DNA of 64,000 nt, taken from Phocaeicola salanitronis DSM 18170 (lineage in GTDB: Bacteria > Bacteroidota > Bacteroidia > Bacteroidales > Bacteroidaceae). Every line of letters starts with the position of its first letter. Position 1 is the first letter of the stretch. The notes under the pieces are model-generated. The model had not been told where the DNA came from and did not search any database. It saw nothing but the letters and a program-made list of their open reading frames with translations. The stretch covers positions 248,001 to 312,000 of the forward strand of contig NC_015164.1 in assembly GCF_000190575.1 (NCBI RefSeq), in the 5' to 3' direction. The position numbers and the translations under genes are program-made. Below are positions 1 through 64,000 of this stretch, piece by piece.

Positions 1-49
1 AGCTTTAGGTTCCGCAACGCATTTATTAATTATTCATATTCATCGGATT

Positions 50-1240
50 ATGGTTTGGAAATTATTGAGGCAGCATCTGAGCGTCTCCCAATTGGCAGGT
101 TTTTTCTTTGCCAATGTATGCGGTATGGTAATTGTGTTGCTTGCCGTGCAATTTTATCGGGATGTTTTGCCGGTATTTACTCAGGGAGATAGCTTTATGA
201 AAGGGGATTATGTCATTGTGAGTAAGAAAGTCAGTACATTGGGGACAATTGTGGGCAAACAGTCGGCATTTTCTTCGGGAGATATTCGGGACATTGAGGC
301 TCAGCCTTTTGTAAAAGGGGTGGGGCGTTTTATCCCTTCTCAGTTTAAGGTGTCTGCCGGTATGGGGTTGCAGGGTATAAAAATGTCGACGGATTTGTTC
401 TTTGAGGCGGTACCGGACGTATATGTGGACGTAAAATCGGAGAAATGGAACTTTAATCCGAACTCCGGTGAAGTGCCGATTATCATACCTCGTAATTATT
501 TGAATTTGTATAATTTCGGGTTCGCTCAAAGCCGGAATTTGCCTCAATTGTCCGAGGGGTTGATTGGAATGGTTAGTTTGGATATCCGTATCATGGGCAA
601 TGGGAAGGTGAAGCAGATGAAGGGGCGTATCGTTGGATTTTCCAATCGGCTCAATACGATTCTGGTTCCCGAAACGTTTATGCGTTGGGCGAATAGCCAT
701 TATGGTGCGGGAGAAGACGCAAAGCCTTCTCGTCTGATTGTAGAAGTCAATAATCCGGCGGACGAGCGTATCGTTCAGTATTTTCAGCGGAAAGGGTATG
801 AAATGGAGGGCAATGAACTGGATGCAGGTAAAACGGCTTGGTTCTTGAGGGTGATTATCGGAGTTGTATTGTCGGTCGGCCTGTTGATTAGCGCACTTTC
901 GTTTTACATTCTGATATTAAGCGTTTATTTGTTGTTGCAAAAGAATATGCGCAAATTGGAAACCTTGTTGTTGATAGGATATAGTCCGGCGCAAATAGCG
1001 CGTCCTTATCAAATACTTACCATTGCATTGAACTTGTTGGTGTTGCTTTTAGGTGTTGGGATTGTGGCGTGCGTGCGTTCTTGGTATGTGCCGGTCCTTT
1101 CTGCTTTGTTCCCTGAAGCGGGTGTGGCTGGGTTGGTTCCTGCGCTGGTTGTGGGAGTCGTAGTTTTTGGGTTTGTATCTGTGCTGAATGTATATATAAT
1201 TCGCCGGAAGGTGAATGCTGTTTGGTTTCGTAAAAAGTAG
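50..1240 (+). CDS. FtsX-like ABC transporter permease
   Basis: A 396-residue membrane protein with the layout of FtsX/MacB-type permeases. One hydrophobic segment lies near residues 14-36, a long soluble extracytoplasmic region spans about 40-265, and three membrane helices fill the C-terminal third (about 268-295, 315-345 and 355-385). The sequence after the second helix (KNMRKLETLLLIGYSPAQI) matches the FtsX-type coupling segment. Such permeases work with an ABC ATPase in lipoprotein or peptide export or in envelope signalling; no ATPase is visible here and it may lie left of the window. The ATG at 50 is the first usable start, but an earlier start outside the window cannot be excluded. The stop is 5 bp from the next gene, so the two are probably cotranscribed. 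The family is fairly sure; the substrate is unknown. Confidence 0.75.
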   Translation: MVWKLLRQHLSVSQLAGFFFANVCGMVIVLLAVQFYRDVLPVFTQGDSFMKGDYVIVSKKVSTLGTIVGKQSAFSSGDIRDIEAQPFVKGVGRFIPSQFKVSAGMGLQGIKMSTDLFFEAVPDVYVDVKSEKWNFNPNSGEVPIIIPRNYLNLYNFGFAQSRNLPQLSEGLIGMVSLDIRIMGNGKVKQMKGRIVGFSNRLNTILVPETFMRWANSHYGAGEDAKPSRLIVEVNNPADERIVQYFQRKGYEMEGNELDAGKTAWFLRVIIGVVLSVGLLISALSFYILILSVYLLLQKNMRKLETLLLIGYSPAQIARPYQILTIALNLLVLLLGVGIVACVRSWYVPVLSALFPEAGVAGLVPALVVGVVVFGFVSVLNVYIIRRKVNAVWFRKK

Positions 1241-1245
1241 AGCGT

Positions 1246-1656
1246 ATGGTTAGGCAAGTCGAATTTACATTAAAACCTCGTACGAGAGGGTTTCATTTGA
1301 TAACGCAGGAAGTAATGAGCCATTTGCCGGAGTTGCCCGAAACGGGTCTGTTGCATTTGTTCATTAAACATACGAGTTGTGCATTAAGCATTAATGAGAA
1401 TTATGACCCTAGTGTGCGTAATGACATGGAGCGTATTTATAATAATCTGGTGAAGGAGAATCAGGCTTATTATACGCATGTGGATGAAGGTCCCGATGAT
1501 ATGCCGAGTCATGCCAAATGCAGTCTGACAGGAGTGTCTCTTACCATACCTGTAACGTCCGGACGCTTGAATTTGGGTACATGGCAGGGGATTTATTTAT
1601 GTGAGTTCAGAGATTATGGCGGAGCACGTCGGATTGTGGCCTCAATACTTGGTTAA
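1246..1656 (+). CDS. YjbQ/UPF0047 family protein
   Basis: A 136-residue protein carrying the hallmarks of the YjbQ (UPF0047) family: the HTSCALSINEN motif near residues 44-54, the DDMPSHAKCSLTG block near 85-97, and GRLNLGTWQGIYLCEFRD near the C terminus. Members are small homotrimeric proteins; some have thiamin-phosphate synthase activity in vitro, but the physiological role is unsettled. It lies 5 bp after the permease gene, suggesting cotranscription. The length is typical for the family and no defect is visible. Confidence 0.85.
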   Translation: MVRQVEFTLKPRTRGFHLITQEVMSHLPELPETGLLHLFIKHTSCALSINENYDPSVRNDMERIYNNLVKENQAYYTHVDEGPDDMPSHAKCSLTGVSLTIPVTSGRLNLGTWQGIYLCEFRDYGGARRIVASILG

Positions 1657-1818
1657 GCCTCTTTGTTTTCGCACACGGAATGTTTTTTGTGTGAATAAAT
1701 GTTTAAAAACGGGCGGTATTGTCTCCCCTTTTTAATATATAGTTTCATGTTCGCTGGAAAAAGTGGTTTTTTTACAAAAAAATGTTAGTTAGGATGACAA
1801 GATAATAAGATATTTATA

Positions 1819-1826
1819 TAAATTTG
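1819..1826 (+). promoter_or_regulatory. Candidate -7 element for the ATP synthase operon
   Basis: TAAATTTG fits the Bacteroides -7 consensus TAnnTTTG and lies about 87 bp before the first ATP synthase gene. No convincing -33 TTTG is seen at the usual distance, so the call is tentative. The 256-bp gap at 1657-1912 otherwise shows no gene. Confidence 0.4.
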
Positions 1827-1900
1827 CGTAGATGATTAATGATACATTGAACCATTAAAATGTGGTTCTGGTAGAAAATAGTTGAATCTATAAAAAATAA

Positions 1901-3442
<1,542 letters not shown>

Positions 3443-3469
3443 TATTGAGTTTTTTAAAACTAAGAAAGA

Positions 3470-3715
3470 ATGAAAGAACTTCATCTGGTTATCGCTTCAC
3501 CTGAACAGACCGTTTTCGATGGGAAAGTGGACATGGCTGTATTGCCCGGCGAGCTTGGAGAATTTCAAGTGCTGGTGAACCATGCGCCATTGATTTCTTC
3601 GCTTATGGCTGGAGAAGTGAGGTATACGGCTGGAAAAGAATCGCATGCCTTGGCTATCAAGGGCGGATTTGTAGAAGTCAGGGACAATCAGATATCAGTT
3701 TGTGCCGAGCTCTAA
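3470..3715 (+). CDS. atpC: F1 ATP synthase subunit epsilon (short form)
   Basis: Epsilon subunit of the rotor stalk, 81 residues. It contains the N-terminal beta-sandwich (LVIASPEQTVFDGKVDM, VLPGELGEFQVLVNHAPLI) that binds gamma and the c-ring. The C-terminal helical hairpin found in about 135-residue homologues is absent: the frame stops directly after the sandwich. In other bacteria that hairpin inhibits ATP hydrolysis, so this enzyme should lack epsilon-type inhibition (inference). Its position directly after atpD supports the identity. Confidence 0.93.
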   Translation: MKELHLVIASPEQTVFDGKVDMAVLPGELGEFQVLVNHAPLISSLMAGEVRYTAGKESHALAIKGGFVEVRDNQISVCAEL

Positions 3716-3749
3716 AGAGAGGGAAGCTTGAGTTAATGCTATTGACAGA

Positions 3750-4244
3750 ATGTTATTAAAGGCGATAAAGAAGAAATTCATTCAGGAACTGACAGGGACA
3801 GGTCTGATCCTGACAATCGGAACGCTGTTGTTTTTCCATTTCTTTTTCCCGGAAAGGTATTTCCAATGGTTTCCGCTGATTCCTGTGTTTTTCTATGTCT
3901 TTGGCCTTTTCTATATTTATATGTTTGAATTCAGCTATCAGCTGGGGGCAGACAAAATAGCGATGACTTATTTGATATGTAAGGTGCTGAAATTTATTTT
4001 GAGCGCTTTGGTACTGATATTTTACGGATTCGTAATAGAAGACGAGGTGGGTGCTTTCGTGGCTGCATTCGTTTTCTTTTATTTTGCGTTTCTGGTTTTT
4101 GAAACCCGTTTCTTCCTTCGCTTTGAAGCGAAACTGAAATTAAGTAAACAAGTAAAAAATGAAAAAAATACGGTACATAGTAATAACACTGCTGCTTTTG
4201 TTGGCAATTCCAACCACGACGCTGAAAGCGGAAACGGGCAGTGA
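3750..4244 (+). CDS. AtpI-like membrane protein in the ATP synthase operon
   Basis: A 164-residue protein with about four hydrophobic segments (near 18-32, 38-58, 70-95 and 98-120) and a polar C-terminal tail. It sits between epsilon and subunit a, where many operons carry AtpI, a helper for c-ring assembly, but no AtpI sequence motif is recognised, so the role is inferred from position. The last 86 bp overlap the start of atpB in another frame, so the polar tail is encoded by the same DNA as the atpB signal peptide. Both starts look genuine: the four hydrophobic segments lie upstream of the overlap, and the atpB reading gives a clean signal sequence. Confidence 0.7.
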   Translation: MLLKAIKKKFIQELTGTGLILTIGTLLFFHFFFPERYFQWFPLIPVFFYVFGLFYIYMFEFSYQLGADKIAMTYLICKVLKFILSALVLIFYGFVIEDEVGAFVAAFVFFYFAFLVFETRFFLRFEAKLKLSKQVKNEKNTVHSNNTAAFVGNSNHDAESGNGQ

Positions 4245-5223
4245 TGGGGAGATAGATGTGAACGAATTGATATTCGGGCATATCGGTGACGCGTACGAGT
4301 GGCATATAGTCTCGTTTGGCGACACTCATCTCACTATCCACCTTCCGGTAATCGTAAAAAGCAGTACGGGCTGGCATGTGTTCTGCTCTTCTCATTTGGA
4401 AGGAGGAGAAGAATACGAAGGCTTGTACATTGCCGAGGGGGGTGCCAATGACGGTAAGATAGTGGAACGGAATGCTGCCGGTGAAGAGGTGAGGCCTCTT
4501 GACATTTCCATAACCAAGAATGTGCTTGGCTTGTTCATCAACAGTGCGTTGCTGGTGGTGATTATGCTGGGCTGCGCGCGCTGGTATAAGAAACACGCGT
4601 TAGAGCAGGGAGCTCCTAAAGGCGGTGTGGGAATGATAGAGGCAACCGTAATGTCTATTTATGACGATGTAATCAAAGGCTGTGTAGGTGAAGATTACAG
4701 ACGTTATGCACCTTATTTGCTGACCGCTTTCTTCTTTGTGCTGGTGAATAACCTGATGGGATTGATTCCTATCTTTCCGGGAGGGGCGACTGTAACAGGT
4801 AATATTGCCATTACGATGGTCTTGGCATTATGCACGTTCCTTTTCACCAATATTTTCGGTACAAAGGCTTATTGGAAAGACATTTTTTGGCCTGAAGTTC
4901 CAACATGGCTGAAAGTGCCGGTACCTATGATGCCGTTGATAGAATTCTTCGGTATATTCACTAAACCGTTTGCATTGATGATTCGTCTTTTTGCCAATAT
5001 GATGGCAGGCCATGCCGCTATGTTGAGTTTGATAGCAATCATTTTCATCACGGTTAAGGCAGGACCGGTAATCAATGGTTCAATGACAATCGTCGCTGTG
5101 GCATTCGGAATTTTCATGAATGCGCTCGAGCTTTTGGTCGCATTTATCCAAGCGTATGTGTTCACGATGCTTTCGGCCGTGTTTATCGGTTTGTCGAGAG
5201 TGAAAGAACACGCAGAAAAATAA
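4159..5223 (+). CDS. atpB: Fo ATP synthase subunit a
   Basis: Subunit a, the membrane stator that forms the proton half-channels; 354 residues. The N terminus is a typical signal peptide (hydrophobic LLLLLAIPTTTLKA, residues 11-24), followed by an extracytoplasmic extension of about 100 residues that the E. coli protein lacks; this is known in Bacteroidota. The essential arginine is Arg276 in IRLFANMMAGH, and the final helices contain the conserved LELLVAFIQAYVFTML. It overlaps the preceding gene by 86 bp and is followed 41 bp later by atpE. Confidence 0.96.
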   Translation: MKKIRYIVITLLLLLAIPTTTLKAETGSDGEIDVNELIFGHIGDAYEWHIVSFGDTHLTIHLPVIVKSSTGWHVFCSSHLEGGEEYEGLYIAEGGANDGKIVERNAAGEEVRPLDISITKNVLGLFINSALLVVIMLGCARWYKKHALEQGAPKGGVGMIEATVMSIYDDVIKGCVGEDYRRYAPYLLTAFFFVLVNNLMGLIPIFPGGATVTGNIAITMVLALCTFLFTNIFGTKAYWKDIFWPEVPTWLKVPVPMMPLIEFFGIFTKPFALMIRLFANMMAGHAAMLSLIAIIFITVKAGPVINGSMTIVAVAFGIFMNALELLVAFIQAYVFTMLSAVFIGLSRVKEHAEK

Positions 5224-5252
5224 AGTAATAAATTAAAAGTATAACCAATTAA

Positions 5253-5519
<267 letters not shown>

Positions 5520-5534
5520 TAAAAACGATACATT

Positions 5535-6038
5535 ATGGGATTATTAACTCCGGATCCGGGGCTGGTGTTCTGGATGATTATCACGTTCGGCGTCGTATTC
5601 GTCTTGTTGGCGAAATATGGCTTCCCCGTAATCATCAAGGCAGTAGAGGACCGGAAAGCATATATCGATAATTCGTTGAAGGCTGCACGCGATGCGAATG
5701 AACAGTTGGCGAACGTGAAGCTCGAAGGCGAAAAGATTCTTGCTCAGGCACGTGAGGAGCAGAACCGCATCTTGAGTGAGGCCGCCGTTACACGCGACCG
5801 CATTGTAAAAGACGCTCAAGACCGGGCTATTACCGAAGGCCAGCGGCTGATGGCGGAAGTGAAAAAACAGATTGAAACGGAAAAAGAAAGTGCAATCCGT
5901 GATATCCGCCGCCAAGTGGCTGTCCTTTCGGTCGAAATTGCCGGGAAAATCATGCGGAGTAAGCTTGCCGATACAAAAGAGCAGAATGCTTTGATTGACC
6001 GTATGTTGGATGAAATGCTTGAATCTTCTAAAAAATAA
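5535..6038 (+). CDS. atpF: Fo ATP synthase subunit b
   Basis: Peripheral-stalk subunit b, 167 residues. One membrane helix (about residues 10-32, VFWMIITFGVVFVLLAKYGF) is followed by a long charged helix predicted to form the dimeric coiled coil, rich in Ala, Glu, Lys and Arg, ending in the delta-binding region. Length and position between c and delta are standard. It is 15 bp after atpE and 6 bp before atpH. Confidence 0.95.
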   Translation: MGLLTPDPGLVFWMIITFGVVFVLLAKYGFPVIIKAVEDRKAYIDNSLKAARDANEQLANVKLEGEKILAQAREEQNRILSEAAVTRDRIVKDAQDRAITEGQRLMAEVKKQIETEKESAIRDIRRQVAVLSVEIAGKIMRSKLADTKEQNALIDRMLDEMLESSKK

Positions 6039-6044
6039 TAGGTT

Positions 6045-6599
6045 ATGAATACAGGAGTTGTTTCCAGACGTTATGCAAAAGCTTTGCTCGCTTATGTGAA
6101 GGCGGCAAAAAAAGAAGACAAAGTATATGAAGAAGTGAAAACGTTAGCTTCATACTTTGAGCGTGTTGCCGGTTTGCGTCACGCGGTGGAAAATCCTGTA
6201 TTGGATATTCCGGCAAAACTGAAACTCTTGCGGGAAGCTGCGGGAGGAGCGGGCGTGAGCCAGGAACTGATGCGTTTCTTCGGGCTGGTATTGGAAGAAA
6301 AAAGAGAGAAATTCTTGCAGTTCATGACCTGGTCGTATATCGACTTGTATCGTGAGGATAAAAACATTCTCATCGGCAAATTGACAACGGCTGTTCCTTC
6401 TCCTAAACTGGTGGCGTATTTGCAAAAGACATTGTCTGAGGCGAATAACGCAACGGTTGAACTGGAGACGAAAGTGGATGCTAATCTGATCGGCGGCTAT
6501 ATCGTAGAAGTGGCAGGCACTCGTATGGATGCAAGCGTAGCCAACCAGTTGAAGCGTGTAGAACAGCAGTTTATTGCAAAAAACAGAAGAATAATTTAA
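6045..6599 (+). CDS. atpH: F1 ATP synthase subunit delta
   Basis: Delta subunit linking the peripheral stalk to the top of F1, 184 residues. It begins with the typical [13 protein letters not shown] segment and ends with the conserved [20 protein letters not shown] block characteristic of OSCP/delta proteins. It is followed 10 bp later by atpA. Length is normal. Confidence 0.95.
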
Positions 6600-6609
6600 A
6601 ACAAAGCTT

Positions 6610-8205
6610 ATGCCAGAAAATAATAATATTAAACCCAGTGAAGTTTCAGAAGTGCTTCTCCAGCAATTGCAGGGGATTGACACTTCACTGAAATTCGACG
6701 AAGTGGGTACCGTGCTTCAGGTGAGTGATGGCGTGGCTCGTATTTACGGATTGCGTAATGCCGAAGCTAACGAATTGCTTCAGTTTGAGAATGGTATCAT
6801 GGGAGTCGTGATGAATCTGGAGGAAGATAATGTCGGAGCCGTTTTGTTGGGTCCTACCGACCAGGTAAAAGAAGGTATGGTAGTAAAACGTACTAACCGT
6901 ATTGCCTCTATTAATGTAGGCGAGGGAATGTTGGGACGTGTTATCGACCCGTTAGGCGTGCCTTTGGACGGGCGTGGCGAAATCACAGGGGATACGTGTG
7001 AGATGCCTTTGGAGCGCAAAGCGCCGGGAGTAATCTTCCGCCAGCCGGTTACCGAGCCGTTGCAGACAGGGTTGAAAGCGATTGATGCGATGATACCTAT
7101 CGGACGCGGGCAACGTGAGCTGATTATCGGCGACCGTCAGACAGGTAAGACCGCCATTGCGATTGATACCATTATCAACCAGCGCCATAATTATGAGGCA
7201 GGTGATCCGGTATATTGTATCTATGTCGCTGTAGGACAAAAAGGGTCTACGGTGGCGAGTCTTGTAAATGTATTGCGCGAAAAAGGCGCGATGGATTATA
7301 CGATTGTGGTAGCCGCTACCGCTTCCGATCCTGCTGCCTTGCAGTATTTTGCGCCGTTTGCGGGAGCTGCTATCGGCGAATATTTCCGCGATACAGGCCG
7401 TCATGCCTTAGTCGTTTACGATGACTTGTCAAAGCAGGCGGTCGCTTATCGTGAAGTGTCTTTGATTTTGCGCCGCCCCTCAGGACGTGAAGCCTATCCG
7501 GGCGATATCTTCTATCTGCATTCCCGTTTGTTGGAGCGTGCGGCGAAGATTATCAGCCAGCAAGAGGTGGCAGAAACCATGAACGATTTGCCCGCAAGCC
7601 TGAAAGGGAAGGTGAAAGCCGGCGGTTCGCTTACCGCATTGCCTATCATTGAGACACAGGCAGGCGACGTTTCGGCTTATATTCCTACCAATGTGATTTC
7701 TATTACCGATGGCCAGATATTCTTGGAAACAGACTTGTTCAACCAAGGTTTCCGTCCTGCCATCAACGTGGGTATTTCTGTATCCCGTGTCGGTGGTAGC
7801 GCACAGGTCAAGAGTATGAAGAAAGTGGCAGGTACGTTGAAAATCGACCAGGCGCAATACCGCGAGCTGGAGGCATTCTCTAAGTTCAGCAGCGATATGG
7901 ACCCTGTCACCGCTATGGCTATTGACCGCGGACGTAAGAATAATCAGTTGCTTATCCAGCCTCAATACACGCCGATGCCGGTAGGTGAACAGGTGGCTAT
8001 CTTGTATTGTGGCACGCACTCGTTGATGCGGGAAGTCCCCATAGACAAAATACGTGCTTTTCAAGATGCGTTCTTGACCACCATGCGTGCAAATCATCAA
8101 AAAGATGTATTGGATGTCTTGGCGGCTGGCAAGATCAGTGATGAGGTAACGGCAATCATCGAAAAAGTAGCGGCAGATACAGTAGGACAATTTAAAGAAA
8201 AATAA
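6610..8205 (+). CDS. atpA: F1 ATP synthase subunit alpha
   Basis: Non-catalytic nucleotide-binding alpha subunit, 531 residues. The Walker A loop GDRQTGKT is at residues 174-181, and the arginine-finger region [14 protein letters not shown] lies near 385-398. An N-terminal amphipathic stretch ([18 protein letters not shown]) is where delta normally binds. The gene ends 5 bp before atpG. Identification is secure. Confidence 0.98.
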
Positions 8206-8210
8206 TCATC

Positions 8211-9104
8211 ATGGCATCACTGAAAGAAGTAAAAGGAAGAATCAGTTCCATCAACGGTACGCTGAAAATCACTTCGGCGATGAAGATGGTGGCCTCTGCT
8301 AAGCTTCACAAGGCGCAGGGGGATATCGAAAGCATGCTTCCTTACGAACGAAGACTACATCACATGCTTACCAATTTTTTGAGTTCGGGGCAAAGTGTAG
8401 AGTCGCCTTTCATTGTGAAACGTGATGTGAGGAAGATTGCCATCGTCGTGTTTGCGTCAAACAGCAGTTTGTGCGGGGGCTTCAATGCCAATGTAATCCG
8501 GCACTTGCAGGAAACGGTTGCAGAATATGCGAAAACAATCGGGAAAGAGAATATCTTGGTTTATCCGGTAGGACGCAAAGTTGCGGATGCTGTCAAGAAA
8601 ATGGGGTTTGCTCCCATGGGTGATTACCAGCACATGAGCGGCAAACCGAATTACCAGGAAGCTTCCGGTTTGGCGGCAGAGCTGATCAACCGTTATTTGG
8701 CGGACGAGGTTCAGGAAATCATTCTGTTGTATAATCACTTCAAGTCAACATCTTCGCAGGTGCTGGTGAAAGAGGCTTATTTGCCGCTTGACCTTGAAGC
8801 TGAGCAAAAGGCAGGTGCTGCACAAGAAGGCAGGCAGAAAGGGCAGATGGAGGCAGATTACATTATCGAACCCTCAGCAGAGCGGGTTATGCAGGAATTG
8901 CTTCCTAAAGTGCTCCGTTTGAAAATCTATACCGTCTTGCTTGATTCGGCTGCCGCTGAACATGCCGCACGTACAATGGCGATGCAAATTGCAACGGATA
9001 ATGCGAATGATTTGTTGCAGGAGCTTACGTTGCTCTACAACAAGAGTCGTCAGCAGGCTATTACCAACGAATTGCTCGATATTGTGGGCGGTACGATGGC
9101 GTAA
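8211..9104 (+). CDS. atpG: F1 ATP synthase subunit gamma
   Basis: Central rotor shaft, 297 residues. The N-terminal helix contains RISSINGTLKITSAMKMVA and the C-terminal helix ends LTLLYNKSRQQAITNELLDI, the two conserved segments that make the coiled-coil shaft. LCGGFNANV near residues 84-92 marks the Rossmann-like head. It is the last gene of the operon and is followed by two hairpins with T-runs. Confidence 0.96.
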   Translation: MASLKEVKGRISSINGTLKITSAMKMVASAKLHKAQGDIESMLPYERRLHHMLTNFLSSGQSVESPFIVKRDVRKIAIVVFASNSSLCGGFNANVIRHLQETVAEYAKTIGKENILVYPVGRKVADAVKKMGFAPMGDYQHMSGKPNYQEASGLAAELINRYLADEVQEIILLYNHFKSTSSQVLVKEAYLPLDLEAEQKAGAAQEGRQKGQMEADYIIEPSAERVMQELLPKVLRLKIYTVLLDSAAAEHAARTMAMQIATDNANDLLQELTLLYNKSRQQAITNELLDIVGGTMA

Positions 9105-9118
9105 ATAGTTTAAATGAA

Positions 9119-9184
9119 AAGCTTAGAAATGGAGAAAGGAAAGTAATGTTTGCTTTCTGTAGTCTTCGTTTCTAGGCTTTTTTT
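9119..9184 (+). terminator. Terminator after the ATP synthase operon
   Basis: AAGCTTAGAAA (9119-9129) pairs with TTTCTAGGCTT (9169-9179), one G-U pair, followed by a run of T. The loop is long but holds an inner AGAAAG/CTTTCT pairing. Confidence 0.65.
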
Positions 9185-9243
9185 GTGGAATTATCTTAGA
9201 TTCGTTCAGATAATTAAGAATTGATATAATCCTCTATTTTTCA

Positions 9244-9275
9244 AGCCTTAGAAATTCTCTAAGGCTTTCTTTATT
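9244..9275 (+). terminator. Second hairpin with T-rich tail
   Basis: AGCCTTAGA (9244-9252) pairs perfectly with TCTAAGGCT (9258-9266) around a 5-nt loop, then TTCTTTATTT. It resembles the first terminator stem and probably backs it up, insulating the helicase gene. Confidence 0.65.
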
Positions 9276-9292
9276 TATCCGTCGATATTCAT

Positions 9293-9300
9293 TACTTTTG
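9293..9300 (+). promoter_or_regulatory. Candidate -7 element for the DEAD-box helicase
   Basis: TACTTTTG matches TAnnTTTG, 37 bp before the start at 9337. The -33 element is not obvious. Confidence 0.4.
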
Positions 9301-9336
9301 CATAAAGCGATGTTTTATTATTAAAATAATTTTTTG

Positions 9337-10656
9337 ATGAATGTTGATGAAATATTAAGCCGCCTGCATATTGAGCGGCTGAACGAAATGCAGCAGGCCG
9401 CTATCCGTGCTTTTGGGGGAGGGGATGACGTCATCTTGCTTTCGCCTACGGGGTCGGGCAAGACGCTGGCGTATCTTTTGCCTCTGCTTTCTTTTTTGAA
9501 ACCCGGAGTAAAGGGGGTGCAGGCTGTAGTGTTGGTTCCTTCGCGTGAACTGGCTTTGCAGATTGACCAGGTATTCCGTGCGATGGGGACAGAATATAAT
9601 GTAATGAGCTGTTATGGCGGCCGTCCGGCGATGGACGAGCATAGGGTGATGAAGAACGTGAATCCGGCGGTGATTATCGGTACGCCGGGCAGGATGAACG
9701 ACCATCTTCAGAAAGCGAATTTCGATGCTTCTGCGGTCCGCCTGTTGGTGATAGACGAGTTTGACAAGTGCCTGGAATTCGGCTTTCAGGAGGAAATGGC
9801 TTCGGTGATGGGGCAATTGCCCCGGATAGAACGGCGTTTCCTGCTCTCTGCCACCGATGCCGAAGAAATACCTCGTTTTACAGGTTTAAGAAGAGTGAGG
9901 AAACTGGATTTCCTCCGTCCGGAGCACGTTTTGTCTTCCCGTTTGCATTTATATAAAGTGGTGTCTCCCGTAAAAGACAAGCTGGATACCTTATTCCGTT
10001 TGCTTTGCTGCATTGGAAACGAATCGACGCTGGTGTTCTGCAATCACCGGGAAAGCGTAGAGCGGGTAGGGGAATATTTGCGTAGGATGAAAATGTACTG
10101 TGAGGTGTTCCACGGGGGCATGGGGCAGGACGAACGCGAGCGGGCGCTGTATAAGTTCCGCAACGGGAGCTGTCCGGTGCTTGTCTCTACGGATTTGGCT
10201 GCCCGGGGGCTGGATATTCCGGAGATAAAGAACGTGGTGCACTATCATCTTCCGGTGTCTGAGGACAGCTTTATCCACCGCAACGGGCGGACGGCGCGTT
10301 GGGAAAACGAAGGGAATGCGTATGTGTTGGCTTATCAGGAGGAGGCGTTGCCTTCTTATTTGCCGGAAGACGCGTTGGAGGATTATGAATTGCCCGGTTC
10401 GGTGTCTTTGCCGCCTTTGCCCGAGTTTGTGACTTTGTATATCGGAAAAGGGAAAAAAGACAAGATAAATAAGGTAGACATTGTCGGTTTCCTGTCGAAA
10501 AAAGGCCGTTTGCAGAAGGACGAAATAGGGAAGGTAGACGTGAAAGAACGTCACGCTTTTGTGGCAATCGCCCGAAGAAAGGCTAAACAAGTGTTAAAAC
10601 TTGTACAAAATGAAAAGATTAAGGGGGTAAAAGCTTTGATAGAAGTGGCAAAATGA
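9337..10656 (+). CDS. DEAD-box RNA helicase
   Basis: A 439-residue ATP-dependent RNA helicase with both RecA-like domains. Visible motifs are the Q-motif region (NEMQQAAIRAF), motif I SPTGSGKT, motif Ia PSRELALQI, motif II as VIDEFDKC (DEFD instead of the usual DEAD), motif III SATDAEE (in place of SAT), and in the second domain VSTDLAARGLDIP and HRNGRTARW. The C-terminal 90 residues are basic and may bind RNA. Start chosen at the ATG at 9337; an in-frame TTG one codon upstream is less likely. The protein probably acts in ribosome assembly or RNA turnover; the specific orthologue is not assigned. The variant Walker B (DEFD) is the one oddity. Confidence 0.9.
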   Translation: MNVDEILSRLHIERLNEMQQAAIRAFGGGDDVILLSPTGSGKTLAYLLPLLSFLKPGVKGVQAVVLVPSRELALQIDQVFRAMGTEYNVMSCYGGRPAMDEHRVMKNVNPAVIIGTPGRMNDHLQKANFDASAVRLLVIDEFDKCLEFGFQEEMASVMGQLPRIERRFLLSATDAEEIPRFTGLRRVRKLDFLRPEHVLSSRLHLYKVVSPVKDKLDTLFRLLCCIGNESTLVFCNHRESVERVGEYLRRMKMYCEVFHGGMGQDERERALYKFRNGSCPVLVSTDLAARGLDIPEIKNVVHYHLPVSEDSFIHRNGRTARWENEGNAYVLAYQEEALPSYLPEDALEDYELPGSVSLPPLPEFVTLYIGKGKKDKINKVDIVGFLSKKGRLQKDEIGKVDVKERHAFVAIARRKAKQVLKLVQNEKIKGVKALIEVAK

Positions 10657-10692
10657 TAACTTTGTGTCAGAGATCTGTCCGTTCTTTATATT

Positions 10693-10830
10693 GAACACAG
10701 AGACACAGAGACGCGGAGTTTTATTTACGGTTTTACAATTTACGAAGTATGATTTCATATCAAACTGGTAAATGGTAAACCGTACATTGAAAAATAAACT
10801 ATTTCTCCGTGCCTTTGTGTCTCTGTGTTC
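10693..10830. repeat. CACAGAG palindromic repeat, copy 1
   Basis: GAACACAGAGACACAGAG at the left end is mirrored by CTTTGTGTCTCTGTGTTC at the right end, enclosing about 100 bp of AT-rich sequence. The interior (TTTACGGTTTTACAATTTAC and onward) is shared with the copy on the other side of serC. It lies in the 344-bp gap 10657-11000, which also holds the serC promoter; no gene is seen there. Confidence 0.8.
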
Positions 10831-10925
10831 TGTTTTTATCTGTGTCAATGTGTAATTAAAATATGCCCCTTGTTGGTAATTTGTAAGCCTGAAAGCCGGC
10901 TTAGCGTAAAATTATTCATAAAACT

Positions 10926-10956
10926 TTTGGATATAAAAAAATAATTGCTAACTTCG
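10926..10956 (+). promoter_or_regulatory. serC promoter
   Basis: TTTG (10926-10929), a 19-bp spacer, then TAACTTCG (10949-10956), a near match to the Bacteroides TTTG-N19-TAnnTTTG promoter. It lies 44 bp before the serC start. Confidence 0.55.
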
Positions 10957-11000
10957 CATCCAAGAACTAATGATATTGTTTAACCAAAACAAACTACCAA

Positions 11001-12071
11001 ATGAAAAAACATAATTTTAATGCGGGACCTTCTATATTGCCTCGCGAAGTGATCGAAAAAACAGCTCAGGCTATTCTGGATTTTAACGGATCAGGACTTT
11101 CGTTGATGGAAATCAGTCACCGCGCTAAAGACTTCCAGCCTGTGGTAGACGAAGCAGTGGCGTTGTTTAAAGAGTTGTTGAACATCCCCGATGGCTATTC
11201 CGTGCTGTTCTTGGGCGGAGGCGCAAGCCTGGAGTTCTGTATGGTTCCTTATAATTTCCTGGAAAAGAAAGCCGCTTATCTGAATACAGGCACATGGGCG
11301 AAAAAAGCCATGAAGGAAGCAAAAGCTTTTGGTGAAGTAGTAGAGGTGGCCTCTTCGGCCGATGCCAATTATACATTTATTCCGAAGGGATATGAAGTGC
11401 CGTCGGACGTGGACTATTTCCATATCACGACCAACAATACGATTTACGGTACCGAGCTTCATGCGGACCCGGAGGTAAACGTGCCGCTGGTGGCTGACAT
11501 GTCTTCCGACATCTTCTCGCGTCCGGTTGATGTATCGAAATACATCTGCATTTACGGCGGCGCGCAAAAGAACCTGGCTCCTGCAGGCGTGACTTTTGTT
11601 ATCGTGAAGAATGATGCGGTAGGGAAAGTTTCGCGTCACATTCCGACCATGCTGGATTACCAGACCCATATCGAGAAGGGCTCTATGTTCAATACACCTC
11701 CTGTAGTGCCTATTTATGCGGCTTTGCAGACCTTGCGTTGGCTGAAGGCGCAAGGCGGGGTAGAGGAAATGCAGCGCCGTGCCAAACTGCGTTCGGACAT
11801 GCTGTATGCCGAGATTGACCGCAACAAGTTGTTCCGTGGCACGGTGACGGCTCCCGAAGACCGTTCGTATATGAACATTTGTTTTGTGATGGCTGACGAA
11901 TATAAAGAACTGGAAGCTGATTTCTTGAAGTTTGCCACCGAAAAAGGTATGGTAGGCATTAAGGGTCACCGTTCGGTCGGAGGATTCCGTGCTTCATGCT
12001 ACAATGCACTGCCTGTGGAAAGCGTACAGGCATTGATTGACTGCATGCAGGAGTTCGAGAAGATGCATTGA
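11001..12071 (+). CDS. serC: Phosphoserine aminotransferase
   Basis: Converts 3-phosphohydroxypyruvate and glutamate to phosphoserine, the second step of serine biosynthesis; 356 residues. It opens with the family signature [10 protein letters not shown], carries [12 protein letters not shown], and has the PLP-binding lysine in [12 protein letters not shown] (about residue 194). The C terminus has [18 protein letters not shown]. Length is typical. The next gene encodes phosphoglycerate dehydrogenase, the preceding step, so the pair forms a serine module. Homologous palindromic repeats lie on each side of it. Confidence 0.96.
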
Positions 12072-12094
12072 TTTGATTTACGAAAAATGGAATG

Positions 12095-12233
12095 GAACAC
12101 AGAGGCACAAAGACACAGAGTCTTATTTACGATTTTACAATTTACGAAGTACGATTAAATCATAGAAATAGTAAGCAGTAAATGGTACATTGAAAAATAA
12201 ATTTTTTCTCCGTGTCTCTGCGTCTCTGTGTTC
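12095..12233. repeat. CACAGAG palindromic repeat, copy 2
   Basis: GAACACAGAGGCACAAAGAC at the left is mirrored by GTGTCTCTGCGTCTCTGTGTTC (14 bp of perfect core) at the right. The interior shares the ATTTTACAATTTACGAAGTA segment and the ACATTGAAAAATAAA segment with copy 1 before serC, in the same orientation. Confidence 0.8.
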
Positions 12234-12275
12234 GATTTTTCCGCTATTCATTCCTGATTAACTATAACATTGAAT

Positions 12276-13199
12276 ATGATGAAAATATTGGTTGCAACAG
12301 AGAAACCGTTTGCTAAGGTAGCGGTAGACGGTATCCGTAAAGAAATAGAAGGAGCTGGTTACGAATTGGCCCTGTTGGAGAAATATACTGATAAGGCGCA
12401 ATTGCTGGATGCGGTGAAAGACGCAAATGCTTTGATTATCCGGAGCGACGTGATAGACAATGAAGTGTTGGATGCTGCCAAGGAACTGAAGATTGTAGTA
12501 CGTGCCGGAGCGGGATATGACAATGTAGACCTTGAAGCGGCTACGGCTCATGGCGTATGCGTAATGAACACGCCGGGGCAGAACTCGAATGCGGTGGCAG
12601 AGCTGGCTTTCGGAATGATGATAATGGCTGTCCGCAATTTTTATGACGGCAAATCCGGTACGGAGTTGAAAGGCAAGAAACTGGGTATTCATGCCTACGG
12701 AAATGTGGGACGCAATGTGGCCCGTATCGCTAAGGGTATCGGCATGGAGATTTATGCTTACGACGCTTATTGCCCCAAAGAAGTGATGGAGGGTGACGGA
12801 ATCGTTCCGGTAGATTCCGCCGAAGCCTTGTACGAAACCTGTAACGTGGTTTCGCTTCACATCCCGGCTACTGCTGAAACGAAGAATTCCATCAATTATG
12901 ATTTGGTGAACCGTATGCCGAAGAACGGGCTGTTGGTGAATACGGCACGTAAGGAAGTCATTAACGAGGCAGACTTGCTTCGCTTGATGAACGACCGTCC
13001 TGACTTGAAGTATGTGACGGATATCATGCCGGTCCATCATGCCGAATTTGCCGAGCAATTCCCCGGACGTTATTTCTCTACTCCGAAGAAGATGGGCGCA
13101 CAGACCGCCGAAGCCAATATCAACGCGGGCATAGCAGCCGCAAAACAGATTGTCGGCTTTTTGAAAGACGGATGTGAGAAGTTCCGGGTGAATAAGTAA
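12276..13199 (+). CDS. serA: D-3-phosphoglycerate dehydrogenase, short Lys-type
   Basis: Oxidises 3-phosphoglycerate to 3-phosphohydroxypyruvate, the first step of serine synthesis; 307 residues. It contains the D-2-hydroxyacid dehydrogenase fold with VRAGAGYDNVD, the nucleotide-binding HAYGNVGRNVA, and VNTARKEVINEADL with the catalytic Arg/Glu region. It lacks the C-terminal ACT domain used for serine feedback. Where most members have a catalytic His (TPHxxxxT), it has TPKKMGAQT, with lysines at about 271-272. This short Lys form is known from Bacteroides and Entamoeba. Start: ATG at 12276 (or the adjacent ATG at 12279); an upstream TTG is less likely. Confidence 0.9.
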   Translation: MMKILVATEKPFAKVAVDGIRKEIEGAGYELALLEKYTDKAQLLDAVKDANALIIRSDVIDNEVLDAAKELKIVVRAGAGYDNVDLEAATAHGVCVMNTPGQNSNAVAELAFGMMIMAVRNFYDGKSGTELKGKKLGIHAYGNVGRNVARIAKGIGMEIYAYDAYCPKEVMEGDGIVPVDSAEALYETCNVVSLHIPATAETKNSINYDLVNRMPKNGLLVNTARKEVINEADLLRLMNDRPDLKYVTDIMPVHHAEFAEQFPGRYFSTPKKMGAQTAEANINAGIAAAKQIVGFLKDGCEKFRVNK

Positions 13200-13201
13200 C
13201 T

Positions 13202-13364
13202 ATCAATTAACAATTAATAATTAATAATTAATAGTTAATAATTAATAATTAACTATGCGGCACTGTGATTGTTTTGTTCTTGCGGATTACAAATCCGGCG
13301 TAGCAAAATCCATACCGCGTATGATATAATTGTTAATTATTAATTATTAATTATTAATTATCAA
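13202..13364. repeat. AATTAAT inverted-repeat element
   Basis: Two arms made of tandem AATTAATA-type units (about 13204-13252 and 13328-13364) are reverse complements and enclose about 75 bp of ordinary-composition DNA, which itself holds CGGATTACAAATCCG, a small hairpin. It fills the gap between serA and the DUF1015 gene. Confidence 0.7.
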
Positions 13365-13373
13365 CTGAATACT

Positions 13374-14621
13374 ATGGTAAAGATAAGACCCTTTAAAGGC
13401 ATACGTCCGCCGAAAGAGTTGGTGGAGGAAGTGGCTTCGCGCCCCTATGACGTGCTTAATTCGGAAGAGGCGCGGGCAGAAGCCGCGGGCAATGAGAAAT
13501 CGCTGTATCACATTATCAAGCCTGAGATAGACTTTCCCGAAGGAACGGATGAGCATGACCCGCGCGTATATGAAAAAGCGGCAGAGAATTTCCGGATGTT
13601 CCAAGAGAAAGGCTGGCTGGTGCAGGATGAAAAGGCGTGCTATTACGTCTATGCCCAGACGATGGACGGGAAGACCCAATATGGATTGGTGGTAGGTGCG
13701 TACGTGCCCGACTACATGAACGGGAACATCAAGAAGCACGAACTGACCCGCCGCGATAAGGAAGAAGACCGCATGAAGCATGTACGGGTGAATAATGCGA
13801 ATATCGAACCGGTTTTCTTCGCTTATCCGGAAAACGCGGAACTGGATGCGATTGTGAAGAAATATGTGGAACGGAAGCCTGAATACGATTTCATCGCGCC
13901 GGGAGACGGATTCGGCCACACATTTTGGGTAATAGACGCGGAGGAGGACATCGAAGCCATCACGCGTGCATTTGAAAAGATTCCTGCCATGTATATTGCC
14001 GACGGGCATCACCGGAGTGCGGCGGCTGCACTGGTGGGGGCGGAGAAAGCCCGGCAGAATCCGAACCACAAAGGGGATGAAGAATACAATTACTTCATGG
14101 CAGTATGTTTCCCCGCCAATCAGTTGACCATTATTGACTATAACCGGGTTGTGAAGGATTTGAACGGATTGACTCCACAAGCTTTCATCGAAGCCTTGAG
14201 AAAGCATTTTGAGGTGGAGGAGAAGGGGGCGGAAATCTATAAGCCGCAGGCTTTGCACAACTTTTCGCTTTATGTAGGGGGCAAATGGTATAGCCTGACC
14301 GCGAAGCCGGATACGTATGATGATACTGACCCGATAGGCGTGCTGGATGTAACGATTTCTTCCAGGTTGATTCTGGATGAGATATTAGGCATTAAGGATT
14401 TGCGCTCGGACAAGCGCATTGATTTCGTAGGCGGCATCCGTGGATTGGGAGAGCTGAAGAAGCGGGTGGATAGCGGCGAGATGCAAATGGCGCTGGCGTT
14501 GTATCCGGTATCGATGAAGCAGTTGATGGACATTGCCGATACGGGCAACATTATGCCGCCCAAAACCACCTGGTTCGAGCCTAAGTTGCGTTCGGGGCTT
14601 GTTGTTCATAAGCTGGAATAG
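13374..14621 (+). CDS. DUF1015 family protein
   Basis: A 415-residue member of the DUF1015 family. Recognisable blocks are the N-terminal FKGIRPPKELVEEVASRPYDV, seen here as IRPFKGIRPPKE and SRPYDVLNSEEA, the central IADGHHRSAAA near residue 204, and the C-terminal RSDKRIDFVGG and MPPKTTWFEPKLRSGLV. The family is widespread and uncharacterised biochemically; the His-rich DGHHR motif suggests an active or metal site (inference). It follows serC-serA, a neighbourhood seen in other Bacteroidales, but a role in serine metabolism is not proven. No signal peptide. Confidence 0.88.
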   Translation: MVKIRPFKGIRPPKELVEEVASRPYDVLNSEEARAEAAGNEKSLYHIIKPEIDFPEGTDEHDPRVYEKAAENFRMFQEKGWLVQDEKACYYVYAQTMDGKTQYGLVVGAYVPDYMNGNIKKHELTRRDKEEDRMKHVRVNNANIEPVFFAYPENAELDAIVKKYVERKPEYDFIAPGDGFGHTFWVIDAEEDIEAITRAFEKIPAMYIADGHHRSAAAALVGAEKARQNPNHKGDEEYNYFMAVCFPANQLTIIDYNRVVKDLNGLTPQAFIEALRKHFEVEEKGAEIYKPQALHNFSLYVGGKWYSLTAKPDTYDDTDPIGVLDVTISSRLILDEILGIKDLRSDKRIDFVGGIRGLGELKKRVDSGEMQMALALYPVSMKQLMDIADTGNIMPPKTTWFEPKLRSGLVVHKLE

Positions 14622-14965
14622 GAGTTAGAGGGAGTTATTTCAGAAACGCAGATTCACGCAGATTTTCGCGGATATTCAATTATAGTAAAACAAAATTGGT
14701 TTGCGAAAAATGGAATGGAACACAGAGACACAAAGACACAGAGCTTTATTTTTTGAGAGAACAGAGTTCACAGAGTAAAAGTCTGACTCTATGGTCTTTA
14801 CCTTCTCTATATATTTATTTCTCCGTGCCTCTGTGCCTCTGTGTTCAATAGAAAGGATTAACGGATTTTTCGCAATCCATTTCTGATTGACTATAAAATA
14901 ATCCTCGAAAATCTGTGTTTCTGATGTCGGTTTCAGAAGCAAGGCTAACTCCCTCTAACTCCTAT
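14618..14965. repeat. Nested palindromic intergenic element (contains CACAGAG copy 3)
   Basis: The outer 20-bp arms ATAGGAGTTAGAGGGAGTTA (14618-14637) and its exact complement (14946-14965) enclose a second pairing (CAGAAACGCAGATT with AATCTGTGTTTCTG-like sequence near 14910-14925). Inside that is a third, with TTGCGAAAAATGGAATGG facing TTCGCAATCCATT. Innermost is a CACAGAG palindrome at 14718-14846. This element accounts for most of the 453-bp gap at 14622-15074, which has no gene. Confidence 0.8.
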
Positions 14966-15037
14966 CCCATAAATGAAGAATTGTAAAAACGCAAAAATTC
15001 TTTGTTCTTCATTCTTCGTTCTTCATTTAAAAACTCC

Positions 15038-15045
15038 TATCTTTG
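15038..15045 (+). promoter_or_regulatory. -7 element for the DMT transporter
   Basis: TATCTTTG matches TAnnTTTG exactly and sits 30 bp before the ATG at 15075. It argues against the earlier in-frame start at 14973, which would place the promoter inside the gene. Confidence 0.55.
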
Positions 15046-15074
15046 CACCCGGTTTTGAAAAACGGATTGGATTT

Positions 15075-16004
15075 ATGGAGCGTGTTACATTCAAAGGGTT
15101 TGCGTATGGAGCTATAGCAGCTGCCAGTTATGGGTTGAATCCCTTGTTCGCCTTGCCTCTTTATGCCGATGGCATGGGGGCGGATTCTGTGTTGTTTTAC
15201 CGGTATGCCTTTGGGCTGGTCATGCTTGGCGTGATGATGTTGGTGCAGAAGCAGTCGTTTGCATTGCGCCGGTGCGAAGTGTTGCCGTTGGTAATCATGG
15301 GACTGCTCTTTTCCTTCTCGTCGCTTACTTTGTTCTTGTCTTATAATTATATGGATGCGGGGATTGCCTCCACCATCCTGTTTGTCTATCCGGTGCTGGT
15401 GGCCATTCTGATGGCGGTATTCTTTAAAGAAAAAGTTTCCCCGATAACAATGATTTCTATCGCATTGGCGTTTACGGGCATCTCGTTGCTTTATCAAGGC
15501 GAAGGCGGGCAGACTTTAAGCCTGACGGGCGTGACGCTGGTCTTTATATCCTCGCTCACGTATGCTCTGTATATAATAGGTGTAAACCGCTCGGTATTGA
15601 AGGATATGCCTATCGCCAAGCTGACATTCTATGTCTTGTTGTTTGGCTTGAGCGTCTATGTGATACGCCTGAAATTCTGCACCCAACTGGATGTAGTCAG
15701 CCAGCCGGTATTATGGATAAATCCGGTATGCCTTGCCTTGTTCCCGACCGTTATTTCATTGGTGGCAATGACAAAGTCCATTCATTATATCGGTTCGACT
15801 CCAGCCGCCATATTAGGTGCATTAGAACCGCTGACCGCTATCTGTTGCGGGGTGTTGGTGTTCGGCGAACGGCTTACTCCCCGCATTATATTGGGAATTG
15901 TGCTGATACTGATAGCCGTGACACTTATCATTCTGGGCAAGTCGTTGATTCGCCAGCTTCAGGTACGGGTGATTCACCGTAATCATCATTTCCCGCAACG
16001 TTAA
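15075..16004 (+). CDS. EamA/DMT-superfamily transporter
   Basis: A 309-residue integral membrane protein with about ten hydrophobic helices in two similar halves, the layout of the 10-TMS drug/metabolite exporter family. The first half has AAASYGLNPLFALPLY and the second LVFISSLTYALYIIGVNRS, the paired EamA repeats; SIHYIGSTPAAILGALEPLTA near the end is also typical. It probably exports or imports a small metabolite across the inner membrane; the substrate cannot be told. The ATG at 15075 is chosen because a good promoter element lies just upstream. It is followed 21 bp later by yigZ. Confidence 0.85.
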   Translation: MERVTFKGFAYGAIAAASYGLNPLFALPLYADGMGADSVLFYRYAFGLVMLGVMMLVQKQSFALRRCEVLPLVIMGLLFSFSSLTLFLSYNYMDAGIASTILFVYPVLVAILMAVFFKEKVSPITMISIALAFTGISLLYQGEGGQTLSLTGVTLVFISSLTYALYIIGVNRSVLKDMPIAKLTFYVLLFGLSVYVIRLKFCTQLDVVSQPVLWINPVCLALFPTVISLVAMTKSIHYIGSTPAAILGALEPLTAICCGVLVFGERLTPRIILGIVLILIAVTLIILGKSLIRQLQVRVIHRNHHFPQR

Positions 16005-16025
16005 CCGAAAAAGGCAGGAGGACAC

Positions 16026-16619
16026 GTGGACGATACCTATAGAACCATAACTGGACCTTCGGAAGCTGTTTATACGGAGAAGCGGAGCAAGTTTATCGCC
16101 GTTGCCCTTCCTGTGCGTACCCTTGAAGCGGTGAAAGAGCAGCTGGATATTTACCAGAAGAAATATTACGATGCCCGCCATGTGTGTTATGCGTATATGT
16201 TAGGGGCGGAGCGGAAGAATTTCCGTGCCAATGATAACGGAGAGCCTTCGGGCACAGCCGGAAAACCGATATTGGGGCAAATCAATTCGAAAGAGCTGAC
16301 CGATGTGCTGGTGATTGTGGTGCGCTATTTTGGGGGTATCAAGTTAGGTACAAGCGGGCTGATAGTAGCATACCGTACGGCTGCTTCACTGGCTTTGGAG
16401 GAAGCCGAAGTGGTAGAAAAGACGGTTGACGAAGAAGTGGGCATCGCTTTTGAATATCCTTTTATGAACGATGTGATGCGGATTGTGAAAGAAAATCTGC
16501 CTGAGATTGTGAGCCAATCCTATGATATGGATTGTTTCATGCGTCTGCGCATCCGTAAGTCGGAAATGCCGCGTTTGCGTGCGCGGTTGGAAAAGGTGGA
16601 AACGTTGCGCTTTGTGTAA
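16026..16619 (+). CDS. yigZ: YigZ/IMPACT family protein
   Basis: A 197-residue protein of the YigZ (UPF0029/IMPACT) family. The signature DNGEPSGTAGKPIL is at about residues 77-90, followed by VLVIVVRYFGGIKLGTSGL. A C-terminal alpha/beta domain of about 60 residues resembles the EF-G domain IV-like part of the family. The biochemical role in bacteria is unknown. The start is GTG at 16026, supported by AGGAGG at 16016-16021, one of few clear Shine-Dalgarno sites here. The spacing, however, is only about 4 nt, so it is not ideal. Confidence 0.88.
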   Translation: MDDTYRTITGPSEAVYTEKRSKFIAVALPVRTLEAVKEQLDIYQKKYYDARHVCYAYMLGAERKNFRANDNGEPSGTAGKPILGQINSKELTDVLVIVVRYFGGIKLGTSGLIVAYRTAASLALEEAEVVEKTVDEEVGIAFEYPFMNDVMRIVKENLPEIVSQSYDMDCFMRLRIRKSEMPRLRARLEKVETLRFV

Positions 16620-16620
16620 G

Positions 16621-16665
16621 GTTTAAATTTTGCTCAGGTTTATTTGCGAATTGTTTCCGGGAATG
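16621..16665 (+). repeat. Solo arm of the 23.5-kb MITE-like element
   Basis: GTTTAAATTTTGCTCAGGTT and the following 25 bp closely match the left arm of the element at 23519-23694 (shared GCTCAGGTT, TTGCGAATTGTTT and GGATG/GAATG). No right arm or core is found nearby, so it looks like a decayed or truncated copy. Confidence 0.6.
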
Positions 16666-16791
16666 TAATGATGCCGCCTTGTGGTATTCGTACGACGGCG
16701 TTCGCACAGGCAAACGGGGACGGTTGCTTATCAAAGGCGGGAAAACACTCGATAAATAACCTTAGGAACATAGCTGAAAGCAATATTTTTA

Positions 16792-16799
16792 TACTTTTG
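16792..16799 (+). promoter_or_regulatory. -7 element for the TPR/HTH regulator
   Basis: TACTTTTG matches TAnnTTTG, 20 bp before the ATG at 16819; no clear -33 element. Confidence 0.4.
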
Positions 16800-16818
16800 C
16801 ATCGAAAATAATGATTAT

Positions 16819-18645
16819 ATGAGACAAATAATATACGCAATTATAATATTATATTCTATTTTGATAATTTCAGGATGCAACGGAAATAAAACAACAAACA
16901 AACTGATGCCGGAACTTGAACAAGCGGAAAAGGTAATGTTCGACCATCCGGACAGTGCATTGCATCTATTGGAAAGTATGGAGATTCCTTCGTCACAAAC
17001 TGATAAGGAGAACCATGCGCTGTGGTGTCTGCTGACCTCACAGGCAAAGGTAAAACAGCTGATGAAAATCTCTTCCGATTCGCTTGTACGGATAGCATAC
17101 GATTATTACAAGCCTACAAATAATGCCCGTAGAAAGGCAATGTCGGCCCTCTATATGGGAAACATCAATTACAATTTGGGTCATATAGAAGAAGCAATGA
17201 AGTATTATTTGGAAGGTAAATCAGAAGTAGAAAATACGGAAGATTATAAAACAGGATACCTTATAATGTCTTCTTTAGGAAAGTTATATTTATATCGTAA
17301 CTTAACAGACTATGCACTGGAATCCTGCACAAAGGCATACGATTATGCTGTCAGAGATTCAAACTTACGGTATCAAATGGGTGCATTACAATATTTAGCC
17401 AGATGCTATTGTATCTCAAATAAACTTCCCAAAGCGATAGAGTCCTATCAAAGATGTAGTGCAATAGCAGCAGAGCTTGGACTTAAAAATACTGATTATT
17501 ATTATGACATTCAACATGAAATAGCTTTAGTGTATACGAATAGTCATAAAATAGAAAAATCTTTGAGTATTTTGCAGTCATTTCCAATAGAATATCGTCC
17601 ATTCTCATTAATAGGCAAGAACTATTTTCGTTTAGGCAAATTAGATTCAGCTTTTTATTATCTAAATAAAGCATTGAATACTGATAATATTTATACAAAG
17701 GCATCTGTTTATGAATATTTATATAGATTAAGTGAGAAGCCTAAATACAACCAATACCTGAAAACTTATTGTGACTCATTATTGTTTTATAATGACTCTA
17801 TTATTGCTATAGATAAAGGAAAACAAATCATAGCCTATAAAGAAAAGTATAATAATGAAAAATTAATTACAGAAAAACAAAAGTTGGAGTTGGAAAAAGC
17901 TAATATCACCTATTGGTGGATGTTTACTGTAGTGATAGTTCTGCTATTGGGTATTTTACTTATTTATATTTATTTGCGTAAGCGAATTACAATACAAAAG
18001 AAAGAAGAGGAGTTAACAAGTTTGGCTTTACAACTACATCAAAAAGAGCTAGAAGTTGAAAAGAACGAATCATATATTGTAGAACTTCAGTCACAGTTTG
18101 CAGAAAACAATAAGAAGAAGGAGCTTTATATTGAGCAGATAGAGGCACTCAAGAATTTGAAAAAAGAAAATGAACGTTTGTCTTTAGAGAAAAATATGCT
18201 ACATGAAAAGATTGCTTCCTATTCTATATCTTCTCATGAATTGTCGAATGTAAAGACTTTATCTGATAGACTTCTATTATTAGAAAAAAGGGAAAAAGAA
18301 TTATGTTCTTTATTGTTGACGCAAATACCATTCTTACGAAATCTTCATTTGAAGCCTGTCTACTTGAATGATACGGAACTAAGTGACATATGTCAAGTAA
18401 CAGATAATATATTTCATAATTTCACACAACGATTATCAAAAGAAATCTCATCCCTCAGTGAGCACGAAATAATTTTATGCTGTTTGATTAAACTTCGTTT
18501 TTCCATCACAGAAATAGCTGTTTTCTTGAACATAGCTCCCACATCCGTTTCACGAAGCAAGCTCCGCGTAAAAAACAAGATTTACGCAGAGTTGGGTGAA
18601 GATTCAAAGGAAAAGAGTCTTGATATCTGGCTTTGGGAATATTGA
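16819..18645 (+). CDS. Membrane-anchored TPR protein with C-terminal HTH
   Basis: A 608-residue protein with an N-terminal hydrophobic segment ending in LIISGCNG, a possible lipobox or signal anchor. A long tetratricopeptide-like region follows (about 30-340; ALYMGNINYNLGHIEEAMKYY is one such helical pair). A single transmembrane helix is at about 371-391, then a charged coiled coil (about 395-490). At the C terminus, SITEIAVFLNIAPTSVSRSKLRVKNKI resembles a helix-turn-helix (read in pieces: EIAVFLNIAPTSVSRSK). The layout suggests a periplasmic sensor joined to a cytoplasmic DNA-binding end. It precedes two outer-membrane barrel genes that it may control (inference). Base composition is clearly more AT-rich than the flanking genes, hinting at transfer. 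Confidence 0.75.
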   Translation: MRQIIYAIIILYSILIISGCNGNKTTNKLMPELEQAEKVMFDHPDSALHLLESMEIPSSQTDKENHALWCLLTSQAKVKQLMKISSDSLVRIAYDYYKPTNNARRKAMSALYMGNINYNLGHIEEAMKYYLEGKSEVENTEDYKTGYLIMSSLGKLYLYRNLTDYALESCTKAYDYAVRDSNLRYQMGALQYLARCYCISNKLPKAIESYQRCSAIAAELGLKNTDYYYDIQHEIALVYTNSHKIEKSLSILQSFPIEYRPFSLIGKNYFRLGKLDSAFYYLNKALNTDNIYTKASVYEYLYRLSEKPKYNQYLKTYCDSLLFYNDSIIAIDKGKQIIAYKEKYNNEKLITEKQKLELEKANITYWWMFTVVIVLLLGILLIYIYLRKRITIQKKEEELTSLALQLHQKELEVEKNESYIVELQSQFAENNKKKELYIEQIEALKNLKKENERLSLEKNMLHEKIASYSISSHELSNVKTLSDRLLLLEKREKELCSLLLTQIPFLRNLHLKPVYLNDTELSDICQVTDNIFHNFTQRLSKEISSLSEHEIILCCLIKLRFSITEIAVFLNIAPTSVSRSKLRVKNKIYAELGEDSKEKSLDIWLWEY

Positions 18646-18781
18646 GGATTGCATTTGTCTATACAGGAAGATTGATACGCTTTGTAGAACATTGATTTAT
18701 ATTGTTTTATAAATTTCATCTTCATCGTGCTTGTCTATTCCGTATCTATATCATTTTTATCGTTATAATTAGATTCGTATC

Positions 18782-18789
18782 TATTTTTG
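18782..18789 (+). promoter_or_regulatory. -7 element for the first outer-membrane barrel gene
   Basis: TATTTTTG, 30 bp before the ATG at 18819. It supports that start over an in-frame one at 18702, which lies upstream of the promoter element. Confidence 0.45.
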
Positions 18790-18818
18790 CGACAGAAAAA
18801 TTAACGCAAAATAGATAC

Positions 18819-21134
18819 ATGATTATGAGATTCTTTTTCTTAGCATTGTTTGTTGCTACATCATTGACAGCCAACTCACAAACGATATCAGGAAAGTTGG
18901 TTGAAGAAAATGGTAAACCGTTGCCCTACGCCAATGTGGTACTGCTCTCACTACCGGATTTGGCGTTTGTAAGTGGAACCATCAGCGAGGAAGACGGGGC
19001 TTTCACACTGGAAGCCACATCGGAGAACCAGATAGTGAAAATATCTTCCATAGGGTATAAAACGGTGTACAGACCAGTATCTCCTGCCAATATCGGTATC
19101 GTGCAACTCGAATCGGATGCACAATTGTTGAATGAAGTTGTTGTTAAAGGTAATTTACCTGTGACACGCATGAAGGGTGATGCTATGGTGACAAATGTGG
19201 AGAATAGCGTGTTGAGTAAGGCTGGCTCTGCCAATGATGTGCTGGCCAAAATACCGAGTATTACCAAAAAGCAGGATGCTTTTGAGGTTTTCGGGAAAGG
19301 AACACCTCTTATATATATAAACGGTAGAAAGCTGCATGATCTGTCTGAACTTGAACAGCTAAACTCCAATGATATCAAGAATGTTGAAGTTATCCGTAAT
19401 CCCGGATCGAGATATGATGCGACAGTAAAGGCAGTGGTTCGCATCCGGACAGTGAAACGTCAGGGGGACGGTTTCGGGTTCAACTTGCGCTCCAGCTATT
19501 ATCAGTCGAAGAATACGGATTTGATAGAACAGGCAAACTTCAATTACCGGCATGATAATTTGGATATTTTCGGTTCTATATATTACAACCAAATGGAAAG
19601 CTGGCAGGATTTCAGTCTGAAACTGGAAGAAAGAGGTACAAAGGTGTGGAATCATGATATGAAGAGCAATGGTGAGTTTTATTCAAAGATGCTAAACGGC
19701 AATATCGGATTCAATTATCAGTTGAATGACAATCATGCTTTTGGTATGAAATATAAGGCAGGAAGGACTCTGAATGAAGAAAATCCGCTTTCTAAAGAAA
19801 CCGATATAAATGTTGACAATGTATTCTATGACAACATAAAGGTAAACAGTTACGATTGCTATGATTATAATCCCGACCATGAATTAAACGCATACTATAA
19901 CGGACAATTTGGAGATGTGAATCTTGACTTCAACGCCGATTATCTTCAGAATGGCAAGCGTAGCAACTCCGTATTTCAGGAAACCAGTCAGACTTCGGAA
20001 AGCCGTGATGTCCATTCTGCCAATCATGTAAAGAACCGGCTTGTGGCAGGAAAGCTGACTTTGTCACTCCCATTGGGTGGAGGTGCTTTTGCCGTGGGCA
20101 GTGAAGTAACCTATACCCATAGAAATGACGACTATATAAACGAAGAAAACTACGTGCCGTCTTCATTCAGCAAGATTGAGGAACTCAATGCTGCCGGATA
20201 TGCGGAGTATAACCGCAGTTTTCCGTGGGGCGACTGGTCGCTTGGGTTGAGGTATGAGCATGTCAAGTTTGACTATTACGAAGACGGCAGGCATATTGAC
20301 GAGCAAAGCCGTACATTCGATAACTTCTTTCCGAATATTTCATTCTCAACTCAATTAGGAAAAGTGCAGGCTCAGTTGAGCTATACGGCAAAAACTCAAA
20401 GACCGACTTACAGTGAGTTGAGTAACAATGTGTTTTATTCAGACCGTTTTACCCTCCAAAAAGGCAATCCGGCTCTTCGCCCTACCATCATACACGACCT
20501 GACACTGTCCGCCGCTTGGAGATTCCTGCAAATGTCATTGTCCTACTCTCAGACAAAGGACTGGATTCTTAATTGGGGAGAACTGGTAAATGAAGATGCT
20601 TCACTGACCATGCTAAGTCAACGCAACTGGGATAAGTCTGTTCCCATGTTTGCCACATTTTTGTCGGTCACTCCTAAAATCGGGTGCTGGTCTCCTATGC
20701 TGGGTGTTGGAATGCAGAAACAGTGGCTGGTTGTCGATTATTTCAAAGAATCGAAAAACTTGGACAATCCCATATTTACCGCTTCATTCAATAATACTTG
20801 GGAGTTGCCTTTAGATTTCATGGTGAGCCTTGATTCATACATACAGAGCCCGGGTGCGACACAGAATATTTATTTTGAGAAACCGAACGGGTATGTGAAC
20901 GTGTCGCTCAGAAAGAGTTTTCTGAATGATGCTTTGAGCGTTGAATTGAGAGGCAATGACATTTTCAATACGAATAAGATAAGCTATAGCATGTATAGCG
21001 GCGACTATTATCTGTATCAAAAAAGCGTATGGGACAGACAGGAGTTTGTGGTGACAATCCGTTACAAACTTAATGCAGCCAAGAGCAAATACAAGGGAAC
21101 GGGAGCCGGAGACAGCCAAAAGAGCCGTATGTAA
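18819..21134 (+). CDS. Outer-membrane beta-barrel protein with carboxypeptidase-like domain (1)
   Basis: A 771-residue secreted protein. The signal peptide (FFFLALFVATSLTANSQ) is followed by a carboxypeptidase-regulatory-like domain (about 20-105: TISGKLVEENGKPLPYANV), a plug-like domain (about 115-215; NDIKNVEVIRNPGSRYDAT) and a long barrel of alternating aromatic strands. It is related to TonB-dependent receptors of the OMP_b-brl_3 type, which usually have no SusD partner. Substrate unknown. The barrel ends without the classic terminal Phe, having a basic tail (about 15 residues) instead. It is the first of two tandem paralogues downstream of the TPR/HTH regulator. Confidence 0.82.
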   Translation: MIMRFFFLALFVATSLTANSQTISGKLVEENGKPLPYANVVLLSLPDLAFVSGTISEEDGAFTLEATSENQIVKISSIGYKTVYRPVSPANIGIVQLESDAQLLNEVVVKGNLPVTRMKGDAMVTNVENSVLSKAGSANDVLAKIPSITKKQDAFEVFGKGTPLIYINGRKLHDLSELEQLNSNDIKNVEVIRNPGSRYDATVKAVVRIRTVKRQGDGFGFNLRSSYYQSKNTDLIEQANFNYRHDNLDIFGSIYYNQMESWQDFSLKLEERGTKVWNHDMKSNGEFYSKMLNGNIGFNYQLNDNHAFGMKYKAGRTLNEENPLSKETDINVDNVFYDNIKVNSYDCYDYNPDHELNAYYNGQFGDVNLDFNADYLQNGKRSNSVFQETSQTSESRDVHSANHVKNRLVAGKLTLSLPLGGGAFAVGSEVTYTHRNDDYINEENYVPSSFSKIEELNAAGYAEYNRSFPWGDWSLGLRYEHVKFDYYEDGRHIDEQSRTFDNFFPNISFSTQLGKVQAQLSYTAKTQRPTYSELSNNVFYSDRFTLQKGNPALRPTIIHDLTLSAAWRFLQMSLSYSQTKDWILNWGELVNEDASLTMLSQRNWDKSVPMFATFLSVTPKIGCWSPMLGVGMQKQWLVVDYFKESKNLDNPIFTASFNNTWELPLDFMVSLDSYIQSPGATQNIYFEKPNGYVNVSLRKSFLNDALSVELRGNDIFNTNKISYSMYSGDYYLYQKSVWDRQEFVVTIRYKLNAAKSKYKGTGAGDSQKSRM

Positions 21135-21153
21135 ATTGATTAAGACTGTAAAA

Positions 21154-23481
21154 ATGAAAACTATCAGAATGTTATTAATATTGGTTTGTACACTTATTTC
21201 AGTTGGGGTATCGGCACAAACCATAAGTGGAAAATTGATTGATGAGGACAGCCAGCCGTTGCCCTACGCCAATGTGGTGTTGCTGTCATTGCCGGATTCG
21301 GTATTTGTTTCAGGAGCCACATCGGATGATAAAGGAAATTTTATCCTGAAAGATTTATCTTCCCGAAGCTACCTGTTGCAGGTTTCATACATAGGCTACC
21401 AGCCGCAGTCCATACTATTAGAAAATCTGGACAGGAAAATAAACTTAGGAGATATCCGGTTGGTGCAGGACGCCGTGGCTTTAAAAGGCGTAACGGTAAC
21501 AGGCAGTAATGTGGTGGAAAAAATAGACAGACAGATTGTCATCCCTTCATCTAGGCAGATTAAAGCGGCTACGTCCGGTTATGAGTTGCTGAGCCACATG
21601 CAGCTTCCGGGGCTGAAGGTGAACAGTATGGAAAGGAGCATTTCAACCGTAAGCGGAGGACGTGTGCAGTTAAGAATCAACGATATTGAAGCATCCACCG
21701 CACAGGTTCAGGCTCTGAGACCGGACGAGGTACTGAGGGTGGAATACATTGACAATCCGGATATGCAGTATGCCAATACGGATGTGGACGCCGTTATCAA
21801 CTATGTAGTAAGGCGCAGAGAGTCGGGCGTTGCGGGAGGATTCAATCTGACCAATGCCGTTACGACCGGTTTTGGCAATGACAATGTGTATATCAAGGTC
21901 AATCATAAGCTGTCGGAGTTCGGTTTCAACTACTATGTGAGCTATCGTGACTATAATGACCGTTTTGTGGATGAGAACCAGTCTTTCAGCCTTCCGGACG
22001 GAAACCGTAACCGTTATCTGAAAGGCATAACTACTCCTTTCAATTACGCCGACCATTACTTGGAGTTGAATTATAATCTGACCAAACCGGAAAGGTATGT
22101 ATTCAATGCCTCTTTCACGGACAATATTTTCCGTTCTCCCCATAACGATTACGGTCAGATTATTCGGGAGGAAGGCAAAAACGACATCTATAGTTTTACA
22201 AAGAAAATCAATAGTTCCAATTCTCCTTCATTGGACCTGTATGGAAAGGTGTCGCTACCCAAGAAACAGGAACTCATGCTGGATGTGGTAGGAACCTATA
22301 TCAGTTCCGACTTTGAACGGAACTACAATGAAGCACTCAGCGAAGGAGGCGCTCCATATTCTGAATACATCTACAGTACGGATGGAAAAAGATACTCATT
22401 GATTGGTGAAGGTATTTACAGGAAAAACTTCAAGAACGTGGCTTTAAGCGGCGGGTTGAAATACACGCTGGCATACACCAATAATAAGTACAAGGGTGAC
22501 GTAAAGCAGACGGATGGGATGCACAGTTCGGACTTGTACGGTTATGTGCAGGTAAATGGGAAATGGAAGAAACTAAGCTACCTGTTGGGCGTAGGCCTTT
22601 CAAGGCAAAGCTATGATGAATCCGGAAAAGGGTATTCGTTCTATATGTTCCGCCCTTCGGTTTCATTATCCTACAAACTGTTTGAAGGAGCGACTCTTAA
22701 ATACGTGTTTTCCAGCACGCCGAATGTGCCGTCGTTGTCATCACTCAGTGACATCCGCCAGCAGCTTACGGATATAGAGGTCAACCGTGGTAATCCCAAT
22801 CTGAATCCATACCGCTCATACAGCAATACGCTTCAGCTTTCATGGGGAAACAAATGGGTGGACTTGCAGCTGAAAGGAGGCTATTATTTCAGCAAGAATC
22901 CAATCATGGAAGAGGTAAGCAGGGTATCACAGCAGGACGGCAGCTATCTGTTCGAATATGGTGTGGATAACCAAGACCGTTTTTCAAGGTTGAACGGGCA
23001 GCTCTATGCCAATGTGGACATTGTTCCTGATATGCTTTCGCTCAGTCTCTATGGTGGTGTGAACAGATACGAGTCGAAAGGAAATTCCTATTTGCATACC
23101 TTCAACGCATGGTATGGTGGCGGCAATTTGTCATTCACTTATAAAAAGTTCTCGGCTTATGCGGTTGTCTCCAGCCGTTATAACACCTTGTTCGGTGAAA
23201 CGGTTAGTTACGGTGAGAAAAACTGTATGCTTCAATGTTCATACAAAATCAAGCACTTCAATGTGGGTGCCGGTATGCTTTATCCTTTTAAGTCCAAAGG
23301 ATGGAGCGGTGGCACGAAATTGCTGAGCAATGAGGTACGGAAAGAAACTTGGTCCTTCATAAAGGATAACGGGAACATGTTCCTGCTCACTCTGTCATGG
23401 GATTTCAGTGTGGGAAAGAAACACCATGCAGGAACCAAGGTCACGAACAATGTAGACCGGGAAACTGGTATTGTTATGTAA
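21154..23481 (+). CDS. Outer-membrane beta-barrel protein with carboxypeptidase-like domain (2)
   Basis: A 775-residue paralogue of the preceding gene, 19 bp downstream. The signal peptide (LLILVCTLISVGVSAQ) leads into TISGKLIDEDSQPLPYANV, nearly the same as in gene 1, and the DNA here is almost identical over the PLPYANVVLLSLPD segment. After this domain the two proteins diverge strongly, in keeping with different ligands. A plug-like domain (RPDEVLRVEYIDNPDMQYAN) precedes the barrel. The ATG at 21154 is chosen over an in-frame start inside the preceding gene because a clean signal peptide starts there. Confidence 0.82.
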   Translation: MKTIRMLLILVCTLISVGVSAQTISGKLIDEDSQPLPYANVVLLSLPDSVFVSGATSDDKGNFILKDLSSRSYLLQVSYIGYQPQSILLENLDRKINLGDIRLVQDAVALKGVTVTGSNVVEKIDRQIVIPSSRQIKAATSGYELLSHMQLPGLKVNSMERSISTVSGGRVQLRINDIEASTAQVQALRPDEVLRVEYIDNPDMQYANTDVDAVINYVVRRRESGVAGGFNLTNAVTTGFGNDNVYIKVNHKLSEFGFNYYVSYRDYNDRFVDENQSFSLPDGNRNRYLKGITTPFNYADHYLELNYNLTKPERYVFNASFTDNIFRSPHNDYGQIIREEGKNDIYSFTKKINSSNSPSLDLYGKVSLPKKQELMLDVVGTYISSDFERNYNEALSEGGAPYSEYIYSTDGKRYSLIGEGIYRKNFKNVALSGGLKYTLAYTNNKYKGDVKQTDGMHSSDLYGYVQVNGKWKKLSYLLGVGLSRQSYDESGKGYSFYMFRPSVSLSYKLFEGATLKYVFSSTPNVPSLSSLSDIRQQLTDIEVNRGNPNLNPYRSYSNTLQLSWGNKWVDLQLKGGYYFSKNPIMEEVSRVSQQDGSYLFEYGVDNQDRFSRLNGQLYANVDIVPDMLSLSLYGGVNRYESKGNSYLHTFNAWYGGGNLSFTYKKFSAYAVVSSRYNTLFGETVSYGEKNCMLQCSYKIKHFNVGAGMLYPFKSKGWSGGTKLLSNEVRKETWSFIKDNGNMFLLTLSWDFSVGKKHHAGTKVTNNVDRETGIVM

Positions 23482-23518
23482 CACAATCTTTAAACATATA
23501 TTTAAACGACAGGCTCTA

Positions 23519-23694
23519 AGAGCCTGTTTAAATTTTGCTCAGGTTAATTTTGCGAATTGTTTTCGAGGATGTTTTTCTGACTTTATGAGGAAGATAGCGG
23601 GCTATCTGACGAATAAAATCGGGAAAACAGACCGGAAACAAACGCAAAAGAACCTGATAGAATATTACTTTATTGGAAAATTTAAACAGGCTCT
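23519..23694 (+). repeat. MITE-like element, divergent copy
   Basis: 18-bp terminal inverted repeats AGAGCCTGTTTAAATTTT (23519-23536) and its complement (23677-23694) enclose a 176-bp element. Its core TGAGGAAGATAGCGGGCTAT is also in the two 194-bp elements at 37.5 and 44.4 kb. Extra half-ends (AGGCTCTAAG at 23511 and CAAAACAGGCTCTTAA at 23711) suggest nested insertions. It fills the 319-bp gap 23482-23800 together with the porin promoter. Confidence 0.75.
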
Positions 23695-23780
23695 AAGTCC
23701 GAGCACATTTCAAAACAGGCTCTTAATAAAATGTAACATGTTTGTAACATGTTTGACATAAATAGTTTACCTTTGTCCTT

Positions 23781-23788
23781 TACCTTTG
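23781..23788 (+). promoter_or_regulatory. -7 element for the porin gene
   Basis: TACCTTTG, with a second copy at 23768-23775. The nearer one is 13 bp before the start at 23801; both match TAnnTTTG. TTTG at 23752 lies 25 bp upstream of the nearer one, slightly longer than the usual spacing. Confidence 0.5.
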
Positions 23789-23800
23789 CACAAGTTAAAA

Positions 23801-24829
23801 ATGAAGAGACAAATGAAAAAATATCTCTCTGCGCTGTTGTTGGCGCTCTCTGTAGCATCTGTCGGTGCTCAAGATTTTAGTTGGAAAGATGCGGTTCCCG
23901 AGATTCACGGTACAGTGCGTGGAAAGTACGAATATCAGACTTCAACAAACGCACAACGCTTTCAGGTGCGTAATGCGCGTGTAAGCGCTACGGGCAAGGT
24001 GCTTCCTATCGTGAGTTATAAAGCTGAAATAGACCTTTGCGATGAGGGGGTTATCAAGATGCTGGATGCCTATGCAAGGGTTACTCCATTTAAAGGTTTT
24101 GATGTCACCATCGGGCAAATGCGTGTGCCTTTTACCATCGATGCGCACCGTTCTCCCCATTTGCAATATTTCGCAAACCGTTCGTTCATTGCCAAGCAGA
24201 TGGGAAGCTTGCGCGATGCGGGTGCCACGTTGAAATATTCAATGAAAGAGAGCTTCCCTTTTGCTATCGAGGCAGGATTGTTCAGCGGGTCCGGATTGAC
24301 CGAGCAGAAGGGATGGCACAAGGCGCTTTCCTATTCAGCCAAGTTGGAATTAATGCCGTTCAAGGGATACAACTTGACCTTGAGCACGCAGCGCATCCGC
24401 CCTTTCGACCGGAATATTTATATGTATGACCTCGGTACGTATTACGAATGGAACAATTGGCACTTTGAAGTGGAAGGGATGTATAAGGACTATGCGCATT
24501 CCGATTTCAAGAGCGTGTGGGCGGTAGACGCGTTCGTTAATTATGATTATTTTATCAAGAAAGAGAAGAGCCTGATAAAGAAAGTCTCATTTTTGGCGCG
24601 TTTCGACTACATGGGGAATAACAGTGATGAATTGGATGAAGATGGAATCGATTATATCATAACCGATTATGAGCGTAAACGTATTACAGGCGGCTTGACG
24701 TTTAGCTTCGGAAAACCGTTTCAGGCAGACCTCCGTTTGAATTATGAAAAATATTTCTATGATGATGATGCGTTCGCATTGGAGTCGGAACAAGATAAAT
24801 TGGTAATAGAAATGATGGTTCGCTTCTGA
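23801..24829 (+). CDS. OprO/OprP-type outer-membrane porin
   Basis: A 342-residue outer-membrane barrel: signal peptide (YLSALLLALSVASVGA), then strands of the phosphate-selective porin O/P family, including RNARVSATGKVLPIVSYKAE, FKGFDVTIGQMRVPFT and the loop IAKQMGSLRDAGA. The C terminus ends with Phe (EMMVRF), the usual barrel-assembly signal. These porins pass anions such as phosphate or polyphosphate, though specificity is not proven in Bacteroidales. The start at 23801 is chosen because an in-frame upstream codon lies in the promoter. A terminator follows. Confidence 0.85.
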   Translation: MKRQMKKYLSALLLALSVASVGAQDFSWKDAVPEIHGTVRGKYEYQTSTNAQRFQVRNARVSATGKVLPIVSYKAEIDLCDEGVIKMLDAYARVTPFKGFDVTIGQMRVPFTIDAHRSPHLQYFANRSFIAKQMGSLRDAGATLKYSMKESFPFAIEAGLFSGSGLTEQKGWHKALSYSAKLELMPFKGYNLTLSTQRIRPFDRNIYMYDLGTYYEWNNWHFEVEGMYKDYAHSDFKSVWAVDAFVNYDYFIKKEKSLIKKVSFLARFDYMGNNSDELDEDGIDYIITDYERKRITGGLTFSFGKPFQADLRLNYEKYFYDDDAFALESEQDKLVIEMMVRF

Positions 24830-24856
24830 TAATTTGCTTTTATAAACATTTATTTT

Positions 24857-24896
24857 GCCTTTCCGGTTGTATTGGTTACACCTGGGAAGGCTTTTT
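24857..24896 (+). terminator. Terminator after the porin gene
   Basis: GCCTTTCC (24857-24864) pairs with GGGAAGGC (24884-24891), with one G-U pair, followed by TTTTTG. Confidence 0.7.
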
Positions 24897-24900
24897 GTTT

Positions 24901-25024
24901 AATGAATGTCCGAAATTAGCCAACGTAGGAGCGGGGTTCGCCGCGCCCGTATGTGTCCACGTGGATGTTTTCGGGCAGGCAAACCCTGCCCCTACAAGTT
25001 ATTGGTAAAATGCGGACATTCATT
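24901..25024. repeat. Palindromic element with 12-bp ends
   Basis: The perfect 12-bp ends AATGAATGTCCG and CGGACATTCATT bound a 124-bp element. Inside, CGTAGGAGCGGGGTTCGCC faces GGGCAGGCAAACCCTGCCCC, another inverted pairing, GC-rich unlike the surroundings. It sits between the porin terminator and the reductase operon. Confidence 0.8.
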
Positions 25025-25097
25025 GTATAAAACTTGTTTATTTGTATGATTTTGTGGGTTTTTCCATAAATCCGTACTTTATTTCAAGGTTTTGATG

Positions 25098-25105
25098 TAT
25101 CTTTA
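25098..25105 (+). promoter_or_regulatory. Candidate -7 element for the reductase operon
   Basis: TATCTTTA differs from TAnnTTTG only at the last base and is 25 bp before the ATG at 25130. The -33 element is not clear. Confidence 0.35.
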
Positions 25106-25129
25106 GCCCCCGTTAAAAGTTTGGGAAAC

Positions 25130-25900
25130 ATGGAGCAGGAAACTTTTCATCTTTTCTTGTGGGTGATGTCTGGCATAGCCTTGATTGTATTTGTCGCCCT
25201 TTATTTCGTGAAAGCCGGGTATGGCATTTTTCGGACGCCTTCATGGGGATTGTCTGTCAATAATAAAGTGGGATGGGTGCTCATGGAGTCACCCGTATTT
25301 ATTGTGTTGCTCGTCTTGTGGGCATATAGCGGGATAGGGGTTGCCTTCCCTCAATTCTTGTTTTTGTTGCTTTTCTTATTGCATTATTTCCAGCGTTCGT
25401 TCGTTTTTCCGTTTTTGATGAAAGGGAAGAGCAGGATGCCGGTGGCTATTATGGCTATGGGCATTGTATTCAATGTATTGAACGGGATGATGCAGGCCGG
25501 AGGGCTTTTCTATTTTAACGAGGGCGTGCCTACGGGTATCGGGCTGGGCTATCTGCTGGAGCCGCATGCCTTGATCGGACTTGCTTTGTTCTTTATCGGG
25601 ATGGGCATTAACTTGCATTCCGATAGTGTTGTCCGGAATTTGCGCAAGCCCGGCGATACCCGTCATTATCTTCCGCAGAGAGGGATGTACCGGTATGTGA
25701 CTTCTGCCAATTATTTGGGTGAACTGATAGAATGGACGGGATTTGCTGTTCTTACGGCTTCGCCTGCCGCATGGGTATTTGTTTGGTGGACTGCGGCAAA
25801 TTTGGTTCCTCGCGCAAATGCCATTTATCATAAATATTGCGATGAGTTTGGCGCTGAGGCAGTAGGAAAACGGAAACGAATTATACCTTATATATATTGA
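25130..25900 (+). CDS. Steroid 5-alpha-reductase family protein
   Basis: A 256-residue membrane protein with about seven hydrophobic segments, matching the size and layout of human SRD5A1/2. The conserved NADPH-binding region is plain: GMYRYVTSANYLGELIEW at about residues 185-202 closely resembles the human GLFSYVSGANFLGEIIEW. NLRKPGDTRHYLPQRG and the C-terminal KRIIPYIY also match. A WVLMESPVF motif near residue 50 carries the glutamate that lines the steroid pocket in the human enzyme. It should reduce the delta-4 bond of a 3-oxo-steroid to the 5-alpha product at the inner membrane. It is first in an operon with an old-yellow-enzyme reductase (20 bp away) and an SDR. ATG 25130 is preferred to a TTG three codons earlier. 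Confidence 0.9.
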   Translation: MEQETFHLFLWVMSGIALIVFVALYFVKAGYGIFRTPSWGLSVNNKVGWVLMESPVFIVLLVLWAYSGIGVAFPQFLFLLLFLLHYFQRSFVFPFLMKGKSRMPVAIMAMGIVFNVLNGMMQAGGLFYFNEGVPTGIGLGYLLEPHALIGLALFFIGMGINLHSDSVVRNLRKPGDTRHYLPQRGMYRYVTSANYLGELIEWTGFAVLTASPAAWVFVWWTAANLVPRANAIYHKYCDEFGAEAVGKRKRIIPYIY

Positions 25901-25920
25901 TAGTAGTAAATTATTATACA

Positions 25921-27150
25921 ATGAAAGATTCGAAATTGTTTACTCCGGTCACGTTGGGACCGTTGACCTTGCGGAACCGTACCATCCGTTCGGCTGCATT
26001 CGAGAGTATGTGTCCGGGGAATAAACCTTCGCAGATGTTGCTGGATTATCATCGGTCTGTAGCTGCAGGAGGAATAGGGATGACTACGGTGGCGTATGCT
26101 GCCGTTACGCAAAGCGGTTTGTCTTTCGACCGTCAGTTGTGGATGCGTCCTGAAATCGTTCCGGGTTTACGCGAGCTGACCGATGCGGTGCATAAGGAAG
26201 GGGCTGCGGCCGGCATTCAGTTGGGGCATTGCGGAAACATGTCGCATAAAAGCATCTGCGGGTGCATGCCTGTAGGAGCCAGCAGCGGATTCAATTTGTA
26301 TTCGCCGACTTTTGTGCGCGGGCTTCGTGCGGATGAGTTGCCTGAAATGGCACGTGCTTACGGGCGTTCGGTCAATCTGGCCCGTGAAGCTGGTTTTGAT
26401 GCGGTAGAGATTCATGCGGGGCATGGCTATCTGATTAGCCAGTTCCTTTCTCCTTCTACCAACCATCGGAAAGATGAGTACGGCGGTTCGCTTCAAAACC
26501 GGATGCGTTTTATGGATATGGTGATGGAAGAAGTGATGAAAGCGGCAGGCAATGACATGGCGGTTTTGGTCAAGATGAACATGCGCGACGGATTCAAGGG
26601 AGGCATGGAATTGGACGAAACGTTGCAGGTGGCAAAACGTTTGGAGCAGTCGGGCGCGCATGCGTTGGTGTTGAGCGGAGGATTTGTAAGCAAGGCTCCG
26701 ATGTATGTGATGCGTGGCGAGATGCCTATACGGAGTATGACGCATTACATGGATTGCTGGTGGCTGAAGTATGGTGTACGCATGGTAGGCAAGTGGATGA
26801 TTCCCAGCGTGCCTTTCAAAGAGGCTTATTTCTTGGAAGATGCATTGAAGTTCCGGAAGGAAATCAAGATGCCGTTGGTATATGTAGGCGGTTTGGTATC
26901 GCGTGAGAAAATAGATGAGGTGCTTGACTGCGGTTTCGAAGCCGTACAGATGGCGCGTGCTTTGCTGAATGAGCCGGGATTTGTGAACCGTATGCGGGAG
27001 GAAGAGAATGCCCGCAGCGGTTGTAAGCACAGTAATTATTGCATTGCGCGTATGTATTCCATTGAAATGGCATGCCATCAGCATTTAAAGGAAGAATTGC
27101 CTCCGTGTCTGAAGAAGGAAATAGAGCGAATCGAGAAAAGACAGGCGTAG
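25921..27150 (+). CDS. Old-yellow-enzyme-family NADH:flavin oxidoreductase, putative 3-oxo-delta-4-steroid reductase
   Basis: A 409-residue FMN-dependent TIM-barrel reductase of the old yellow enzyme family. Visible are LFTPVTLGPLTLRNRTIRSA at the N terminus, GIQLGHCGN, the active-site HAGHGYLISQFLSP (His165 to Pro178) and NHRKDEYGGSLQNR. A Cys-containing C-terminal tail (CKHSNYC) resembles the start of an iron-sulfur region, but the FAD/NADPH half found in BaiCD- and 2,4-dienoyl-CoA-reductase-like enzymes is absent. In the context of a 5-alpha-reductase and an SDR, it most likely reduces the same 3-oxo-delta-4 bond to the 5-beta product, but the substrate is inferred from neighbours. ATG 25921 is preferred to a TTG overlapping the previous stop. 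Confidence 0.88.
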   Translation: MKDSKLFTPVTLGPLTLRNRTIRSAAFESMCPGNKPSQMLLDYHRSVAAGGIGMTTVAYAAVTQSGLSFDRQLWMRPEIVPGLRELTDAVHKEGAAAGIQLGHCGNMSHKSICGCMPVGASSGFNLYSPTFVRGLRADELPEMARAYGRSVNLAREAGFDAVEIHAGHGYLISQFLSPSTNHRKDEYGGSLQNRMRFMDMVMEEVMKAAGNDMAVLVKMNMRDGFKGGMELDETLQVAKRLEQSGAHALVLSGGFVSKAPMYVMRGEMPIRSMTHYMDCWWLKYGVRMVGKWMIPSVPFKEAYFLEDALKFRKEIKMPLVYVGGLVSREKIDEVLDCGFEAVQMARALLNEPGFVNRMREEENARSGCKHSNYCIARMYSIEMACHQHLKEELPPCLKKEIERIEKRQA

Positions 27151-27152
27151 AT

Positions 27153-28004
27153 ATGGAAAATGAACGGAAATTAGCGGTTGTTACCGGTGCCGATGGAGGT
27201 ATGGGCAGGGAGATAACCCGTGCGGTGGCTATGGCAGGCTATCGGGTGATAATGGCAAGTTGCCGTCCCCGGAAAGCGGAAGAAGTGCGCCGGATGTTGC
27301 TTCAGGAACAAAATGGTTTGCAACTTGAAATCCGGGAACTTGATTTGGCTTCGCTAGCTTCTGTCTCGGCTTTTGCCGAGCGGTTATTGGCAGAAGGTGT
27401 TCCGATCTGCTTGTTGATGAACGATGCCGGAACGATGGAAACGGGCAGGCACATTACCGAAAACGGGTTGGAGCGTACGGTGAGTGTGAACTATGTAGGT
27501 CCTTATCTCTTGACGCGCAAACTGCTCCCCTTGATGAAAGAGGGGAGCCGCATTGTGAATATGGTATCGTGTACCTATGCCATTGGGCGGTTGGATTTTC
27601 CCGATTTTTTCACCAAAGGGAAGAAAGGGGCGTTCTGGCGCATTCCTATTTATAGCAATACCAAGCTGGCACTGACGCTTTTCACAATCGACCTTGCCAA
27701 TCGGGTGCGCGAGAAGGGAATCGTTGTTAATGCGGCCGATCCAGGCATTGTATCAACCGATATCATTACGATGCACATGTGGTTTGACCCCTTGACGGAT
27801 ATTCTTTTCCGTCCTTTTATACGTACTCCGCGGAAAGGGGCTGCTACAGCCGTTCACTTGTTGTTGGACGAAGAAGCGGGCAAACGGACCGGAACGCTGA
27901 ACGTAAGTTGCCACGCCAAACCGCTTTCGGATAAATATGTGCATCATGTGCAGATGAAAGAACTTTGGGACAGAACTGAAGAGATTGTAAAGCCTTGGCT
28001 ATAA
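27153..28004 (+). CDS. Short-chain dehydrogenase, putative 3-hydroxysteroid dehydrogenase
   Basis: A 283-residue NAD(P)-dependent SDR. The cofactor motif TGADGGMG is at residues 11-18, an NDAG loop (variant of NNAG) near 90, and the catalytic Tyr/Lys in YSNTK (Tyr167, Lys171) with Ser139 upstream. The wide Ser-Tyr spacing and the YSNTKLAL context resemble retinol-dehydrogenase-like SDRs, which act on hydrophobic alcohols. Just 2 bp after the reductase gene, it is probably translated with it and would oxidise or reduce the C3 hydroxyl of the steroid or bile acid; whether 3-alpha or 3-beta cannot be told from sequence. A terminator follows. Confidence 0.85.
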   Translation: MENERKLAVVTGADGGMGREITRAVAMAGYRVIMASCRPRKAEEVRRMLLQEQNGLQLEIRELDLASLASVSAFAERLLAEGVPICLLMNDAGTMETGRHITENGLERTVSVNYVGPYLLTRKLLPLMKEGSRIVNMVSCTYAIGRLDFPDFFTKGKKGAFWRIPIYSNTKLALTLFTIDLANRVREKGIVVNAADPGIVSTDIITMHMWFDPLTDILFRPFIRTPRKGAATAVHLLLDEEAGKRTGTLNVSCHAKPLSDKYVHHVQMKELWDRTEEIVKPWL

Positions 28005-28081
28005 AAACGAAAGGGCGTTCTCAAAATAAGCCTTGGCAAAATTTAAGCAAGCTTTTATTTGATAAAAAGGATTGTGTAACA

Positions 28082-28117
28082 GTCGGCTAATTCATTGCGG
28101 GTTAGCCGGCTTTTTTG
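28082..28117 (+). terminator. Terminator of the reductase operon
   Basis: GTCGGCTAA (28082-28090) pairs with TTAGCCGGC (28102-28110) around an 11-nt loop and is followed by TTTTTT on the plus strand. Confidence 0.75.
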
Positions 28118-28236
28118 TATGGAGTACGGGATATAGCACAAAGATAAACAACGGCACTATCCGGTTAGCTATCTTTCCTGTAATGGCGAAAATTGTAAAA
28201 TTTAAATAGGGATTTTCTGCTTTTTTGAATTGCTTG

Positions 28237-28324
28237 CGGAAGCTGGGGGATTCGAACCCCCGGTACGGGAAATCCGTACGGCAGTTTAGCAAACTGCTGG
28301 TTTCAGCCACTCACCCAAACTTCC
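28237..28324 (-). tRNA. tRNA-Ser (GCT), copy 2 of the cluster
   Basis: 88-nt tRNA with a long variable arm as in serine tRNAs. The acceptor stem is GGAAGTT/AGCTTCC, the T-arm CCGGGGGTTCGAATCCCC, and the anticodon GCT in the loop TTTGCTAAA. CCA is not encoded. Its sequence is identical to the copy at 28435-28522. Confidence 0.95.
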
Positions 28325-28337
28325 AATAAGCTGATTG

Positions 28338-28410
28338 TAGCGCATACGGGAATCGAACCCGTGTTTCAGCCGTGAGAGGGCCGCGTCCTAGGCCACTAGA
28401 CGAAAGCGCC
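28338..28410 (-). tRNA. tRNA-Glu (CTC)
   Basis: 73-nt tRNA starting GGCGCTTTCGTCTAGTGG, with anticodon CTC in loop CTCTCAC and T-arm ACGGGTTCGATTCCCGT. It reads GAG codons. The G-U first acceptor pair matches other Bacteroides tRNA-Glu genes. Confidence 0.92.
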
Positions 28411-28434
28411 ATATAATCTTTATAGAAAGAACAG

Positions 28435-28522
28435 CGGAAGCTGGGGGATTCGAACCCCCGGTACGGGAAATCCGTACGGCAGTTTAGCAAACTGCTGGTT
28501 TCAGCCACTCACCCAAACTTCC
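28435..28522 (-). tRNA. tRNA-Ser (GCT), copy 1 of the cluster
   Basis: Identical in sequence to the tRNA-Ser at 28237-28324, anticodon GCT. It is the first gene after the promoter at 28569-28600 in this three-tRNA minus-strand unit. Confidence 0.95.
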
Positions 28523-28568
28523 AGTCTTTCGATTTCGTTTTGGAGATACGCTTTTCTTAAACGCGGTG

Positions 28569-28600
28569 CAAATATAGGGTGACTTTTTGACTTGTGCAAA
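28569..28600 (-). promoter_or_regulatory. Promoter of the tRNA Ser-Glu-Ser cluster
   Basis: On the minus strand, TTTG (28600-28597), a 20-bp spacer, then TATATTTG (28576-28569): an exact Bacteroides consensus, 47 bp before the first tRNA. Confidence 0.75.
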
Positions 28601-28845
28601 CTTTTACCTTACTTTTTGTAACTTTTTTCTGACTATATTCATTTCGTGAAACGCATTTTTCTGATAGTAAAACATTTATATCGCTACGGAAAAATTTGAA
28701 AAGATTCATGTTAGAATGGAGCTAATTCCGATATTTAAGGTTGCCTGTGTGAACTTATTGCCTTGTTGATTGTTATAAGGGTAAATGAGGTAAAGCAAAT
28801 CCGGAATTGTAACAAGTACAATTTAGTAATATACTCCGTAAAAGT

Positions 28846-28877
28846 ATTGTGTCGTATTTATATTTTCCGTACCTTTG
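28846..28877 (+). promoter_or_regulatory. pflB promoter
   Basis: ATTG (28846-28849), a 20-bp spacer, then TACCTTTG (28870-28877), a near-exact Bacteroides promoter, 48 bp before the pflB start. The rest of the 402-bp gap at 28523-28924 holds the divergent tRNA promoter and no gene. Confidence 0.75.
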
Positions 28878-28924
28878 CGCCTCATTTTTTAAATCAGTAT
28901 TAAACCACTTAAATTTTTTTGTGT

Positions 28925-31144
28925 ATGATGAATTTCAAAGAAGGACATTGGAAGTATGAAATCAACGTTACCGATTTCGTGAAAACAAACATTACCCCTT
29001 ACGAAGGCGACGCTTCTTTTCTGACAGGTCCTACTGAACGTACGAAAGCAGTGTGGAACAAATGCTTAGAGGCTCTTGCGGAAGAACGGGCTAACGGAGG
29101 CGTACGTTCACTTGATTCTTCTACCGTTTCTACTATTACTTCGTTTGCGCCAGGATACATTGATAAAGAAAATGAAGTGATTGTCGGTTTGCAGACTGAT
29201 GAATTGTTGCGTCGTGCCATTAAGCCCTTTGGTGGAATTAAAGTGGTGGAGAAGGCATGTCGGGAGAATGGTGTGGAAGTAGACCCGAAAGTAAAAGATA
29301 TATTTACGCATTATCGCAAGACGCATAATGACGGTGTGTTTGATGCCTATACCGATGAAATCCGTTCATTCCGTTCGCTGGGTTTCCTTACCGGGTTGCC
29401 CGATAATTATGCACGCGGGCGCATTATCGGTGATTACCGCCGTTTGGCATTGTATGGTCTTGACAGACTGATTGAGGCTAAACAGGATGATTTGCGCCAT
29501 TTGACCAGTCCGATGACCGATGAACGGATTCGTCTGCGTGAAGAGGTGGCAGAGCAGATTAAGGCTTTGAAAGAAATCAAGACATTGGGTGAACAATACG
29601 GTCTCGATTTGAGCCGTCCGGCTGAAACCGCTCAGGAAGCGGTGCAATGGGTATATATGGCTTACCTGGCTGCGGTGAAAGAACAGGACGGTGCGGCAAT
29701 GTCGTTGGGCAATGTGTCTTCGTTTCTTGATATATACATCGAATACGATATGGCGCACGGGAAACTGGATGAGCTCCATGCGCAGGAATTGATAGATCAG
29801 TTCGTGATAAAATTGCGTATGGTGCGTCACTTGCGTATGCAGGCATATACCGATATTTTTGCCGGAGATCCGACTTGGGTGACTGAATCTATTGGCGGAC
29901 GTTTTAATGATGGACGGATGAAGGTTACGAAGACTTCGTTCCGCTTCTTGCAGACGTTGTATAATTTAGGCCCTTCACCCGAACCGAACTTGACGGTATT
30001 GTGGAGTCCTCAATTGCCCGAAGGCTTTAAGGATTTCTGTGCCCAGGTATCTATCGATACTTCTTCTATCCAATATGAAAACGATGATTTGATGCGTGAG
30101 GTACGTGGGTCGGATGACTACGGAATCGCGTGCTGTGTGTCTTATCAGGATATAGGCAGACATATCCAATTCTTCGGGGCACGTTGCAATTTGGCAAAAG
30201 CGCTTTTGCTTGCTATCAATGGCGGGCGGTGCGAGAATACCGGTACGGTAATGGTGAAAGGCATTCCCGTATTGAGCAGCGATGAATTGAATTTCGAGGA
30301 AGTGCTTGCCAATTACAAGAAAGTGCTGAAAGAAATGGCGCGCGTGTATAACGATGCGATGAACATTATCCATTACATGCACGACAAGTATTATTATGAA
30401 AAAGCGCAAATGGCGTTTGTCGATACGAATCCTGAAATCAACTTGGCTTACGGCGTGGCAGGCATGTCTATAGCTGTCGATTCGCTTTCTGCTATCAAAT
30501 ACGCCAAAGTAAAAGCACGCCGTAATGACATCGGTTTGACAGAAGGTTTCGATATCGAAGGCGAATTCCCTTGTTTCGGAAACGATGATGACCGGGTAGA
30601 CCATTTGGCTGTAGACCTGATTTATTATTTTGATGAAGAGTTGAAAAAACTTCCGGTTTACAAACATGCGAAGCCTACATTGTCCATTCTTACGATTACT
30701 TCGAATGTAATGTATGGAAAGAAAACCGGAGCAACTCCCGACGGGCGTGCTAAAGGTGTGGCTTTTGCTCCGGGCGCCAATCCGATGCATGGACGTGATA
30801 AGAACGGTGCGGTCGCTTCGTTGAGTTCGGTGGCAAAATTGCGCTACCGCGATTCACAAGATGGCATCAGCAATACGTTTTCTATTGTGCCGAAGTCGTT
30901 AGGTGTAGACCGTGAGAGCCGCATTGAAAATCTGGTTACGCTGATGGACGGTTATTTTGTAAAAGGTGCGCATCATTTGAATGTAAATGTATTGAACCGT
31001 GAAATGCTGGAAGACGCAATGGTACATCCGGAGAAATACCCGCAGCTGACTATCCGTGTATCCGGTTATGCTGTAAATTTCATCAAGTTAAGCCGCGAGC
31101 ATCAGTTGGAAGTTATTTCACGTAGCTTCCATGAGCGGATGTAA
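28925..31144 (+). CDS. pflB: Pyruvate formate-lyase
   Basis: Converts pyruvate and CoA to acetyl-CoA and formate in anaerobic metabolism; 739 residues. The catalytic cysteine pair is Cys403-Cys404 in ACCVS, and the glycyl-radical site is Gly714 in RVSGYAVNF near the C terminus. The preceding [18 protein letters not shown] segment is typical. Its activating enzyme follows 94 bp downstream. The start is ATG at 28925 (or the adjacent ATG at 28928); a TTG two codons upstream is less likely. Oxygen-sensitive and expected to be cytoplasmic. Confidence 0.97.
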
Positions 31145-31169
31145 CATAATGAGTTGAATGCAGAGATAT

Positions 31170-31207
31170 ACAAACGCAGAGATTCATTTTGGATTCTCTG
31201 CGTTTGT
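31170..31207 (+). repeat. Hairpin between pflB and pflA
   Basis: ACAAACGCAGAGA (31170-31182) and its exact complement (31195-31207) form a 13-bp stem with a 12-nt loop. No T-run follows. It lies within the operon and could stabilise upstream pflB mRNA or lower pflA output. Confidence 0.7.
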
Positions 31208-31238
31208 GTCTTTACGTTTGAATCAAAAAAATAGAATT

Positions 31239-31967
31239 ATGATAAGAGTACATTCATACGAATCGTTAGGCACGTATGACGGACCGGGCATCCGGCTGGT
31301 TGTGTTTCTGCAGGGATGCAATTTCCGCTGTTTGTATTGTGCCAATCCCGATACTATCGACTGCAAGGGGGAGGGTAAAAATACCGCTCCCGAAGATATT
31401 CTGCGTATGGCGGTCAGCCAAAAGCCTTTCTTCGGAAAGAAAGGAGGCATTACATTCAGCGGAGGGGAGCCTACGATTCAGGCGAAAGCCTTAATACCTT
31501 TGTTCCGTATGCTGAAAGAAGCAGGCATTCATATCTGTGTGGATACGAATGGAAGTGTTTGGAATGAAAGCGTAAAGGATTTGTTTACGCTTGCTGATTT
31601 GGTATTGCTCGATGTGAAAGAATTCAATGATGAGCGTCATCACTTGCTTACTTTGCGCAGCAATGAGCAGACTCTTCAGACAGCTGCCTGGTTGGAAGCC
31701 AATGAGAAACCGTTTTGGTTGCGGTATGTGTTAGTGCAAGGATATAGTGCTTTCCGTGAGGATATTGAGGCATTGGGCAAACATTTTAAAGACTATCGGA
31801 TGATAGAGCGTGTGGAGATTTTGCCTTATCATACCTTGGGGGTGCATAAGTATGAAGCAATGGGCTTAAGTTATCAATTGAATTCTGTAAAACAGAATAC
31901 GCCCGAACAATTAGAAGAAGCTCGGGCATTATTTGAAGTTTATTTTAATAAGGTATTTGTGAACTGA
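31239..31967 (+). CDS. pflA: Pyruvate formate-lyase activating enzyme
   Basis: Radical-SAM enzyme that puts the glycyl radical on PflB; 242 residues. The CxxxCxxC cluster motif (Cys27, Cys31, Cys34 in GCNFRCLYC) binds the 4Fe-4S cluster with S-adenosylmethionine. GGITFSGGEPTIQ (about 70-82) is the SAM-binding GGE motif, and LLDVKEFNDERH follows. The start is ATG at 31239; an in-frame start at 31158 would place the hairpin between the genes inside the coding region. Adjacent to its substrate gene, as usual. Confidence 0.95.
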   Translation: MIRVHSYESLGTYDGPGIRLVVFLQGCNFRCLYCANPDTIDCKGEGKNTAPEDILRMAVSQKPFFGKKGGITFSGGEPTIQAKALIPLFRMLKEAGIHICVDTNGSVWNESVKDLFTLADLVLLDVKEFNDERHHLLTLRSNEQTLQTAAWLEANEKPFWLRYVLVQGYSAFREDIEALGKHFKDYRMIERVEILPYHTLGVHKYEAMGLSYQLNSVKQNTPEQLEEARALFEVYFNKVFVN

Positions 31968-31976
31968 TGGCATCAT

Positions 31977-32002
31977 GCAAGCCGGTTCGAAAGCCGGCTT
32001 GC
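31977..32002 (+). terminator. Hairpin after pflA
   Basis: GCAAGCCGG (31977-31985) pairs perfectly with CCGGCTTGC (31994-32002). No long T-run follows, so termination is plausible rather than certain. Confidence 0.5.
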
Positions 32003-32032
32003 ATTTCAATGAGACTAACTGCATTTTCGACA

Positions 32033-32093
32033 CGATTAGTAATCGTCATGCTGTACGATTAGTAATCGTTAGGCTATACGATTACTAATCGTA
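32033..32093. repeat. Three 13-bp CGATTAGTAATCG repeats at 23-bp spacing
   Basis: CGATTAGTAATCG at 32033-32045 and 32056-32068, and its reverse complement CGATTACTAATCG at 32079-32091. The last two form a 15-bp hairpin (32054-32068 with 32079-32093) with a loop of about 10 nt. It lies between the convergent pflA and fucP genes. Confidence 0.75.
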
Positions 32094-32109
32094 TCTGTAA
32101 TGAAGCAAC

Positions 32110-33342
32110 TCATCCGGCAAAGTCAGTATGGCGGCGTTGGCGTAACAGATAGAAAGCGTATGCGGCGATAATTATAAAACATAGCAGGGGGACGATAAAG
32201 CCGGTGGCAGTGTTCACCGTATCGGCTATGTAACCCATAATGATAGGGGCGACCGCTCCACCTACGATACTCATAATCAGATAGGATGAGGCTCGTTTGG
32301 TATGTCCGCCTACTCCCCGTATGGCTAAAGCGAAGATGGTGGGGAACATGATTGATTCACAGAGAAAACAGAAGAAGAAAGCGCTTATTGACACGGTTCC
32401 CAAGCCAGCCATGACGATTGACATAGAGAGAATACCGCCTATGGATACACAGGCTAATAAGCGTTCGGAACGGATAAACCCCATTGCCCAGCTTCCTGCC
32501 ATTCTTCCTGCCATAAATAATCCCATTCCTGCAAACGAAAGCCATAGCGCTGCTTCGCGGGGAGAGATGGAACCGTGTTCCGTTACATAATTGATAAAGA
32601 AACTATTAATGCCGGTCTGAGCGGCTACATAGAAAAACAGGGCAATCAGCCCGAATACAAAATTCCCGTGGCTCCATAAAGAGCGTTTGGTACCTGTTCG
32701 TGCAACGGCGGCAGGGTCTTCAGCTTTAATTTCCGGCAAATGGATGCGTGAGAACAGAATAGCTGCCAATAATACAAGTGTGCCGATAATGGCATAAGGC
32801 ATAGCGACACTGCTTTCTTTTTCATTGGCAGTAAAGATAAACAAACCACCAATCAAAGGGCCGCATATCCAGCCTAATCCGTTGAATGACTGCGCTAAAT
32901 TAATCCGGCGTTCGGCAGACTCTTTCTCTCCCAAAACCGTTACATACGGATTGGCTGCCGTTTCCAGGCAAGTCAGTCCACATCCGATAATAAACAGCGA
33001 GAGCAAGAAAAAAGGAAACGACATGATTTGTTCGCCGGGGATGAACATCAAAGCGCCTGTCCCATATAATAGCAAACCTGTTACGACACCGGTTCGGTAT
33101 CCGCAACGCCGGATAATCTCACCGGCAGGCATTGCCATTAGAAAATAGCCGCCGTAGACTACAGCTTGTATCAATGCCGAATGGGTTTTTGAGATGCTCA
33201 AAGCGTCTTGAAAGTGTTTGTTCAATACGTCTAAGATGCTATGGGCAAATCCCCATAGAAAGAAAAGCGTGGTTATTAAAATGAATGGAACAAGGTAATT
33301 TGTTCCATCGCTTGTCTGCACTAGTTTTATTTTCGGTTTCAT
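32110..33342 (-). CDS. fucP: L-fucose:H+ symporter (MFS)
   Basis: A 410-residue major-facilitator transporter with about twelve membrane helices. Its N terminus LVPFILITTLFFLWGFAHSI is typical of the FHS/FucP subfamily. The loop-2/3 signature is GYRTGVVTGLLLYGTGALMF (residues about 85-104) with GCGLTCLETAANPYVTVLG after it. It takes up fucose (or a related sugar such as galactose/glucose in other FHS members) with protons. It lies downstream of the fucokinase gene, in the same direction, fitting fucose salvage. The start at 33342 (MKPKIKLV) is 39 bp from the fkp stop. Confidence 0.88.
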   Translation of the reverse strand: MKPKIKLVQTSDGTNYLVPFILITTLFFLWGFAHSILDVLNKHFQDALSISKTHSALIQAVVYGGYFLMAMPAGEIIRRCGYRTGVVTGLLLYGTGALMFIPGEQIMSFPFFLLSLFIIGCGLTCLETAANPYVTVLGEKESAERRINLAQSFNGLGWICGPLIGGLFIFTANEKESSVAMPYAIIGTLVLLAAILFSRIHLPEIKAEDPAAVARTGTKRSLWSHGNFVFGLIALFFYVAAQTGINSFFINYVTEHGSISPREAALWLSFAGMGLFMAGRMAGSWAMGFIRSERLLACVSIGGILSMSIVMAGLGTVSISAFFFCFLCESIMFPTIFALAIRGVGGHTKRASSYLIMSIVGGAVAPIIMGYIADTVNTATGFIVPLLCFIIIAAYAFYLLRQRRHTDFAG

Positions 33343-33380
33343 AGATGTATATTGTTGATGAGTTGCTTGTCAACCGGATG

Positions 33381-36254
33381 CTAACTTCTGCTTACTTCCA
33401 AACCTTTGTTTGACAAAGTCATTTCTACGAAACGGGCTCGGTCGTTTGGAGGATTTTGCACGAGTATTTTCCGGATTCGTAAAGCTGCTTCCGGGTCTTT
33501 GGCTACCATGTACAGGTATCCGCCTCCGCCAGCTCCGGGGAGTTTGTAGCCTAAACAGAGGTCATCTATTCTTTTTGTTAATTCCGCTATTGCTTTAGGA
33601 TTAGTGCCTGCGTCAAGCAATTGGTTTTGCTGCCAGGTCTTGCGTATCAGCCGTCCGGTCTCTTCGAAATTATTGCGTAGGATTGCATCGTACAAATTAA
33701 GTGCATGTTGTTTCATTTCACCTAATAGCTGTAGATGTTCGGTCGAATTTAAGAACATGCTACGGACGATTTCCGCCAAAATGCTTTTGGCTGTCCGCGT
33801 AATGCCTGTATAATATAATAAATGGCATTTCCGGTATTCATCATTGGTGAAGAGATGTTCGGGCAACCAACGTACCATCGGTTCTTGATTCCAGCCAGGT
33901 TGTGTCTGGAGCAATTTCACGCCTTGTAAAACGCCTCCGTATTGGTCTTGCCAACCGCCTCCGGTAGTAAGCAGTTGTTCTAATATTAAAGTCCGGCTTC
34001 CTATTTCCTGTTTATCCCAATTCAGTCCACAAAAGTCGTTGACTGCTCCCAATACGGTAGATGCAAGAATGGAACTGGTTCCCAATCCGGAGCCTGCCGG
34101 TATGGCGGATAGCAAAGTGACTTCGATTCCCGAGCCAAAAGCCTGTAATTGTTTTTCCAGTGAACTGAAATGTTCGGTAGAGAAATCGGGGTGGAATCCT
34201 GCCAGCACTAAAGCTGCCTTGGGAATAGAGAAAGGAGACCCTACTTGGTTGAACTGATGCAGTTCTTCGTATGTCGTAACAGTTTCCATCGCTCCTAAAT
34301 CAATGGAACGAAGGGTGATGCGATAAGCGTTCGAAGGCTTTACGTAAACTTGAAGCGGCGGTTGTCCGTTTAGTTCGATAGCGATGTTGACCACATTCCC
34401 GCCTTCCATTAAGCTATAAGGCGGTGTATCGGTCCAGCCTCCGGCAAGGTCTATACGTACGGGGCTGCGTCCCCACACAATTTGGTCTGCATAAACCGAT
34501 AAACGGGGTGATTGCTTATGTTTGACCGTTGATGTCAGCCCTTCGCGCATCAGCCGAAAGGCAGTATCTTCTTCACGTTTGACTTCGTTCGTGAATTTTC
34601 CTTCTTTTAATTGAAGTGTTTGTGCCCGGAACATTGCGTCACTAATGCGGGTCATTAGTGGAGCAGAGTCGGGTAAGGGGTGAGGGAGAGGCAGGCGGAA
34701 CTTTGTAAATTCTTCTGCTGCTTCCTGTAGATTGAGTTGGTAGAATATGCTTTTTTCGTAGTTATCAGCCAATGCGTTCCAATTGTATTTACGGAATTCT
34801 TCACGCTGGCTTGCCAGACGCCGTAAATTGGCGTATGCTGATATCTCGTCTGCTGATAGCTTTTGTGCTTGCATCCAAATGGTTTTACCGGTTTGTAGCT
34901 CAGGTTCGCTTGTCATCCAGCGCAAGACTTTTTCCAACTCGTCTTTGGTATGGCAAATCGGGAATAGCCGTGCGGCTTGTAAGTCTTCACTGTGTATGAT
35001 TTGTCCCGCATCCAAACCTCGCTGGGCAAGCCAGTCTGTGACGGGCATTTCTTGGTATAGTGTGTCTTCCTTGTCCAATGCTCCACGGAATGCATCGTTG
35101 AATCCGTATGGGCGGGCTACATAATCGGTTTCGCCAATCGGTACAACATCTATGCAGCATCCTGTAGGGACATTGAGTGCCCAGTTGTTCTCAGGAACTC
35201 CAGTGATGATGTTTCGGGCGTTCAGTTTCCAGTCTGATGCGATACAGCTGTTTTCAATCCATACTTCAGAATTTTCGGGAGTGAATGTATAGTGGGTGAT
35301 TGCATTCTGGACGAAAATGGCAGGATGCGGTTTGACTTTCTTGTGCATAATCATCCGCTGGTCTATCACGCAGTTTTGAATGGCCAATGTTGATGAAATC
35401 ATTTCGCGGCTGGTTCCATAGTGATGGAATTCACCTCCCGGCAGCGGAAGTATGGCTACGGTAAGCTGGTTCAGTTCCGCATCTTCTATTTGGGGATGTG
35501 CGCCTAATGCACGTCCAAAATCAGAATACAAATCATAATACGTAATTTCACCGTTTTCATTGACGGAATGTTTGATTAATAACTCAATGGCACGGTCGCT
35601 TAAAAGCCAGATACCTATATCCATCAGGAAAAGATAATCTTGCATCAGTTTGCCTAACAGTTCTACGCTGGGCTTTTGCAACATGAAGTCTAATTGCTCC
35701 GGATTCTTGCGTGAGGATACGAAGACACCGTGGTTCTTTGCCAATTGTGGGTCTACCCATAATCCGTAGCAAACAACATCTGCTTCGGGTATGTCCTGCA
35801 ATGCTTTTGACGTGCGGATATACACATCTCCGCTGGCAATGAGTGTGTGCAGGCTTTCGGGAGCTTTTTGCATGATTTCTTCGTATAAAGGAATCTGAAG
35901 TGAAAGAAGATTCTGTGTCAGCCGTTGTCCGCGTCCCCAGCGGAATACAGGGATAGGGGTCAGAATCTTGCCTGAAGGTGCGTAGGCAGGAAGCCTTCGG
36001 CTTTGTCCGCCGGCATGTAATAGGATACGTTTTTCGTTTCCCGTCCAAGTTGCCAAGTCATCCGTTATCCGATGAGTAGTTTCTGAATGCTTCTCTTCAT
36101 TCCGGCATGCTTGCAACAGCCATGTTGTTCCTCCTCCCGAACCTAGTTTGCTGTCAATAGGGTCAGAAGTACAAAACCATTCTTTTGGGTCGGTATGAGT
36201 GATGTCGTGAAAACACGTTACTAAATTAGGGGGAAGTGATAAGAGCTTTTTCAT
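33381..36254 (-). CDS. fkp: Bifunctional fucokinase / fucose-1-phosphate guanylyltransferase
   Basis: Converts fucose via fucose-1-phosphate to GDP-fucose; 957 residues, close to the 949 of B. fragilis FKP. The N-terminal half (about 1-560) is the pyrophosphorylase, with GSGGGTTW near residue 40 and RILLHAGGQSRRLPAYAPSG. The C-terminal GHMP kinase has PVRIDLAGGWTDTPPY (about 594), the ATP loop PAGSGLGTSS (about 718-727) and GAGGGGYLYMV at the end. The start is ATG at 36254 (ATGA overlap with the fcl stop), indicating translational coupling; an in-frame start 13 codons earlier is inside fcl. It provides GDP-fucose for capsule and glycoprotein fucosylation. Confidence 0.96.
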   Translation of the reverse strand: MKKLLSLPPNLVTCFHDITHTDPKEWFCTSDPIDSKLGSGGGTTWLLQACRNEEKHSETTHRITDDLATWTGNEKRILLHAGGQSRRLPAYAPSGKILTPIPVFRWGRGQRLTQNLLSLQIPLYEEIMQKAPESLHTLIASGDVYIRTSKALQDIPEADVVCYGLWVDPQLAKNHGVFVSSRKNPEQLDFMLQKPSVELLGKLMQDYLFLMDIGIWLLSDRAIELLIKHSVNENGEITYYDLYSDFGRALGAHPQIEDAELNQLTVAILPLPGGEFHHYGTSREMISSTLAIQNCVIDQRMIMHKKVKPHPAIFVQNAITHYTFTPENSEVWIENSCIASDWKLNARNIITGVPENNWALNVPTGCCIDVVPIGETDYVARPYGFNDAFRGALDKEDTLYQEMPVTDWLAQRGLDAGQIIHSEDLQAARLFPICHTKDELEKVLRWMTSEPELQTGKTIWMQAQKLSADEISAYANLRRLASQREEFRKYNWNALADNYEKSIFYQLNLQEAAEEFTKFRLPLPHPLPDSAPLMTRISDAMFRAQTLQLKEGKFTNEVKREEDTAFRLMREGLTSTVKHKQSPRLSVYADQIVWGRSPVRIDLAGGWTDTPPYSLMEGGNVVNIAIELNGQPPLQVYVKPSNAYRITLRSIDLGAMETVTTYEELHQFNQVGSPFSIPKAALVLAGFHPDFSTEHFSSLEKQLQAFGSGIEVTLLSAIPAGSGLGTSSILASTVLGAVNDFCGLNWDKQEIGSRTLILEQLLTTGGGWQDQYGGVLQGVKLLQTQPGWNQEPMVRWLPEHLFTNDEYRKCHLLYYTGITRTAKSILAEIVRSMFLNSTEHLQLLGEMKQHALNLYDAILRNNFEETGRLIRKTWQQNQLLDAGTNPKAIAELTKRIDDLCLGYKLPGAGGGGYLYMVAKDPEAALRIRKILVQNPPNDRARFVEMTLSNKGLEVSRS

Positions 36255-37351
36255 ACAGTCTGATGATTGATGCAGATTCCTTTCATATACCATTCATATA
36301 AGCGGTGGATGCCTTCATCTATTTCGATTTTGTGATGCCATCCTAAGTTGTGCAGTTTGCTTACATCGGTTAATTTGCGTAATGTGCCGTCAGGTTTCGA
36401 TGCATCCCAACGCAGTTCGCCTTTAAATCCGATTTCTTTCATGATTTTCCCGGCAAGTTCCTTGATGCTCAACTCTTTGCCTGTACCTACGTTGATATGG
36501 CAGTTGCGTATTTCCTTGTCTCCTTCTTTGTAGGTATCTTTAAAGTCGACATTCAGCAATACATGTACGCTGGCATCTGCCATTTCTTCACTCCATAGGA
36601 ACTCGCGCAGTGGTTTTCCTGTACCCCATAGTGTGACCGCTTCGGGCGTGATGCCGAATTTTGCCAGTTTCGCTAAGATTTCTTCGTTGCTGTTGCTTCC
36701 GTTCACTCCTTCTACCGGGCGCAGGTCGATGTCTTTGCGTACGGCATCCCAGTTGTTTTCGTTCAGGCATTTTGCCAGATGGATTTTTCGGATCATTGCC
36801 GGAAGGACATGGCTGTTTTCCAGATGGAAATTGTCATTCGGTCCGTATAGATTGGTGGGCATTACCGCAATGTAGTTGGTGCCATATTGCAAGTTAAAGC
36901 TTTCACACATTTTCAATCCGGCTATTTTGGCGATGGCATACGGTTCGTTGGTATATTCTAAGGGGGATGTGAGGAGGACTTCTTCTTTCATCGGTTGAGG
37001 CGCTTCACGCGGATAGATGCAAGTGCTTCCTAAAAAAAGTAATTTTTTCACATTGTGGCGGAAGCTTTCGCCGATGACGTTTTGTTGTATCTGCAGGTTT
37101 TGGTAAATAAAGTCAGCACGGTATTGCAAGTTAGCCATAATACCTCCTACGTGTGCGGCTGCCAATACAACTGCATCGGGCTGTTCTTCGTCAAAGAACC
37201 GTTTTACGGCGGCATTGTCCAACAAGTCCAGCTCTTTGTGGCTTCTGCCTGTTAAGTTGACATATCCTCTTTGCTGGAGGTTATTCCAAATGGCAGACCC
37301 CACCAGTCCGTGATGTCCTGCCACGTATATTTTCGCTGATTTATCTAACAT
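36251..37351 (-). CDS. fcl: GDP-L-fucose synthase
   Basis: NADPH-dependent epimerase-reductase that makes GDP-L-fucose from GDP-4-keto-6-deoxymannose; 366 residues. The Rossmann loop is GHHGLVGSAIW (residues 12-22), and the YxxxK pair is seen as YAIAKIAGLKMC (about 142-153) after SPLEYTNEP. NLYGPNDNFH and RKLTDVSKLHNLGW (C-terminal) are family hallmarks. It shares a 4-bp ATGA overlap with fkp. Upstream, a 194-bp MITE-like element and a palindrome separate it from gmd, which makes the preceding intermediate. Confidence 0.96.
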   Translation of the reverse strand: MLDKSAKIYVAGHHGLVGSAIWNNLQQRGYVNLTGRSHKELDLLDNAAVKRFFDEEQPDAVVLAAAHVGGIMANLQYRADFIYQNLQIQQNVIGESFRHNVKKLLFLGSTCIYPREAPQPMKEEVLLTSPLEYTNEPYAIAKIAGLKMCESFNLQYGTNYIAVMPTNLYGPNDNFHLENSHVLPAMIRKIHLAKCLNENNWDAVRKDIDLRPVEGVNGSNSNEEILAKLAKFGITPEAVTLWGTGKPLREFLWSEEMADASVHVLLNVDFKDTYKEGDKEIRNCHINVGTGKELSIKELAGKIMKEIGFKGELRWDASKPDGTLRKLTDVSKLHNLGWHHKIEIDEGIHRLYEWYMKGICINHQTV

Positions 37352-37398
37352 GATTTTGCTTTTGATTCTTGTTTAATAATTAGCTTGTATGAAAAATT

Positions 37399-37470
37399 CA
37401 CCACAGAGAACACAGAGTATCACAGAGGAATTATTTAAAAGTCTTCGTGTGCCTCTTGTGCTTTGTGGTG
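37399..37470. repeat. CACAGAG palindromic repeat, copy 4
   Basis: CACCACAGAGAACACAGAG on the left is mirrored by CTCTTGTGCTTTGTGGTG on the right, around a short AT-rich loop. It lies 5' of fcl, next to the MITE-like element. Confidence 0.75.
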
Positions 37471-37487
37471 AAACATCGGTTAGTTTT

Positions 37488-37681
37488 AGAAGCTGTTTTG
37501 AATTTCTCCAAAAAGTTTTTCTTGGGTTGATGTATCCGTTTTCGTGTGTGCTTTGGGCGATTTTTTGGTCCTTTCCGCTCCTGTTCTTCGTCAGATAGCC
37601 CGCTATCTTCCTCATCACAGAAGCGAAAATGCCTCAAAAACTCATCCCAAATCATCGCACGATAAATTCAAAACAGCTTCT
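37488..37681 (-). repeat. 194-bp MITE-like element, copy B
   Basis: Starts AGAAGCTGTTTTGAATTT and ends with the complement AAATTCAAAACAGCTTCT. It is the reverse complement of the element at 44391-44584 with only three base differences. It contains no gene; short reading frames in it are not conserved proteins. It lies between gmd and fcl and, with copy 4 of the CACAGAG palindrome, fills the gap 37352-37696. Confidence 0.85.
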
Positions 37682-37696
37682 TATAACATGCCTAAT

Positions 37697-38785
37697 TTAT
37701 TCGGTTTTATCCATTTCGGCTTTTAAATGCAGTTTTTTTACAAAGCGCATGTCGTGTTCTACCATAATGCGTACCAATTCAGGGAATGGTGTTTTGGTAG
37801 GATTCCATCCTAAAGTCTCTTTTGCTTTTGTCGGGTCTCCTAAGAGTTGCTCTACTTCGCACGGGCGGAAATATTTGGGGTCTACTTCTACAAGAACCCG
37901 TCCTGTCGCCTTGTCAATTCCTTTTTCATCTACACCGCTTCCTTGCCATTCCAATTCGATGTTGAGATAATGGAATGCCAATGTACAAAACTCGCGCACC
38001 GTATGCATTTCGCCTGTTGCTATCACAAAATCTTCAGGCTTGTCGTTTTGCAGGATAAGCCACATGCATTCTACGTAATCTTTGGCATACCCCCAGTCAC
38101 GTTTGGCATCAAGATTTCCTAAATACAGTTTATCTTGGAATCCTTGTTTGATGCGTGCTGCTGCCAATGTGATTTTTCGGGTTACAAAGTTCTCGCCCCG
38201 GCGTTCGCTCTCATGGTTGAAAAGGATGCCGTTTACTGCAAACATACCATAACTTTCCCGGTAGTTTTTGGTTATCCAGAAACCATATTGTTTAGCTACT
38301 CCATACGGCGAGCGTGGATAGAAAGGTGTTGTTTCTTTTTGAGGGATTTCCTGTACTTTGCCGAACAGCTCCGATGTGGATGCCTGATAAATACGGCAAG
38401 TTTTGTCAAGCCCGCAGATGCGTACCGCTTCCAATAGGCGTAATGTGCCGATAGCATCGGCTTCTGCTGTATATTCGGGTACATCGAAAGATACCTTTAC
38501 ATGGCTTTGCGCAGCCAAGTTGTATATCTCGGTCGGATGTATGTCGCTGATGATGCGGATAAGCGAACTTGAGTCTGTCATGTCTCCCCAGTGCAGGTTT
38601 ACCAAGCGGCTTTTCTTCATGTCGCGTACCCATTCATCTAAATAAAGATGCTCGATGCGTCCTGTATTGAATGAGGAGGAGCGGCGCAGAATGCCGTGCA
38701 CTTCATATCCTTTTTCTATTAAGAATTCGGCCAGATAAGACCCGTCTTGACCGGTGATGCCGGTAATTAAAGCAACTTTTCTCAT
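37697..38785 (-). CDS. gmd: GDP-mannose 4,6-dehydratase
   Basis: Makes GDP-4-keto-6-deoxymannose, the first step to GDP-fucose; 362 residues. [19 protein letters not shown] (residues 9-27) is the NADP-binding start. The catalytic YxxxK is seen in [20 protein letters not shown] (about 155), preceded by [15 protein letters not shown]. The C terminus has [21 protein letters not shown]. Start chosen at ATG 38785, because the in-frame earlier ATG at 38818 gives 11 extra residues not seen in the family. It precedes fcl and fkp. Confidence 0.96.
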
Positions 38786-38884
38786 TGTTTCATTTTTATA
38801 TATCGCACAAAATAACAATTTTATTTTTGGACAGCCAAGTGTAAGAAAGAATTTTTGTATCGTTTCTGATGGGGGAATATGGAA

Positions 38885-38922
38885 ATGCCAAACTTTTCAG
38901 AGGATAATGAAAAGTTTGGCAT
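38885..38922 (-). terminator. Hairpin between ugd and gmd
   Basis: ATGCCAAACTTTTCA (38885-38899) pairs perfectly with its complement at 38908-38922, with an 8-nt loop. No strong T-run follows on the minus strand, so it may be a terminator or an mRNA-stability hairpin that separates the export genes from the fucose genes. Confidence 0.5.
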
Positions 38923-38962
38923 GGATGACGGGGATATTTATTTAATGGAGAGTATCAAAGAA

Positions 38963-40210
38963 TCAGTCTCTGCGAAAAATATCCCGTGTATAAACTTTTT
39001 CTTTTACATCATCTAAAGATGAGTCATACCGGTTCGCGATAATTGCCTGGCTTTGGCGCTTAAATGTTTCTAAATCATTTACAACTTTACTTCCGAAGAA
39101 CGTGCTTCCGTCTTCCAATGTTGGTTCATAGATGATGACAATTGCCCCTTTTGCCTTGATGCGTTTCATTACTCCCTGAATGCTGCTTTGGCGGAAATTG
39201 TCGGAATTTGATTTCATCGTAAGACGGTAAACGCCGATGATGCATTGACGTTCTTCATTCGGGTTATAATCTCCCCGGTTATAATAGTCATAATATCCGG
39301 CTTTATGCAGGATGCGGTCGGCAATGAAATCTTTTCGGGTACGATTGCTTTCTACAATTGCCTGAATCAGATTTTCGGGTACATCTGCGTAGTTGGCAAG
39401 AAGCTGCTTGGTATCTTTGGGCAAGCAATATCCGCCATATCCGAAACTCGGGTTGTTGTAATGTGTTCCAATGCGGGGGTCGAGGCAAACGCCGCTGATG
39501 ATGGCTTGTGTGTCAAGACCTTTCATCTCGGCGTATGTATCCAATTCGTTAAAATAGCTGACCCGCAAGGCCAGGTAAGTGTTGGCAAATAATTTTACGG
39601 CTTCCGCTTCGGTCAATCCCATGAACAATGTGTCAATGTTTTCTTTGATAGCTCCTTCTTGCAATAGGTTTGCGAAAGTATGGGCAGCTTCATCCAGACG
39701 TTTGTCTCCTTCCGGACGGCCTACAATGATGCGGCTGGGGTAGAGGTTATCATACAATGCCTTGCTTTCGCGCAGAAACTCTGGCGAGAAAATGATGTTT
39801 TCGCTATTCATTTTCTTGCGTATGCTTTCTGTATAACCGACCGGAATCGTACTTTTGATAACCATGATAGCGTTTGGATTGACGCTTTTTACCAGCTTAA
39901 TAACTTCTTCTACGTGGCTGGTATCGAAGTAATTCTTTACCGGGTCATAGTTCGTGGGAGCGGCGATAATGACAAAGTCTGCATCGCTATATGCCCGGGC
40001 ACCGTCAAGCGTAGCCGTCAGGTTCAGTTCCTTTTCAGAGAGATATTTCTCGATATATTCATCCTGAATGGGAGATTTACGCTGATTAATCAAGTCGACC
40101 TTTTCAGGAATAACGTCTACAGCTGTAACCTGATGGTGCTGGCTCAGCAATGTGGCGATGCTTAAACCGACATAGCCTGTACCGGCTACAGCTATCTTAA
40201 ACTCTTTCAT
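38963..40210 (-). CDS. ugd: UDP-glucose/GDP-mannose dehydrogenase family protein
   Basis: Oxidises a nucleotide sugar (probably UDP-glucose to UDP-glucuronate) for capsule synthesis; 415 residues. The NAD-binding GTGYVG is at residues 10-15, and the catalytic Cys262 lies in [22 protein letters not shown] and FSPEFLRES are typical. The GDP-mannose dehydrogenase branch cannot be excluded. It starts 1 bp after the stop of the Wzc-like kinase gene; the ATG at 40210 is chosen because earlier in-frame codons are inside that gene. Confidence 0.92.
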
Positions 40211-40211
40211 G

Positions 40212-42662
40212 TTACTTTGTTTTATCTTTTTTATTCTTGTTTCCTTCGTCATACCCGTATCCGTAGCCATATCCATAACCGTATGTTTTTCCGCCATAGC
40301 CATATTTGGCTCCATATTCATAGCCGTAGCTATTCTTGCGTTTGCTCATGTCGATGTCATTGATGACGGTTGCTAGTTTGGGGAATTTCTTTTCATCGCG
40401 CAATACATTGATGTAGCGGTATCCTGCCTTGGGAGTGACATCTGCGCGGCAGACATAGACACATAAATTCGCTACACGTCCGATAATTGCCGTATCTGTA
40501 ACCATTGCGATAGGGGCGGTATCTAAGATAATGTAGTCATACCGCTGTTTGAGTAGTTCTATAGCACGGTCGAGTACATCCCGAGCCACCAGTTCGGTCG
40601 GGTTGGGAGGTACGGGACCTCCGGGAAGGATATCCAGATTCGGACTGATATCAGAAGTCTGGACCATATCGAATATGTTGACATGTTCCGGATCGGCAAG
40701 GTAGTTGGTGATGCCTTCGGCACGTCGTGAAAGGTTGAACACTTTGTTCAGACCGGGCTTGCGGATATCCATACCTACGATAATGGTCTTTTTTCCTAAG
40801 AAAGCAAGGCTGACAGCGGTATTTCCCGCCACAAATGATTTTCCTTCTCCCGGTTGGGTAGATGAGAAAAGTATCACTTTTTGGTCTTTCCCTAACATGA
40901 ACAACAGGTTCGTACGTAAGCCACGGAACGTTTCCTCCATGATGTCGTTTTTGTTTTCACGCACTACTACGGCTCCTTTTTCCGGTTTCTTGCAACGGGG
41001 CAATTCGGCGAGGATAGGAACGTCTGTGATATGTTCTACATCTTCTCGGTTTTCTATCTTGTATTTTAACAAGTCACGCAGATATACGATGCCGACCGGA
41101 ATGCCTAATCCCAATATCAGTGCGGCTAAAGCGATAATTTTTTTCTTGGGAGAAACAGGGTCTTTATCAGCCAATGCATCTTCGATGATACGCCCGTTGT
41201 TTGCCGTAGCGGCAAGCGTGAGGGCGTTTTCCTCCCGCTTTTGTAAAAGCATGGTATAGAGTGCGGCTTTGATTTCCTGTTGGCGAGCGATGCTTAGGAA
41301 TTCTTTTTCTTGAATTGGCGCATTGCTGATTCTGCCTTCAAATTTGCGGGCTTGGCGTTCGATGTCGCTTTTTGCAATATTCAGTCCTTTCAGTACGCTC
41401 TCGACCGTAGTTTGAACGCTATGGCGCATCGCTTCGATGCCTGTATTCATATTGATTACGGCTGGATTGCTTTCTGAGGAGGTACGTAACAGACGGTTCC
41501 GTTCGACAATCATCGCATTGTATTGGTCGATAGCGGAAGTCAGGTTTTGGTCTTGCAATCCCACATTGGAAGGAATCACTTCATCATCGTTTTTGGGGTC
41601 GTTGATGTAGTTACGCAAAAATTCCACTAATTGGATTTGAGTCGCGTTTTCCATACGTTGTTGTCCGTATCTGGAACTTTCTTCCAAGGCTAGTTTTGCA
41701 TCGCTGGTTAAGTCTGTCAGTCCTGAACGTTGTTTAAAATCAGCCAGTTCTGTTTCTGCTGTTCCTAATTCCCGATTAATGATGCTGATGCGTTCTTCGA
41801 TGAATTCTGCAGTTTTCTGAGCCACTTCGTTCTTTTCGTCGTTAGCATCCTGATTATAGAAAGCTACCAGACAGTTTACGAAGTCAATGCCTCGTTGTTT
41901 GTCTGTATTTTGTACGCTGATTTGTGCAATTGTTGTGGTTTTCGATGTTGCTTCTACCGTAAGGTTTTCCATATAATCTTGTGCCGTAACGGTAGGAGAA
42001 CTGATATATGCCATTAATTTTACGTCTTCTTCCATTGGTTCGGGTAGAGAATCGTTTTTAGAGAAATTAATGACGCCTACCGGTGTAGGAAGTATGGCGG
42101 GTAACCGGTCGAATTCTTTTTCTATTTCTTCTTCATCTCCTTCTTCGTCAATAACGTATTTGGCATGCACATGCAGCTTTCCGTCAAGAGTGTATTTCAT
42201 TTTCAACTTGACAGGAGCTTCCAGCTTGTCGGCTTCTTCGGGAGTCATGAATACGTTTACGGGGGAAGTCCGGTAGAGCGGGATGTTGTATCCGGTAATA
42301 CGGTCTTTTGCTATAGTTGTATACAATCGGAGTTCGTTTACCGCTTTTTTGATAAGGGTGCGCGAATGTAAGATTTCCACTTCATTGTCGAAGTTGTTGG
42401 TCATGGAGAACATGCCTAAATCCTGAATGGCGGCTAAAGGAGATGCGGCCGAATTTCCACCCTTTTGTTCCTCTTCCTTAATCAATACAGCTGCTGTGAT
42501 GTTGTATACAGGTTGTTGGTAGCGCAAGAAAAGGAATGCCAATATCATGCATGCGATCACACTGATTACAAACCAGGGCCAATAGGCAAGGTATTTGAAG
42601 AATATGGCATACAGGTTTATCGTTTCTTCACTGTTCTGTTCGTTGAAATTTTGTTCTTCCAT
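40212..42662 (-). CDS. Wzc-like chain-length determinant and BY tyrosine kinase
   Basis: An 816-residue inner-membrane protein of capsule export. The N-terminal Wzz domain has one membrane helix (about 33-55) and a long periplasmic coiled-coil region with a second helix near 525-545 ([20 protein letters not shown]). The cytoplasmic tyrosine-kinase domain has a Walker A-like QPGEGKS (about 602-608), [10 protein letters not shown], and ILDTAPI. The C-terminal tail carries about eleven tyrosines in GYGYGY repeats, the autophosphorylation cluster. It controls polymer length by cycling phosphorylation with a phosphatase; no Wzb-like phosphatase gene is seen here. Confidence 0.95.
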
Positions 42663-42717
42663 ACGTTTTTGAGTTCTTAAGTTTTTAAGTTCTTAAGTTG
42701 AGTTCTTTTTAAGTTGT

Positions 42718-43515
42718 TTATTTCAGTATATTGACTAACAAGCTGGCGATAGATACCAAGATGGAGGTTGCAGAGATAATGGTAGTTGTAGTATTACCGA
42801 TATCAGAGTTCTTTGCCTTGGTCTTGTTGGGCGTTACATAAAGGATGTCATTCTGGCGGAGGTAGAAGTAAGGCGAGAGCACGATGTCGCTCTTGGTCAG
42901 GTCGAGTTCGATGATTTCGCGTTTTCCGTCCGCTTCTTCACGAATCAGTTTTACATTGGTTCTTACACCATATACCGTCATATCTCCTGCCATGGCAAGT
43001 GCCTCGAGCACGTTTACTTTTTCATTGCTGACATTGAATGTGCCGGGGCGTGCTACTTCGCCCAATACCGAAATCTTATAGTTCGCCATACGTACGGTTA
43101 CAATCGGAGATTCCTTCAGATAAGGTTTCAGCCGTTCGCGGATCAGGTTTTCCGCTTCGTTTTTCGTAAGCCCTCCTACATGCAGGCGTCCCAATACCGG
43201 GAAATCGATGTCGCCTTCATTGCTTACCAGGTATTGTTGGAGGGTAGGTTGTGTAGTCGTGTTGATGTTAGTCAGAGCTGCATTCAAAGGGGTTTGCACC
43301 GTCAGGTTGAATGGTGCGGCAGCCTGTGGGTCGGTTGTGTTAATCGTGATGCTTAACAAGTCTTTCGGCATGATTTGGGCATCGTAAAGAGGAATTTCTT
43401 TTCCATATTCGTTCACTATCTGCGGGTCTTGCAGATAAGGCACATTCTTATAAGAAGTGCATCCTGCAGAGAGAACTGTTACAGTTAGGGCGAAAAAAAT
43501 GGTTTTCAGTTTCAT
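42718..43515 (-). CDS. Wza-like polysaccharide export lipoprotein
   Basis: A 265-residue outer-membrane export protein. The signal peptide ends at a lipobox (LSAGC, Cys19), followed by the Poly_export domain (PKDLLSITINTTDP and PVLGRLHVGGLTKNEAENLI) and one SLBB domain (ISVLGEVARPGTFNVSNEKVNVLEAL, seen in pieces). A C-terminal hydrophobic helix (about 240-262) may form the outer-membrane pore. It pairs with the Wzc-like kinase 55 bp downstream. The start is ATG 43515; an in-frame start 10 codons earlier would precede the signal peptide. Confidence 0.92.
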   Translation of the reverse strand: MKLKTIFFALTVTVLSAGCTSYKNVPYLQDPQIVNEYGKEIPLYDAQIMPKDLLSITINTTDPQAAAPFNLTVQTPLNAALTNINTTTQPTLQQYLVSNEGDIDFPVLGRLHVGGLTKNEAENLIRERLKPYLKESPIVTVRMANYKISVLGEVARPGTFNVSNEKVNVLEALAMAGDMTVYGVRTNVKLIREEADGKREIIELDLTKSDIVLSPYFYLRQNDILYVTPNKTKAKNSDIGNTTTTIISATSILVSIASLLVNILK

Positions 43516-43610
43516 TTGTTTTGGGTTTGTAAATTTTAAATGCATCGGATAAAAACTTCAGCATTTAGTGTTTATTAAAGAATCACTTGATTATCTCTTG
43601 TCGTTTTATC

Positions 43611-44045
43611 TTATCTGAAAAGCCTTCCGAAAAGTCCTTTTTTCTTATTATCTTCCGGCTCCGTATCGTTTTCGTATCTGTCGAGCAAGTCTTCGTATGA
43701 CAATTTTTTTGTAACCATTTCATAAATAGTTCCCCAGTCGGGTAGTCCTCCCAAGTTCCGGTCATCGATGAACAAGTCTGCTTTCAGCTTCCGGGAGTAG
43801 TGGTTGTTTTGTCCTTTTTCTTCTTCGGGGTAGTCTCGGTTGACGGCATAGAACTCCAATCCACGTTGCCGGCAGAACTCAACGGCTTCTTCCAATAGCT
43901 TGCCTTCACGTACGCTCCAGAGGATGAGCTTATGCCGTTCGGCTTTCAGTTTCTTTAAAGTTTCGATAGCAAACGGGATTTCAGGACCGATTGCCGGATA
44001 TTTGTGTTCTACGATGGTTCCATCAAAGTCAACGGCTATTAGCAT
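43611..44045 (-). CDS. HAD-superfamily hydrolase
   Basis: A 144-residue hydrolase with motif I VDFDGTIVEHKYP (Asp5, Asp7), motif II as LWSVREG near residue 45, and the metal-binding LFIDDRNLGG (Asp residues near 97-98). It lacks a large cap domain. The phosphatase substrate is unknown; position at the head of a capsule export operon suggests a sugar-phosphate, as many small HAD proteins are clustered with polysaccharide genes. It is the first gene after the promoter at 44186-44216, with a leader of about 130 nt. Confidence 0.82.
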   Translation of the reverse strand: MLIAVDFDGTIVEHKYPAIGPEIPFAIETLKKLKAERHKLILWSVREGKLLEEAVEFCRQRGLEFYAVNRDYPEEEKGQNNHYSRKLKADLFIDDRNLGGLPDWGTIYEMVTKKLSYEDLLDRYENDTEPEDNKKKGLFGRLFR

Positions 44046-44185
44046 AGTTGTAAATTTAAATGGATAATATAAATTCGTTAATTTTTCGTGTCAAAGTGTG
44101 CTCCAACATTGCTTGTTTATTCTTATTACATATATTATATGAGACGAATAAGTAAGTAATTTTTAGAGCGTATGTAAAATCTGCG

Positions 44186-44216
44186 CAAAAATACAATTAA
44201 TTCTTGAAAGCACAAA
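44186..44216 (-). promoter_or_regulatory. Promoter of the polysaccharide/fucose operon
   Basis: On the minus strand TTTG (44216-44213), a 19-bp spacer, then TATTTTTG (44193-44186), an exact Bacteroides consensus. The transcript would start near 44180 and give a leader of about 130 nt before the HAD gene. No flanking inverted repeats, so no sign of phase inversion. Confidence 0.7.
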
Positions 44217-44390
44217 GAGAAAAACTTGTTTTAAGAAACAGTTTTGAATTGTTCAAAGATGTTCAAAAGAAGCATGTTATCTCATATATGTGCATTTCCT
44301 CTCGGATATATATGCGTAGCCCGATGCAGATAGTTGCGTGTGCCGCCGCAAATGTCCAGGCAAATATAACGTTGCTTATCGGAAAAATTT

Positions 44391-44584
44391 AGAAGCTGTT
44401 TTGAATTTATCGTGCGCTGATTTGGGATGAGTTTTTGAGGCATTTTCGCTTCTGTGATGAGGAAGATAGCGGGCTATCTGACGAAGAACAGGAGCGGAAA
44501 GGACCAAAAAATCGCCCAAAGCACACACGAAAACGGATGCATCAAGCCAAGAAAAACTTTTTGGAGAAATTCAAAACAGCTTCT
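44391..44584 (+). repeat. 194-bp MITE-like element, copy A
   Basis: Terminal inverted repeats of 18 bp, AGAAGCTGTTTTGAATTT and complement, bound a 194-bp element that matches copy B (37488-37681) in the opposite orientation except for three bases. The core has the small hairpin AGATAGCGGGCTATCT. It lies in the 656-bp gap at 44046-44701 between two promoters; no gene is seen in the rest of this gap. Confidence 0.85.
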
Positions 44585-44647
44585 AAGCAGGCTTAAGCGT
44601 CCTCAATATAAAATAGAGGCGATGAAAACTTAAAAACTCACAAACAG

Positions 44648-44679
44648 TTGGCGTATATAAAGGCATTTTATTATTTTTG
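44648..44679 (+). promoter_or_regulatory. Promoter of the DUF4827-glmM unit
   Basis: TTG (44648-44650), a 21-bp spacer, then TATTTTTG (44672-44679), 23 bp before the ATG at 44702. It supports that start over an in-frame codon at 44648. Confidence 0.6.
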
Positions 44680-44701
44680 CCGTCATAAATTTAGAGAAAA
44701 G

Positions 44702-45397
44702 ATGAAACAGGTCAGACAAGTGCTTGCGGCATTGTTTTTTGCCGCTTTGTTTTTGCCGAGTTGCAATAACGGCAAGACGTATGCAGAATATCGAGAAGAT
44801 GAATTGAACGCGATTGATTCTTGGATTGCTTCACATGACTATGATATAATAAGCGAGAGGGAGTTTTACGCGCAGGATACAATGACAACAGACAATCAGT
44901 TTGTCTTGTTCGAGGAAAGCGGTGTATATATGAATATTGTGGAAAAGGGCAAAGGCGAGTCGGTTTTGCCGGACGGCTCGTATTCGATTCTTTCGCGCTA
45001 TTACGAGATCGCGATGCAAGACCGGGGCGATATGTTCAGCTTGGGAGATACCCTGACGGGGAATATGAAGCTGTACAACTATCCGCTTTACATTGTGGAT
45101 TCGTCATGGTCTTTGCCGATGTATATGCTGCATCCGGAGGAGTATAAAGTGACCATTAGCGGAGATTCTTACTCGGCGGCTTTTTCGGCCAGCTATATTA
45201 TGTATGCGGTTTACGAAACTACTTCAGTGCCTTCGGGATGGCTATTGCCGTTGAAGTATATCAAGCCTTCGCGCACGTCATCCTCTACGGACGTTGCCCG
45301 TGTGCGCCTGATTGTTCCGCATGCGGAGGGAACGTATGACGCTTCTCAGGCGGTATATCCGTGTTATTATGAAATCACTTATAATTTAGGAAAATAA
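44702..45397 (+). CDS. DUF4827-family lipoprotein
   Basis: A 231-residue secreted protein. The signal peptide (LAALFFAALFLPSC, Cys21) ends in a lipobox. It then has FVLFEESGVYMNIV and VRLIVPHAEGTYDASQAVYPCYYEITYNL, the form of the DUF4827 family in Bacteroidales, which resembles FKBP-type domains. No catalytic residues are recognised. The stop overlaps the glmM start (TAATG), so the two are probably translated together, but a shared function is not clear. Confidence 0.8.
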   Translation: MKQVRQVLAALFFAALFLPSCNNGKTYAEYREDELNAIDSWIASHDYDIISEREFYAQDTMTTDNQFVLFEESGVYMNIVEKGKGESVLPDGSYSILSRYYEIAMQDRGDMFSLGDTLTGNMKLYNYPLYIVDSSWSLPMYMLHPEEYKVTISGDSYSAAFSASYIMYAVYETTSVPSGWLLPLKYIKPSRTSSSTDVARVRLIVPHAEGTYDASQAVYPCYYEITYNLGK

Positions 45398-46770
45398 TGG
45401 CTCTGATAAAATCAATCTCCGGCATTCGAGGAACGGTCGGAGGCAATGCGGGCGAAGGGTTGACCCCGCTGGATATTGTAAAATTCACCTCTGCTTATGC
45501 GGCATTGATTCGCCGCATTTCTTTTGTGAAAAGTAATCGGATTATCGTAGGACGTGATGCGCGTGTATCGGGTGAAATGGTGCGCCGTTTGGTATGCGGC
45601 ACGTTGATGGGCATGGGATTTGATGTCGTGGATATCGGTTTGGCTTCTACACCGACCACCGAGCTTGCCGTGACTATGGCAGGGGCGTGTGGAGGCATTA
45701 TCCTGACAGCAAGCCATAATCCGAAGCAATGGAATGCATTGAAATTGCTGAACGGGCAGGGCGAATTCTTGAATGCGGAAGAAGGGCAGGAGGTTCTGCG
45801 CATGGCGGAAGCTGAAGCTTTTGAGTATGCCGGTATCGACCGCTTGGGGAGCTATACCGAAGATTTGAGCTATAATGAGAAGCATATCGAACGCGTATTG
45901 GCGTTGGATTTGGTTGATGTGGAAGCTATCCGCAAAGCCGGTTTCCGTGTCGCTATCGATTGTGTCAATTCGGTAGGAGGCATCATTTTGCCTCAATTGT
46001 TGGAGCGTCTGGGCGTGAAGCATGTCCGGAAGTTGTATTGCGAGCCGACAGGAGACTTCCAGCATAATCCGGAACCTTTGGAAAAGAACTTGGGAGACAT
46101 CATGAATCTGATGAAAGAGGGAGGAAATGACGTGGCCTTCGTGGTGGACCCGGACGTAGACCGTTTGGCGATGATTTGTGAAGACGGGACAATGTTTGGC
46201 GAAGAATATACGTTGGTTTCTGTGGCAGATTATGTATTGAAGCACACGCCGGGCAATACGGTGTCGAATTTAAGTTCTACACGCGCTTTGCGTGATGTGA
46301 CCAATAACTATGGCATGCAATATTATGCCTCGGCTGTAGGTGAAGTGAATGTTGTTGCCAAAATGAAAGAGGTGAATGCGGTAATTGGAGGCGAAGGCAA
46401 TGGAGGTGTGATTTATCCGGAAGCGCATTATGGCAGAGACGCGTTGGTAGGCATCGCTTTGTTTTTAAGCCATTTGGCGCACGAAGGGAAAAAGGCGAGT
46501 GAGCTTCGTGCCGTTTATCCGAAGTATTGCATGGCAAAAAAACGCATTGACCTGACGCCGGATACGGATGTGGATGCGATATTGAAAAAGGTGAAGGAAA
46601 CCTACCGTAAGGAGGAAGTGAACGATATAGACGGGGTGAAAATCGATTTCGCCGACGGTTGGGTACACCTGCGTAAGAGTAATACCGAACCGATTATCCG
46701 TGTTTATTCAGAAGCCGGAAGCATGGAAGATGCCAACCGGTTGGCGGATGAGGTGAGTGCATGTATTTGA
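45397..46770 (+). CDS. glmM: Phosphoglucosamine mutase-like phosphohexomutase
   Basis: Interconverts glucosamine-6-phosphate and glucosamine-1-phosphate for peptidoglycan and LPS precursors; 457 residues. The phosphoserine loop is LTASHNPKQWNALK (Ser101; numbering approximate), the metal loop DPDVDRLAMICEDG, the sugar-binding loop GEGNGGVIYPEAHYGRD, and the phosphate-binding RKSNTEPIIRVYSEA. The mutase family is certain; phosphomannomutase activity instead of GlmM is possible. It overlaps the preceding lipoprotein gene by 1 bp. Confidence 0.9.
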   Translation: MALIKSISGIRGTVGGNAGEGLTPLDIVKFTSAYAALIRRISFVKSNRIIVGRDARVSGEMVRRLVCGTLMGMGFDVVDIGLASTPTTELAVTMAGACGGIILTASHNPKQWNALKLLNGQGEFLNAEEGQEVLRMAEAEAFEYAGIDRLGSYTEDLSYNEKHIERVLALDLVDVEAIRKAGFRVAIDCVNSVGGIILPQLLERLGVKHVRKLYCEPTGDFQHNPEPLEKNLGDIMNLMKEGGNDVAFVVDPDVDRLAMICEDGTMFGEEYTLVSVADYVLKHTPGNTVSNLSSTRALRDVTNNYGMQYYASAVGEVNVVAKMKEVNAVIGGEGNGGVIYPEAHYGRDALVGIALFLSHLAHEGKKASELRAVYPKYCMAKKRIDLTPDTDVDAILKKVKETYRKEEVNDIDGVKIDFADGWVHLRKSNTEPIIRVYSEAGSMEDANRLADEVSACI

Positions 46771-46794
46771 GCTGATTTATAATTAGGAGGAACT

Positions 46795-47100
46795 ATGCTG
46801 ATTTACAATACGACTTATCACGTGGAGCTGGCGGACGCACGCAATTTCGTCATCTGGCTTCACGAGTGCTATATACCCGAAGCGGAGAAATCGGGGGAGT
46901 TGAAAAATCCACGTGTCTTACGTATCTTGAGCCATAAGGAGCAGGACAGCGAGTGCTTCTCTATGCAGTGGGAAGTGGAAGATAGTGCTGCGCTTCACCG
47001 TTGGCACACACAGGTTGGGGCGCGCCTGAACGATGAATTGATGAAAACGTTTAAAGACAAGGTGATAGGTTTCCCCACCTTGATGGAGGTCATTGCGTGA
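46795..47100 (+). CDS. DUF4286-family protein
   Basis: A 101-residue soluble protein, containing [28 protein letters not shown] and [17 protein letters not shown], typical of the DUF4286 family found in Bacteroidota next to recombination or cell-wall genes. The fold looks like a ferredoxin-like antibiotic-monooxygenase (ABM) domain by strand pattern; function unknown. Its stop overlaps the ruvC GTG start (GTGA). Confidence 0.8.
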
Positions 47101-47666
47101 TACAGCCCGTAAAGGAAAAGATTATCTTGGGTATCGACCCGGGTACGAATATTATGGGGTACGGGGTGCTGAAAATTACCGGTATCAAGCCTGAGGTGAT
47201 GACGTTAGGGGTGATAGACCTGCGCAAGTGTGAAGACCCGTACTTGAAGCTGAAACATATTTACCAGCGGGTGCAGGGGGTCATTGCTTCGTATTTGCCC
47301 GACGAGCTTGCTATCGAGGCTCCTTTTTATGGTAAGAATGTCCAGTCGATGCTGAAGTTAGGACGTGCGCAGGGAGTGGCGATAGTGGCTGCCTTGTGCC
47401 GGGATATTCCGGTAACAGAATATGCGCCTTTGAAAATAAAGATGGCAATAACGGGAAACGGGCAAGCAAGCAAGGAGCAGGTGGCGAGTATGTTGAAACG
47501 GATGCTTCATATCCCCGATTCGGAAATGGGACCTTTCATGGATGCCACCGATGCTTTAGGCGCCGCCTATTGCCATTATCTGCAGATGGGACGCCCGTCG
47601 CTTCCCGATGCTTATTCGGGGTGGAAAGACTATATTCGCAAGCATCCTGAGAAGATTGTGAAATGA
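47097..47666 (+). CDS. ruvC: Crossover junction endodeoxyribonuclease RuvC
   Basis: Resolves Holliday junctions by paired nicks; 189 residues. The acidic active site is seen as [13 protein letters not shown] (Asp14), [11 protein letters not shown] (Glu), and the terminal [12 protein letters not shown] (two Asp). Start: GTG at 47097 overlapping the upstream stop (GTGA), which gives a short N terminus before the catalytic strand. Length is slightly above the E. coli 173. It should act with RuvAB, not present here. Confidence 0.96.
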
Positions 47667-47676
47667 AATTGATGGG

Positions 47677-47734
47677 TTCATCACAGATTACACACCTATT
47701 AATGGATGGATGAATCTGTGCAATCTGTGGTGAA
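47677..47734. repeat. CACAGATT palindromic repeat, copy 6
   Basis: TTCATCACAGATT (47677-47689) is mirrored by AATCTGTGGTGAA (47722-47734), with a single mismatch. A shorter TGAATCTGTG lies between the arms. It is a short variant of the CACAGAG palindromes, in the gap before the pullulanase gene. Confidence 0.65.
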
Positions 47735-47742
47735 AAACAATA

Positions 47743-49725
47743 ATGACAATGAATATTAAAACGACATTGCTGATGGGAATACTTGCCACGTTGATTTCCG
47801 CTTGCCGTCCGCATTCCGTTTCGTACGCTTCTTTCGATGAATATCCGGTGTATGAAGGGGGATGGGAAGAGATGGCATATACCCCTGAATGCACCGATTT
47901 TGCTTTGTGGGCACCTACGGCTCAAGCTGTTCGGGTATTGGTTTATGAAACGGGGCAGGGAGGCGCTGCCAAATGGATGATAGATATGCAACCTGCAGGA
48001 AACGGGATGTGGAGGGTATCGGTGAAAAGCGACCTGAAAGGATATTTTTATGCTTTTAATGTGCGGATAGATGGTGCCTGGCAAGGTGATACACCCGGAT
48101 TGTGGGCGAAGGCGGTAGGTGTGAATGGAAATCGGGCTGCTATCCTTGATATGCAGGAGACCGACCCTGAAGGATGGAAGCAAGACAAGCGTCCGCCGAT
48201 GAAAAGTTTCTCGGATATGGTGATTTACGAGATGCATTTGCGCGATTTCTCCGCCGATACCGTGGGAGGAATGAAGCATCGGGGTAAGTATTTGGCATTG
48301 GCAGAAGACAGTACACATACGTGGACGGGAGAACGGACAGGGCTTGCCCACCTGAAGGAACTGGGCGTAACCCATGTGCAATTGATGCCTGTGGCGGATT
48401 TTGCTTCGATAGACGAGACTAAGCCAGAAAGGCTTCAATACAATTGGGGGTATGATCCGAAGAACTATAATGTACCTGAAGGTTCGTATGCAACCGACCC
48501 ATTCGAACCGGGAATACGTATCCGTGAATTCAAGCAAATGGTGCAAGCTTTGCACAAGGCGGGTATCCGGGTAATCATGGATGTGGTTTATAATCATACG
48601 TTCACTACACACGGCGGTATCTTCGAACGTACCGTTCCTGGATATTTCTATCGTAAGGATGCAGACGGGAATTTTGCCAACGGTTCGGGATGTGGGAACG
48701 AAACTGCCAGCGAGCGGGCGATGATGCGCAGGTTCATCGTAGAATCGGTATGCTATTGGGCGAAAGAATATCATATTGACGGTTTCCGTTTCGATTTGAT
48801 GGGCTTACATGATATTGAGACGATGAATGCCGTGCGCCGTGCCCTTGACCGTATCGATCCTACTATATATGTGGGAGGTGAAGGCTGGTCGGCATCCGTT
48901 CCCCAGTTTCCGTCAGATTTGCTTGCTACAAAGGCGAATGTAAGTAAGATACCTCGGATAGCGGTTTTTCGGGATGAGTTTCGTGATAGCTTGCGCGGTC
49001 CTTTCGGAAACGATGAGAAAGGTGCGTTTCTTATTGGACGTCCAGGATATGAGCGGGGGATTCGTTTCGGTTTATCGGGAGGTGTATATTCTTTGACTTC
49101 CAATGATTCTGTTCCGCTTTCTCCTATGCAATTCATCAGCTATGTGAGTTGTCACGATGATTTGTGTCTGGCTGACCGCTTGAAAGTGACTTTGCCGGGT
49201 GCTTCCGTACAAGAATTGTGTGCGCTTCAGAAGTTGGGGGCAACGGCCATTCTTACTTCGCAAGGCATTCCTTTCCTCTTTGCCGGAGACGAGTTCCTTC
49301 GTGACCGGAAAGGTGCTCCGAATCCGTATAATATGCCAGATGCGGTCAATGCAATCAATTGGCATAATAAGATGCTTTATCGTGAGGTCTTCGATTATTA
49401 TCGAGGGCTGATTGCGATGCGTAAGGCGCATCCTGCTTTCCGCATGGGCGATGCCGAATTGGTGCGTACATATTTGGAGTTTCTTCCAGTGCAGGCTGTG
49501 GGGGTAGTGGCTTTTCGCCTGAAAGGAAATCCGTGCGGGGATTCGTGGCTGAATACTATTGTAGTATTGAATGCACGTACAGAACCGGTTAAGGTCGATA
49601 TACCTGACGGAAAATATTGGATTGTGTGCCAAGGCGGTAAAATCGATTTAGTTATGGGATTGGGGACGGTAACGGGAACCCAATTGGTAGTACATCCGCG
49701 TTCGGCTACGATTATCCATCAATAA
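47743..49725 (+). CDS. GH13 alpha-glucan hydrolase, type I pullulanase-like lipoprotein
   Basis: A 660-residue surface or periplasmic lipoprotein (LLMGILATLISAC, Cys21) that should cleave alpha-1,6 bonds in pullulan, glycogen or starch. An N-terminal CBM48-like domain (about 50-140; FALWAPTAQAVRVLVYE) precedes the catalytic barrel. The pullulanase hallmark YNWGYDPKNYNVPEGSYATD appears as YNWGYDP. GH13 motifs are DVVYNH (region I), GFRFDLMGLHD with the nucleophile Asp (region II), VGGEGWS with the acid/base Glu (region III) and YVSCHDD (region IV). No Sus genes lie nearby. The precise linkage specificity is inferred. Confidence 0.9.
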   Translation: MTMNIKTTLLMGILATLISACRPHSVSYASFDEYPVYEGGWEEMAYTPECTDFALWAPTAQAVRVLVYETGQGGAAKWMIDMQPAGNGMWRVSVKSDLKGYFYAFNVRIDGAWQGDTPGLWAKAVGVNGNRAAILDMQETDPEGWKQDKRPPMKSFSDMVIYEMHLRDFSADTVGGMKHRGKYLALAEDSTHTWTGERTGLAHLKELGVTHVQLMPVADFASIDETKPERLQYNWGYDPKNYNVPEGSYATDPFEPGIRIREFKQMVQALHKAGIRVIMDVVYNHTFTTHGGIFERTVPGYFYRKDADGNFANGSGCGNETASERAMMRRFIVESVCYWAKEYHIDGFRFDLMGLHDIETMNAVRRALDRIDPTIYVGGEGWSASVPQFPSDLLATKANVSKIPRIAVFRDEFRDSLRGPFGNDEKGAFLIGRPGYERGIRFGLSGGVYSLTSNDSVPLSPMQFISYVSCHDDLCLADRLKVTLPGASVQELCALQKLGATAILTSQGIPFLFAGDEFLRDRKGAPNPYNMPDAVNAINWHNKMLYREVFDYYRGLIAMRKAHPAFRMGDAELVRTYLEFLPVQAVGVVAFRLKGNPCGDSWLNTIVVLNARTEPVKVDIPDGKYWIVCQGGKIDLVMGLGTVTGTQLVVHPRSATIIHQ

Positions 49726-49749
49726 ATATAAAAAATAAAACAGCAGACA

Positions 49750-51204
49750 ATGCAAAATATTATTACGATTGAAAATGGTGTTACCCGGCATCCGGCATAC
49801 CGCTTGCGGGAACCTATCAACTTGCAATTGGGGGCAGATGAACACATTGCTATTGTGGGACCTAACGGAGGCGGGAAGAGTCTTCTGGTAGACACTCTCA
49901 CGGGACGTTATCCGCTCTTGGACGCGAATGAAGTGAAGTATGACTTTTCGCCTTCGGCATCGAAAATGGTATCTGACAACATTAAGTACATAACTTTCCG
50001 TGATTCGTATGGTGACTCGGATGCCACGTATTATTATCAACAACGGTGGAATGCACATGATGTAGACGATACGCCCGTGGTGCGTGACCTACTTCCGGAG
50101 TGTAAGGATGAAGACTTGAAACGTGCCTTGTTTGGATTGTTCGGGGTGGAAGCGATGCTCGACAAGCATATTATCCTTCTTTCGAGCGGGGAACTTCGGA
50201 AATTTCAGTTGACAAAGACTCTATTAAGCCATCCGCGTGTGCTGATTATGGACAATCCGTTTATCGGGCTGGACGCAAAGACGCGTGATTTGTTGCAAGT
50301 TCTCTTGAAGGAGTTGACCGAAATGTCCGATTTGCAAATCATCCTCGTGCTCTCGAAATCAGACGATATCCCTTCGTTTATTACTCACGTGATTCCGGTG
50401 TCCGACCGCACGTGTGGAGCAAAAGTGACACTTTCGGAATATTTAGCGTCATGTCCTGTAATTCCTTCTCACGTATTGTCTGAAGAAAAGCGTGGGCGCA
50501 TTTTGAACCTGCCTTACACCGATAATCTCTACCATACCGAACACATTGTCGACCTGAACAAGGTCAGCATCCGGTATGGCGAGCGTACGATATTGAGAGA
50601 ACTTGACTGGACCGTACGATGCGGTGAGAAATGGGCGCTGAGCGGAGATAACGGCTCGGGAAAATCTACTTTGCTTAGCCTTGTATGCGCCGACAATCCC
50701 CAAAGTTATGCGTGTGACATTTCGCTCTTCGGACGGAAACGTGGGAGCGGGGAGAGCATTTGGGAAATCAAGAAACACATCGGGTATGTCAGCCCCGAGA
50801 TGCATCGGGCATACCTGAAGAATCTGCCTGCTATCGATATCGTGGCAAGCGGCTTGCATGACTCCATCGGGCTTTATAAGAAACCAGACGAAGCCGGACG
50901 GGAAGCGTGTGAATGGTGGATGGATATTTTCGGCATCCTCGACTTGAAGGACCGTAGCTTCCTTCAGTTATCCAGTGGAGAGCAACGTCTTGTGCTTTTA
51001 GCCCGTGCTTTCGTAAAAGACCCTGAACTTCTAATCTTGGATGAGCCGCTTCATGGGCTTGACTTATACAACCGCCGGATGGTGAAAGACATTATTGAGG
51101 CTTTTTGTGAGCGTCAGGACAAAACGTTGATTATGGTGACGCATTACCAAGAAGAACTTCCCGCTTGTATTACCCACCGGCTCTTTCTGACAAGGAATGG
51201 ATAG
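49750..51204 (+). CDS. Tandem-ATPase ABC protein (ModF-like)
   Basis: A 484-residue cytoplasmic protein with two fused ABC ATPase domains and no membrane segment. Domain 1 has GPNGGGKS (about 38-45) and LSSGELRKF; domain 2 has GDNGSGKS (about 299-306), LSSGEQRLVLLARAF and LILDEPLHG. The arrangement resembles ModF/PhrA of E. coli, linked to molybdenum-related or photorepair roles, but function in Bacteroidales is uncertain; it is not a typical ABC-F translation factor. The start codon is 25 bp after the pullulanase stop. Confidence 0.82.
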   Translation: MQNIITIENGVTRHPAYRLREPINLQLGADEHIAIVGPNGGGKSLLVDTLTGRYPLLDANEVKYDFSPSASKMVSDNIKYITFRDSYGDSDATYYYQQRWNAHDVDDTPVVRDLLPECKDEDLKRALFGLFGVEAMLDKHIILLSSGELRKFQLTKTLLSHPRVLIMDNPFIGLDAKTRDLLQVLLKELTEMSDLQIILVLSKSDDIPSFITHVIPVSDRTCGAKVTLSEYLASCPVIPSHVLSEEKRGRILNLPYTDNLYHTEHIVDLNKVSIRYGERTILRELDWTVRCGEKWALSGDNGSGKSTLLSLVCADNPQSYACDISLFGRKRGSGESIWEIKKHIGYVSPEMHRAYLKNLPAIDIVASGLHDSIGLYKKPDEAGREACEWWMDIFGILDLKDRSFLQLSSGEQRLVLLARAFVKDPELLILDEPLHGLDLYNRRMVKDIIEAFCERQDKTLIMVTHYQEELPACITHRLFLTRNG

Positions 51205-51346
51205 GGACATTGTTTTATCAATTAAAATAAGTTAATTGGTGTCGTTCGCTTTCCGATTCCCAATTTCTTTCAGATTTGTTGCCTTGCTTTGCATTAGAAA
51301 ATTAAATGAAACAAAATTAGTAATAACCTTTTAAAAAGTAAGCCTT

Positions 51347-51790
51347 ATGAAAAAGTGGATGTTTTTATTAGTGAGTTTATTTACGATGCAAGTGGCGATG
51401 GCAGACAATGACAAGCCGATTACCTTTGAACAACTTCCGGCATCAGCCCAAACCTTTATTAAGCAGAATTTCCCTGATGCGAAGGTAGCCTTCGTGAAAA
51501 TGGAAAAAGAATTTCTCGATGCTTCTTATGATGTGGTGTTCATCAACGGTGATAAGGTCGAGTTTGATAAGAAGGGAAATTGGAAAGACATCAATTGCCG
51601 GCGGATGACAGTGCCACAAGCTGTAGTCCCCGCTAAGATTCAAGAGTTTGTAAAAAGTAACTATCCCGAAGCTAAGGTGATAAAAATAGAGAAAGACCGT
51701 TACGAATACGAAGTGAAGCTTACCAATTTTTGGGAACTGACTTTCGACACCAGCTTCAATCTCATCGACATGGATAACGATAACGATTGA
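51347..51790 (+). CDS. PepSY-like domain protein, exported
   Basis: A 147-residue secreted protein with a signal peptide (WMFLLVSLFTMQVAMA) and two copies of a beta-lactamase-inhibitor-like (PepSY-like, DUF2874) unit. One starts ITFEQLPASAQTFIKQNFP, the other AVVPAKIQEFVKSNYPEAK. It is rich in acidic and lysine residues and ends DMDNDND. These proteins are common in Bacteroidota periplasms; ligand unknown. A terminator follows. Confidence 0.85.
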   Translation: MKKWMFLLVSLFTMQVAMADNDKPITFEQLPASAQTFIKQNFPDAKVAFVKMEKEFLDASYDVVFINGDKVEFDKKGNWKDINCRRMTVPQAVVPAKIQEFVKSNYPEAKVIKIEKDRYEYEVKLTNFWELTFDTSFNLIDMDNDND

Positions 51791-51856
51791 AAAAACAATG
51801 GGTAAAAAATGTGATGCCGATGATAAATAGAGGGTATCCCTTAAATAAGACAAAAT

Positions 51857-51904
51857 TAGTCAACTGATTCACATGCATATTGTTGTGGATTAGTTGACTT
51901 TTTG
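51857..51904 (+). terminator. Terminator after the PepSY-like gene
   Basis: TAGTCAACTGATTCACA (51857-51873) pairs with TGTGGATTAGTTGACT (51884-51899) with one mismatch region, followed by TTTTT. Confidence 0.75.
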
Positions 51905-51968
51905 TAAGCCTTCGGCAAAGTATGTATTGCCAGAAAAAAACACGGTTAAACCGCCTTATTCTGACAAC

Positions 51969-52000
51969 AAAAAAGGAGCTACGTTTTATCGTAACTCCTT
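51969..52000 (-). terminator. Terminator of tRNA-Pro
   Basis: On the minus strand AAGGAGTTAC (52000-51991) pairs with the GTAGCTCCTT stretch (one G-U) and is followed by TTTTTT, about 13 nt past the tRNA 3' end. Confidence 0.75.
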
Positions 52001-52012
52001 GATTTTCTCTTG

Positions 52013-52087
52013 TCGGGGTAGCGGGATTCGAACCCACGACCCCCTGCTCCCAAAGCAGGTGCGCTAACCGGACTGCGCTACACCCCG
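52013..52087 (-). tRNA. tRNA-Pro (TGG)
   Basis: 75-nt tRNA with acceptor stem CGGGGTG/TACCCCG, anticodon TGG in the loop TTTGGGA, and T-arm GTGGGTTCGAATCCCGC. CCA not encoded. It has its own promoter and terminator. Confidence 0.96.
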
Positions 52088-52110
52088 AATGCCTGTTTTT
52101 AAAACCGGTG

Positions 52111-52142
52111 CAAAGGTAATGGTTTCTCTTGTAACCTGCAAA
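52111..52142 (-). promoter_or_regulatory. tRNA-Pro promoter
   Basis: On the minus strand TTTG (52142-52139), 20-bp spacer, TACCTTTG (52118-52111), an exact Bacteroides consensus 24 bp before the tRNA. Confidence 0.75.
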
Positions 52143-52160
52143 TTTTTGGCAATCTTTTTT

Positions 52161-53084
52161 CTATTTCTTTAGCATTAATGTCTTGAAAGGAGTGGGGTAT
52201 GGGGTCTCAAACTCCATCCATTCGTGTGTTACTGGATGGTAAAAACACAATTTAAAGGCATGAAGAGCCAATCTTCCCAACGGATTCATTTCGCATCCAT
52301 AACGTTCGTCTCCTACCACGGGATGCCCTAACGATTGCATGTGTACGCGAATCTGATTTTTCCGCCCCGTTTCCAGTTGCAATTCCAATAACGAAAAGCC
52401 ATTGGCACGTTTGATGGTGTGATAATGAGTCACCGAATATTTGCCTCCATCATCTGTCGGAGAGGAGCTTACGTATAGCTTACGGTCGGTAAGCCAAGAA
52501 CATACCGTGCCTTCATCTTGTTCCATCTCTCCTTGTACAATTGTTACATAGCGGCGGTCGCGCACAAGGTCGTGCCAGTTATCACGTAATGTATGCTGTG
52601 TTTTTTCATCTTTGGCATACATCATAATGCCTGATGTTTCCCTATCCAGGCGGTGGACGACATAAATCCGGTTCCCTTTATGAATCCGTTTTACATACTC
52701 ATTTAATATATGTTGTGCCGTCCGCTCTTTTTGACGTTCTGTAGCAACCGAGAGCAACCCTTCTTTTTTTTCAACAACGATGATGTATGCATCTTCATAT
52801 AAAATCTTCAGCATCGGATGATGGAATTCGTGTTTGTGCTTTTCCCGGCTGATTTGCACACACATGCCAGGTTGCAACGGATAATTGTAAAGCGTCTGAA
52901 TCGTATTGTCTACCAATACAACTCGGTTAGTCAATAAAGCTTTAACCCGTGTACGGCTGATTCCTGCCATTTTCTTCATCAGGAATTCCATCAATTCGCC
53001 CGGTTCGCTCACCCGGTAAGTCGTATATTTCGCAGCAGCACGTGCCATGATAGGCTTGTTTGCTTTAGAGTTTTTTCTTGCCAC
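52161..53084 (-). CDS. RluA-family pseudouridine synthase
   Basis: A 307-residue RNA-modifying enzyme. The S4 RNA-binding domain is at about 28-90 (LMEFLMKKMAGISRTRVKALL), and the catalytic motif HRLDRETSGIMMYAK near residue 143 carries the active-site Asp. Later RKNQIRVHMQSLGHPVVGD is typical of the family. It pairs with a 23S rRNA methyltransferase gene just upstream (11 bp). The target uridine in rRNA or tRNA is not predictable. Confidence 0.92.
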   Translation of the reverse strand: MARKNSKANKPIMARAAAKYTTYRVSEPGELMEFLMKKMAGISRTRVKALLTNRVVLVDNTIQTLYNYPLQPGMCVQISREKHKHEFHHPMLKILYEDAYIIVVEKKEGLLSVATERQKERTAQHILNEYVKRIHKGNRIYVVHRLDRETSGIMMYAKDEKTQHTLRDNWHDLVRDRRYVTIVQGEMEQDEGTVCSWLTDRKLYVSSSPTDDGGKYSVTHYHTIKRANGFSLLELQLETGRKNQIRVHMQSLGHPVVGDERYGCEMNPLGRLALHAFKLCFYHPVTHEWMEFETPYPTPFKTLMLKK

Positions 53085-53095
53085 GTCTATTTTTT

Positions 53096-54520
53096 TTAAT
53101 GAGTTTTCTTTTCTAATAATACCACATTCTCCACATGATGCGTATGGGGAAACATATCTACCGGCTGGACTGCCTTTACTTTATATTTCACATCGAGTAA
53201 CTGCAAATCGCGGGCTTGTGTAGCCGGATTGCAACTCACATAAACGATGCGTTCCGGTTCTGCCGCCAATATCACCTGTATGACATCGCCATGCATGCCT
53301 GCCCGAGGCGGGTCGGTAATGATCACATCGGGCCGTCCATGCGTGCGGATAAAATCTTCGGTCAGGATATCTTTCATATCGCCTGCATAAAACAAGGTAT
53401 TCTTTATGCCGTTCAATTCTGAATTGACTTTGGCATCCTCTATCGCTTCGGGCACATATTCGATTCCTATTACCTTTTTAGCCTGACGGGAAACGAAATT
53501 GGCGATGGTTCCGGTTCCGGTATACAAATCATATACCAGCTCATTGCCCGTTAATCCGGCAAAGTCACGGGCTACCTTATATAAATTATAGGCTTGTTCT
53601 GAATTGGTCTGATAAAAAGACTTAGGACCTACCTTGAACCGAAGCCCTTCCATCTCTTCGAAAATATGGTCTTTCCCTTTGAATACGCATACATCCAAAT
53701 CGCCGATTGTATCGTTGCATTTGTTATTGACCACATATAATAAGGAGGTGATTTGAGGGAACTTGTCTGCCACAAATTGAAGGAGTTCCTTCATTTTCTC
53801 CAATTCCTCGTCATTCACAATCTTGCATTGCAACAAGACCATCAACTCTCCGGTAGAAGAGGTACGTACCATCATATTGCGCAACATGCCTTCTTGCGTG
53901 CGCAGGTTGAAAAAAGCATACTGATGTTCGTACGCATAGTCGCGGATAGCGTTGCGGATTTGATTGGAAATATCATCCTGGAGCCAGCATTTCTCGATGG
54001 CAAGTACTTTGTCGAACGCACCGGGGATATGAAAACCCACCGCATTCATCTGCTCGTATTTCACATCCTGCTTTACTTCTTCTTCGGTCAGCCAACGCTT
54101 GTTCGAGAATGTGAATTCCAGCTTATTGCGATAATACATCGTCTTTTCCGAACCGATGATGGGGCTGATTTCCGGCAATTCGATTTTCCCGATGCGGGTC
54201 AGATTGTCATACACTTGCTTTTGCTTGTACCGAATCTGGTCGGCATACGCCAGACATTGCCACTTGCATCCGCCACACACACCGTAATGCTCGCAAAACG
54301 GCTCTACACGCATCGGAGACTTTTCGTGCAACTTTACGGCTACAGCCTCCGCATAATGGTTTTTCTTCCGCTTGACTTGCAAATCGACAATATCGCCCGG
54401 CACTACGTATGGCACAAAGATGACCAGATCATTCACCTTGGCAACAGCTTTTCCCTCTGCCGCCACATCCGTTATCGTTACCTTTTCCAGTAAAGGAAGT
54501 TCTTTCTTCTTTCTTGTCAC
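53096..54520 (-). CDS. rlmD: 23S rRNA (uracil-5-)-methyltransferase, RlmD/RumA type
   Basis: A 474-residue enzyme. The N-terminal TRAM domain (EKVTITDVAAEGKAVAKVND) is followed by the 4Fe-4S cysteines in CEHYGVCGGCKWQC (about 76-89). The SAM-binding domain has LVYDLYTGTGTIANF, VIGIEYVPEA and the DPPRAGMH motif, with the catalytic Cys in YVSCNPATQARDL. RlmD methylates U1939 in E. coli; RlmCD or another target is possible. Confidence 0.92.
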   Translation of the reverse strand: MTRKKKELPLLEKVTITDVAAEGKAVAKVNDLVIFVPYVVPGDIVDLQVKRKKNHYAEAVAVKLHEKSPMRVEPFCEHYGVCGGCKWQCLAYADQIRYKQKQVYDNLTRIGKIELPEISPIIGSEKTMYYRNKLEFTFSNKRWLTEEEVKQDVKYEQMNAVGFHIPGAFDKVLAIEKCWLQDDISNQIRNAIRDYAYEHQYAFFNLRTQEGMLRNMMVRTSSTGELMVLLQCKIVNDEELEKMKELLQFVADKFPQITSLLYVVNNKCNDTIGDLDVCVFKGKDHIFEEMEGLRFKVGPKSFYQTNSEQAYNLYKVARDFAGLTGNELVYDLYTGTGTIANFVSRQAKKVIGIEYVPEAIEDAKVNSELNGIKNTLFYAGDMKDILTEDFIRTHGRPDVIITDPPRAGMHGDVIQVILAAEPERIVYVSCNPATQARDLQLLDVKYKVKAVQPVDMFPHTHHVENVVLLEKKTH

Positions 54521-54692
54521 GTTGTTTCCCTATAAATCAATTTGGGTGCAAATTTAGGTATAAATCTCGATTTATACGCCAGTGAGATAAGAAAAAGTCA
54601 AGGTTACCCCTATCTTTTGGGCATGATAGCTCGGTAAGAAAAGAGGATTATCCTTTTTCGGTATAAGATAATCCTTTCCGGCAAACAGGATG

Positions 54693-55244
54693 TTATAATT
54701 TCCCGTTGCAGAAATCCATGTTCTCGTGGTCGCATTTTGCGGCATCCCGAATCTCTCTCAGAAACAGGCGTGCACACATTTCGGCATCGTCTCCCGCCCG
54801 GTGATGCAGTCTGTAAGGTATCTCGAATTGGTCGCAGAGATAATCCAGTTTGTTGCAATCGAAGTTATAAAGCTTGCGGGCGGCACGAAGCGAGCAATAA
54901 TACGTGATGTCCGGCTTCTTGATGTGGTAAAATTGCAGCGAGTGTCGGATGCACCCGATGTCGAAAATGGCGTTGTGTGCCACCAGTACCGGACATTCGC
55001 CCAAGTACTCGGTTATCTTCGTCCATATTTCAGGAAACTCCGGAGCATTTTCCGTATCGCTTGGGCGTATCCCATGAATCTGCATGTTCCAATAACTGTA
55101 GTAATTGCCTTCGGGGCGGATAAGCCACGAACGGGTTTCCGCAACTTTCCCGTTGCGCACCACACAAATGCCCGCCTCACAAATGGAAGCACGCTTTCTT
55201 GTAGCGGTTTCAAAATCAATGGCGATAAAGTTTATTCCTTGCAT
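54693..55244 (-). CDS. DEDDh 3'-5' exonuclease (DnaQ-like)
   Basis: A 183-residue exonuclease. The active-site motifs are IDFETA (Exo I), AHNAIFDIGCI (Exo II) and HRAGDDAEMCA (Exo III, DEDDh type). It resembles the proofreading epsilon subunit domain, but no polymerase-binding tail is recognised. The start at 55244 (MQGINFIAIDFE) is preferred because it places the Exo I motif near the N terminus as is usual; a second start at 55265 is seven codons earlier. The gene is followed by about 100 bp with no feature before rlmD. Confidence 0.88.
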   Translation of the reverse strand: MQGINFIAIDFETATRKRASICEAGICVVRNGKVAETRSWLIRPEGNYYSYWNMQIHGIRPSDTENAPEFPEIWTKITEYLGECPVLVAHNAIFDIGCIRHSLQFYHIKKPDITYYCSLRAARKLYNFDCNKLDYLCDQFEIPYRLHHRAGDDAEMCARLFLREIRDAAKCDHENMDFCNGKL

Positions 55245-55535
55245 GGGGATCCTCCTTTTTCTCATAAAGATGCATCATATTTGAAATGAAGTTACGCATC
55301 TCGTTGATTTTTATTAGCTAAACCATTAAATTATCTATGAACATATATGCAAAATTGGTCAAAATACTTGAGGCATGCAAGTAATTTTATACTTTAAGCG
55401 GCATTAAAATGTGTATTTACTGCCTCAAGCGTGTTCAGCCTGTTTGCTGCCGTTTTCAGATAAGCCTTTTCTTTGACTATACGTTACACACGAAGGGGGA
55501 AAGTGTGAAATCCCTGCGTAATATTCCCAAAACTC

Positions 55536-55566
55536 TTGACAACCGCTTTTCCGGATAGTATCTTTG
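55536..55566 (+). promoter_or_regulatory. Orphan consensus promoter facing the insertion sequence
   Basis: TTG (55536-55538), a 20-bp spacer and TATCTTTG (55559-55566), an exact Bacteroides promoter that points to the IS end 62 bp away. No gene begins between. The gap 55245-55628 otherwise holds only an inverted CTTGAGGCA/TGCCTCAAG pair (55367-55429). Confidence 0.6.
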
Positions 55567-55628
55567 AATTAAAACGCAGCTGGTTGCGTCAGCACACAGA
55601 TATAAGTGCGGCGGCAAACGCGTATAGG

Positions 55629-56925
55629 CAGGGCTGACGCATTACTTGATTTCATCATTTTGCCATGGTGCATCTAAAAGTTCTGCAAGAAACTCATCAC
55701 TCCATCCCGCCATTTTTCTTTTACCCTTAAGGCTTGCTTTTCTCTTGTTGTTTTTTAGTTGTGTCATGGCAATCTTGTTGAGTAGTGAAAAATTCTGTGC
55801 CGCATTTTTCTTTTTTTTCTGACTGTCCTCATTGAATGAGACATCAAGCTGCCAGTGAAGATTGTTCTCAATACTCCAATGGCTTCTGATAGTTTCAGTT
55901 ATACGTTCAGAATCCAATGGCAGGGATGTTATGTAGTAGTGTCTCTCCACTGTGGTCTTTCCTGACTTTATGTATTTTTTCGTATTAGTCAAACATACCA
56001 CTGAGTTTACACCTTTCCATTTCAAGACTTTAGACAGGACTCCATTGTTATATACCTGACATACACGTCTCTCGAAGCGCCCATGTGAACTCTCTTCCGT
56101 TATGCTGTACCTGTATCTTGTCTGAGGTATATGACCTATTCCGTCAATATTGTTTCCATATATGTCAATATCAGAGAACCAACCTTCTATCGTTTCATAA
56201 AGTTTCTTCTGGTTCTTCTTTACACTTATAAGATAGTCAGCTTTTGCATCGATGATTGTACTTACTATTTCATGCTGGCAGGCAATGGCATCAATGGTAA
56301 TTATACAGCCTTCAAGGTCAAGAGCCTTTATCAATAAAGGGATTGCCTTTATTTCGTTGCTCTTGTCACTTACCTTTTCCTGGCCTAGAGAGACACCGTT
56401 GGCTGACGCCCAAGCACTTACTATACGCAGAGATTCAAAACTGCCGCCACTCTTCTCTTCACGTGCACCGCGTATCTCTTTACCGTCTATGGATACAAGA
56501 CCACGGTATTTGCCGCAAATCTCACGTATCCAGGTACGAAAGCCATTTTCGAGTTCACTGGGAGAAAGAAGGGAAAATACACGATTGAAAGTGTCATGAG
56601 AAGGGACACATTTAAAGTCCTTTATACGTGAGCGGAAGAAAGACTCGTGCATCTTACCAAAATCGGCAACCTCATACCAGCTTTCCGCACCGCCGATGAC
56701 TGCTGCCATTGCGATATAAAATATACACTCGAAACTGTGTGCCCTTAAATGATCACGACGGGGATCCTTTATTGTACGGAGTATTGAGATGATTTCCATT
56801 GGATGTTTTTTAACTTGAATATATAGGACAAAAGTAAAGAAAAAAGCTATTGTAAACAGGATGTATCACTGAGATTCTTCAAACTTAGTTTGATTTTTAG
56901 TCTATTAAGTAATGCGTCAGCCCTG
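55629..56925 (-). mobile_element. ISAs1-family insertion sequence
   Basis: Complete 1297-bp element with terminal inverted repeats CAGGGCTGACGCATTACTT (left, 55629-55647) and its complement at 56907-56925. It holds one transposase gene. No target-site duplication of 8-10 bp is evident from the flanks, so the original insertion may have been altered. Confidence 0.88.
55642..56799 (-). CDS. ISAs1-family transposase
   Basis: A 385-residue DDE transposase of the H-repeat-associated (ISAs1) family. The opening ILRTIKDPRRDHLRAHSF is characteristic, followed by SIDGKEIRGAR, IITIDAIACQHEIV (the DDE Asp) and RSHWSIENNLHWQLDVSFNED, read here in pieces, near residue 310 with the acidic Glu. The reading frame is intact from ATG 56799 to its stop 13 bp inside the left inverted repeat. 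It should move the enclosing element. Confidence 0.92.
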   Translation of the reverse strand: MEIISILRTIKDPRRDHLRAHSFECIFYIAMAAVIGGAESWYEVADFGKMHESFFRSRIKDFKCVPSHDTFNRVFSLLSPSELENGFRTWIREICGKYRGLVSIDGKEIRGAREEKSGGSFESLRIVSAWASANGVSLGQEKVSDKSNEIKAIPLLIKALDLEGCIITIDAIACQHEIVSTIIDAKADYLISVKKNQKKLYETIEGWFSDIDIYGNNIDGIGHIPQTRYRYSITEESSHGRFERRVCQVYNNGVLSKVLKWKGVNSVVCLTNTKKYIKSGKTTVERHYYITSLPLDSERITETIRSHWSIENNLHWQLDVSFNEDSQKKKKNAAQNFSLLNKIAMTQLKNNKRKASLKGKRKMAGWSDEFLAELLDAPWQNDEIK

Positions 56926-57083
56926 TTATTAATCTTACACCAGACGAAGCTGTCTGCATTGAAGCAAGAAGATAGTAATGATAACCTTTTAAATAATCTG
57001 AGTATGATAAATTAGTAATCATTGCTCTGGATATTTTTCGAAAATCAATTTTCCCCCGCTAAATATGTGTACAAAATTCATCT

Positions 57084-57145
57084 CACCACAGAGGTCACAG
57101 AGACGCACAGGGGAATTAAAATTACACTGTGTCCTCTGTGGGTGG
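57084..57145. repeat. CACAGAG palindromic repeat, copy 5
   Basis: CACCACAGAGGTCACAGAG is mirrored by CTGTGTCCTCTGTGGGTGG around a short loop. It lies in the 256-bp gap 56926-57181 between the IS and rmlA. The gap also has a possible 27-codon remnant reading plus strand from 56932 to a stop at 57013-57015. Confidence 0.7.
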
Positions 57146-57181
57146 TATGGACGTTGTTTATTGCCCCTCCCAAAAGCTCAA

Positions 57182-58087
57182 TCAGTCCAAGTTCCTTTCT
57201 CCTGTCCGCTCTATTTCGTCGATTACTTTGAGTAAGTATTGCCCATAGGGGTTTTTCAGCATGGGTTGTGCCAGCTGGCGCATTTTATCGGGGGTAATCC
57301 AGCCTTGGCGGAGGGCGATGCCTTCGAGGCATGCCACTTTCAGCCCCTGGCGCTTCTCGATGACTTCGATGTACGTAGAGGCTTCGGCAAGTGAGTCGTG
57401 GGTACCGGTGTCGAGCCATGCGAATCCGCGCCCTAAGGTTTGTACTTTCAGTTCGCCAGCGGCAAGGAAGGTCTGGTTGACCGTGGTGATTTCCAGTTCG
57501 CCGCGTGCCGAAGGTTTGATGTGCTTGGCAATGTCCACCACCTTATTGGGATAGAAATACAGTCCGGTCACGGCATAATTCGATTTGGGGTGCTCGGGCT
57601 TTTCTTCGATGCTCAGGCAATTTCCTTCCTTGTCGAATTCCGCTACGCCGTAACGTTCGGGGTCGCTCACCCAGTATCCGAATACGGTAGCTTTGCCTTC
57701 CGTCTCGGCGGTGCGTACGGCTTCTTTCAGCAGGCTGGTGAATCCGTTCCCATGGAAGATGTTGTCACCCAATACGAGGCAGGCGCAATCGTTTCCGATG
57801 AATTCTTCACCGATGATGAATGCTTGGGCAAGCCCGTCGGGCGAAGGTTGTTCGGCATAGGTAAAGCGTACGCCAAAGTCGCTTCCGTCTCCCAGCAGGC
57901 GGCGGAATCCCGGAAGGTCGTAAGGGGTGGAGATAATCAGTATGTCGCGTATGCCGGCAAGCATCAGGGTGGAGATGGGGTAGTAGACCATCGGCTTGTC
58001 GAAGATGGGCAGCAATTGTTTTGACACTCCTTTTGTGATAGGGTAGAGGCGTGTGCCCGAACCGCCGGCTAAAACTATACCTTTCAT
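57182..58087 (-). CDS. rmlA: Glucose-1-phosphate thymidylyltransferase
   Basis: Makes dTDP-glucose, the first step to dTDP-rhamnose; 301 residues. The N-terminal signature [18 protein letters not shown] (residues 3-20) contains the nucleotide-binding loop, with [20 protein letters not shown] following in pieces. The Asp of LGDNIFHG and the sugar-binding [10 protein letters not shown] are also clear. rmlB, rmlC and rmlD are not in the window, so this copy is isolated. Length is standard. Confidence 0.96.
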
Positions 58088-58189
58088 GTCTTTAGATGGA
58101 TTGTTTGGTTTATGTCTTGCAAAGTAAGTTTTTTTTTGTCTATCGGCAAAATTAAAAGGGAAAAAATCTCATTTTCGCTTTCAAAAGAT

Positions 58190-58197
58190 TATATTTG
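58190..58197 (+). promoter_or_regulatory. -7 element for the YgiB/YgiC-like pair
   Basis: TATATTTG matches TAnnTTTG, 30 bp before the ATG at 58228. A reverse-facing TTACTTTG at 58127-58120 may serve rmlA. Confidence 0.4.
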
Positions 58198-58227
58198 TAA
58201 CATAGATTTAAAATGTAGTGAAGAAGT

Positions 58228-58581
58228 ATGAATAGAAGGCATTATTGGATGGCGGCGATGTGCTTGATGACGCTTGCCGCTTGTACGCAAACGACGAAAT
58301 TGCCCGAGAATCCGGAGGATAAAGAAGAATATCGTGACAACCAAGGGAATAGCTGGATTTATAACGCCATGTTGATGCGCTGGGCATTGATGCCGTCGGC
58401 TATGAACGGGCTTTCGACGACTCATTATTATTATCCCAATACGGGTTCGTGGACTGACGCGAACGGCACGCGTGTCAATGCACCTTCGGGAGTGAAGGTA
58501 AGTTCTTCGAGAACGGAAAAGTCGAAATCGAGCGGGCGTGTGTTCGGCACTACGCGCCGTTCTTCGGGCGTTCACGCATAA
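58228..58581 (+). CDS. YgiB-like small lipoprotein
   Basis: A 117-residue secreted lipoprotein with a signal peptide (WMAAMCLMTLAAC, Cys19). The body has THYYYPNTGSW and ends GRVFGTTRRSSGVHA, Ser- and Arg-rich. The C-terminal GFG/Ser-rich pattern recalls the E. coli lipoprotein YgiB, whose gene is adjacent to ygiC, just as here a YgiC-like gene follows 25 bp downstream. No catalytic residues are seen. The link to YgiB rests on position and composition, not on a strong sequence match. Confidence 0.7.
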   Translation: MNRRHYWMAAMCLMTLAACTQTTKLPENPEDKEEYRDNQGNSWIYNAMLMRWALMPSAMNGLSTTHYYYPNTGSWTDANGTRVNAPSGVKVSSSRTEKSKSSGRVFGTTRRSSGVHA

Positions 58582-58606
58582 AAATAAGGTAATACAACAG
58601 TTATTT

Positions 58607-59740
58607 ATGGAAAGAAAATATGTTACGCCCCGTGCAGATTATCGGGAGAAGATAGAGGCTTTGGGGTTTGACTTTCACGGTGATTATTGGCGTGAGGAAG
58701 CTTATTACCGGTTTACGTCAGACGAGATAGAACGGCTGGAGAAAGCTACGGCAGAAGCCTATCGCATGTATTGTGAAGCTGCGGGGTATATCATCGAAAA
58801 GGATCCGGAATGGATGGAGCGTTTCTTGCGCCTCCCTTTGGACGTTTGCCGGCGTATCCGCGAATCATGGGATGCGGACGAGCTGAGTCTGTACGGGCGT
58901 TTTGATTTCATGTTGGACGAAAAAGGCGTGCCCCGCATTTTGGAGTTCAATGCCGATACGCCCACTTCTTTGCTGGAAGCTTCGGTCATCCAATGGCAAT
59001 GGAAGGAAGAGGTCTTTCCGGAGCTTGACCAGTATAACGGCATCCACGAGGGATTGGTCCAGTCGTGGAAAGATATTGTCCCTGCGGGCGGCAATGTGCA
59101 TTTTGCCGGAGTGTTGGAGAACCATGAAGATACAGGCACGTTGCAATATTTGGCAAGTACGGCAATGGAAGCCGGGTATTCTACCCGTGTGTTGGACATG
59201 AACGATATGAATTTGCAGGACGGATGCTTTTACGATCCGAGCGGGGAACGTATCGGACATTGTTTCAAGCTATATCCGTGGGAGTGGATGGCGGATGAAA
59301 GTCCGGACGGATGCCTTGCTTCTGTGGTATGGATAGAGCCGATATGGAAACTGGTGATGTCGAACAAAGCGATTTTAGCGAAGGTGTTTGAATTGTTTCC
59401 TGATTCTCCTTACGTATTGCCTTGCTTTTTGTCGCGTCCGGAGTCGGGGGTGTATTGCAAGAAGCCGGTGTTTGCCCGTGAGGGGCATAACGTGAGCGTG
59501 GTGGACATCCGCAATTGGGAAGAACGTGCGCTGGTGCGCGAAACAGAAGGCGATTACAACACGGGGGCATACGTGTATCAATGGTATGTGAAGCCTACGG
59601 TGTATGGCGGACGTTATCCGATTATCGGATCGTGGATAATAGGAGGGGAGCCGGCGGGTATCGGCATCCGTGAGAACCGTACCGAAATCACCGATAACCT
59701 GTCGGAGTTCGTTCCTCATGTAATTTCATTTACGATTTAG
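58607..59740 (+). CDS. Glutathionylspermidine-synthase-like ATP-grasp protein (YgiC-type)
   Basis: A 377-residue member of the YgiC/GspS synthetase-like family. FDFMLDEKGVPRILEFNADTP (in pieces FDFMLDEKG and LEFNADTPTSLLEA, about 98-117) matches the amide-ligase core. Later SNKAILAKVFELFPDSPYVLP, KPVFAREGHNVSV and YPIIGSWIIGGEPAGIGIRE carry the ATP-grasp residues. It lacks the amidase half of bifunctional GspS. A peptide-bond-forming ligase role is likely, but the substrates are unknown. ATG at 58607 is preferred over GTG at 58538 inside the lipoprotein gene. Confidence 0.85.
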   Translation: MERKYVTPRADYREKIEALGFDFHGDYWREEAYYRFTSDEIERLEKATAEAYRMYCEAAGYIIEKDPEWMERFLRLPLDVCRRIRESWDADELSLYGRFDFMLDEKGVPRILEFNADTPTSLLEASVIQWQWKEEVFPELDQYNGIHEGLVQSWKDIVPAGGNVHFAGVLENHEDTGTLQYLASTAMEAGYSTRVLDMNDMNLQDGCFYDPSGERIGHCFKLYPWEWMADESPDGCLASVVWIEPIWKLVMSNKAILAKVFELFPDSPYVLPCFLSRPESGVYCKKPVFAREGHNVSVVDIRNWEERALVRETEGDYNTGAYVYQWYVKPTVYGGRYPIIGSWIIGGEPAGIGIRENRTEITDNLSEFVPHVISFTI

Positions 59741-60027
59741 CGATTTACTATTCACGGTTTTATTTGTTGATTCGTAATGCGAATCAGGAGTTAAATGTAG
59801 TTATGTTTCACAGGAGTTATCACTTCGTTCAGGAGTTATACTTCACGCGGTATTTATTTGTGCATTTTGTATATGCCACGTAGTAAAGACGATGTACACA
59901 TCGTCTCTACAGAAGCGGTGCAAAAGGTATTGGCATCTAACTCCCAGCCCGCACTGGCGGGCGATAACTACCTATAACTCCCTTTTAACTCCTGATTGGC
60001 ATTTGTAAACGCTAAATCGTAAATCGG
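59728..60027. repeat. Nested palindromic intergenic element
   Basis: The outer ATTTACGATTTAGCG at 59728-59742 is mirrored near 60010-60025 (CGCTAAATCGTAAAT). Inside, GAATCAGGAGTTAAA faces TTTTAACTCCTGATT, and in the centre GTAGTAAAGACGATG faces CATCGTCTCTAC. It takes up nearly all of the gap 59741-60031. No gene found there. Confidence 0.7.
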
Positions 60028-60031
60028 CAAA

Positions 60032-60811
60032 TTATTTCATTCCTCTTGCCTTATAGATGCGCTCCTTAGCGTTGTTGATGTGTTGGAATTTCTCTTCGGC
60101 AGCTTTGCGTATGTCTTCTCCTAATGTCGCTACCCGGTCGGGATGATGTTTCAAGGCAAGGCGGCGGTAAGCGGCACGCACTTCTTCATCGGTTGCTGAC
60201 GGATCGATTTCCAATACCTTGTAGGCATCGGCAAGCGAGGCACCTCCGAGGTTCAGCATGGATTCCACTTCTTTTTCGGAGAGTTGCATGGCCTGTGCCA
60301 CTTCTTTCAGGGCTTCTATCTCCTGTTGGCATACATGCCCGTCGCTTTGTGAGATTTTGGCGAGGAAGTCCAAAAGTTGCAAGCGTTCGCCGTATGTGAG
60401 GTTGGCTGCAATTTGTGCGCCGCATTCGTGAATTGTATTGCGGAATGCATAAGGGTTGGAGGCATCCATGCGCTTTTGTTGTTCGAAGAGGTTCAGGAGG
60501 ATTTGTTCCCCTTCGTTTACGGCATCTTCTCCGAAGTTGGTGCGGAGGAAACGGCGTACGAACTCCATTTCGCTATGCATGATTTTCCCGTCTGCACGGA
60601 TAATGTATGAAGCCATTACCAGCATGGAGAAGAGGAAGCTGTTGCGCTGGCCTGCATGGGTATAGGAGGCTCCTCCTTGCCCGTTATCAAAATCCGCTTG
60701 CGCATCGTTCGCTTTGTCGAATAAGGAGCCGATGGCGTATCCTGCCAAGGCACCCAGCGGACCCAGAGCCATGAACCCCATGATTCCGCCAATCCATTTC
60801 CCTATTTTCAT
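60032..60811 (-). CDS. TerB-like and DnaJ-domain protein (DjlA-like)
   Basis: A 259-residue protein. The N terminus has a glycine-rich hydrophobic segment (GGIMGFMALGPLGALAGYAIG), then a TerB-like helical domain (about 55-180; MVMASYIIRADGKIMHSE, then AKISQSDGHVCQQEIEAL) and a C-terminal J domain (about 193-259) with the HPD motif in LALKHHPDRVATLG. This is the DjlA arrangement. It should act as a DnaK co-chaperone at the membrane, but the client is unknown. Start at 60811 near a hydrophobic stretch. Confidence 0.88.
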   Translation of the reverse strand: MKIGKWIGGIMGFMALGPLGALAGYAIGSLFDKANDAQADFDNGQGGASYTHAGQRNSFLFSMLVMASYIIRADGKIMHSEMEFVRRFLRTNFGEDAVNEGEQILLNLFEQQKRMDASNPYAFRNTIHECGAQIAANLTYGERLQLLDFLAKISQSDGHVCQQEIEALKEVAQAMQLSEKEVESMLNLGGASLADAYKVLEIDPSATDEEVRAAYRRLALKHHPDRVATLGEDIRKAAEEKFQHINNAKERIYKARGMK

Positions 60812-60876
60812 AATCGTATGGGTATTAAGTAACGATTCATAATCAATTTATTCATGTGCCGGTTTTGCCGTGCGGA

Positions 60877-62331
60877 TTAGTCTTGACTGGGTTGCGTATA
60901 AATGATATCCATTTGTATCTTCTCGCTTTCATCGGCAGATTCGTTGAGGTCTTTTCCTCCCACCAGCATAGCAGAATTAACGCTTAGGTCATTTCCTATT
61001 CCGATGATATTTCCTTGCGAGTCCGTCTCGGTGGTAACAGGCACGAGCAGTATCTTGTTCCAGTCCGGATGTTCTGCTTTCCATGCTTCCCATTGGGCTG
61101 TACCCTTTTCTATTTCCGGCCGGATTTCGCTGAATATAGCCGCAATCAGGCGGTTGAGTTTCGAAAATGAATAGGAGTTGTCCGTGCTGTTGTATGATGA
61201 GAGGAACGAGGTGTGCTCGTCGTATACTTCGTTGTTTTCAAAAAAGCTTTTCATCTCATCTGCCCGTACCATCAGCAGGTTGGCGGGAGTCCCCATCTTA
61301 TAAGGGCTGGTGCTCGGATCTCTCATTTTCGTAAACGAAAGCGAGATGGAGTTTAATGTGTCCGTCCGGTGTTCTTCGTACATCTCTTCTATCGGGAGTG
61401 TCACTTTCGTGCAAAGTCCGGCAGGAGTCTTCAGGTATGTGCATGTAGGATCATCTACCAGGTTTTGCAGCCCTGAGTTTTGGAAACGGGTTGACATGAA
61501 CACTTCATTGGTTGCGGTCATCGGCACAATGGCGGTCACCAATGAGTCCGCCGTATCTGCCGAGTTCCGGCTCATGTAGGAAACCGTCAGGTGCAGGTAG
61601 ATGTCGGAAATGTAGAGGATGCAGCCTTCACCGTTTGTTACGTGTATATAGAAGCCTTTCAGCACATTGTTGATAAACGATTCGGAGTCTTTAAAATACG
61701 GGTGTACAGTTTCTCCGTTTTCCACGGCGGTCACGTCGTACTTGCTTTTAAAGTTGTCGCAGAATGCATTTCCTAAATCGATGGAAATGTGCTTGTAATA
61801 GTCTGATGTTTGGTGAAGCGAGTCGCTGACCGTTTGGTCGTAGGCTGTATAGTCTTTTGTAGCCAACGGCGGATTTTGAGTGTTGTAATAGCGCGTGGGA
61901 TCCATGTTGGTGTAATACAGGTTCTTGTCCAGCCCGTTGTCTTGGATAGGCATGGTTAATGTATCTACCTGTACACGCATCGGCGCCAGCGAATCGCCGA
62001 AGTAGCTTGTATAATATAGCCCTAACGTAGCTTCGTCGATACTTTGCAGGCGGTCGGGCAATGAGAAGTTTTCGGGGCAGTTTATCTGGACGAGGAAATC
62101 AGACGTAAAAGTGCCGTAATTTTCATCGGTAAACTTGCCTAGATAAGCTGTGGTGGAGCGTGAATATACGGAGTCAAGCAAATGCGATTCCGTCTCTACG
62201 GTATACGAATCGGCTTTTGCCTGAATGAATTCTTCGTTTGAAATGAATTGTCCGATTCCTGTTGTCTCGTCATCACAGCTATAGAGTGTGGCGGCGATAA
62301 ACCCTAATGCCGCCAAGAACTTGAGTTTCAT
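60877..62331 (-). CDS. DUF4270-family lipoprotein
   Basis: A 484-residue secreted lipoprotein, signal peptide FLAALGFIAATLYSC (Cys18), of the DUF4270 family of Bacteroidota. The body is beta-rich and largely Ser/Thr/Asp-rich with RSTTAYLGKFTDENYGTFTS after the signal. The role is unknown; it could be an outer-membrane or surface component. It is placed next to the glycogen-synthase-like gene, an arrangement found in other Bacteroides. ATG at 62331 is selected because it starts the signal peptide; an earlier start lies within a 28-codon unrelated leader. Confidence 0.85.
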   Translation of the reverse strand: MKLKFLAALGFIAATLYSCDDETTGIGQFISNEEFIQAKADSYTVETESHLLDSVYSRSTTAYLGKFTDENYGTFTSDFLVQINCPENFSLPDRLQSIDEATLGLYYTSYFGDSLAPMRVQVDTLTMPIQDNGLDKNLYYTNMDPTRYYNTQNPPLATKDYTAYDQTVSDSLHQTSDYYKHISIDLGNAFCDNFKSKYDVTAVENGETVHPYFKDSESFINNVLKGFYIHVTNGEGCILYISDIYLHLTVSYMSRNSADTADSLVTAIVPMTATNEVFMSTRFQNSGLQNLVDDPTCTYLKTPAGLCTKVTLPIEEMYEEHRTDTLNSISLSFTKMRDPSTSPYKMGTPANLLMVRADEMKSFFENNEVYDEHTSFLSSYNSTDNSYSFSKLNRLIAAIFSEIRPEIEKGTAQWEAWKAEHPDWNKILLVPVTTETDSQGNIIGIGNDLSVNSAMLVGGKDLNESADESEKIQMDIIYTQPSQD

Positions 62332-62362
62332 TGTTTTGATATTAATGATTATATGTTTTTGG

Positions 62363-63184
62363 TTATTCGGGAGTTTCCCAAACTTTGTCGTAGAGCGCGT
62401 CACAAGCGTCTGCATATTGTTTTTCGTCCGCTTGATAGTCTACTGTCGGGAGGTTCAGGCTGCGCGCATAGTCCATAATGGCAGGATTTACCTCCTTGCT
62501 GTTTTGGATGACTCCGTCTGAATAGGTAATGGCTAATTTGCACAGTTCTTCGTAATTGACCGGAGTCTGGATCATTTTTATGTCGTCCGGCGTGATTTCA
62601 CGGAATATTACTTGTTTGGCGAAATCGGGCGACAAGTTCGATTTGAAGCCGTCTCCGTATACAGAGAAAATGACTTTTGAATCCCGGAAAGAAGGCTCGT
62701 CGTAATACGCTTTCTTGATAAAGAGCGGAACGACAGCGCTCATCCAACCGTGGCAATGAATAATGTCGGGGCACCACCGCAGCTTCTTGACGGTTTCCAA
62801 TACGCCGCGGGCATAAAAAATAGCACGTTCGCCGTTGTCTTCATATTCTTTCCCGTTCTCGTCGGCTTCCATTAAGCGGTGTTGAAAATAATCGTCATTA
62901 TCAATGAAATAAACCTGACGGCGTGCTGCTTGGATAGAAGCGACTTTGATAATCAGGGGATGGTCGGTATCATCAATGATGATATTCATTCCCGACAGGC
63001 GGATTACTTCGTGCAGCTGGTTGCGCCGTTCGTTTACATTTCCCCATTTCGGCATAAAGGTACGTATCTCCCGCCCTTTGTCTTGGATTGCCTGAGGCAG
63101 GTTTTGGCCGATTAACGATAATTCACTTTCTGGTACGTAAGGAGTAATTTCTTGTGTAATGAATAAAACTTTCTTTGCACTCAT
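62363..63184 (-). CDS. GT5-like half-length glycogen/starch synthase homologue
   Basis: A 273-residue protein that matches only the N-terminal Rossmann half of glycogen/starch synthases: KKVLFITQEITPYVPESELS at the start, IIHCHGWMSAVVPLFIKK near 140, then ITYSDGVIQNSKEV. The C-terminal GT-B domain with the catalytic KPEEX7E-like residues is absent, and the usual KxGGL loop is replaced by PESELSLIG. It may bind ADP-glucose-type ligands but is unlikely to be a complete synthase. The frame is open and ends naturally, and it has its own promoter, so it looks like a standing gene rather than debris. It is divergent from panC. Confidence 0.75.
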   Translation of the reverse strand: MSAKKVLFITQEITPYVPESELSLIGQNLPQAIQDKGREIRTFMPKWGNVNERRNQLHEVIRLSGMNIIIDDTDHPLIIKVASIQAARRQVYFIDNDDYFQHRLMEADENGKEYEDNGERAIFYARGVLETVKKLRWCPDIIHCHGWMSAVVPLFIKKAYYDEPSFRDSKVIFSVYGDGFKSNLSPDFAKQVIFREITPDDIKMIQTPVNYEELCKLAITYSDGVIQNSKEVNPAIMDYARSLNLPTVDYQADEKQYADACDALYDKVWETPE

Positions 63185-63214
63185 GTTATTTTCTATTGCT
63201 CATAAATAATTGCG

Positions 63215-63222
63215 CAAAGATA
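63215..63222 (-). promoter_or_regulatory. -7 element for the glycogen-synthase-like gene
   Basis: TATCTTTG on the minus strand, 30 bp before its ATG at 63184; the -33 element is unclear. A plus-facing TACTTTG at 63341-63347 may serve panC. Confidence 0.45.
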
Positions 63223-63388
63223 CAAAAAAAAACAGATGCGCTTATTAATTCGTATGCGATATTTACCTTATAGTTTGTTAATGTCGGATTGAACATGCAT
63301 TTTTTTGCAATCTGTTTTCGTTATCTGCCAAAAATGTGGTTACTTTGCACCCGATTTTTTAAAAGCATAGCGTTTAATTATCAGAAAA

Positions 63389-64000
63389 ATGGAATTAATT
63401 CAAACTATTCGGGAACTTCGGGCGAAGCTGGACGCGCTTCGCGGAGAAGGTAAAACCATTGGGCTGGTTCCTACGATGGGAGCTTTGCATGCCGGTCACG
63501 CTTCGTTGGTGAAACGCGCCGTCGCAGAGAATGATGTGGTGGTGGTAAGCGATTTTGTCAACCCCACCCAGTTTAATGATAAGGACGATTTGGCGAAGTA
63601 TCCGCGCACGCTGGATGCTGATTGCCGTTTGCTGGAGTCGTGTGGGGCGGCGTTCGTGTTCGCTCCGTCGGTAGAGGAGATTTATCCCGAGCCCGATACG
63701 CGTACGTTCAGTTATGCGCCGCTTGACACGGTGATGGAAGGAAAGTACCGTCCCGGGCATTTCAATGGAGTATGCCAAATCGTGAGCAAGTTGTTCCTGA
63801 TTGTGGAGCCTACGCGCGCTTATTTCGGTGAAAAAGATTTCCAGCAGCTTGCCATTATCCGTGAAATGGTACGCCGCTATCCGTTCGATTTGCAGATAGT
63901 GGGATGCCCCATCGTGCGTGAGGCGGACGGGCTGGCATTGAGCAGCCGGAATGCCCGCTTGAGCGGGGAGCAGCGCAAGCAGGCGTTGCAAATCTCGAAG
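63389..64000 (+). CDS. panC: Pantothenate synthetase (partial, runs off right edge)
   Basis: Makes pantothenate from pantoate, beta-alanine and ATP; the first 204 residues are present and the frame is open to the window edge. [17 protein letters not shown] (about 24-40) is the ATP-binding HIGH-like motif, [12 protein letters not shown] and FGEKDFQQL match the family, and [19 protein letters not shown] includes the conserved KMSKS-like region. Full members are about 280 residues, so roughly 75 residues are lost at the edge. Confidence 0.95.

Follow-up and report, generated by a model that had tools for sequence, protein, structure and literature searches.

In this work we have analysed a three-gene operon within a 64,000-nucleotide stretch of the Phocaeicola salanitronis genome (the window) which, judging from the proteins it encodes, most likely reduces or flips the A ring of a bile acid or of some other steroid. 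The operon encodes a steroid 5alpha-reductase homologue (5AR), an Old Yellow Enzyme family flavin oxidoreductase (OYE) and a short-chain dehydrogenase (SDR); these genes are conserved together in other genomes and their products retain the catalytic residues of their families. It belongs to a kind of Bacteroidota cluster which is already in print for relatives from the human gut, and the system as such is not new. We consider it probable that in P. salanitronis it represents the delta4-3-ketosteroid A-ring cassette of the Bacteroidota, with the chemistry proposed below for its three enzymes, a chemistry whose substrate, direction and stereochemistry we infer.

Operon layout and the encoded proteins

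The source strain is the chicken-gut Bacteroides (Phocaeicola) salanitronis BL78T. As an earlier note had proposed, three plus-strand open reading frames, the 5AR, OYE and SDR genes, follow one another (Table 1) with 20 bp between 5AR and OYE and 2 bp between OYE and SDR; frames, gaps and family matches were all confirmed. The terminator which that note placed after the operon is also present, although it begins 77 bp past the SDR stop codon, outside the span of 25130..28004 given there. Its stem is the longest among nine terminator-like sites in 24800-28400, a region in which shuffled sequences lead one to expect 4.3 sites.

Table 1. Features of the operon and its flanks, in window coordinates
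Feature	Coordinates	Strand	Description
Repeat element	24893..25032	.	Imperfect 31-nt terminal inverted arms; a short way upstream of operon
5AR gene, ATG to stop	25130..25900	+	256 aa; SRD5A / PF02544 family steroid 5alpha-reductase homologue
OYE gene, ATG to stop	25921..27150	+	409 aa; Old Yellow Enzyme family flavin oxidoreductase; putative 5beta-reductase/dehydrogenase
SDR (SDRa) gene, ATG to stop	27153..28004	+	283 aa; putative 3beta-hydroxysteroid dehydrogenase
Intrinsic terminator	28081..28111	+	13-pair stem, then T-run (TTTTTG)

The arms of the upstream repeat (24893-24923 and 25002-25032) are 77% complementary. A search with the inner 106 bases gave 20 matches across the genome; four of these, counting the copy in the window, span the whole query at 90-100%. 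That this element has a regulatory role is a guess. A Porin_O_P gene ending at 24829 was considered as an operon member and rejected, since 300 bp holding the repeat lie between and, of the 80 named loci (the best 80 of 591), L063 alone gave a porin match by blastp (23% identity, 59 bits).

The match of 5AR to Pfam Steroid_dh has an E-value of 8.8e-35 (120.3 bits, cut-off 22.6), and by sequence it matches the structures of a bacterial SRD5A (7c83, E 1.9e-45) and of human SRD5A2 (7bw1, E 5.4e-33), which bears out its earlier description as a close homologue of the human steroid 5-alpha-reductase. Its profile aligns E53 and Y86 to Glu and Tyr columns of 7bw1 which we take to be catalytic, so that E53 and Y86 are the putative catalytic residues of 5AR; with a profile score over the cut-off and both residues in place, 5AR falls within the SRD5A family. 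E53, H85, Y86 and R89 are kept in 104/104 rows, near-duplicates included. Could 5AR instead act in lipid metabolism, as a TECR/SRD5A3-like enoyl or polyprenol reductase, with an endogenous lipid as the product of the operon? The 5AR profile also matches the very-long-chain enoyl-CoA reductase 22of (E 5e-13), but the SRD5A structures match far better (E 2.4e-67 and 8.6e-49), 5AR is accompanied by an OYE and an SDR, and a gene of such patchy occurrence, carried by 24 of 201 genomes of the family, is ill suited to core lipid synthesis. We hold this explanation to be very improbable.

SDR matches adh_short (E 1.4e-28); its nearest NCBIfam subfamilies are PRK05854/06197/06196, with every score under its cut-off. 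The Ser-Tyr-Lys residues and the nucleotide motif are present, S139 and Y167 being kept in 69/70 rows (one gap) and K171 in 68/70 (two gaps). It is a putative 3beta-hydroxysteroid dehydrogenase, whose 3beta-OH stereochemistry we infer.

The match of OYE to PF00724 (E 8.3e-55) spans residues 5-247 and is the sole one at E <= 0.001 in the P. salanitronis genome. The active-site motif is intact: H165, H168 and Y170 are present in 100/100 rows and share columns with HAAHGY of YqjM. On the BaiCD model NF041087 the protein reaches 190.5 bits where 825 are required, which does not make it a full-length multidomain enzyme; the best stretch covers model positions 3-261 of 642, mainly the N-terminal barrel, and one further stretch passes. 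OYE, with its 409 aa, lacks the FAD/NAD half, and the earlier note was right that it lacks the FAD half of BaiCD.

The C-terminal tail of OYE, on which the earlier note is silent, carries the motif Cys368-x5-Cys374-x10-Cys385, with C368 and C374 each conserved in 98/100 rows and C385 in 99/100. The 4Fe-4S enzymes of the DCR/TMADH class have four cysteine ligands, of which OYE has three: C368 and C374 align to ligand positions, C385 lies within three residues and Ser371 occupies the second position, in a profile comparison which covered four of six multidomain loci (L136 and L138 were left out) and used a cysteine pattern unable to match OYE's own spacing. When the last 60 residues of 14 single-domain control loci were read by eye, Cys was absent in 13 and L149 had one, the tail of L140 being perhaps not comparable as its frame exceeds its match. 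With the predicted structure (pLDDT 79, pTM 0.85) as query, the top rows of VIA-align were the Fe-S flavoenzymes 6qkg, 6qkr, 2tmd and 3k30, which align to residue 409; the single-domain OYEs end at 363-365 (rows 7-41) or 384-392 (rows 42-50). Only small Z gaps separate the best rows, and when Foldseek hits for the same model are ordered by E-value, single-domain OYEs come first. The fold comparison supports, but does not prove, a candidate Fe-S tail.

Conservation of the cassette

The contiguous arrangement 5AR-OYE-SDRa was found in 20 of the 24 carriers of 5AR among the 201 family genomes, window included, and an OYE orthologue (E <= 1e-170) occurs in 24/24 carriers as against 2/177 family genomes without 5AR (G050 and G088). 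At the level of the order, where linkage was counted by hand and many contigs are short, OYE lies within about 0.6 kb of a close 5AR (E <= 1e-89) and on the same strand in 29/35 genomes, and within that distance of a farther 5AR in 0/28. The two genes are adjacent in 72 of the 80 named loci (42+14+9+6+1 by class), which are the best 80 of 591, and 5AR-OYE-SDR orthologues occur together across many genera and families. Such linkage indicates that the grouping is not due to chance. It argues against the view that OYE and SDR act on unrelated substrates, as in xenobiotic or quinone reduction, and lie beside 5AR by accident, which we find scarcely credible even though YqjM-type enzymes are among the structures closest in sequence and the OYE and SDR superfamilies are promiscuous.

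The three genes are not strictly interdependent, since some carriers lack one part. Within the set of 80 named loci (the best 80 of 591), L087 and L128 have 5AR and SDR without OYE, and L078, L084, L085 and L109 have 5AR alone; three of the 49 OYE genomes of the order (G355, G484, G486) are without 5AR, and G201 has two 5AR copies with OYE absent. The OYE tree contains two operon subtypes, each with a different SDR, and a different SDR arrangement occurs in Coprobacter secundus (L111) and an Odoribacter MAG (L097). From pairwise identities we had suspected that OYE evolves far more slowly than its partners, but mean distances over 59 operons are 0.244 for OYE, 0.391 for 5AR and 0.381 for SDR, and the ratio of about 1.6 is too mild for such a claim.

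Direction, electron path and substrate

According to the chemistry that we propose, OYE would interconvert a 3-oxo-5beta and a 3-oxo-delta4 steroid through a two-electron exchange of its FMN with the C4-C5 bond, the membrane protein 5AR would reduce the delta4 bond to 5alpha with NADPH, and SDR would reduce the 3-oxo group, the resulting hydroxyl being probably 3beta. The 5AR step would in practice be irreversible here, as NADPH-dependent delta4 reduction to 5alpha is in the SRD5A family. Working as a relay, the operon could flatten a kinked 5beta steroid to its 5alpha (iso-allo) form; supplied with free delta4 substrate, it could give both 5alpha and 5beta products. Or do 5AR and OYE work in the reductive direction only, giving 5alpha and 5beta products from one 3-oxo-delta4 steroid, chiefly as an electron sink, with SDR then reducing C3, a branch of the kind that the earlier note suggested? 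Both are members of ene-reductase families, G050 and G088 have OYE without 5AR, as a stand-alone reductase could, and a clostridial 5beta-reductase of the OYE family, ci2350, oxidises NADH as it reduces steroids (PMC12238238). However, OYE is found mostly beside 5AR, and Bacteroidota are reported or depicted as converting 5beta 3-oxoLCA, isoLCA and DCA to isoallo products (PMC10382948, PMC11271093, PMC9645264), which requires removal of the 5beta hydrogen. We therefore regard a pure branch as rather unlikely. The published strain chemistry, from 3-oxo-5beta through delta4 to 5alpha, fits the relay at least as well as a dual-product branch; the 5beta-specific role of the P. merdae OYE counterpart is put forward as a hypothesis in PMC10382948.

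Because OYE has no FAD/NAD half, its electron path is not obvious, a point against the proposed chemistry. Perhaps it is a cut-down iron-sulfur flavoenzyme without the NAD(P)H half, mainly a 3-oxo-5beta-steroid dehydrogenase, which would use a cluster held by three cysteines to hand electrons on to ferredoxin, flavodoxin or ETF as a separate carrier and would feed the delta4 steroid to 5AR; the operon would then be a general A/B-ring inverter, also in bile-free forestomachs. We offer this as a speculation and hold it to be unlikely. The chicken type strain is complete and in culture, has just one PF00724 gene and carries the three genes in a tight operon, which makes it a clean genetic system for assigning the 5β step to a gene and for establishing its direction.

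Could the same chemistry serve other native steroids, such as plant or dietary sterones or host hormones, with bile acids only incidental? We see this as a real possibility, though one somewhat short of an even chance. Ten of the 80 named loci (best 80 of 591) have titles naming a stomach compartment, that is rumen, reticulum, omasum or abomasum (L065, L070, L077, L083, L084, L108, L110, L118, L123, L127), and nine of these ten have the three-gene version. All four compartments precede the entry of bile. Bile acids are thus unlikely to be the only native substrate, and the nine operons, which need at least six state changes on the OYE tree, do not form one lineage. On the other hand, sample labels of MAGs, here taken as titled, can mislead, further carriers come from faeces, caecum and gut isolates, and the P. 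salanitronis genome has a BSH-family gene (PF02275), a family that also includes other acylases. Gene disruption indicates, moreover, that the 5AR of P. merdae acts on a bile acid (PMC10382948). Taken with the two SDR subtypes, the occurrence in forestomachs points to a general steroid cassette, the products of which may differ by lineage.

Comparison with known systems

A cluster of 5AR, 5BR and 3beta-HSDH has been described by the Honda group in strains of Parabacteroides merdae, Odoribacter laneus and Bacteroides dorei (as cited in PMC10382948, PMC9645264, PMC12697870). In P. merdae, the neighbours of 5AR in the cluster are a predicted 3beta-HSDH gene and the gene of an NADH:flavin oxidoreductase, the latter hypothesised to be a 5beta-reductase; disruption of 5AR stopped the formation of alloLCA derivatives (PMC10382948). 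The reaction order is given as 3alpha-HSDH and 5BR, then 5AR and 3beta-HSDH (PMC9645264), and PMC11271093 and PMC12697870 agree with PMC9645264 and PMC10382948. The isoallo-bile acids that gut Bacteroidota produce have effects on T cells and are inhibitory to Gram-positive pathogens (PMC11271093, PMC10382948). The earlier note's link to the Bacteroidales isoallo clusters holds: the P. salanitronis operon unites the same three kinds of gene as the cluster of PMC10382948, and four Parabacteroides loci (L089, L098, L105, L122) have the window's gene order with proteins 55-82% identical. One of these, L089, is An277, which a table of PMC6069880 places nearest to P. merdae at 92%. Unlike the P. merdae, O. 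laneus and B. dorei cluster, ours is from another species and a chicken host. The sequence comparison was made with the four Parabacteroides loci, P. merdae being absent by name from the best 80 of 591 loci of the contig scan and from the best 120 of 5511 rows of a protein search from L105. No experiments on the P. salanitronis operon were found in open-licence PMC papers. A link to coprostanol formation is only an idea; the route of Bacteroides dorei D8 is given in PMC12667688, and the 5beta-reductase of a coprostanol-forming Acutalibacteraceae clade is called yet unidentified in PMC13079761.

At the level of the single proteins, 5AR shares near full-length homology and the conserved Glu and Tyr columns with human SRD5A2 (7bw1) and the bacterial enzyme 7c83, but unlike these it is operon-borne in a gut Bacteroidota and its activity is a prediction. 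OYE belongs to the same superfamily as BaiCD and ci2350, the latter being likened by family and not by sequence, but differs from both in lacking the FAD/NAD half. Where L134, a multidomain homologue from Bacteroidota, has MGSEGY at the active site, OYE has HAGHGY, and Ser371 stands in place of the second Fe-S cysteine. It resembles TMADH, histamine dehydrogenase, 2-naphthoyl-CoA reductase and 2,4-dienoyl-CoA reductase in that three cysteines of its tail fall on or close to the positions of the cluster ligands in multidomain homologues; unlike these enzymes it is a single-domain protein of 409 aa, with Ser at one ligand position and a putative cluster.

The operon and its surroundings

The genes encode a steroid 5α-reductase homologue (5AR), a flavoenzyme of the Old Yellow Enzyme family (OYE) and a short-chain dehydrogenase (SDR), and they lie on one strand with the gaps of 20 and 2 bp that the earlier note gave for its three-gene operon. 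Its assignment of the first gene was also borne out, by matches to Steroid_dh (E 8.8e-35) and to human SRD5A2 (7bw1, E 5.4e-33); the match to the bacterial SRD5A structure 7c83 had an E-value of 1.9e-45. In a profile alignment, E53 and Y86 of 5AR share columns with the catalytic Glu and Tyr of human SRD5A2, and both are kept in 104/104 rows of 5AR, near-duplicates counted. The SDR triad Ser139-Tyr167-Lys171 is similarly conserved (S and Y in 69 and K in 68 of 70 rows, the remainder being gaps), and the closest NCBIfam subfamilies, PRK05854, PRK06197 and PRK06196, all scored under their cut-offs.

Features of the operon and its upstream flank (window positions)
Feature	Position	Strand	Type
MITE-like repeat, imperfect 31-nt terminal inverted arms	24893-25032
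5AR, gene 1	25130-25900	+	ORF
OYE, gene 2	25921-27150	+	ORF
SDR, gene 3	27153-28004	+	ORF
Terminator, 13-pair stem	28081-28111

The operon starts about 100 bp past the end of the repeat, which folds strongly (z -4.4). A genome search with the inner 106 bases of the repeat gave 20 matches, four of them full-query at 90-100%, own copy counted. Downstream on the + strand (28919-31967) lie a gene for a PFL-like glycyl-radical enzyme and then one for a radical-SAM protein, probably its activase. A single bile-salt-hydrolase-family gene (PF02275) lies elsewhere in the genome (G000:C1:1773188-1774120), which comprises 4 contigs and a total of 4,308,663 bases. The abstract of PMC3111984 gives a chicken-gut origin for the type strain, Bacteroides salanitronis BL78T, and a chromosome with three plasmids.

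Barrel and tail of the flavoenzyme

OYE is the only PF00724 match in the genome at E <= 0.001, and its H-x2-H-x-Y site is present in 100/100 rows. The proposal that it lacks the FAD half of BaiCD agrees with its match to the BaiCD model, whose best stretch covers positions 3-261 of 642, the barrel at the N-terminus. Three tail cysteines are nearly invariant (C368 and C374 in 98/100 rows each, C385 in 99/100), and position 366, Ser in the window, is Cys in 67/100. In a profile alignment with four multidomain homologues from other Bacteroidota, C368 and C374 match the first and third Cys of their C-x2-C-x3-C-x11-C motif, which presumably binds 4Fe-4S, while Ser371 takes the second position and C385 lies within three residues of the fourth. 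When the OYE model was compared by structure (VIA-align), 2-naphthoyl-CoA reductase, trimethylamine dehydrogenase and histamine dehydrogenase took the top rows, with alignments that reached residue 409, whereas single-domain OYEs ended at 363-365 (rows 7-41, Fe-S enzymes there excepted) or 384-392 (rows 42-50). By Foldseek E-value, single-domain OYEs rank first. We read OYE, from sequence and model, as a barrel with a putative degenerate iron-sulfur tail; the model has a mean pLDDT of 79 and a pTM of 0.85, and since its tail blocks lie at 51-79, the tail is only moderately sure.

Distribution and subtypes

5AR occurs in 24 of 201 family genomes, OYE (E <= 1e-170) in 26 that include all 24, and SDR (E <= 1e-90) in 21, every one a 5AR carrier. 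Read by eye, 20 of the 24 carriers, window counted, have all three genes side by side, and a different kind of SDR adjoins OYE in G011, G030 and G070; in G010, 5AR sits on a separate contig. At the order level, 63 of 295 genomes have 5AR, which is close to that of the window (E <= 1e-89) in 35. By a hand count that included some fragmented genomes, OYE adjoins 5AR in 29 of these 35 (the others are G201, G203, G319, G347, G416 and G440) and stands beside the farther 5AR in 0 of 28. Among the 49 genomes of the order with OYE (E <= 1e-100), three (G355, G484, G486) had no 5AR match at all. The OYE matches of G388, G305 and G312 each have one in-frame stop, either sequencing error or decay, beside an intact 5AR match. 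On contigs G274:C11, G377:C85 and G468:C29, a farther 5AR and a farther OYE lie about 9 kb apart on the same strand, possibly in another steroid gene region.

The best 80 of 591 confirmed named loci were classed by thresholds of the present analysis, some contigs being short: 5AR-OYE-SDRa, with the window type of SDR (42), 5AR-OYE-SDRb (14), 5AR-OYE-SDRb-SDRa2 (9), 5AR-OYE (6), 5AR alone (4), 5AR-SDRa (2) and single cases (3). In L087 and L128, SDRa adjoins 5AR and the stretch has no OYE match; in L090 (Bacteroides bouchesdurhonensis), 5AR and OYE are separated by a 331-aa ORF on the other strand (6968-7963). A quick tree was built from 100 OYE rows, of which 98 are different, 7 unlabelled and 25 labelled by eye; on it, a single change accounts for the architectures with SDRa (64) and with SDRb (29), against about 25 in shuffles, and their split has a support of 77. 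The SDRa subtype takes in the window as well as four Parabacteroides loci (L089, L098, L105, L122), and the SDRb-SDRa2 arrangement was seen in an Odoribacter MAG (L097) and in Coprobacter secundus (L111), where the two SDR genes are in tandem (4168-4974 and 4964-5806). Purely as an idea, such pairs could be of opposite C3 stereochemistry or act at different positions. We saw no distinction of these subtypes in the accessible portions of the literature on the cluster.

MAG record titles, taken as given, name the rumen, reticulum, omasum or abomasum for 10 of the best 80 of 591 loci. Nine of the ten have 5AR-OYE and an SDR, which is SDRa in four and SDRb in five; on the OYE tree, this group of nine requires at least six changes. 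Bile enters past these compartments, so bile acids are an unlikely substrate for the carriers living there.

Predicted chemistry and published clusters

We consider the family-level reading of the operon, with its predicted activity, to be probable; our confidence in substrate and direction is much lower. We favour a relay in which OYE would convert a 5β steroid to the Δ4 compound, 5AR would reduce this to the 5α form and SDR would act at C3, because inversion of 5β compounds has been reported for strains of Bacteroidota and OYE mostly occurs beside 5AR. In a pure branch, which on these grounds we favour less, 5AR and OYE would both only reduce a Δ4 substrate. The OYE reaction is probably reversible, so that relay and branch can both occur. 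The 5α and 5β products from one Δ4 substrate proposed earlier may form, but as the main route the relay is preferred.

The gut Bacteroidales clusters with 5α-reductase, 5β-reductase and 3β-HSDH to which the earlier note referred are indeed described: in PMC10382948, 5AR of P. merdae shares a cluster with an NADH:flavin oxidoreductase, the hypothesised 5β-reductase, and with a predicted 3β-HSDH. The same paper reports that strains of P. merdae, O. laneus and B. dorei make isoalloLCA from 3-oxo-Δ4-LCA, and that alloLCA derivatives cease in P. merdae with disrupted 5AR. The indirect pathway is drawn in PMC9645264, and PMC6069880 assigns 3-oxo-5α-steroid 4-dehydrogenase to all the chicken-caecum Bacteroidetes isolates of that study except two Odoribacter and one Parabacteroides species; five of the isolates with it are listed as B. 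salanitronis at 92%. As far as these texts go, the kind of gene and cluster is therefore already in print, and what is new here is the window locus, a well-formed further member of that published kind.
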